Of a stretch of 34,697 bases of DNA, positions 1 to 34,697 are shown piece after piece. The stretch covers positions 1-34,697 of the forward strand of contig JACQPE010000129.1 in assembly GCA_016207685.1 (NCBI GenBank), read 5' to 3'. Made by a program: the position numbers and the translations under genes. This DNA comes from Elusimicrobiota bacterium. GTDB lineage: Bacteria > Elusimicrobiota > Elusimicrobia > JACQPE01. Within the stretch, counting starts at the first letter, position 1; every line of letters begins with the position of its first letter. The notes under the pieces were generated by a model that worked only from the letters and a program-made list of their open reading frames with translations, was not told the origin of the DNA and made no database searches.

Positions 1-1
1 C

Positions 2-280
2 CATTGGCCCCCGGACCAAAACCCCCGCCCTGGGCCCGGGCCCTTCCAGCCCCGGCCGCCGATCCACCCGGAACCGCCGCCGCACCATCAGCAAGGCGGC
101 CCATCGGAAACGATCATTCGCAAAGAACTTAATTTCACGTCCCTTTCTCTGCGTTTGGTCAGCGTGCAAACAGGAGAAATCCTCGTCTCCTCGTCCCGAA
201 GGAAACCCTTTGGAACGGATGAGTTGACCGATGTCGTTGACAGCATGCTCGATTCGATGAAAAAAATTCTTAAAAAATAG
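2..280 (+). CDS. C-terminal part of a proline-rich CsgG/LpoB-like lipoprotein (5' truncated by window edge)
   Basis: Open frame from base 2 to TAG at 278-280, absent from the ORF track because it has no start in the window. Reads HWPPDQNPRPGPGPFQPRPPIHPEPPPHHQQGGPSETIIRKELNFTSLSLRLVSVQTGEILVSSSRRKPFGTDELTDVVDSMLDSMKKILKK; 'LRLVSVQTGEILVSS' resembles the final strands of CsgG/LpoB-like proteins. Confidence 0.6.
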   Translation, partial: HWPPDQNPRPGPGPFQPRPPIHPEPPPHHQQGGPSETIIRKELNFTSLSLRLVSVQTGEILVSSSRRKPFGTDELTDVVDSMLDSMKKILKK

Positions 281-382
281 GAACTCCCCCTCCGGGTATC
301 GAGCAATGAGCACTGACCCCAAAAAAATAAAATCTTTTTATCGCTCCGCTGGAGGATATCACCCCTTACCCATCTTTAATCT

Positions 383-979
383 ATGTCTTGGCGCAACATA
401 ATCCTTGGATTGACCGCCGCGGGAGGGATGGCCGCAGGAGCAGGTTGCCGGCTGGGCTCTTTAGCGTCTCCTAAAATCTATGGGTCAATCTCGGATGCCG
501 ATTTGACATTAAGCGCTTCCCATGAAAACCGGCCCATGAAATTATCGGAACTCAAAGGCGCGCCATGGATCGCGAGCTTTCTTTATACGACCTGCGCCGG
601 ACCATGCCCCATGTTGGCGGCTCAACTGGCCCGGCTTCAATGGTCCTTGCCTGATGACGTTAAGCTGGTCAGTTTCACCGTTGATCCCGAAAAAGACACG
701 CCGGCCCGGCTTTCAGCCTATGCGCGGCGCTTTCAGGCTGATCCCGAGCGGTGGTTTTTCTTAAGCGGCCCCACGCCGGCGCTCAACGCCTTGTTTCGGG
801 ATTCTTTTAAAATTGCCTTGGCGGAAAACCCCAAAGGACCGCCGGGGACCCAACTCATTCACAGCACCAAGCTTGTCCTCGTTGACTCTCAAGGCTCCGT
901 ACGCGGCTACTATGACAGCGATCAGGCCGGTTCGCTGGCTTCATTGCGGCAGGACGCCAAAAAATTATTGAAGAAATGA
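383..979 (+). CDS. SCO1/SenC family copper chaperone for cytochrome c oxidase
   Basis: TTCAGPCPML (CxxxCP copper motif), VSFTVDPEKDTPARLSAYA, distal His in LIHSTKLVLVD; directly upstream of coxB. Confidence 0.93.
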   Translation: MSWRNIILGLTAAGGMAAGAGCRLGSLASPKIYGSISDADLTLSASHENRPMKLSELKGAPWIASFLYTTCAGPCPMLAAQLARLQWSLPDDVKLVSFTVDPEKDTPARLSAYARRFQADPERWFFLSGPTPALNALFRDSFKIALAENPKGPPGTQLIHSTKLVLVDSQGSVRGYYDSDQAGSLASLRQDAKKLLKK

Positions 980-998
980 CTATAATCCAATTCACCGC

Positions 999-1763
999 AT
1001 GGAAAAACTAATCAACAATTACGGGTGGGGCCTGCCGGTCGCGGCCTCGACGGTTGCCGGCGGGATTGATTTTGGTATTCGCATCATTCATGTGGCCATG
1101 TTTGTCATTTTTATCTTATGGGCCATTTTTTTTACCTACCTCCTCATCCGCTACCGCCGCATGGATGGCGTCAAAGCCGATGCGTCTCATGGCAGGCTGA
1201 TTTGGTCGCTCGCGCCGGATGTTGTCGTTTTGATTTTTGAAATCAGCCTGATCGTGCTTTATGCCATTCCCGCTTGGAGCCGCATCAAAATAAAATTCCC
1301 CACGCCGGACGAGTCGCACAACCTTGAAATCGTGGCGGAACAATTCGGCTGGATCATCCAATATCCGGGAGCCGATGCCAAGTTCGGGCGCCGGTCCCCG
1401 GCCTTGGTTAATGCGAGCAATCCCATGGGTCTTGATCCTGAAGATCCGGCGGCCAAAGATGACGTTATCGGTGTTAACGAACTGCACTTGCCTCTTGGAA
1501 AACCAACGCTTGTTCAACTCACATCCAAAGACGTGATTCATAGCTTTTTTATTCCTGAATTTCGCATTAAACAAGACGCTGTCCCGGGTATGAAAATTCC
1601 CGTTTGGTTCGAACCAACCAAAGCCGGGCAGTATGAACTCGGCTGCGCCCAACTCTGCGGCGTGGGCCACGCCATTATGCGCGCTGACGTCTTTGTTCAC
1701 GAAGCAGCGGACTATGACGCCTGGATGACCCGGCAACGACCGCAATTTTCCCCACAGGAGTAA
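999..1763 (+). CDS. coxB: Cytochrome c oxidase subunit II
   Basis: Two N-terminal TM segments, CuA motif CAQLCGVGHAIM plus upstream His in DVIHSFFIPEFRIKQDAVPGM. Confidence 0.96.
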   Translation: MEKLINNYGWGLPVAASTVAGGIDFGIRIIHVAMFVIFILWAIFFTYLLIRYRRMDGVKADASHGRLIWSLAPDVVVLIFEISLIVLYAIPAWSRIKIKFPTPDESHNLEIVAEQFGWIIQYPGADAKFGRRSPALVNASNPMGLDPEDPAAKDDVIGVNELHLPLGKPTLVQLTSKDVIHSFFIPEFRIKQDAVPGMKIPVWFEPTKAGQYELGCAQLCGVGHAIMRADVFVHEAADYDAWMTRQRPQFSPQE

Positions 1764-1768
1764 CCAAC

Positions 1769-3532
1769 ATGCCAGAAACCGCAGCGCTCTCGCATCACGG
1801 CCAAGACCGCCACGACGCGCACAAGCTTCCCTGGGTCAACAAATACGTTTTTTCCATTGATCACAAAGTGATCGGCCTTCAGTATCTTTTCACATCCATG
1901 TTTTTTCTGCTTTTTGGATTCATGCTCATTATGCTGATTCGCTGGCAACTGGCTTTTCCGGGAAAGCCGATTCCCCTAATCGGCGGGCTCTTATCCCAAG
2001 CCTTGGCCCCCGGCGGCATCATCACGCCGGAGTTCTACAATGCCTTAGGCGCCATGCACGGCACCATCATGGTATTTTTAGGAATCGTTCCCATGGGCGT
2101 GGGCGCTTTTGGAAATTACATCTTGCCCCTTCAAATTGGCGCTCCGGACATGGCTTTTCCGAGATTAAACATGATGTCGTATTGGTTATATGTTCCCGGA
2201 GGCCTCTTAATGCTGGCTTCCTTCTTCCTGCCGGGCGGCGCCGCTCAATCAGGCTGGACCTCGTATCCGCCGCTATCCATTATTAACCCGGGCCAGACGG
2301 TTTGGCTTGTAGGAATGCTCTTCTTGATTTTTTCTTCCCTATTCGGCGCCATTAACTTTCTGGTCACGGGCCTCAACATGCGCGCGCCCGGAATGAGCCT
2401 CTGGCGCCTGCCGGTCTTCGTTTGGGCCCAGCTCGTAACCTCCGTTTTGCTCCTTTTGGCATTTCCGCCTCTGCAAGCCGCAGCTATCCTGCAATTTATG
2501 GACCGCGTGGCAGGCACCAGTTTTTATATTCCCGAAGGCTTGATCGTGGGCGGCCAGGCTCTGGCGGCCTCCGGAGGCGGTCAGCCCATTCTTTGGCAGC
2601 ATCTCTTCTGGTTTTTGGCGCATCCCGAAGTCTATGTCTTAATTCTCCCGGCCATGGGCATTGTGGCTGAAATTATCGCCAACAACACGCGAAAACCTCT
2701 CTATGGCTACAAGGAAATCGTTTATTCCATGTTTTTTATCGGCGGTATGTCCTTCGTGGTCTGGGCGCATCACATGTTTATCAGCGGCATGAGCCCGGCG
2801 CTCGGAAATTTCTTTTTGGTGACGACCATGATCATTTCCGTGCCGTCCGTGGCGGTGTTGACCTGTCTTGTGTTCAGTCTCAAGGGCGGCTCCATCCGGT
2901 TCACGACGCCCATGCTCTTCGCCCTGGCTTTCCTTCCCTTATTCGGCATCGGCGGATTGACGGGCCTGCCCCTGGGGCTCACGGTCACTGATATTTATCT
3001 TCATGACACCTACTATGTGATTGGACATTTTCATTACGTCGTGGTCACGGGCACCATCATCGCGCTCATGGGCGGAGTCTATCATTGGTTTCCCAAGTGG
3101 TTCGGCCGCAAAATGAACGACGCCTGGGGACGGGTTCATTTTTGGACGACCGCAATTTTTATGAACGGCATTTTCTTTCCCATGTTCATCCAGGGTTTGG
3201 CCGGCGCGCAGCGCCGCCTTTATGACCCGACGGCGCAGGCGCATAACATCGTCACGCAACCCCTCAATATCGTGAGTTCCGTAAGCGCCTGGCTGTTATT
3301 CTTGGCGCAAATTCCGTTTCTGGTGAATTTTTTCCACAGCATCTTCAAGTGCGAAAAATCCGAAGAAAATCCCTGGCGCGCCACGACGCTGGAATGGGCC
3401 TGCCCCTCGCCACCGCCTCATGGCAACTTTGACAAAACGCCGCATGTCTACCGTGAACCGTATGATTACTCTCCGGAAGGTTACCTAAGCGACTGGAGGC
3501 CTCAACATCAAGAAGCCGGGGCTCGCCCATGA
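1769..3532 (+). CDS. coxA: Cytochrome c oxidase subunit I
   Basis: Heme-copper oxidase signatures: [59 protein letters not shown]. Confidence 0.98.
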
Positions 3533-4128
3533 ACACCCACGCAACGACCATCAGCGGCCATAATCCGGAATTTGCCACCACCGGCATTCCCAATGGCAAA
3601 TTAGGGATATGGCTCTTTTTGTCATCGGAGGTCATGCTTTTTGCCACGCTCTTTACGAGCTACATCGTCTTTCGCACCTCGGCTGCGGCATGGCCCAGGG
3701 GATGGGACGTCCTGAATGTCCCGTTGGCGTTAGTCAACACCCTTGTGCTCATCAGTTCTTCGGTAACAATCGTCATGGCTTATGCCAAAACTTTGGAGCG
3801 CGACCAAAAAGGCTTTAGGCTATTTATGGGTCTGACGATTGCTTTGGCCTTTGTCTTCTTAGGAATCAAAACTTTTGAATATCGCTCCAAATTCGAACAT
3901 CACCACTACCCGTCAAGCAGCATCTTTTACGCCGTCTATTTCACCACCACCGGCCTACATGCTCTGCACGTTATTGTCGGTATCATTTGGAACTCATGGC
4001 TGTGGCACGCCGCTGCCAAAGAATGGGATGAATGGTGGTTTCCGGGACGCATCGAATATGCCGGTCTTTATTGGCACTTCGTGGATATCGTCTGGATTTT
4101 CTTATTCCCAGCGCTATATTTGCTATAG
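3529..4128 (+). CDS. coxC: Cytochrome c oxidase subunit III
   Basis: [63 protein letters not shown] overlap with coxA. Confidence 0.95.
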
Positions 4129-4136
4129 GAGACCAT

Positions 4137-4499
4137 ATGAACACCGCCGCCTCAACGAATCACAGCGCCCAAATCAAATCCTATCTCATGGTTTTTGGCG
4201 CCCTCCTTGTGCTGACCGTCGCCACGGTCACCGCATCTTATCTGCGGCTTCCGGCCGTCCTTGGGCTCATGGTGGGCCTGGCCATTGCCACGGTCAAAGC
4301 CTCTTTGGTCGCGGCATTTTTCATGCATCTTAAAGGCGAGCGCCTGCTCATTTACGGATTACTAGGGCTCACGTTTCTTTTTGTTGTTTTCCTTTTTACG
4401 CTGCCCATGATTGACATGTCGGCCATTGGAATCAACCGCATGCCCTATGGAGGCGCCAACGCCATGGCGGCGCCCCCGCCTGCAACGGCGCACCATTAG
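4137..4499 (+). CDS. Cytochrome c oxidase subunit IV-like (cyt_C_oxidase_IV / prokaryotic COX4) membrane protein
   Basis: MNTAASTNHSAQIKSYLMVFGALLVLTVATV...LAIATVKASLVAAFFMHLKGE; in-frame ATG at 4137 after AGGAG, internal to the 4032..4499 ORF. Confidence 0.85.
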   Translation: MNTAASTNHSAQIKSYLMVFGALLVLTVATVTASYLRLPAVLGLMVGLAIATVKASLVAAFFMHLKGERLLIYGLLGLTFLFVVFLFTLPMIDMSAIGINRMPYGGANAMAAPPPATAHH

Positions 4500-4500
4500 C

Positions 4501-4710
4501 ATGTCGCTAAAATCATTTCATGTCTTGCTCATCAGTGTGTTTCTGGGATTTTGCGCCTACCTAGGCTATTGGCTGCTGAAATATCAAACCACTTGGGCCG
4601 GAGCGGATGGGGCGCTGCCCGCAGGCTTCCTGATGGCAGGCGCCATTTTGGCGTTAGCGGCGGGAATTCCCTATCTAGGCTGGTTCCTGAAAAAATCCAA
4701 ACTGCCTTAA
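4501..4710 (+). CDS. Small two-TM membrane protein of the oxidase operon, unknown function
   Basis: ATG immediately after the previous stop; MSLKSFHVLLISVFLGFCAYLGYWLLKYQTTWAGADGALPAGFLMAGAILALAAGIPYLGWFLKKSKLP; two hydrophobic helices. Confidence 0.7.
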   Translation: MSLKSFHVLLISVFLGFCAYLGYWLLKYQTTWAGADGALPAGFLMAGAILALAAGIPYLGWFLKKSKLP

Positions 4711-4727
4711 GGTTAACAAATACCAAA

Positions 4728-4946
4728 ATGTTCCTTTCAAAAATTTTCCCATTATTCACCAGCAATGCCTGGGCATGCGCCGTGTGCTTCGGAAAGTCTG
4801 ATTCGTCCCTGTCCAAGGCATTCACCTGGGGAATCGCGGCGATGCTGGGGCCGACATTCGCTATCCTGATCGTCTTGGTTTTCGCGATCAACAAAATCGA
4901 AAAGCGCCATCGCCATCTTTCAAACCAAAGTCTTACCCAGGATTAA
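4728..4946 (+). CDS. Small membrane protein with CxxC motif, unknown function, in oxidase operon
   Basis: MFLSKIFPLFTSNAWACAVCFGKSDSSLSKAFTWGIAAMLGPTFAILIVLVFAINKIEKRHRH...; N-terminal ACAVCFG then one TM helix. Confidence 0.65.
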   Translation: MFLSKIFPLFTSNAWACAVCFGKSDSSLSKAFTWGIAAMLGPTFAILIVLVFAINKIEKRHRHLSNQSLTQD

Positions 4947-4952
4947 GGCGCT

Positions 4953-5867
4953 ATGAACTCAATAACCATGAATCTAAAAACGCCGTCGAATCAACCCTAT
5001 CTTAAATTTTTGGCCCAACTGACGGCCTTGGCCGCTTTTATTCTTATTATTGCCGGAGGCCTGGTCACATCAACGGGTTCGGGCTTGGCGGTTCCTGATT
5101 GGCCTTTATCCTTCGGGCAATTTTTTCCTGCCATGGCCGGCGGCGTTTTCTTTGAGCACGGCCACCGCATGATCGCCGGAACAGTGGGATTGATGACATT
5201 GATATTAGTCGTTTCCATTTGGCTTCTGGATCAACGCCGGTGGCTGCGCCGGCTGGGGCTTGCCGCGGGAGGGGGAGTGATCCTCCAGGCTTTTCTGGGT
5301 GGGCTCACCGTCTTAATGAAGCTGCCGCCCGAAGTCTCCATTGCCCACGCCTGCCTGGGTCAAAGCGTCTTTTGCCTTCTCGTCACCATCGCCGATGCGC
5401 TCAACCTTGAAACCGACAGCGATCCTGTGACATTATGGCCCCGGACCAATTTTTGGAAAATTCTTCTGGCCACCACCACCGTTCTTTTTGTTCAGCTTCT
5501 TTTAGGCGCCATTCTCCGGCATACCCATGCGTTGGCCATGCTGCATCTTGTTTGGGCCTTGGCCGTGACGGTTAAAATTACCATCATCTCCAGTCGGATT
5601 CTCGGCGACGGCCGATTCCCGCGCGCCCTATCTCAACCGGCTTTTCCCTTGGCGCTTCTGATAACGGCCCAGCTTATCCTCGGAGCGGGCGCCCTCTGGA
5701 TAACAAAAAGCCCGCCATCAACTGAATTCTCCTGGCGCATGACGCTGCCAACGGCTCACGTGGCCGTCGGCGCCGCCATGTTGGCGCTTTTATCTACCTT
5801 GACTTTGCGCGCGTGGCGACTGGAAATGTCAAATGATGAATACCGAATGAGGAATTCAAGCGAATGA
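4953..5867 (+). CDS. ctaA: Heme A synthase (COX15/CtaA)
   Basis: AGGLVTSTGSGLAVPDWPLSFGQFFP, FEHGHRMIAGTVGL, QAFLGGLTVLMKLPPEVSIAHACLGQ. Confidence 0.93.
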   Translation: MNSITMNLKTPSNQPYLKFLAQLTALAAFILIIAGGLVTSTGSGLAVPDWPLSFGQFFPAMAGGVFFEHGHRMIAGTVGLMTLILVVSIWLLDQRRWLRRLGLAAGGGVILQAFLGGLTVLMKLPPEVSIAHACLGQSVFCLLVTIADALNLETDSDPVTLWPRTNFWKILLATTTVLFVQLLLGAILRHTHALAMLHLVWALAVTVKITIISSRILGDGRFPRALSQPAFPLALLITAQLILGAGALWITKSPPSTEFSWRMTLPTAHVAVGAAMLALLSTLTLRAWRLEMSNDEYRMRNSSE

Positions 5868-6721
5868 CTTTAGTCAAAAATTACGCCGAACTTTCCAAAA
5901 TGCGCATCAGTCTATTCGTGGCATTAACCACGGCAATGAGCTTTTATTTGGCCGGCGGCCAAGCAAACGCCGCCATGTTCCTATTGCTCACAGGTGTCAT
6001 CCTGGCCTCAATGTCCACGGGAAGCCTCAATCAATATCTGGAGCGCAAGCTTGATTCCCTGATGCAGCGCACCAAATCACGTCCTTTGCCTCAAGGGCGC
6101 ATTCAAGCTTCTAAGGCGCTTTTATTCGGATCAGGCTGCGGCGTTTTGGGCGTCATGATCACTCTGGCATCAACAAATATCTTGAGCGCCGTTCTAACGG
6201 CCGCCACCATTGTTATTTATATTTTTCTCTACACCCCGCTTAAAAAAATCACACCGCAAAGCACCTGGATCGGGTGCTGTTCCGGGGCCATGCCCGCTTT
6301 AATCGGCTGGGCCGCGGCGCGCGGCGAATTATCGCCGGCCGCCTGGAGCCTTTTTGCCGTCCAATTTCTTTGGCAAATTCCCCATTTCCTGTCGATTTTT
6401 TGGCTCCACCGCGATGATTACAAAGCCGCCGGGTTTCGCGTACTGCCCGTCCTCGACCCAACCGGAGGCGCCACGGGCATTCAAATCGCCATTCATGCGT
6501 TGGCCCTGCTATTAGCTTCAAGCATCTTGCCCCTCGCCACCGGGCTTAACGGTGTATTTTATGGCGCCGGAGCCACTATTCTAGGCGGAGCCTTCCTGGT
6601 CATGAGCCTGCGCGCCAGCTGGTATCTTGATATCCGTAGAGCGCGCCAACTCTTTATCGGGTCGCTGGTTTATCTGCCGTTGCTCTATTCGCTCATGATC
6701 ATTGATCAAATAATCATTTGA
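5864..6721 (+). CDS. ctaB: Protoheme IX farnesyltransferase (heme O synthase)
   Basis: UbiA-family polyprenyl transferase: NQYLERKLDSLMQRTKSRPLPQGRI, YTPLKKITPQSTWIGCCSGAMPALIGW, QIPHFLSIFWLHRDDYKAAGFRVLP; ATGA overlap with ctaA. Confidence 0.95.
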   Translation: MTLVKNYAELSKMRISLFVALTTAMSFYLAGGQANAAMFLLLTGVILASMSTGSLNQYLERKLDSLMQRTKSRPLPQGRIQASKALLFGSGCGVLGVMITLASTNILSAVLTAATIVIYIFLYTPLKKITPQSTWIGCCSGAMPALIGWAAARGELSPAAWSLFAVQFLWQIPHFLSIFWLHRDDYKAAGFRVLPVLDPTGGATGIQIAIHALALLLASSILPLATGLNGVFYGAGATILGGAFLVMSLRASWYLDIRRARQLFIGSLVYLPLLYSLMIIDQIII

Positions 6722-6760
6722 ATGAAATTTTTGAAATTGGTTAAATGGAACATTCCGCCG

Positions 6761-7447
6761 ATGAAAATTATTCAATCAACACTGATCATGGCATGTTTCA
6801 CTTTGGCGGCTTGCGCCCAAAAGCATGACACCGTGGCTCTGGGCAAAGCTTACTTCAACGGCTTCGGCTGCAAACAATGCCACAGCGTTGGACACGACGG
6901 CAAGCTCTACGGCCCTGATTTAACCTATGTGGGTTTTCGAAAAAACCGGCAATGGCTGGAGCTATGGCTCAAAAATCCACACTCCTGGAAAAACAACACC
7001 CCGATGCCTAATTTTCATTTTCCCGATGAGGTGCGTTCGGCTCTAGTGGACTACCTCTCTTCGCTCAAAGGCCAAGATTTTAAAGGTTCGCCTCCTTGGA
7101 ACGAAGCCGCATTCTCCCAAGAGCCCATCAAGCGGGGCGAAGTCATCTTCAGCCGCGCCGGCTGCGTCGGCTGCCACGGAATTAAAGGCGTGGGCGGCTA
7201 CCCCAACAACAATGTCGTGGCCAACAAAATTCCTTCGTTGACTCTTGTGGCGGACGGGTATTCTAAAGAAGAGCTGATGGAGCGCATTGCCAAAGGCAAA
7301 CGTCCGGATAAAACCGACCCATCGGGACCGGCGCCCATGATTGAAATGCCCGCATGGGGCGCCGTTCTCAAAACCGACGAAATCGAAGCCCTTGCCGAAT
7401 ACCTCTTCTCCCTGCGGCCGCCCAAAGCCGCAGGCGAAGAGTGGTAA
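6761..7447 (+). CDS. Di-heme c-type cytochrome, probable lipoprotein
   Basis: Two CxxCH motifs (CKQCH, CVGCH); start at 6761 preferred because MKIIQSTLIMACFTLAAC forms a lipoprotein signal; an earlier in-frame ATG lies at 6722. Confidence 0.88.
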   Translation: MKIIQSTLIMACFTLAACAQKHDTVALGKAYFNGFGCKQCHSVGHDGKLYGPDLTYVGFRKNRQWLELWLKNPHSWKNNTPMPNFHFPDEVRSALVDYLSSLKGQDFKGSPPWNEAAFSQEPIKRGEVIFSRAGCVGCHGIKGVGGYPNNNVVANKIPSLTLVADGYSKEELMERIAKGKRPDKTDPSGPAPMIEMPAWGAVLKTDEIEALAEYLFSLRPPKAAGEEW

Positions 7448-7466
7448 CCTTCTCTCCTCCGATATC

Positions 7467-8405
7467 ATGATGACACAACCGATCATTGGGATACATAACG
7501 TCAGCTTTCGATACCCCAAAAGCCCAACGCCGGCTCTCGCCAACGTCTCCTTAATGGTCAATCAAGGAGAAATCTTCGGCATTTTAGGACCCAATGGAAG
7601 CGGCAAATCCACTCTGCTGGGCCTGCTCTCCACGAGCCTCGCCCCCAAAGAAGGCGCGATCACCATTGCGGGTTTCGATTTAGTTAAAGACACTGCGGCG
7701 ATTCGCATTCTCATCGGCGTTGTTTTTCAACATCCGGCTCTTGATAAAAAACTGACCATTGAGGAAAATTTGAAAGCTCAAGGCTATCTTTACCGCCTCC
7801 AAGGCCGTAAACTTCAAGAACGGATCGAACATGTTCTTGATGTCACCGGTCTTTCGCTGCGCCGGCGCAGCCTCGTAGAAAAACTCTCCGGTGGTCTCAT
7901 GAGGCGCGCTGAAATCGCCAAAGGCCTGATCCACCATCCGAAAATACTCATTCTGGATGAACCTTCCACCGGACTCGATCCCGGAGCGCGTCTCGATCTT
8001 TGGCGCCACCTCAACGAACTTGCGCAAACGCTCCAAACAACGGTCGTGGCCACGACACACCTCATGGATGAGGCGGAAAAATGTTCGCGCCTGGCATTGA
8101 TCAACGAAGGGACGCTCATCGCCCTGGGAACGCCTCAAGAGCTTAAGGGTCAAATCGGCGGGGACGTGATCACTCTCGCGAGCGCCGACCCGCAAGGACT
8201 CAAAAAATTTATCGCCGAAAAATTCTCGGACAACGCTCAAATTGTTGATCAAACGGTCCGCCTGGAGCGCGCACAAGGCCACTTGATCATTCCACAAATT
8301 ATCAGCTCTTACCCGGGGACAATTTCTTCGGCGACGCTCTCTAAGCCGACGCTGGAAGACGTGTTCATTCACCGCACGGGACACCGCTTCTGGAACCAGA
8401 CATGA
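7467..8405 (+). CDS. ABC transporter ATP-binding protein (ABC-2/CcmA-like class)
   Basis: Walker A GPNGSGKS, signature LSGGLMRRAEIAKGL, Walker B ILILDEPSTGLD; start MMTQPIIGIHN at 7467. Confidence 0.93.
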   Translation: MMTQPIIGIHNVSFRYPKSPTPALANVSLMVNQGEIFGILGPNGSGKSTLLGLLSTSLAPKEGAITIAGFDLVKDTAAIRILIGVVFQHPALDKKLTIEENLKAQGYLYRLQGRKLQERIEHVLDVTGLSLRRRSLVEKLSGGLMRRAEIAKGLIHHPKILILDEPSTGLDPGARLDLWRHLNELAQTLQTTVVATTHLMDEAEKCSRLALINEGTLIALGTPQELKGQIGGDVITLASADPQGLKKFIAEKFSDNAQIVDQTVRLERAQGHLIIPQIISSYPGTISSATLSKPTLEDVFIHRTGHRFWNQT

Positions 8406-9178
8406 TTCAATGGCTGGGAGTCGCAACGCTGTGGCAAAGAGAACTTCTGCGCTTTTATCGGGACCGAGCGCGCGTCATAGGCGCCTTTGTGCCGCCCGTT
8501 GTTTTTTGGCTTTTGATCGGATCCGGGATCGGCCGCTCGCTCCGTGTTCCGGGAACCTTAACCGGCATGAGTTATCTGCAGTATTTCTTTCCAGGAACGA
8601 TTCTGCTGGTCGCGCTTTTTACGGCCATTTTCTCCACCATCTCCATAATTGAAGACCGCAGGGAAGGATTCCTCCAATCCGTCCTTGTGTCGCCGATCTC
8701 CCGCTTAAGCCTGGTCCTGGGAAAAATTTTGGGCAGCGCCACGCTGGCTTTCCTGCAAGGCGCCGCTTTTTTAGTATTGGCGCCCGCGGTTCATATTCAT
8801 CCGGGCCTAGCCGGATTCATCAATGCGCTAATTCTTTTAGGAATCGCCTCACTGGGGCTTTCGGCCCTAGGCTTTTTGATCGCATGGATGCTCGATTCGA
8901 CGCAGGGATTCCACTCGATCATGAATCTCTTTCTCATCCCCATGTGGCTTCTCTCCGGAGCGCTCTTTCCCGCCGGTGGCGCCGCTTCATGGCTTCGGTT
9001 CGTCATGAAATTTAATCCCCTTTACTATGCCATGAATATCCTGCAGGCCAACTTAACCGCCTCATGGATGAATCCGCGCGCGCATTGGCTCGCCCCGGGA
9101 ATTGATTTTCTGGCCATCTGCGCTTTTACTTTGGTTCTGATCATGGCGGCGGCTTGGGCCGCGGAAAAAAATTCGTGA
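8402..9178 (+). CDS. ABC-2 type transporter permease
   Basis: WQRELLRFYRDRARVIGAFVPPVVFWLLIGSGIG, EDRREGFLQSVLVSPISR; six-TM pattern; overlaps ATPase stop. Confidence 0.9.
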   Translation: MIQWLGVATLWQRELLRFYRDRARVIGAFVPPVVFWLLIGSGIGRSLRVPGTLTGMSYLQYFFPGTILLVALFTAIFSTISIIEDRREGFLQSVLVSPISRLSLVLGKILGSATLAFLQGAAFLVLAPAVHIHPGLAGFINALILLGIASLGLSALGFLIAWMLDSTQGFHSIMNLFLIPMWLLSGALFPAGGAASWLRFVMKFNPLYYAMNILQANLTASWMNPRAHWLAPGIDFLAICAFTLVLIMAAAWAAEKNS

Positions 9179-9600
9179 TGCCCGCCTGGCCCTCCTTCAA
9201 TGCCGGCCTCAACTTTCTTGGGGCCTGTTTGCTGACGCTTGGGTATTTCATGATCCGCCGCCGCCAAGTCAAGCTGCATCGCCTCTGCATGAGCCTGGCG
9301 TTTGCGGTTTCAATCGTATTTCTAATTTCTTATCTCCTCTACCATTACCAAGCAGGCTCGGTCAAATTCCAAGGAATAGGCGCTTTGCGAACGATTTACC
9401 TGGGAATTCTCATCAGCCATACGGCATTGGCGGCTTTAGTGCCGCCCCTGGCCCTGCGCACCATGTATTTAGCCCTTAAAAAGCGCTATGCAGAGCACCG
9501 CCGGGCCGCCCGTTGGACGCTTCCCGTCTGGCTCTATGTCTGCGTCACCGGCGTGATCGTCTATTTGATGCTCTACTTTCTCCCATTGTTTCATGCATGA
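9178..9600 (+). CDS. DUF420 membrane protein (CtaM/YozB-like oxidase maturation factor)
   Basis: MPAWPSFNAGLNFLGACLLTLGYFMIRRRQVKLHRLCMSLAFAVSIVFLISYLLYHYQAGSVKFQG...RTIYLGILISHTALAALVPPLALRTMYLALKKRYAEHRRAARWTLPVWLYVCVTGVIVYLMLY; DUF420 pattern in an oxidase operon; start overlaps permease stop. Confidence 0.85.
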   Translation: MPAWPSFNAGLNFLGACLLTLGYFMIRRRQVKLHRLCMSLAFAVSIVFLISYLLYHYQAGSVKFQGIGALRTIYLGILISHTALAALVPPLALRTMYLALKKRYAEHRRAARWTLPVWLYVCVTGVIVYLMLYFLPLFHA

Positions 9601-10625
9601 TAGGACTGCTTAAGAATTTTCATGATGCTCAAGCCGTGAGTGAATTTTAATGGCGAATCCTTGGGTTTAATGGAGCCATCCAAAAGAGCTTCGTAATGAA
9701 GCATTTCGCGGTAGAAATCATCAGGGCGTTTTTTGGGGAAAATTTTTTCCATGGGCGATTTCCCCTCTTGTTGATACCGAACCAAATCTCCTTCGGGGAC
9801 GCCGTTGCAGAACCATTCGATAAAACCCTTGTCTCCTTGAAGCTTGGCCCATTTGCGCGCGGGAATGGTCACCACATCTTGAATAACGCGGCCCATGCCC
9901 CCCTTTTCGCTTTTTAAGGAAAAAGCGGCGATTTGATCATATTCGGCTCCGTTAATCCGGCGGATATCCAACATGGCTTGGGTTTCTTGAGCCGCTCCCC
10001 ATCCCAAAGAAACGCTCAAAAATTCCCAAAGGTGCAGCGCGTGCGAATGTTCCCCTCCAGCGCCGCCGCCGCGCTTCCAATAACCCAAATAGCTATCCCC
10101 AGGGCCGGCCAGCCATGGGTGCGCGCCAAAAATGCCTTTCCAGTGTTCCCGGAATTCAACATCAATCGTTTGAATCGCGCCGACAAAACCATCTTTTGCC
10201 AATTTCAGCATGGCTTCAATGCTGTCGGAAATTGAATGGTCATAACCCACGGTAACGATTGTGCCGGGATGACGCTTCAATAGTTTTTCAAAGTCTTCAA
10301 TACCAGCCAAGTCCGGCGTGCAGAGAGGTTTTTCAATATGCAAAAGGCGGGGGTTTTCCTCGATAGCCCGAAGGGCAATTTTCATATGCGTGTCCGGAGG
10401 CGTGCCGATCATGATTAAGTCAAACCCTCCGGCAGGCTCTGCTCCACTCTTAAAAAGCTTAATCGCGTCATCCCAGGAGCCATAACGTTTGGGATAAATA
10501 TCGTTTTTTGTTCTATCCAATGCCTTCGGGTCGGCGTCAACAATGGCCACGCTCCAACCCATGCGCCGCGCTGCTTGGGCCAAATGGTTCCCAATGGAGC
10601 CGGCGCCAATAATTTTAACTTTCAT
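9591..10625 (-). CDS. Gfo/Idh/MocA family NAD(P)-dependent oxidoreductase
   Basis: MKVKIIGAGSIGNHLAQAARRMGWSVAIVDAD, HIEKPLCTPDLAGIEDFEKLLKRHPGTIVTVGYDHS; start at 10625 preferred over the longer ORF. Confidence 0.88.
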   Translation of the reverse strand: MKVKIIGAGSIGNHLAQAARRMGWSVAIVDADPKALDRTKNDIYPKRYGSWDDAIKLFKSGAEPAGGFDLIMIGTPPDTHMKIALRAIEENPRLLHIEKPLCTPDLAGIEDFEKLLKRHPGTIVTVGYDHSISDSIEAMLKLAKDGFVGAIQTIDVEFREHWKGIFGAHPWLAGPGDSYLGYWKRGGGAGGEHSHALHLWEFLSVSLGWGAAQETQAMLDIRRINGAEYDQIAAFSLKSEKGGMGRVIQDVVTIPARKWAKLQGDKGFIEWFCNGVPEGDLVRYQQEGKSPMEKIFPKKRPDDFYREMLHYEALLDGSIKPKDSPLKFTHGLSIMKILKQSYHA

Positions 10626-10640
10626 TGAAAATTGGGGTCG

Positions 10641-10748
10641 AAATTGGGGTCGCATCTCAACATTTTACATTTGAGAGCAAGGAATACACGGGATAAAATA
10701 AGTGAAAAAAAATGACGAGATATAAAATGTTGAGACGTGACCCCATTA
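10641..10748. repeat. About 108-bp inverted-repeat element (MITE/REP-like)
   Basis: Left arm GGGGTCGCATCTCAACATTTTACAT (10646-10670), right arm ATAAAATGTTGAGACGTGACCCC (10722-10744), inverted complements with few mismatches; tandem AAATTGGGGTCG duplication at the left end. Confidence 0.75.
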
Positions 10749-12542
10749 TTCTTTTGAGATGCCGTAGAAATAGACGCCTGGAAACATGGGATTCCAGTAG
10801 AAGCCCTTGACCCAGTCGCGCATCGCTCGGAATACCAAGGGTTGATCCGTGTAGATTTGAGGAACCTCTTCAAACGCCATTTCTTGAAGTTTGAAATAAA
10901 TCATCTCCCTTTTTTTGGCGTCTATCGTCACGTTGGCCTCGTCAATCATCCGGTCCCACTCCGGGTAGCCAAATCCCTGGCGCAATGGATAGCTGCCGCG
11001 AGAATGCAAAAATGCGTAGGCAAAGTTGTGCGGATCCGTGTAATCAGCGGTCCAGCCGATTTTAAAAATGGGAAGCTTGTGCGCCCGGCTTTCAGCAAGA
11101 TAGGTTGACCACTGAATGCCGCGCAGATCAATCTTAAATTTTGAATTTAGAGCCTCGACGCCGCGTTTGAGGATTTCACAGGCCATCTGCCGGTAAGTGT
11201 TGTTGGCATCGTAATAAATGGCCATGCGAAAACCCTTATCCCAAACTTGGCCGCCCCATGCTTGTTCAAGATATTTTTTGGCCTTGACGGAATCATATAA
11301 ATAGACGGGTTGCTTAGGGTTGTAGCCGAGCATCTCTTTGGGCATGAAGCCCGTCGGACGGTTCGCTTTGCCCCGGAGAATTTCTTTGATATAGACGTCG
11401 GCGTCAAAAGCGTGGGCGAATCCCTTGCGGACATTTTTATCCGTAAAGAAATCCGGAGGAATGCCTTCGCCGTCAAGTTTTCCCGAATAGATGGCGGTGT
11501 TGCCGGCCGTGCTGATCTTGAAGGTAAAATAAAGAGCCTCAACCCGGACATAAGGAAAATCATAAAGCTTAACCCCCGGCAAATGGGCCAGTTGAGGCTC
11601 GTATTGGCGGCCCTGGGTTTCATCGAGATAATCAGCGTCGCCGGAAGCCAACAGAAGCTTGCGCGTCCCAAATTCCCCAACGCCCTTGATGATAACGCGT
11701 TCCAAAACCGCGGGCTGGCGCCAATATTTCTCATGGCGGACCAAGGAGATTTGTTTCAAGTTCTTATCCCAGCGCTCGAGCATAAAGGGGCCAGTGCCGT
11801 TCATGTTGGCATAAAGAAATGAGGCTTCTTTCTTGGGATTGTTGAATTTCTGCCATGTTGTCGGCTCGCCGTCCCAATCGCCGTTTTTAATGGCCCAAGT
11901 CTTGCTCACCACATAGCTCTGCATGGGCATGATCGAAAGAAACGGCCCATACGGTTTTTTTAATTTAATAACCAGCGTTTCTTTATCACAGGTAATTCTG
12001 GAAAATAAATCAGGGGTATCCACAACAATGGCGCCGGTTTCATCGCGCGTGCCGGGCAATCCGGCAATGGGCTCCAAGAGCAGTTCTGACGGCCCACCGG
12101 CGCGGTCATAGAGCATAAAACGGAGCATGGAGTAGCGCACGTCCTCGCAGGCGAGGGTTCCACCTTGGTGAAAGTTCACGCCCTGGCGTATAGGGAATTT
12201 ATAAATAAGTCCATCGCTGGAAATGAGGTCATTGTGGCGCGAGGGCACGGCTTCAGAAAGGATAGGGACGTAATCGTTGACGGATTCGCGTTTATAAAAA
12301 ATAAGTGGCTCATAGACATTCATCAGCGCTTCGTAGCTGGCCGTGTCAAAAGCCCAGGCCGGGTCCAGGCTATCAAGGTCACCACTGGATTTGATCTCAA
12401 TGAAAGTGCCAGGATTTTTAACGGGCGCGGACAAAACGCCCAAAGTCCAAGGTCCAAAATCAAAAGTCAATAAAATAAAAAAAACGAAAAAAATTTCCCT
12501 CTTCGAGTCTGGACGTTGGACTCTGGACGTTGGACTCTTTAT
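10746..12542 (-). CDS. ABC transporter substrate-binding protein, family 5 (oligopeptide type), paralog 1; true start uncertain
   Basis: ORF track starts at TTG 12470, but the frame is open upstream and reads (12542->) IKSPTSRVQRPDSKREIFFVFFILLTFDFGPWTLGVLSAPVKNPGTF..., a signal-peptide-like N-terminus inside a heptad palindrome. SBP_bac_5 features: LDSLDPAWAFDTASYEALMNVYEPLIFYK, KFPIRQGVNFHQGGTLACEDVRYS. Confidence 0.85.
   Translation of the reverse strand: MKSPTSRVQRPDSKREIFFVFFILLTFDFGPWTLGVLSAPVKNPGTFIEIKSSGDLDSLDPAWAFDTASYEALMNVYEPLIFYKRESVNDYVPILSEAVPSRHNDLISSDGLIYKFPIRQGVNFHQGGTLACEDVRYSMLRFMLYDRAGGPSELLLEPIAGLPGTRDETGAIVVDTPDLFSRITCDKETLVIKLKKPYGPFLSIMPMQSYVVSKTWAIKNGDWDGEPTTWQKFNNPKKEASFLYANMNGTGPFMLERWDKNLKQISLVRHEKYWRQPAVLERVIIKGVGEFGTRKLLLASGDADYLDETQGRQYEPQLAHLPGVKLYDFPYVRVEALYFTFKISTAGNTAIYSGKLDGEGIPPDFFTDKNVRKGFAHAFDADVYIKEILRGKANRPTGFMPKEMLGYNPKQPVYLYDSVKAKKYLEQAWGGQVWDKGFRMAIYYDANNTYRQMACEILKRGVEALNSKFKIDLRGIQWSTYLAESRAHKLPIFKIGWTADYTDPHNFAYAFLHSRGSYPLRQGFGYPEWDRMIDEANVTIDAKKREMIYFKLQEMAFEEVPQIYTDQPLVFRAMRDWVKGFYWNPMFPGVYFYGISKE
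12441..12542 (-). repeat. Heptad palindrome element A (overlaps signal-peptide region of SBP paralog 1)
   Basis: + strand left arm AAGTCCA AGGTCCA AAATCAA AAGTCAA (12443-12470); right arm TGGACGT TGGACTC TGGACGT TGGACTC (12510-12537), inverted relative to left; A/T-rich loop. Confidence 0.85.
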
Positions 12543-12546
12543 GCCC

Positions 12547-14334
12547 CTATCCCTTTTTCGCGCCGTTGGCGCCGTCTAGAGATTTGGAGAGCCAGTAGAA
12601 ATAAAAATAGTCCGGGAAAATGGGGTTGGGCACGAATCCCTGCACCCAGTCGCGAAGAGGCATAGGCTGGAGCGTTGAAATGCCGAAGACAAAGGGGGCG
12701 TCGTCGTACGCGATTTTTGTCAAGTCAAAATACATCGCCTCACGTTTTTTGGGATCAACTTCAAGAATGGCCTTTTCAACAATTTGCGTGGCCTTGGGGT
12801 TATTGTAATTGTAGCGTTCCGATTGGGCACCGTCTTTGTGCATGTAGGTGAAGGCGAAATTGTGAGGATCAGGGTAATCCGCCAGCCATGCCGTATAGCG
12901 CATAGGCAGCTTTTTAACGCTTTCGTCGCTAAGCATCGTGGACCAAAGAATAGGCCGGACATCAACCTGAAATTTGGGGTTGACGGACTCGACGTTTTTC
13001 TTGAAGATGTTGCTCGCTGTTTGGCGGATATCGTTGCCCGCATTAAAGGGCAAGACCATTTTGAACCCCGTTTCCCAAAGCTTGCCGCCAAAGGCTTTTT
13101 GAAAATGCTCTTTGGCCTTTTGAAAGTCCACCTCCCGGACCGATTGCTTGGCGTTGTAGCCAATCAGCGAAGGCGGGATGCAGCCGCGGGCGATTTTGGC
13201 CTTTTTGCGGTAAATTTGATCCACGACTACGTTTTGGTCATAGGCGTAAACAAATCCAAGGCGCACGTCCTTGTCCGCAAAAAAATCAGGCGGGATGCCT
13301 TTGCCATCGAGTTTGCCGGAGCCGATATAAGAATTCGCGGTTGCGTTGATGTTCCAGTTGAATTGAAATACCGCGCTGATATCAAGCACCGGAATATCAA
13401 CCATCTTGACGCCGGGAATGTCGGCCACTTGGGGCTCAAGCTGATTTGAGACATAAATCGCGTCGGCATCGCCCTTGGCCAGAAGAAGGCGGCGCGTATT
13501 AAAATCGTCAACTTTTTTGATGACCACCCTTTTAAGTTTCGCCGGACCCCGGAAGTAATTGTCGTTGCGGACCAAAGTGATTGTTTTCGTATTTTTATCC
13601 CAATTCTCAAGCATGAAGGGTCCTGTGCCGTTGGTATTGGCAAAAAAATAGCTGGTCTCTTTTTTTGGATTGTTAAACTTTTTCCAGGTGTCCTCGGTTC
13701 CATCCCATTCTCCATGCGTGGCGGCCCAGGCCTTGCTTTGCGTGTAGCTCCATTGAGCCATGAGAGTGATAAAAGGAGCGAAGGGCTTGGCCAGATGAAT
13801 GGAAAGTTTCTGGCCGTCAATTTTAATGCGATCATCTAAGGCTTTATAGTCGAGCGTGATGTTTCCCTGATCATCTCTTGTCGAGGAAGCTCCGGCAATC
13901 GGATCTAAAAGAAGGGACGAGGGGCCGCCGGCGCGGTCCTGAAGCATGAAGCGCATGAGGGAGTATTTAATGTCCTCGGGCGTCATTTCGCTTCCATCGT
14001 GAAACTTGACGCCCTTTTTAATTTTAAAAGTGTAGGTCAAGCCATCCGCGGAGATGCCGCCATTTTTCTTGCTGGGCACTTCCTCCGCTAAAACCGGCGT
14101 GAATTCTTTGACCGATGCCCCTTTATAAAGAATAAGATTGTCATAAATTTGGAAAATCACTTGGTGGCTCGCCGTGTCATAAGCATAGGCCGGATCCAGC
14201 GTGTCAATGTCGCCGATTGTCGCATAGAAAAAAGTATCTGGATTTTTGACTTGAGAAATAATATCGGCGGAGAGTGGACGAAGAGGCAATCCGGTCAAAA
14301 CCGCAATCGCCAGAGGCAGCATTTTTTGAATCAT
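12547..14334 (-). CDS. ABC transporter substrate-binding protein, family 5, paralog 2
   Basis: N-terminal signal peptide MIQKMLPLAIAVLTGLPLRPLSA; DIDTLDPAYAYDTASHQVIFQIYDNLILYKG, TYTFKIKKGVKFHDGSEMTPEDIKYSLMRFM; clear similarity to paralog 1. Confidence 0.93.
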   Translation of the reverse strand: MIQKMLPLAIAVLTGLPLRPLSADIISQVKNPDTFFYATIGDIDTLDPAYAYDTASHQVIFQIYDNLILYKGASVKEFTPVLAEEVPSKKNGGISADGLTYTFKIKKGVKFHDGSEMTPEDIKYSLMRFMLQDRAGGPSSLLLDPIAGASSTRDDQGNITLDYKALDDRIKIDGQKLSIHLAKPFAPFITLMAQWSYTQSKAWAATHGEWDGTEDTWKKFNNPKKETSYFFANTNGTGPFMLENWDKNTKTITLVRNDNYFRGPAKLKRVVIKKVDDFNTRRLLLAKGDADAIYVSNQLEPQVADIPGVKMVDIPVLDISAVFQFNWNINATANSYIGSGKLDGKGIPPDFFADKDVRLGFVYAYDQNVVVDQIYRKKAKIARGCIPPSLIGYNAKQSVREVDFQKAKEHFQKAFGGKLWETGFKMVLPFNAGNDIRQTASNIFKKNVESVNPKFQVDVRPILWSTMLSDESVKKLPMRYTAWLADYPDPHNFAFTYMHKDGAQSERYNYNNPKATQIVEKAILEVDPKKREAMYFDLTKIAYDDAPFVFGISTLQPMPLRDWVQGFVPNPIFPDYFYFYWLSKSLDGANGAKKG

Positions 14335-14366
14335 GGCAACTCCTTAATAAATTTTGTCAAAGTGTA

Positions 14367-15410
14367 TCAATTTACGATGACGGTTTCGATTTTGTCTTTA
14401 AAGTGAATAGCGGCGGGAGAGGGTTGATTGCTAAATGGAGCGATGGGGCAGAGGGCGCCGTGTCCGGAGGCGGTTTCAACCCAAGCGGGTTCATCTTTCC
14501 GGCACGATTCTTGAACGAAACGGCACCGGGGATGAAAATAACATCCGGTGGGCGGATTAAGGGGGCTGGGAACATCGCCTGTCAGGAGAATTCTCGGGCG
14601 TTCGCGCAGGCCGGGGTCGGGAATGGGGCAAGACGAGAGCAAGGCTTCCGTATAGGGATGCTGCGGGTTGGTAAATACTTCCCGGCTGGGCGCAAGTTCC
14701 ACAATGCGGCCCAGATACATGACGGCCACGCGGGTGGCGATATGCTTGACCACGGATAAGTCATGGGAGATAAAAAGATAAGTCAAGCGCAATTTTTTCT
14801 GGAGATGATCCAATAGATTGAGAACCTGCGCCTGAATGGAAACGTCGAGCGCGCTCACCGGCTCATCGCAAACAATCACCTTGGGATTTAAAGCCAGCGC
14901 CCGGGCAATGCCGATGCGCTGGCGCTGCCCTCCTGAAAATTCATGCGGGTAACGCTCCGCGTGATGGCTGGCCAAACCTACAAGGTTAAGAAGTTCATTC
15001 ACGCGCTCTTGCATCTCCCCTCCCCTGGCCGTCTGATGAATAATGAGAGGTTCGGCAATGACGTCTTTGATTTTCATGCGAGGATTAAGACTGGAAAAGG
15101 GGTCTTGAAAAACGATTTGCACTTGGGAGCGGAAATTTTTCCATTGCGCTTTGTCGGAACTCCAGAGATCGCGGCCTTTAAACAAAACGGCGCCCTCCGT
15201 GGGCGTTTCCAGGCCCATAATGAGCCTTCCGAGCGTTGATTTGCCGCAGCCTGTTTCACCCACAATTCCCAGGGTTTCCCCCTCATGAATGTCCAGATTG
15301 ACGCCGTCAACCGCCTTGACCGTTCCTAAAATTTTTTTTCTGATGACGCCTTTGGACAGAATAAAGTATTTTTTAAGATTTTTTGCTTGAAGAATAATTT
15401 CGGAATTCAT
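14367..15410 (-). CDS. oppF: Oligopeptide/dipeptide ABC transporter ATP-binding protein (OppF/DppF)
   Basis: GETGCGKSTLGRLI, FSGGQRQRIGIARALALNPKVIVCDEPVSALDVSIQAQVLNLL, C-terminal oligo_HPY region HPYTEALLSSCPIPDP...GCYFHPRC. Confidence 0.94.
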   Translation of the reverse strand: MNSEIILQAKNLKKYFILSKGVIRKKILGTVKAVDGVNLDIHEGETLGIVGETGCGKSTLGRLIMGLETPTEGAVLFKGRDLWSSDKAQWKNFRSQVQIVFQDPFSSLNPRMKIKDVIAEPLIIHQTARGGEMQERVNELLNLVGLASHHAERYPHEFSGGQRQRIGIARALALNPKVIVCDEPVSALDVSIQAQVLNLLDHLQKKLRLTYLFISHDLSVVKHIATRVAVMYLGRIVELAPSREVFTNPQHPYTEALLSSCPIPDPGLRERPRILLTGDVPSPLNPPTGCYFHPRCRFVQESCRKDEPAWVETASGHGALCPIAPFSNQPSPAAIHFKDKIETVIVN

Positions 15411-16468
15411 GCGCGGGCAGCCTCGATAAGATGATTCATTTGCGCCTTGTGAAAAATTTCCACAGGGGCGCTGGAGCGCATGACTGGATCATGCAAAAGG
15501 CAGCTTGCCGTTTGGTTGGCACGGGACGGCAAGAGCTTGATGTTTCCTTTGCGGCAAGAGTCCCAAGCATAAGCGCAACGCGGCGCAAATAAGCAACCTT
15601 CGGGGGACTTGGCGAGATTGGGCGGCTGGCCCTCGATGGGAATCAAGCGTTCCGTTTGCTCGTTGAGTTTAGGTATGGAGTTTAAGAGTCCCCAAGTATA
15701 AGGATGGCTGGGCGTTTGAAAAATTTGCTTGATATTCGTGCGCTCCGCGGGCTTGCCCGCGTACATGACGATCACCTCATCGCAAATCTCAGCCACAACC
15801 CCGAGGTTATGCGTGATCAAAATAACGGCCATTTTATAGTCGTTTTGCATTTCTCGCATAAGGTTTAAAATTTGCGCTTGAATCGTCACATCGAGAGCCG
15901 TGGTGGGCTCATCCGCGATCAGAATATCCGGCTTCATGGCCAAGGACATGGCGATCATAGCGCGCTGGCGCATGCCGCCGCTAAAGGCATGGGGATAATC
16001 AAAGACGCGCTTGGCGGCATGGGGAATGCCGACCCTGTCAATGAGCTTGACCGTTTGATCCCAGGCGGCGGCTGCCGTGGCTCCCTCATGGTGCCGGATG
16101 GATTCGGCGATTTGCTCGCCTACGGTGAGCACGGGGTTGAGGCTCGTCATGGGCTCTTGAAAAATCATGGCAATGCGGTTGCCGCGGATGGCCTGCATTT
16201 GACGGGGCGGCAGTTTTAAGAGATCAACGGATTTTTCAGCGCCTTGGGAGCGAAAAAGGATTTCTCCTGAAATAATTTTTCCCGGAGGGTCGGGGATGAG
16301 CCGCAAAATGGAAAGCGCGTGCACGCTCTTGCCGCAGCCGGATTCGCCGACAATACCCAGGGTTTTTCCCGGCCAAAGATCGTACGAAATGCCGTCAACC
16401 GCGCGGACCACTCCTTCTTCGGTAAAAAAATAAGTTTTAAGGTCGTTAACAGATAAAACAGGGTTCAT
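15407..16468 (-). CDS. oppD: Oligopeptide/dipeptide ABC transporter ATP-binding protein (OppD/DppD)
   Basis: [73 protein letters not shown]...GCLFAPRC; overlaps oppF start. Confidence 0.94.
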
Positions 16469-16474
16469 TTGAGG

Positions 16475-16615
16475 AGTTCCAAGTTCCAGGTTCCAAGTTC
16501 CAGGCAGGGAAATTCCGAGTTCCAGGTTCCAGGTTCCAGGTCAGAAGTAGCAGAAGAATCTAAATTTAAATTTGATGTTTCTGAACTTGGAACTCGGAAC
16601 TTGGAACTCGGAACT
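16475..16615. repeat. Heptad palindrome element B (intergenic, upstream of oppD)
   Basis: Left arm AGTTCCA AGTTCCA GGTTCCA AGTTCCA (16475-16502) plus AGTTCCA GGTTCCA GGTTCCA (16518-16538); right arm TGGAACT CGGAACT TGGAACT CGGAACT (16588-16615), inverted relative to left. Confidence 0.9.
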
Positions 16616-16622
16616 CCCAATT

Positions 16623-16856
16623 TTAAATTGCCGTCGTAATAAGCGTTTCGGTTGAGGTAACGCCCGGGATCGCGCGAATTTTGGCGACCACGGTGTTAGA
16701 GAGGGTGGCCAAATCCTCTGTCTCCATGTCTAACACCAGGTCCCACCGGCCGAAAACCGCCGAGACGTGGGCGACTCCCTTGGTTTGTTTGATTGACTGT
16801 AAAGCCTGTTTTTCTTTACCGGATGAAAGCCGGACAAGCACTAATCCTGTAACCAT
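16623..16856 (-). CDS. Stand-alone Lrp/AsnC ligand-binding (RAM) domain protein without HTH
   Basis: MVTGLVLVRLSSGKEKQALQSIKQTKGVAHVSAVFGRWDLVLDMETEDLATLSNTVVAKIRAIPGVTSTETLITTAI matches the RAM-domain pattern. Confidence 0.85.
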   Translation of the reverse strand: MVTGLVLVRLSSGKEKQALQSIKQTKGVAHVSAVFGRWDLVLDMETEDLATLSNTVVAKIRAIPGVTSTETLITTAI

Positions 16857-16988
16857 GAGTTAATTTCCCCTTTCGATTGTCATTATCAGACTGGGCGCGA
16901 TTTTTTTCTCCCTAAGAACTCTAAACCCAAGAATCAGTCAATAATATCAAATGCGGCTGCGGACTTTGGTATTCTTGGATGTCAAAAG

Positions 16989-18584
16989 ATGACTCAATCG
17001 GCAATCAAAAAAACTTTTTTCATCGGCTCAATAGCCTTGGCCGCCCCAATCGGTTTCTCTTTTTCATCGGAATTTCATCTGGGTTTACCCGCAGCCGTTA
17101 AGAAAAAAGGCGTACAATTGAGTGAAGAGGTGGGGCCGCGATGGCAGGCGAATCTCTCTGTTTCTCAAGCAAGCGGCGTTGTTGCGGCCGGGACCCCAAT
17201 CGAGTCCTCCTCTCGTTTAAGACTCGCCTGGAGCGCGCCCTCCGAAGAGGTTGATCACTATGAATTTTCCATTATGGATATGATTGCAGGGCAAAGCGTG
17301 AGCACGCAGGCCTTTAAAACGGACACTTCTCTTCTTCTTGAAAATTTAAAATCCGGCACTTCCTACAAGGTCACCGCCGTCGCTTGCAAAGATTCCGCCT
17401 GCGCTCAAACGTGGCGCGGCAGCAACCAGGCGACAGGAACCACCAAAGAAGAGTATTGGCTCGTTAAGTCCACTGCTAATTCCCTTTCATCGGTCACCAA
17501 AATCGTTTCCAACGGCAACACCGTGCCCTCGGCGCTGCGCTATGGCAACGACGCCGGCGCCGGCATCGAGGGCTACCTTCAGCTCTATTACAATCCCGCT
17601 GAATCATCCCAGAAAGGCATGAAGATCGCGACAACGACAAATTCAGCGGCCACCTATTCATCTTTTACCGCCCTGGGCGCTTCCTATGGGCTTAACATGC
17701 CGTCAACGACAACCTATCTTTTGAGTCAGATAGGAACTTTTGCCGCCGTGCCTTTATCGGCATCCATGGGAAGCAAAATCCGGTTTTTCTTTGAAGCGAC
17801 CCAAACGACGACGACCAGCAATGGCGAAAAGAGTTTGACGCGCATCGTGTACGTGGACAGCCAAGACGGCTATCGCGGCTGGGATTTTAACTCCGGCACG
17901 TCTACCCTTTGCCAAACCGCGGACTATGCCGTCGGCGGCGGTTGCGAACCGGCCATCGTCATCGGCAATACGAGCGATACCGTTAACGGCAATTATAATA
18001 TCAAGAATGCCCGGCAATTTAAGGTCGGCTATCCCGCCTTGACCGACTGGCTATGGGACGGCGCCGCTGGAACGTTCATGATCTTCACTCTCGAAACCGT
18101 CACCTCATGCAGCGATTATCAAATGCTCTTCGGTTACGCCGTCTGGAGCGGCACAAATTGGATTGTCCAATACGCGTCGGAGAGCTGCCCTAAATTTTTT
18201 GAAGCGATGCAGGCCGCCATGCCGGTTCATATCGGCGGCGCTAAATACAAAATGTACTTTTCCTACAACGCATCGGCCGCGGTGATTTCAAGTTCCAGCA
18301 AGCCGGTCAAAATGATTTATGCCGATGGCGCCGTAACCGGCCTCGCCGGTAGAATTGATTTTGAAGATTGGGAATCCGAGTGGGACGCGAGAGGCGTTCA
18401 CTATCTTTGGGCCAACGGCGTGGAATTAACCGACGCGGAGGAGGGTCAATTGGATGATTTCGTCATCTTTGCGCCGGACCCCGACGCCGATCCCAAAGCG
18501 CTGTTGATGTACACCAACATCCGAGCCACGACAACGGATGATTCCATGCCCTTTCTAGCGATGGCGACGTTGATTAATCCATAA
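16989..18584 (+). CDS. Secreted protein with N-terminal Fn3-like domain, remainder unrecognised
   Basis: N-terminal hydrophobic segment; Fn3-like SRLRLAWSAPSEEVDHYEFSIMDM...LLLENLKSGTSYKVTAVACKDSAC; about 380 aa downstream not recognised. Confidence 0.75.
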   Translation: MTQSAIKKTFFIGSIALAAPIGFSFSSEFHLGLPAAVKKKGVQLSEEVGPRWQANLSVSQASGVVAAGTPIESSSRLRLAWSAPSEEVDHYEFSIMDMIAGQSVSTQAFKTDTSLLLENLKSGTSYKVTAVACKDSACAQTWRGSNQATGTTKEEYWLVKSTANSLSSVTKIVSNGNTVPSALRYGNDAGAGIEGYLQLYYNPAESSQKGMKIATTTNSAATYSSFTALGASYGLNMPSTTTYLLSQIGTFAAVPLSASMGSKIRFFFEATQTTTTSNGEKSLTRIVYVDSQDGYRGWDFNSGTSTLCQTADYAVGGGCEPAIVIGNTSDTVNGNYNIKNARQFKVGYPALTDWLWDGAAGTFMIFTLETVTSCSDYQMLFGYAVWSGTNWIVQYASESCPKFFEAMQAAMPVHIGGAKYKMYFSYNASAAVISSSSKPVKMIYADGAVTGLAGRIDFEDWESEWDARGVHYLWANGVELTDAEEGQLDDFVIFAPDPDADPKALLMYTNIRATTTDDSMPFLAMATLINP

Positions 18585-18588
18585 CGGG

Positions 18589-19407
18589 ATGAAAAAAATT
18601 GCGAATTGCGCGTTGCGCGTTGCGCGTTCAAAAAAAATCGGATTTCTTGTATTTCTATTTCTAACTCTAAACTCGCCGCTCGCAACTCGGAACTTTCTCT
18701 ATGGCATTGACAGCGCCGTTGGTTATGACTATGGAAATTTGAGTTTTTACTCCCCCTCCCGGGCCTGGCGGTTATGGATGCAGGATCGCACGGACACGGG
18801 TTCCGATTTCGTTGAATACATCCGCACGCACCGCTTTGAGCATTGGGACAATACCTTCAACGCGGGCTACGGCGGACAAGAGCGCGGTTTGCGCTGGGAA
18901 GTTAAATTCGGCGCCACGCCCAAGGCCGATACGATGTATCGCAACATGGTTGGGACGACGTTATTTTTACCCAGCCCAGGCTATCAGGTGGAGCCGTTCG
19001 TGCATGGCGATTACCGCCGGTACACAGGAGCGAAATTGACGGCCTCGGAAGCGGGTTTGCGCGGGACCGTTGGAAAAACTCTGGACGCCACGGTCTCCTG
19101 GGGCCGCCTAAGCACGACGCGCTTGGGCGATATTAACGTTAAAAACAGCGCGGGCACGACAAGCCAGCGCCTAGGCATGCATTGGACCCCGGCCATTTAT
19201 ATTTTTGGCTTGAGATTGAAACGCAAAGAATTTTTCGATCCCGGCAATCCCTATGATCCCCAGGATTACGAGGTGGATGAACACGGCGGCGGCATCAACT
19301 GGATGTTGGACCAAGGAGTCCAACTGCAGGGAACTTACGTTATTGAAGACCGCTCCAACGGCACCTGGATCAAAAAATACGGCATTACTTATCAGCAGGC
19401 GTATTAA
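18589..19407 (+). CDS. Secreted/outer-membrane protein, probable beta-barrel, unknown
   Basis: Signal peptide MKKIANCALRVARSKKIGFLVFLFLTLNSPLATRNFLYG encoded by a heptad palindrome; alternating amphipathic strands rich in aromatics and Gly. Confidence 0.65.
   Translation: MKKIANCALRVARSKKIGFLVFLFLTLNSPLATRNFLYGIDSAVGYDYGNLSFYSPSRAWRLWMQDRTDTGSDFVEYIRTHRFEHWDNTFNAGYGGQERGLRWEVKFGATPKADTMYRNMVGTTLFLPSPGYQVEPFVHGDYRRYTGAKLTASEAGLRGTVGKTLDATVSWGRLSTTRLGDINVKNSAGTTSQRLGMHWTPAIYIFGLRLKRKEFFDPGNPYDPQDYEVDEHGGGINWMLDQGVQLQGTYVIEDRSNGTWIKKYGITYQQAY
18598..18697 (+). repeat. Heptad palindrome element C (within signal-peptide coding region)
   Basis: Left arm ATTGCGA ATTGCGC GTTGCGC GTTGCGC (18598-18625); right arm AACTCTA AACTCGC CGCTCGC AACTCGG AACTTTC (18663-18697); T-rich loop. 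Confidence 0.78.
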
Positions 19408-19661
19408 CGGAATTTCGCAGTTGGATCGTCACTCCGGTGGTCCCGAAGGACACGACCTGTCAACTGGGGTTGGCCGGTAATAATCCCAAATTCCGCACTT
19501 GGGGAAACTTTATATTGGGAAAAGTCCCGAACAAAAAAGTGCGGAATTTCCGATTCGATCGGTGGGAGATTGCTCCGCCCTGCGGAACAATCTCCCAGGG
19601 TAATCCGGCGCGAAGCGCCCCCCGAGCTCTGCGAGGGAAATTCCGCAACTGCGGAATCTGG
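19408..19661. repeat. Cluster of palindromes sharing AAATTCCGCA-type motif (REP/BIME-like or structured RNA)
   Basis: AAATTCCGCACTT (19488-19500) / AAGTGCGGAATTT (19537-19549), 13-bp perfect stem; GGGAGATTGCTCCGC-CCT-GCGGAACAATCTCCC (19564-19596); GGCGC-GAA-GCGCC; TTCCGCA-AC-TGCGGAA (19641-19656). Confidence 0.75.
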
Positions 19662-19743
19662 GATAATGCGAATAAGTCATTGAAATGCGAATGTCTTCCG
19701 GTAATAATTATGTGGATTGGTTTTATCCACTCCAAGAGGTGTT

Positions 19744-20430
19744 ATGACAATAAAATATTTATTGGTTATTTTAGCGGGCTTGGCGGTTACGCCGTCTGTT
19801 TCTTTGGCTTTGACGGCGGATGTCAGGGATCGAAATATTTTTATTAAAAAAGGCGTCATCAGCGGGAAAGTCACGACGATTGATATCGGTCGAGATAATT
19901 CATGGGATGCGCCGCCATCGGTTTTGATAAAAGTCGAGTCAAAATCTGACCTGAAACAAGTGCTGCTACTTTTTTCTCAAAATCCTGACGGATTCAAATT
20001 TACCATTGATTTATTGTCTTTTTTGACCCATGGACAAACCATCATTTTGCCTGATAAGGCGGACGCGGCGAAACTTCTCTCCCGTTTCGCCGCGGGCAGC
20101 ATGCTCCCTTCAAAACCGGTGTCCAACGCAATCACGACCTTGGCCACAGAGGGGACGGACGAGGATATACCGGTTCTTCGGAGCCTTGTGGATTTTGAAA
20201 ATGGTGAGATACAGGAAGCGGCCGGGCGCGCCATCGCCGAAATCGAAGGGCGCCAAGGAGCCTCCGGCCTAAAAACGGCATATAAGGATCGCGAGATTTG
20301 CCAAGTGATCATCGCGCATCCGAATAATGGGCCCAAATTGAGCGTCTGCGACCGGGAGTTCAGCCAAGGCCTCTCTTCGGATGATGACGGGGATGATGAT
20401 GAGATCGACCAAAAGGATCATCGCCCTTAG
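19744..20430 (+). CDS. Secreted protein with HEAT-like segment, unknown
   Basis: Signal peptide MTIKYLLVILAGLAVTPSVSLA; DEDIPVLRSLVDFENGEIQEAAGRAIAEIEG resembles a HEAT repeat; acidic C-terminus DDDGDDDEIDQKD. Internal ATG at 19744 chosen. Confidence 0.6.
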   Translation: MTIKYLLVILAGLAVTPSVSLALTADVRDRNIFIKKGVISGKVTTIDIGRDNSWDAPPSVLIKVESKSDLKQVLLLFSQNPDGFKFTIDLLSFLTHGQTIILPDKADAAKLLSRFAAGSMLPSKPVSNAITTLATEGTDEDIPVLRSLVDFENGEIQEAAGRAIAEIEGRQGASGLKTAYKDREICQVIIAHPNNGPKLSVCDREFSQGLSSDDDGDDDEIDQKDHRP

Positions 20431-20627
20431 GGGTTACTAAAAAGCGTCTAGCGAAACGTCCGGCCGGGCAGTGATTCCTTTCGAAACTAGTCGCGCTTCC
20501 CTATTCGCTGTTTTGGATTCCCACGCCTGCTGCGAAGCAATAGGGATCGGACCAAAATGCGCTGAACGCCATAGGGTCCGCTGAAAAACCCTGGGAACCA
20601 TTTGCTAAGATAGGCCTACTGGCTATC

Positions 20628-23600
20628 ATGGGACGATTGCGTTTTAACACGGTTTTCTTTTTCCTCCTGGCCCTCATCGCGCCACGATGTCTCCTTGGCG
20701 CGACGATTTCCAGCAGCCGGTCGGGAACCTGGTCGTCCACTGGCCTGGCGCCCTTTAGTTCGCTTCCGGATTTTGATGATGACGTCGTGATATCCACGGG
20801 GCATACCGTTGGGATTACGGATAGCACTCGGGCCAAGGCCAAGTCTATCAGCGTTCAAGGAACCCTTCGCTGGAACGTCACATCGGGCACGGCCACCTTG
20901 GCCGTAGGCGGGGGCAGCATCACGGTCAAGGCCGGCGGCAAACTTCAAATAGCCTCCACCGATGGCGCTCCCTTGACCGATTCAGCCGTGGCCCAAGTGA
21001 TTCTTTCCAGCGGTAGTTCCGCCGGAATCTACGGGGGCATTGTCATTGAAAATGGCGGAATGTTTATCGTTAACGGCTCCACCAAAAACCCTTACGCGCT
21101 GGCCAGCGCCGACGCCGCCAAAAACGCAACGTCGCTGACCGTTAACTCCTCCTCCGTTACAGGCTGGGCCGTCGGAGATGCGATCACCATTGGCCAGACG
21201 GAAAGAGCGTCCACGAGCCAGACGGAAAAAAGGACCATCGCGTCGCTTAGCGGCGGCACCATTGGGCTCGATTCCGCCCTTTCCTACGCCCATTACGCGA
21301 CAAACACCATTATCGTGGCCAACTTAACGCGCAATGCCGTCATCAAATCTTCCAATGCCTCCAATTCTCAAATCGGATATATTCGCAATTTAACGGCCTC
21401 GGCCACCAATTTTGTTGTCAATTACGGCGAGTTCAATGGACTGGGGGTTGACCAGGGCAATATCTATGGCATCGTCTTCGATTCGGGAACATATCCGAAC
21501 GGCCAAGGCTCCATCGCAAACTCCTCCATTCATGACGGTTACACCGGCGTCTACATCAACCGCACGTCTTCCGTCACGCTGACTTACAATGACATCTACG
21601 CCAACGGCTCAACAGGAATTGCCGTCGTTTCTTCTTCTCACTCGGTTATTATTGGAAATAGCGTCGCCGGTAGTCCGCAAGGCCTCTCCGGCACCGCCGA
21701 TCAATGGAATTCTATTTCGGGGAATTATTTCTGTTCCAATTCAACGGGAACGTCATTTTATATTTCCGCCAACAATGCGCTCTCCGGAAATCGTTTCTTT
21801 GGAAATACCGGAAATGGTTTGACAATCCAAGGCGCATGGAATTTCTTGACGGCTAACAATACCGCTCATAACAATGAAAATTATGGAATTTATCTTTCCA
21901 CGGCCTGGTTTTTTGGCACCATCCCGGTCAGTAATAATACCGTCAGCAGCAATACCGTTTATGGCAACGGCTCCCATGGTATTTCTTTGGCAGGGGCGAC
22001 GGGTCTATCGCTGGCCAACAACACTATCCACTCAAACAACAATCACGGTCTATACATGCTCAACACGGCCACCACCGCCATCACGGGAAACATCGTTTCT
22101 TCCAATACGATTTCCGGCGCCGGCGTCGCCTCCGGTATTTTTGCGACCGGTTCCTCCTCCAACACTTTTTCCGGCAATGCGGTGTCTCACAATGAAGCTT
22201 ACGGGACCTATTGGGACAATGGGTCCAATCTGAACTCGCTGAATGGCAATTCGGTCTTTTCCAATGCTTATCGCGGCCTCTATATATTGCAATCAGCCAG
22301 CAACACGCTCTCTAATAATTCCATCTACTCCAATAGCGGCGGGGGCATTGATCTGGAATACGCCACAGGCACGGTTTTAACTGGAAACTGGATTTACGGG
22401 CACACGGGCAGCTCCCACGGCATTCGCGTGTTTTACGGCTTTAATAACAGTTTCTCAAGCAATACGATCTACTCCAATGGAGGCTCCGGTCTTTACCTTT
22501 ATCATGCTGACTACCCCGGCAGCCTGACGATAATCGCCAGCCGCATTTACGGCAATTCCTCGGTGGCTATTAATGTGCTTCGCTCATCGGCCGTTATCAG
22601 CGATTCATGGCTTGGATGGGATCCAGGCGGGGCCTCCGCGGCGGACTCTTCAGGAGAAATTTATTTTGGTGATAGGGGCGGCATAACCCTGCGCAACACG
22701 CAGATTAATCCCGATACGGGAATTGCCACCTCAACATTCAACGGCGCCGATCGTTCAGTAATTTCTTACCGGCATAATGGGACTACCGGAGAGACGCATC
22801 TTTGGGGCGATTACAAGGTGGAAGGCGGCACCATATCTTTGGAATACGCCGGCAATCTTTATGCTTCATCAGCAACCACGCCCACTCTTGTTCGCAGGCT
22901 CGCGGGCACGGATCATGCGGCCACTGTGATTTCCGTTAATGACAGTTACACGCTGACTGAAAAAATAACGATTACCTATAAAAGTTCATGGACCGTTTCA
23001 GGCTCATTGAGCGGCGTCTTGGGGTCATTTAATGATAATGCCATTATTAATAGCGCTGGCCAATATTTCCCCAACCCCTCCGCGCCAAAATTAAAACTTA
23101 AATTCATCCAGGGGAGTTCCCCATCGGAAGGCGACCGGATTGAATTTTTAACCTTGGCCGCCTCCGGCGACTCGAATACCCAGAAAAAGCTCTACTTTCA
23201 CAGCGCGGACTCTACCTTTAATAATGGTTATTCGCGGCTGGGCATTGAGCCAAGCGGGGTTTTTTACGCCACGGGCACGTCCGTTTATCCGACCTTAATT
23301 AACTTGGCCGACGGCGGGACTTACTATACGTTGAGCAGTTCCGGAACTCTCTACACGCAATTTGCCAACATTTCCAATATTGACCCCACCGGCTTGCAGC
23401 TTAACGCCATCGGCCCGGCTGGAAGCGTGGGCATATCAAGCGTTACTTTTGATTACATCGGCGTGGGCCCTTCCGGGCAAACATCGGCTTACTTAAGGTT
23501 GCGGAACCTTTACTCAACGGCAACCATGGATCACGTCCGTTTCAATCTTTCACGAAGCACGTCAGGCGCCAATGCGGCTTATAACGTTAATGTCACGGGA

Positions 23601-26600
23601 ACGGAATCGAATTTAGCCTGGACCATGACTAATCCCCTGGGCCCTTTTGCCGGAGACGCGCTTGAATCCGGCTCCAACAATGTTGACTGGGCGCCGACGA
23701 TGCCGGAGGATTTTAGGATCGGATCAGCCCAAATTTCCTCCATAACCTGGATTTGGAGCGATATTCGGGGCGAAGGCAATTACAAAGTTTATTCAACCAC
23801 CAGCGATAATCCCAGCGTTCAGCTTGCCATAGGAACAACCGAATGGGCGGAAGTTAGCCTCTCCACAAATGCCCTCTACGCCCGCTACTTGCGCGCTGCC
23901 AATGGATACGGATCCGTCATTTCGCCATTCATCTCAAGCTATACCTTAACTGCGCCGCCGACGGGGTTTTCAATTTTGGATGTTCGCAGTTCTTCAATTG
24001 CGGTCCAGTGGAGCGCCAACACTAATCCAACCTATACCAACTACCGAGTTGCCTATTGGACGGATGCAGGGTCAACCTCGACCTTGACAACGACCTACTC
24101 TACAGCCACCGTAACGGGCCTAAACCCCGGGGTCAAGTATTCCTTGCAGTTATATTCGGTCAATGGCGACACCATCGCGACCTCGGCCCTAAGCGACCCC
24201 ATGGTGGTCACCACTTCAGCCACCTTCCAGAGCATAACCACGGGCGCCTGGGGCGACCCGACAACGTGGTCCTTGGCAAGAGCGCCCCTGACCAGCGATG
24301 CCGTAACGATTACGACCGGCACCACGGTCACCATCAATCAAGACGCGGAAATTCAATCTCTTTCGGTTTACGGCCTTCTACAATGGACCCCAGCGGCGGC
24401 TTCCGCGACATTGACCATGAACGGCGGCGATATCGTTATTTATGCCGGCGGCTCCATACGGATGGGCACGTCTGCGTCAAGCCTGCGCCCAGGGACCACG
24501 GCAACAATCATTCTTTCCACCGGCACGGCAGGGCAATACGGCCTTATCGTGCGACCCGGAGGGTCCTTGGTTATGGCTGGAACCACCAAAAGCCCGTATA
24601 CGACGGCCACGGCCGATATTGCCGCGGGCGCTTCCAGCTTAAGCGTTGACGCGAGCAGCGCGACCAATTGGGGCGCGGGTGATTTTATCACCGTCAGTCA
24701 AACGTCGCTAAGCTCAACGAGTCAGACGGAAAAGAAAAAAATCACGGCAATTTCCGGCGGCAATATAACGGTGGATTCGGCGTTCAGCTATCCCCATTTG
24801 GCGACCTCGACGATATACGTGGCCAACCTCACGCGCAATGCGGTCATCCGTTCTTCGGGCACGCAAACCGCCTATATCCAGAATCTAGCGGCGGCCGCGA
24901 CAGACTTTGATCTGCGGTACTCGGAATTAGAGGGTCTCGGCACGTTGGCAAGCGGTAAATACGGAATTACCTTTGACAGTTCATCGGCTAAAGGGCGCCT
25001 GCTGTTTAACTCCATCCATGACGGACTATTCGGCATTGTTCTCAACGGCTCTTCGGGAGTTTGGCTTTTGGCTAATAATTTTTACGCCAATTCCCTAGGC
25101 ATTGACCTCTTCAACTACGCCAGCAGCAATACAATCAATGGAAACATCGTATCGAAAAGCGCCAATCAAGGTCTCTATTCATCCGCATCGAGCAGCAACA
25201 CCTTCATTGACAATCTTGTTTACTCCAATGGCAATAACGGCATCACTTTGGATCAAGGGTCGCACAACATCTTGAAAGGTAACAGGTCCTTCGCCAACAA
25301 CGGCACGGGCTTCTATCTCAACAATGCCGGCTTTAATGCGATTTCAGATGGCGCCGCGTCTATCAATACGAGCAACGGACTCTATGCCCTCAACGCCGCC
25401 AGCAACACCATAGCCTCAAATCGTTTTTATGAAAATAACGAAAACGGCATTTATTTGAATGCCGCGGATAAAAATACGGCCGTGGATAATATCCTCTACT
25501 CCAACAACGGACATGGCATCAGGATTGCAGGCGCTGCCGACCACCTATTGTCAGGCAATTTCATTTACTCCAATGGAAATTACGGCTTTAACATTGGAGG
25601 CGGATCCACGGCGACGCTGGTCAATACGGTATTCGGATACAATGCTTCGGGAGAATCCGCCCCTGATTTTTCGGCTGAAATTTACTTTGCCGGGGCCGGC
25701 CATGTGACGCTCAAAAATAGCGCGATCAATCCCTATGCCGGCGTTTCCACGGCGTCTCTAACCGGCGTTGGCCGCGCCATCCTTTCCTTGCGGCAAAATA
25801 GCGCTGCCGGTGAGACGCACCTCTGGGGCAATTATGCCGTGGAAACGGCCACCATGACGTTGTCTTATGCCTCCGCTTTGTATGCCTCGACCGCGACGGC
25901 GCCGCGCATTATTCGAACTGCGGCGGGAACCGAGCCGTCGCTGCAAATTACAGCCACCAATGATTCCAATACCCTGACTGAACTTATCATCGCCACTTAC
26001 AGCGCTTCTTCCGGGAGATGGAGCCTTTATGGCTCCTCAAGCGGCGCGCTGGGATCATTCGCCAACGCCTCCGCCTTGACAAATGAAGCTTTTCCCAACA
26101 GCTCCTCGCCTAAACTTTATTTGAATTTCAGTCCCGGCAGCTCTCCAACAGACGGCGACCGTATGGATTTTATGACCTTGGCAGGCGCGGGCGACGCCTC
26201 GGTGCAAAAAAAGCTCCATTTCCATCAAGCCCATACCACGTTTAATAGCAGCCATTCGCGTTTAATAGTCAAACCCGGCGCCGGTTTTGAAGCCGTGGGA
26301 TCGGCTTCGAGGCCGACACTGATCAACATGGCCGAAGGCGGCACCTATTACACCCTGATTAGTTCCGGGGCGTTTAACATTTTATTTTCGAGTTTCAACA
26401 ATTTAGACCAAAACGGCCTACAGTTGGGCGGGTCAGGCGCAACAGTTTCCCTTTCTTCTTCCTCCTTTGATTATATAGGCCTGCCATCGGCCGAAGGTTC
26501 ATCATCGGCCTACATCACCGCTCGCGATTTAAGTTCAAGCGCGACATTCTACAGCATGGCGTTTAATCTATCACGTTCCACGATTTCGCCGGCCTTTAAT

Positions 26601-28484
26601 GTCAAAGTGGAAGGTGACGATTCGGCCTTGAGCTGGTATTTTAGACAACCCTCTGGCGCATTAAGCGGCGAGTCCCATGACAATGACCCCAATGGTAAAA
26701 TTGGCTGGTCCATGACCCAGATTGGCGCCATGACAGGAACAGGACTGGGAGTTTCCTCGATTTCCTGGACCTGGACGGACGTAGATGGTGAAACCGGCTA
26801 TCGCGTCCTTTCATCATCCGGCGGCAATATGTCGGGAGAATTGGCCGCCAATACCGTAAGCTGGACTGAACCCGGACTTTCAACCAATGCCGCCGTAACG
26901 CGCCAGTTGGCGGCTTTTAACAGCAATGAAACGTCTTACGCCGCGGCTGTTGTTGTTTATACCTTGGCCGCGCCGCCGACAGGCTTGGCCTTCGCCCAGG
27001 TCAACATTTCCTCATTTGTGGTGGCCTGGGGGGCCAATACCAACCCATCCTCCGATACCAGTTATCGTCTGGCGTATTGGGAAGCAGGCGGCTCCACCAC
27101 AAGCGTAACATCATCCGGCCTGACCAAAGCCATTAACGGTCTCGCGTCAGGCGCCACTTATTTTGTCCAAGTCTATGCGGTTAATGGCAGCGGCCAGGAA
27201 ACAGCCTCGCAAGAGGCGGCCGTATCCACCCGGACCACGGAAGCGCCGCCAACGGCCGCAGTGTCATTTGCAGGTTCTGCCATAGGCGTTTCATCCATCA
27301 CCTGGTCCTGGACTGATGCTGAAGGTGAATTAGGCTACCGCGTCCTTTCATCATCCGGCGGCAATATGTCCGGAAGCCTCGCCGCCGGCGCCTCGACATG
27401 GACGGAAACAGAACTTTCCACGAATACGGTTTACGGCAGAGTCATCGAAGCCTTTAATAACTATGGTTCTTCGGTTACCTTGACCACGGTGACGGTCTAC
27501 ACCCAGGCGGCGCCGCCCAACAACCTCAGTTTTACGGCTGTTTACATGACCTCCATGACCGTTGCCTGGTCTTTTAATTCCAATCCCGCGGCCACCAATT
27601 TCAGGACCTATTTATGGCAGATCGGAGGATCAACGTCAACAACGGCAGTTATCGGCGTTTCATCAACGACCCTGGATGGCTTGAGTGCGGGCACGACCTA
27701 TTACTTAACGGTTCGCGCTGTCAATGGCGATGGCGCCGTAAGCCGTGCGCCGACGGCGATTTCCACGATTACGGCGATGGTTCCCTCCGCTTCGGTGACG
27801 ATTGATCCCGCTTCAGCCGCCACGTTAACGTTTGGCCCCCCCTCCGGCTCAATCACGATTGAAGTGCCGGCAAATACTTTTTCGGAAAGTCTGACCATGA
27901 CGGCGTCTCTCCCCTCTTCTAATTATCCGGCCGCCAATTCAGCGGCGGCTGTCCTCTCCGGGACGAACGTTGGCCTTGAAATTACGCTAAGCAAAAATTT
28001 GCAGCCCCTGCAAGAGGTGACCATCAATGTCGCCTATCGCGCCTCTGATGTGACGGGACGGGACGAGAGCCGTTTGCTTCTCGCCCGCTATGACACCTCG
28101 CGCAGCGTTTGGATACCCTTGGCCTCCACCCTGGACGCAGTCAATCGCTCGGTGACAGGAAAAACAAATCATTTTTCACTTTTTCAGATCATGGAGGCCA
28201 CGCCCGGCAGCACCGTGGATTCGATCGTCGTTTTTCCCAACCCCTTCAATAAAACCAAAGGCCATACCTCCGTCACTTTCTCCAATCTACCCGCCTCCAC
28301 GAACCTTAAAATTTACACTACGGTTGGCGAGATGGTTCGTGAATTAACCGCGGATAATGCGGGCCTGGCATCCTGGGACGTTAAAAACCAGGCAGGCTCC
28401 GAAGCGGCGAGCGGGGTCTATTTCGTCCTCGCCCAATCCCCCTCCGGAGAAAAGAAAATTTTTAAGGTGGCAATACAAAGGTGA
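20628..28484 (+). CDS. Giant secreted protein: two G8-like + right-handed beta-helix modules, Fn3-like repeats, ZU5-like domain, FlgD/T9SS-like C-terminal domain
   Basis: Signal MGRLRFNTVFFFLLALIAPRCLLG; NosD/PbH1-type repeats (SNTFSGNAVSHN, LSNNSIYSNSGGGIDLEYATGTVLTGNWIYG); C-terminus VVFPNPFNKTKGHTSVTFSNLPASTNLKIYTTVGEMVRELTADNAGLASWDVKNQAGSEAASGVYFVLAQSPSGEKKIFKVAIQR. Confidence 0.9.
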   Translation: MGRLRFNTVFFFLLALIAPRCLLGATISSSRSGTWSSTGLAPFSSLPDFDDDVVISTGHTVGITDSTRAKAKSISVQGTLRWNVTSGTATLAVGGGSITVKAGGKLQIASTDGAPLTDSAVAQVILSSGSSAGIYGGIVIENGGMFIVNGSTKNPYALASADAAKNATSLTVNSSSVTGWAVGDAITIGQTERASTSQTEKRTIASLSGGTIGLDSALSYAHYATNTIIVANLTRNAVIKSSNASNSQIGYIRNLTASATNFVVNYGEFNGLGVDQGNIYGIVFDSGTYPNGQGSIANSSIHDGYTGVYINRTSSVTLTYNDIYANGSTGIAVVSSSHSVIIGNSVAGSPQGLSGTADQWNSISGNYFCSNSTGTSFYISANNALSGNRFFGNTGNGLTIQGAWNFLTANNTAHNNENYGIYLSTAWFFGTIPVSNNTVSSNTVYGNGSHGISLAGATGLSLANNTIHSNNNHGLYMLNTATTAITGNIVSSNTISGAGVASGIFATGSSSNTFSGNAVSHNEAYGTYWDNGSNLNSLNGNSVFSNAYRGLYILQSASNTLSNNSIYSNSGGGIDLEYATGTVLTGNWIYGHTGSSHGIRVFYGFNNSFSSNTIYSNGGSGLYLYHADYPGSLTIIASRIYGNSSVAINVLRSSAVISDSWLGWDPGGASAADSSGEIYFGDRGGITLRNTQINPDTGIATSTFNGADRSVISYRHNGTTGETHLWGDYKVEGGTISLEYAGNLYASSATTPTLVRRLAGTDHAATVISVNDSYTLTEKITITYKSSWTVSGSLSGVLGSFNDNAIINSAGQYFPNPSAPKLKLKFIQGSSPSEGDRIEFLTLAASGDSNTQKKLYFHSADSTFNNGYSRLGIEPSGVFYATGTSVYPTLINLADGGTYYTLSSSGTLYTQFANISNIDPTGLQLNAIGPAGSVGISSVTFDYIGVGPSGQTSAYLRLRNLYSTATMDHVRFNLSRSTSGANAAYNVNVTGTESNLAWTMTNPLGPFAGDALESGSNNVDWAPTMPEDFRIGSAQISSITWIWSDIRGEGNYKVYSTTSDNPSVQLAIGTTEWAEVSLSTNALYARYLRAANGYGSVISPFISSYTLTAPPTGFSILDVRSSSIAVQWSANTNPTYTNYRVAYWTDAGSTSTLTTTYSTATVTGLNPGVKYSLQLYSVNGDTIATSALSDPMVVTTSATFQSITTGAWGDPTTWSLARAPLTSDAVTITTGTTVTINQDAEIQSLSVYGLLQWTPAAASATLTMNGGDIVIYAGGSIRMGTSASSLRPGTTATIILSTGTAGQYGLIVRPGGSLVMAGTTKSPYTTATADIAAGASSLSVDASSATNWGAGDFITVSQTSLSSTSQTEKKKITAISGGNITVDSAFSYPHLATSTIYVANLTRNAVIRSSGTQTAYIQNLAAAATDFDLRYSELEGLGTLASGKYGITFDSSSAKGRLLFNSIHDGLFGIVLNGSSGVWLLANNFYANSLGIDLFNYASSNTINGNIVSKSANQGLYSSASSSNTFIDNLVYSNGNNGITLDQGSHNILKGNRSFANNGTGFYLNNAGFNAISDGAASINTSNGLYALNAASNTIASNRFYENNENGIYLNAADKNTAVDNILYSNNGHGIRIAGAADHLLSGNFIYSNGNYGFNIGGGSTATLVNTVFGYNASGESAPDFSAEIYFAGAGHVTLKNSAINPYAGVSTASLTGVGRAILSLRQNSAAGETHLWGNYAVETATMTLSYASALYASTATAPRIIRTAAGTEPSLQITATNDSNTLTELIIATYSASSGRWSLYGSSSGALGSFANASALTNEAFPNSSSPKLYLNFSPGSSPTDGDRMDFMTLAGAGDASVQKKLHFHQAHTTFNSSHSRLIVKPGAGFEAVGSASRPTLINMAEGGTYYTLISSGAFNILFSSFNNLDQNGLQLGGSGATVSLSSSSFDYIGLPSAEGSSSAYITARDLSSSATFYSMAFNLSRSTISPAFNVKVEGDDSALSWYFRQPSGALSGESHDNDPNGKIGWSMTQIGAMTGTGLGVSSISWTWTDVDGETGYRVLSSSGGNMSGELAANTVSWTEPGLSTNAAVTRQLAAFNSNETSYAAAVVVYTLAAPPTGLAFAQVNISSFVVAWGANTNPSSDTSYRLAYWEAGGSTTSVTSSGLTKAINGLASGATYFVQVYAVNGSGQETASQEAAVSTRTTEAPPTAAVSFAGSAIGVSSITWSWTDAEGELGYRVLSSSGGNMSGSLAAGASTWTETELSTNTVYGRVIEAFNNYGSSVTLTTVTVYTQAAPPNNLSFTAVYMTSMTVAWSFNSNPAATNFRTYLWQIGGSTSTTAVIGVSSTTLDGLSAGTTYYLTVRAVNGDGAVSRAPTAISTITAMVPSASVTIDPASAATLTFGPPSGSITIEVPANTFSESLTMTASLPSSNYPAANSAAAVLSGTNVGLEITLSKNLQPLQEVTINVAYRASDVTGRDESRLLLARYDTSRSVWIPLASTLDAVNRSVTGKTNHFSLFQIMEATPGSTVDSIVVFPNPFNKTKGHTSVTFSNLPASTNLKIYTTVGEMVRELTADNAGLASWDVKNQAGSEAASGVYFVLAQSPSGEKKIFKVAIQR
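24222..26940 (+). repeat. Second copy of the G8-like/beta-helix module inside the giant gene (first copy about 20700-23700)
   Basis: Colinear similarity, e.g. STSQTEKRTIASLSGGTIGLDSALSYAHYATNTIIVANLTRNAVIKSS versus STSQTEKKKITAISGGNITVDSAFSYPHLATSTIYVANLTRNAVIRSS, and GETHLWGDYKVE versus GETHLWGNYAVE. Confidence 0.85.
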
Positions 28485-29506
28485 AAAAAGCTGCGATTTG
28501 CGAGCTGCGAGCTGCGAGTTTCACAATCAAAATAAAGAGAATTTTTTGTTTTCTTTCTCTCTTTCTAACTCTCAACTCGCAACTCTCAACTCGCAACTCC
28601 TTTGCCAGTGATTTCTCTTCCTCCGCCAAAGGAACAACTTCCGCGGGTTTCTTAAAGCTCGCCGCAGGGGCCCGCGCCGCCGCCCTGGGAGAAGCCTATG
28701 CGGCCATGGCCAATGACGCAACGGCTCTTTACTGGAACCCGGCCGCCTTGACCCGCCTGCCCCGCAAATCCGCCTCCTTCATGCATGCCCTGCACTTAGA
28801 TTCGAGCTTTTTTGATTATGCGGCTTATGGGCAGCCGATCAAATGGAAGTCGTCCAAACAAAAAACTTCCTTTGCCAAGAATTACGTGGGTTTCGCCTTG
28901 CAGTATTTTTCCGCCGGCGCCATCACGCAGACGGATGAAACCGGCACGCCAACCGGCTCTTTCACGCCCAATGACCTGGCCTTCACCGCAGGCTATGGCA
29001 AAAAATTAGGCACTTACTCCATCGGCGCAAACGCAAAATTGGTGCGCTCAACCATTGATGATACGGCTCAAACAATCGCGGTTGATTTGGGATTTTTATC
29101 CCCCGCCCATTTTTCCGGACTATGGCGCTACGGATTATCCGTCAGCAATCTCGGCGGATCGCTCCAATACGGGAGCGGGTCTGCGGAATCCTTGCCTCTA
29201 ATTATCCGATGGGGCAATGCCTTTCGCCTGGGCTCCTCATGGTCCGCCGCGCTGGATGTCGCCGCGCCGAAAGACAATGCTCCTTACTGGGCTCTTGGAA
29301 CCGAATACTACATCCCTATGGGCGGACGCTGGAACCTCTCGCCCCGCGCGGGTTACAATACGCGTTCATCGGACGATCTTGGCGGCCTTTCGGGAATTTC
29401 ATTTGGCTTTGGAACTGGGACATCGGCATTGGGATTTGATTATGCTTTTGTGCCTTTTGGGGACCTAGGCATTACCCATCGCCTATCTTTCTCCGTCGGG
29501 TTTTAG
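28481..29506 (+). CDS. PorV/PorQ (UPF0164)-like outer-membrane beta-barrel protein
   Basis: TSAGFLKLAAGARAAALGEAYAAMANDATALYWNPAALTRLPRKSASFMHA is the typical PorV/UPF0164 N-terminus; GTG start overlaps the giant gene stop (GTGA). Confidence 0.85.
   Translation: MKKAAICELRAASFTIKIKRIFCFLSLFLTLNSQLSTRNSFASDFSSSAKGTTSAGFLKLAAGARAAALGEAYAAMANDATALYWNPAALTRLPRKSASFMHALHLDSSFFDYAAYGQPIKWKSSKQKTSFAKNYVGFALQYFSAGAITQTDETGTPTGSFTPNDLAFTAGYGKKLGTYSIGANAKLVRSTIDDTAQTIAVDLGFLSPAHFSGLWRYGLSVSNLGGSLQYGSGSAESLPLIIRWGNAFRLGSSWSAALDVAAPKDNAPYWALGTEYYIPMGGRWNLSPRAGYNTRSSDDLGGLSGISFGFGTGTSALGFDYAFVPFGDLGITHRLSFSVGF
28490..28600 (+). repeat. Heptad palindrome element D (within signal-peptide coding region)
   Basis: Left arm GCTGCGA TTTGCGA GCTGCGA GCTGCGA (28490-28517); right arm AACTCTC AACTCGC AACTCTC AACTCGC AACTCC (28567-28600), inverted; T-rich loop. 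Confidence 0.9.
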
Positions 29507-29545
29507 GCGGCCGCCGATCCACCGCGCGGTTTCTCTAAATTTAAA

Positions 29546-30691
29546 TTAGCGCCAAAGGCTTAGGGATACAAAATTGTTGAGGTAATCCTGGGCCCAATCA
29601 ATGGCGTACAGGAGACTCAAGCGTTGCTCCCCCCACGCATAAAAACGAAAAGTTTTAATTTCAAATCCACTCGTTAAATGTAACCGGGAAGATACTCCTT
29701 CGAAACGGCTGGGCTCTAAATAAGTTCCGAGTCGAACTCTCAATCGTCCGGGTATCGCATCAATTTCCGCGCCCAATTTTGGGCTCATCGTTGGGGCTGC
29801 CCCGGATAATTGGGCCTTCTGTTCTAAAAACGACTCAATTCCATAAGCATTTTCCGTTTCCCCAATAAAGCGAACCTCGGCGCCGGCGAGAAAGGCATGC
29901 CCCTTCCAAAATGGGGCCTCCTTCCACTCATACGAAATGCCCACGGAACTCTCCATGGGCAAGGAAACCTCCTCGGGGATAATGAGCCCGGCGACCTCCA
30001 CGGGAACGGTGGAATTGGCTACCAAAGACTGCCTGGACCGTAGGGCCGCAGCGAAAGAAACCCCGATTCTTAAGGGACCCTTATCCGGATGAATCAGCGC
30101 TCCAATGTTAATGCCGCCGCTGTTTAATGATAAAAGCTCATCGTGTTCTTCGCCCGTCGTCACTATTCGCAATGAACCGGGTCGCAATCCTGCGCCCAGG
30201 GTGATTTGCCTGTCCCAAAAAGAATACCCGGCAGCCAAACAGGAAATAGAAAAATTAAACCGGTTTCTTGAGCCGAACCCCTCCAAATCATATTGCTGAA
30301 GGATTCCAAAAAATCCAAATCCAAAATTATGTCGTTGGAGAAGGATTCCTCCGCTGTAGAAGGAATGGTTTTTGTAATTGATCAATTCGCTCCCATTGTT
30401 ATCGAAATCATTGCCGCTTGCCGCAACACTGCCCAAGCTCAAGCTCAAACGCCAAGGACCCGTGGAATAACGGGGCCTAAAAGCAGCGCTGGCAAAATTA
30501 TCAGGCAAGCCGGCGGCCCCCTCGGCAATAGCGACATAGGCCCCTCCCATGGCCACCTTGCGGGTTGAACCAAGGGCCACGGATTGCGTCAAGTCTACCC
30601 GGTAGTTGTTATTCGTAATTGCCGGGCCACCGATCGCGTAACAGGACATTGTGGACGCAATTAGGGAGGCCCAAGTCCAATAATTGAGCAT
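29546..30691 (-). CDS. UPF0164/PorV-like outer-membrane protein, second and divergent
   Basis: MLNYWTWASLIASTMSCYAIGGPAITNNNYRVDLTQSVALGSTRKVAMGGAYVAIAEGAAGLPDNFASAAFRPRY; start at 30691 preferred because it gives a signal peptide. Confidence 0.65.
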   Translation of the reverse strand: MLNYWTWASLIASTMSCYAIGGPAITNNNYRVDLTQSVALGSTRKVAMGGAYVAIAEGAAGLPDNFASAAFRPRYSTGPWRLSLSLGSVAASGNDFDNNGSELINYKNHSFYSGGILLQRHNFGFGFFGILQQYDLEGFGSRNRFNFSISCLAAGYSFWDRQITLGAGLRPGSLRIVTTGEEHDELLSLNSGGINIGALIHPDKGPLRIGVSFAAALRSRQSLVANSTVPVEVAGLIIPEEVSLPMESSVGISYEWKEAPFWKGHAFLAGAEVRFIGETENAYGIESFLEQKAQLSGAAPTMSPKLGAEIDAIPGRLRVRLGTYLEPSRFEGVSSRLHLTSGFEIKTFRFYAWGEQRLSLLYAIDWAQDYLNNFVSLSLWR

Positions 30692-30719
30692 GGAAATAGG
30701 CTTCACCTGGGACCTCTTT

Positions 30720-32126
30720 TCAGCCCAGATGATCGGGGAATATTTTTCCGGGATTGAGGATGCCGTGGGGATCAAAAATTTTTTTAATAGATTTCATCAA
30801 AACAAGCTCCAATGGGCCGATGCCTATGGGGAGATAATTTTTTTGAACGTAACCGATGCCGTGTTCTCCGGAAATCTGGCCGCCGAGCGCCACTGTTTGG
30901 CGAAAAATTTCGGGAATCGCGGATGCGGTGAGGGCCTGCCACTCGGATTCGGGCAAATCGCCTTGGATGATATTGGCGTGCAAATTGCCGTCCCCGGCGT
31001 GGCCGTAGCAGACAACACCCAAGCCATGATTCCCGCCGGCCTCTTTGATCGCGCGCACCAATTCCGGCAGCTTTGACCTTGGCACAACCGTGTCTTCCTC
31101 TTTGTAGTTGAAATGTTTGACCGCCTCGCCAATAGCGCGCCGCAAACGCCAAATTTCCCTCTGTTTGTCCGTGGAATCACACACAAGCACGTCCACTGCG
31201 CCTTCCTCGGATAACAACACCCCGGCGCGCTCCACTTGGCGCGTCAACAAGCCTTCGTCAAACCCGTCAAATTCTACCAGCAGACAAGCCTGGGACGTCC
31301 CCCTTGATGGAAAAAGGACGCCCAAACGCCTCTCGACGATATCCATCGCGCTCGCTTCCATAAACTCACAGGCGCTCGGAACCAAATGCGCGGAAAAAAT
31401 TTTAGCAATGGCCACGGCCGCTTCGTTCACGCTCGCAAAGGGCGCATAAAGCAACTGACGCCAAGGCGGCAGGGGGATAAGCTTCAAAATAATTTGGGTG
31501 ACGACGGCCAAGGTTCCCTCGGAGCCGACTAAAAGCTGCGTTAAATTATACCCCGTGACATTTTTAAGGAGCTTGCCGCCGGTGTTGATGATTTCACCCG
31601 ATGGCAGCACCGCCTCTAGGCCCAGCACATAATCCTTGGTCACGCCGTATTTAAGCGCGTGCGGCCCTCCGGCATTATGCGCGACATTGCCTCCCAGCAT
31701 GCAACTGCCGCGGCTAGCTGGATCCGGGGGATAATAAAGCCCCCGCTTTTCCACCTCGTTTGCTAAAGTCTCATTAATAACGCCCGGCTCAACCACGGCC
31801 ATCAGATTTTCAACGTCAATCTCCAAAATCCGGTTCATGCGCTCAAGGGACATGACAAGGCCGCCGCGGACAGGGAGCGCTCCTCCGGAAAGACCCGTGC
31901 CCCCGCCGCGCGGCGTGACTGGCAGGCGTTCGGCGCTCGCCAAACGCATCAAGGCCGAAACTTCTTTGGTTGAACGCGGCTTGACGACGGCTTCGGGAAA
32001 AAAAACCAGCCTTTCCGTGGCATCATGGGCATAAGGCTCAATCTCAACATGGTCAACAAGAAGGCCGTCGGCGCCAACGATAGTTTTTAAACGCTCAATG
32101 ATGATCGGAGGGAATGTCTCTCTCAC
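30720..32126 (-). CDS. FAD-binding oxidase, GlcD/D-lactate dehydrogenase family
   Basis: FAD_binding_4 motif VTPRGGGTGLSGGALPVRGGLVMSLERMNRIL, VEPGVINETLANEV, GNVAHNAGGPHALKYGVTKDYVLGLE; C-terminal YGHAGDGNLHANI and SGEHGIG. Confidence 0.93.
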   Translation of the reverse strand: MRETFPPIIIERLKTIVGADGLLVDHVEIEPYAHDATERLVFFPEAVVKPRSTKEVSALMRLASAERLPVTPRGGGTGLSGGALPVRGGLVMSLERMNRILEIDVENLMAVVEPGVINETLANEVEKRGLYYPPDPASRGSCMLGGNVAHNAGGPHALKYGVTKDYVLGLEAVLPSGEIINTGGKLLKNVTGYNLTQLLVGSEGTLAVVTQIILKLIPLPPWRQLLYAPFASVNEAAVAIAKIFSAHLVPSACEFMEASAMDIVERRLGVLFPSRGTSQACLLVEFDGFDEGLLTRQVERAGVLLSEEGAVDVLVCDSTDKQREIWRLRRAIGEAVKHFNYKEEDTVVPRSKLPELVRAIKEAGGNHGLGVVCYGHAGDGNLHANIIQGDLPESEWQALTASAIPEIFRQTVALGGQISGEHGIGYVQKNYLPIGIGPLELVLMKSIKKIFDPHGILNPGKIFPDHLG

Positions 32127-33094
32127 ACAGCGGCAGGGGCCAGGCCCAAATGACGCAGCGAATTGTCATCAGCGGAGGGAAACATTTCAAGATACGCCTG
32201 AACTCTCGTCCTAATGCTCTCCTCGTCCGCCTCTTGCAAGGCATGCGTTCCCAGAGAGGAAATTGTGAAAGAAGCAAGGACATTGGCAATCACAAGCGAA
32301 CGCTTGATGGCATCGGGATGATAGGGATCGCTCTCGCGGGAAAGATTTCCCAAAAATCCACCGGCAAAGGTGTCTCCGGCTCCCGTGGGATCAATGACAT
32401 GATCCACGGGATAGGCCGGGGCCCAAAAACTCCTTGCACTGCTCCGCTCATAGACCATGGCCCCATATTCACCCGACTTAATCACCACCAATCTTGGGCC
32501 CATGGAAGCGATGTCTTGGGCCGCCCGGTAAACTTTGGTTTGTCCGGTTAATTTTTTTGCCTCGCGCTCATTGGCAAAAAATACATGGAGTCTCGATATC
32601 AATGACTTAATGGTGTCGAGCTTCAAATGAAGCCAATGGTTCATGGTATCAGCCGCAATAAGCCTAGAACCGGTCAACTGGGGGATGACGGAATGTTGCA
32701 AATCAGGGTCAATGTTTCCCAAAAAAATGACAGGCGATTTCCGATAAAGGTCGGGGAGCGTTGGCCTGAAAAATTCAAAAACGTTAAGTTCCGTGGAAAT
32801 GGTGTTGACTTCCCACAAATCTTCACCGTAGACGCCTTCCCAGGCGAACGTGCGCCCCTTAAGACGCACAACGCCGCTTAAATCAACGCCGCGGCGACCC
32901 AACTCATCAAGGGTTTCCTGGGGGAAATCCTCGCCGATGACTCCAACCAACTGAACCGGAGCGAAAAGGCTTAACGCCAAACTTGAATAAACCGCGCTGC
33001 CGCCGATCACCTGCTGACGCTTAATAACAGGCGTTGATATCGTATCCAGAGCGATCGAACCAATTGTCACAACCGACATAAACCCCTCACTCAT
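32123..33094 (-). CDS. PfkB-family carbohydrate/nucleoside kinase
   Basis: VIGGSAVYSSLALSLFAPVQLVGVIGEDFP, and PfkB signature 2 DPTGAGDTFAGGFLG. Confidence 0.93.
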   Translation of the reverse strand: MSEGFMSVVTIGSIALDTISTPVIKRQQVIGGSAVYSSLALSLFAPVQLVGVIGEDFPQETLDELGRRGVDLSGVVRLKGRTFAWEGVYGEDLWEVNTISTELNVFEFFRPTLPDLYRKSPVIFLGNIDPDLQHSVIPQLTGSRLIAADTMNHWLHLKLDTIKSLISRLHVFFANEREAKKLTGQTKVYRAAQDIASMGPRLVVIKSGEYGAMVYERSSARSFWAPAYPVDHVIDPTGAGDTFAGGFLGNLSRESDPYHPDAIKRSLVIANVLASFTISSLGTHALQEADEESIRTRVQAYLEMFPSADDNSLRHLGLAPAAV

Positions 33095-34140
33095 CCCCAG
33101 CCATGGGCATCCATAATGTCATTCAGGGCCTTTGGCTCCGGGCGAAGCTCGGCCTCGCCCAAAGTGACGAGGGGCCGATCTAAAAGTTTCTCCGACTGGC
33201 AAAAATTCTTCTTCTGGGGATCGCAATAAAGAAGACCCGTCAGAAGGGTTCCTTCGCTGCGCGAAGCGGCCAAAGAGGTCATGGCCTGAATCTTATTGCT
33301 TGGGTCGTAATCCTTGGCGGTCTTTCTCAATACTAGATATGACCCATCCGGCAACGCAACTTGTTTGACGGCGCCTTCTTCGTAATCCACGTGAACTTCC
33401 TCGTAAAAAGGAATAAAGTCAATCGCATGAAGCGGGCGGTCGGCTTTTTGGACATAGGAATAGCTCTTCGTTGATCCCTCGTGATTATTGAAAGTCACGC
33501 ACGGACTGATGATGTCCAGAAGCGCGGTTCCCTGGTGGGCGATGGCCGCTTTCATGAGCGGAACAACCTGCTTGGCGTCTCCGGAAAAACTGCGCGCCAC
33601 AAAACCGCAGCCCAGCTCAATGGCCAAAGCGCAGCAATCAATGCTCTCCTGCTCATTGACCGCGCCCCACTTTTGCTTAGTTCCGGTATCGGCGGTCGCC
33701 GAAAACTGGCCCTTCGTGAGGCCATAGACCCCGTTATTCTCGATCACATAAATCATGGGAATGTTGCGCCGGACCAGGTGAACAAACTGGCCCATACCGA
33801 TGGACGCCGTATCTCCGTCGCCGCTCACGCCCAAAACCAATAAATCGCGATTGGCCAGTTTGGCCCCGGTTGCCAAGGCCGGCATGCGGCCATGCACCGC
33901 ATTGATGCCGCAGGAGCGGCTCAAAAAATAAGCCGGGGTTTTCGAGGAGCAGCCGATGCCGCTCATCTTCGCCACGCGATGCGGCTCAACCCCATACTCA
34001 AAAAAAGCATTAATAATATGCCGGCTGATTGTATCGTGGCCGCAGCCCTGGCACAAGGTGGAAACAGCGCCCTTGTAAGAGTCCACCGTCAAGCCGAAAC
34101 GGTTCGCCCCAGGATTGCTGACTTTAATCTCCGCCATCAC
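33091..34140 (-). CDS. korB: 2-oxoacid:ferredoxin oxidoreductase, beta subunit
   Basis: TLCQGCGHDTISRHI, KMSGIGCSSKTPAYF, HGRMPALATGAKLAN, GVSGDGDTASIGMGQFVHLVRRNIPMIYVIENNGVYGLTKGQFSAT. Confidence 0.94.
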   Translation of the reverse strand: MMAEIKVSNPGANRFGLTVDSYKGAVSTLCQGCGHDTISRHIINAFFEYGVEPHRVAKMSGIGCSSKTPAYFLSRSCGINAVHGRMPALATGAKLANRDLLVLGVSGDGDTASIGMGQFVHLVRRNIPMIYVIENNGVYGLTKGQFSATADTGTKQKWGAVNEQESIDCCALAIELGCGFVARSFSGDAKQVVPLMKAAIAHQGTALLDIISPCVTFNNHEGSTKSYSYVQKADRPLHAIDFIPFYEEVHVDYEEGAVKQVALPDGSYLVLRKTAKDYDPSNKIQAMTSLAASRSEGTLLTGLLYCDPQKKNFCQSEKLLDRPLVTLGEAELRPEPKALNDIMDAHGWG

Positions 34141-34697
34141 TCGCCCCCATTTAAGATGACAGGAGCGTTTTCATCCGTAAAAGCATTTTTATCAAGAATT
34201 CCGCTGACAACAGCCTCGGTTGGCAGGGGAAATCCGCTGTAATGAAGAACAGAACGAATTTTGGCGGCAGGCGCGCCCAGATCAAGCTTAAGGAGCCCGG
34301 CCATCTGGGCGTCGCGGTTTTGCTCGACCAGAAAAACCTTCTTGTGACCGCGGATAAAGTCCAGCACCGGACCCGTCGCAAAAGGGTAGGACCTGATTTT
34401 CAAATAACTTGTTTTCATCCCGTCGGCCGCCAAAATGTCGCGCGCTTCGCGGATGGCCTGATGCGTTGAACCGTAGGCAATAATCCCCACGTTGGCGCCG
34501 GCCACCAAATCCACTTCCGGAGCCGGCATCGCGGCCCTGGCGGTCTCGAATTTAACGAGCAAACGGTCAACGATTCGTTGATAGGCGAGCCCGTCTTCGG
34601 TATACTGGGCCGATTCGTTGTGTCCGCTCCCGCGCGTAAAATAAGCGGCCAAGGGATGCCTGTTGCCCGGATATGTTCGGTAGGGGATGCCGTCGCC
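34137..34697 (-). CDS. korA: 2-oxoacid:ferredoxin oxidoreductase, alpha subunit (5' truncated by window edge)
   Basis: Frame is open to the window end, reading GDGIPYRTYPGNRHPLAAYFTRGSGHNESAQYTEDGLAYQRIVDRLLVKFE..., then NVGIIAYGSTHQAIREARDIL; TTG at 34652 is not the real start. Confidence 0.88.
   Translation of the reverse strand, partial: GDGIPYRTYPGNRHPLAAYFTRGSGHNESAQYTEDGLAYQRIVDRLLVKFETARAAMPAPEVDLVAGANVGIIAYGSTHQAIREARDILAADGMKTSYLKIRSYPFATGPVLDFIRGHKKVFLVEQNRDAQMAGLLKLDLGAPAAKIRSVLHYSGFPLPTEAVVSGILDKNAFTDENAPVILNGGE

Follow-up and report, generated by a model that had tools for sequence, protein, structure and literature searches.

A hairpin of seven-base repeats between an Lrp-type gene and oppD in an Elusimicrobiota bacterium, and the dispersed class of heptad arrays that shares its architecture

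The Lrp-oppD junction and element B

The window analyzed here, a stretch of 34,697 nucleotides from an Elusimicrobiota bacterium (assembly GCA_016207685.1, contig JACQPE010000129.1), carries on its minus strand a stand-alone gene for an Lrp/AsnC ligand-binding domain followed by an oppD-like gene. The gap between them is taken up by a 142-base hairpin of seven-base repeats at 16475-16616, element B, which leaves 6 nt to each flanking gene. Read on the plus strand, B consists of an array of 30 nt, a spacer of 8 nt, an array of 29 nt, a core of 38 nt, and an array of 37 nt. The features of the junction are as follows.

15407-16468, minus strand: oppD-like ABC transporter ATPase, downstream of B (Pfam PF00005 and PF08352)
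16465-16620, minus strand: bridging open frame, from a TTG just past the Lrp stop, across all of B, to a TGA overlapping the oppD ATG (ATGA)
16466-16625, minus strand: RNA hairpin of 56 base pairs predicted for the sense transcript, spanning Lrp stop to oppD start
16475-16504, plus strand: array 1, 30 nt, (AGTTCCA)x4 + GG with the third heptad as GGTTCCA; the outer 3' arm on the gene-sense (minus) strand
16505-16512, plus strand: spacer between arrays 1 and 2, 8 nt, CAGGGAAA
16513-16541, plus strand: array 2, 29 nt, TTCCG + (AGTTCCA / GGTTCCA)x3 + GGT; a second standard-size array on the same side, pairing with array 3
16542-16579, plus strand: core (loop), 38 nt, A/T-rich, each strand purine-rich first and T-rich last
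16580-16616, plus strand: array 3, 37 nt, TGGAACT and CGGAACT alternating, complement of arrays 1 and 2
16623-16856, minus strand: gene for the stand-alone 77-aa Lrp/AsnC ligand-binding domain, on the upstream side of B (gene call; Pfam PF01037, E = 1.7e-12)

An earlier note on this DNA described a heptad palindrome, one member of a family, filling the Lrp-oppD gap with two repeat blocks on one side, and in this it was right in both sequence and coordinates. The arms are complementary at 93% over 27 nt, and 16583-16615 is (GAACTTGGAACTCG)x2.4 with a 100% match. The note also saw an interruption, GGCAGGGAAATTCCG, within one arm. A spacer does exist there, but most of the supposed interruption is itself repeat (a degenerate heptad, AATTCCG, and the GG that ends array 1), and the true spacer is the 8-nt CAGGGAAA. 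What looked like one interrupted arm is more plausibly two adjacent standard arrays. Arm growth by duplication or insertion within an arm, as the note proposed, gives way to another picture: because the arrays have a standard size, arms probably grow by gaining a whole array of ~30 nt. We rejected a general 14-nt unit, since ABAB and AABB columns are equally common family-wide (12 each) and the alternating arm of B is not the rule.

Folding of the minus-strand transcript, a check suggested in the same note, gave a strong predicted hairpin (-64.8 kcal/mol, z = -7.7), and none of 200 shuffled sequences folded as well. At its foot, UUGGGAG pairs with CUCCUCAA, adjoining the oppD AUG. A consensus scan of 16400-17000 returned no terminator-like or promoter-like site, which speaks against a leader-peptide attenuator, as this requires a terminator hairpin followed by a T-run. 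No known RNA family matched across the window at the Rfam gathering score.

B had been called non-coding, and this is not secure. On the gene-sense strand one of the three frames is open throughout, with its TTG 4 nt before the arm. Among the 21 paired elements that lie between codirectional genes, a sense frame is open in 14 versus 8.1 expected from loop shuffles (0 of 2,000 shuffles reached 14), and an antisense frame is open in 9 versus 6.5 expected (P = 0.07). The loop shuffle loses the A-then-T order of the cores, from which part of the open-frame excess may stem, but the sense bias remains. We infer that oppD is probably translated by ribosomes that pass through B on the bridging frame, with its terminal ATGA, or by ribosomes that initiate at the base of the hairpin.

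Lrp and oppD are also adjacent in two genomes of the same family (G002 and G003) and in two named Elusimicrobia records, with Lrp proteins 95, 90, 83, and 74% identical. In these four relatives the junction measures about 10-26 nt and has no palindrome, and because of this short, palindrome-free junction B is, on this genus-level comparison, a lineage-specific acquisition; the element would have displaced the original short junction. The G003 junction (L209) holds a three-unit run of another heptad, AGGGCTTAGGGAATAGGGCTTAG, and heptads may thus have reached this junction twice in different form.

A class of arrays of standard size

The genome was surveyed in sampled stretches, partly chosen for the GGAACT type. 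In 358 kb we counted 70 period-7 arrays against none in Markov-simulated sequence (6 of the 21 stretches, one replicate), and each of the other periods from 5 to 13 gave 0-4 arrays; the period-7 arrays are therefore not due to chance. No short period other than 7 and 14 is strongly over-represented in this sample. Genome-wide, the GGAACT pattern occurs at 162 overlapping places, compared with 2 for a reversed-pattern control. Contigs taken blind contain 10 arrays in 125 kb, or 80 per Mb, and this extrapolates to ~190 genome-wide, probably a couple of hundred. The other stretches give 195 per Mb, an overestimate, since they were partly picked for the GGAACT type.

The size distribution of the arrays has a sharp peak. 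In 518 kb, 67 of 101 arrays measure 29-35 nt, and perfect period-7 runs reach no further than 34 nt. The standard array is ~31 nt, or four heptads plus 2-5 nt, with a peak at 30-33 nt; in G003 the peak lies at 30-32 nt. GGAACTT-like heptads make up about half of the arrays and some 30 other heptads the remainder, with 35 distinct consensus heptads in the sample. Neither GGG nor CCC occurs in the unit of 56 of the 67 arrays of 29-35 nt. A search for a shared heptad motif yielded just a mild enrichment of ACT/AACT. Most heptads of this genome are stop-free on reading and encode an identical seven-residue repeat in every frame. General selection for heptads stop-free on both strands was rejected: such heptads account for 22 of 35 distinct ones in this genome but for 4 of 22 in G003, compared with 50% among all heptads.

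Arrays stand single or in pairs, with partners 15-65 nt apart. The arms are inverted complements in 24 of 42 close pairs, where shuffling of partners predicts 11.0, and in G003 in 10 of 12, where it predicts 1.3; other pairs join unrelated heptads, such as GTTGCGG with AACTTGG. The first half of the cores is A-rich (46% A) and the second half T-rich (51% T), and the cores have no homology to each other. The exception lies in one ribosomal-protein operon (L190 3032-3148 and 3976-4079), where two copies are 98% identical over 128 bp, include the Shine-Dalgarno-like CAAGGAGCG, and end exactly at the ATG of the next gene. This pair is a recent copy or conversion. Since clean arms surround unrelated cores, the unit that is made or copied seems to be the array and not the whole element, and on the same ground we rejected whole-element transposition as a general route. 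A check for target-site duplications found no common border sequence among the flanks listed and a possible short repeat at one copy.

These cores also weigh on the idea that a transposase, for instance a RAYT, moved B in one piece as a conventional MITE or REP element. The elements are palindromic and dispersed, one near-identical pair exists, and the genome has three matches to RAYT-type genes. However, cores are unrelated and heptads change from one element to the next, the 3.3-kb loci examined around RAYT genes contain no heptad arrays, and genomes that carry arrays and genomes that do not both have RAYT genes, as far as array status can be read from small samples. We consider this origin quite improbable. 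When RAYT, reverse transcriptase, and Cas1 were compared as matching enzymes, none had a clean association with the arrays, the array-free genomes being called from small samples.

A further reading is local birth. Here an array would grow in place by polymerase slippage on the 7-nt unit and gain an inverted arm by template switching, with nothing moving. The many different heptads and the mixed variants in some arms speak for it, as does the occurrence of sites without net insertion, and a period of 7 has been linked to polymerase slippage in literature quoted in PMC4692102. Against it, the sharp size peak with few longer arrays is unlike slippage, one heptad type is common to about half of the arrays, and paired copies 98% identical exist. 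On balance we think local birth rather unlikely.

Among family relatives, arrays were found in G001 and G003, while G002 has nearly none (1 in 148 kb). Within the class, G022, G013, and G047 have arrays; none was seen in most other genomes of the class, in samples of 20 kb or less that are weak evidence of absence. Named records of Phycisphaerae and Desulfobacterales also contain paired or single arrays, as do IMG/VR-labelled contigs. One of the latter (L242) holds several arrays of differing heptads, mostly 26-34 nt, and represents either the same phenomenon in another lineage or a mislabelled bacterial contig. Another locus, L243 1184-1321, has a higher-order repeat in which a ~42-nt unit, composed of heptads together with GTTCTTGTTTTTT, occurs four times. 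The genome studied here is a draft, fragmented into 202 contigs, and several arrays sit at contig ends, as an assembly or library artefact might have it; yet arrays of the same size with other heptads occur in other genomes, named genomes of other phyla carry arrays, and copies keep the reading frames of essential genes (see below). The chance of an artefact is negligible.

Placement in enzymes and signal peptides

Placement was assigned with a home-made gene caller. The 68 elements of this genome comprise 25 internal, 20 N-terminal, and 1 C-terminal copies, that is, 46 of 68 in coding frames, together with 21 between codirectional genes, 1 between convergent genes, and none between divergent genes. 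For the 29 elements of G003 the corresponding numbers are 12, 4, 1, 11, 0, and 1.

Frame-keeping internal copies lie in LeuRS (two), ValRS, PheRS, ProRS, MnmA, Ddl (two), and Mfd, and in G003 in CarA, MurD, GlmM, UppS, HemE, ferrochelatase, and an MtaB-like gene. Comparison with solved structures confirmed LeuRS, MnmA, Ddl, and ValRS; the remaining hosts are what we take them to be by sequence recognition. Compared with solved relatives, the MnmA copy adds ~28 residues, the ValRS copy ~20, and the second Ddl copy ~40. One LeuRS array adds none, and hence not all arrays are simple insertions. A surface loop of LeuRS that carries a heptad array in this genome holds another inserted repeat in G001 (L238 / L240; HTGESRYP...GLDSGLRRNDE); as the two inserts differ, the same loop tolerates different inserts.

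About 20 N-terminal copies resemble signal peptides: their basic start is encoded by the 5' arm and their hydrophobic stretch by the T-rich half of the core, and the 3' arm runs up to the likely cleavage site. The window itself contains three sister copies of this kind.

12440-12538, minus strand: AGTCCAA-type element, encodes the signal-peptide region of the solute-binding protein at 10746-12470
18597-18628, plus strand: GTTGCGC-type array, encodes the basic start of the signal peptide of gene 18589-19407; a degenerate 3' partner lies in the next ~50 nt
28492-28599, plus strand: GAGTTGC/AACTCGC-type element, source of the complete signal peptide of the PorV-like protein at 28481-29506

At the corresponding place, orthologues of the solute-binding protein carry ordinary signal peptides, as do the nearest homologues of the PorV-like protein (41-42% identical). 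No ATG, GTG, or TTG stands ahead of the signal peptide at 12440-12538, and the frame begins near an ATA past the upstream stop; the gene may have a non-standard start, or a base call or the start assignment may be wrong. Two further features adjoin these genes. At 10629-10745, a 26-nt inverted repeat (88%) with TGGGGTC ends lies beside a perfect 12-nt duplication, AAATTGGGGTCG; this intergenic feature resembles a MITE or REP and seems to be a separate element. At 20628-28484, just upstream of the PorV-like gene, there is a single open reading frame of 2,618 aa.

The range of hosts bears on whether B is a regulatory device, in which the hairpin or its heptads would bind a protein or couple translation, setting oppD against the Lrp-type gene, and would be kept by selection. 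The precise fit between stop and start codons, the strong predicted hairpin at the oppD start, and the open bridging frame would all suit such a role, and four-unit heptads of Geobacter are annotated as putative regulatory elements (PMC2700814). But the element is absent or different at the same junction of relatives, the same kind of element sits within many unrelated enzymes and signal peptides, and B has no terminator or promoter signature. We find a regulatory role improbable.

Known heptad systems and a possible origin

Several known systems share features with these arrays, the nearest precedents being the heptad repeats of Xanthomonas and Geobacter, the cyanobacterial STRRs, and the palindromic elements of Rickettsia. 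Xanthomonas carries GGGNATC-type heptad repeats, and Nostoc a related G-rich heptad; these repeats have a preference for four units and form inverted pairs (PMC4692102). As in those genomes, our arrays are dispersed and prefer four units, in agreement with the peak at 30-33 nt, form inverted pairs (70-75 per genome in theirs; 24 of 42 and 10 of 12 close pairs here), and stand most often beside codirectional genes and rarely between divergent ones. Theirs, in contrast, are one family of G-rich, G-quadruplex-capable heptads, 89-93% intergenic and up to 26 units long, whereas ours comprise many heptads, mostly without G-runs, lie mostly in coding frames (46 of 68), and include few long arrays. 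In Geobacter metallireducens, four tandem heptads occur at 49 sites, both intergenic and inside genes, a further class consists of five units, and other repeat classes form pairs on opposite strands; unlike here, the consensus is fixed per class and the repeats carry an annotation as putative regulator sites, and the excerpt of PMC2700814 available to us reports no supply of signal peptides. The STRRs of cyanobacteria likewise include several heptads per genome, hairpins, and intergenic positions, comparable to the 35 heptads and the hairpin of B, and in the P6b stem of the Nostoc trnL intron whole heptad stems have been swapped for stems of another heptad (PMC4476775). Their unit number varies, however, and they occupy intergenic or RNA-gene sites; the portions of PMC2670836 and PMC4476775 on which this comparison is based report no in-frame protein copies.

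Rickettsia palindromic elements are palindromes of ~100-150 bp that lie in frame in unrelated genes, in tolerated loops (reviewed in PMC10969869; PMC2996958), much as here. They are families of homologous sequence; in our class the architecture alone is shared and the arms are heptad arrays, with no family-wide homology that includes the core, the cores being unrelated except in one recent pair. The TAACTGA repeats of Beggiatoaceae (PMC4679880) are likewise tandem heptads at dispersed sites, frequently immediately ahead of start codons, but consist of one heptad, are almost only direct repeats, and have stops in forward reading. The present class joins features of known systems and is set apart by its many heptads; new are the mostly in-coding placement, the supply of signal peptides, and the four-unit size without G-runs, unless described before outside open-licence papers.

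We favor, with some reserve, the reading of B as one copy, specific to this lineage, from a class of dispersed and probably selfish stem-loops built of heptad arrays. The unit would be the array of ~31 nt, or four and a half heptads. The hairpin would form where two arrays that share a heptad flank an A/T core in opposite orientations, and B would have an extra array on one side. Arrays would spread into new sites within transcription units by copying, through a putative enzyme, and would persist where they are harmless, at operon junctions, in surface loops, and in signal peptides. Stop-free heptads, with the same seven-residue repeat in all frames, would help them stay in frame. Unrelated cores are odd for a transposed unit and count against this explanation, as do the LeuRS array that adds no residues, the failure to find target-site duplications in general, and the partial choice of the sample for the GGAACT type.

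Unrelated cores would fit a more speculative scheme, to which we give little credence, in which a putative templated activity writes a fixed run of ~31 nt of a changeable heptad onto DNA 3' ends. If both ends of a break were tailed and then joined, inverted arms of the same heptad would surround an unrelated A-then-T core; one tailed end would leave a single array, and two different templates would produce the mismatched arms observed.

The over-representation of heptads in bacterial genomes is an old, unexplained observation. That dozens of heptad sequences here share one array size argues against G-quadruplexes as the cause of the four-unit preference in Xanthomonas. A simple repeat that serves as a portable signal peptide, as predicted, and as a tolerated insert in essential enzymes is a natural experiment in how repeats become protein.
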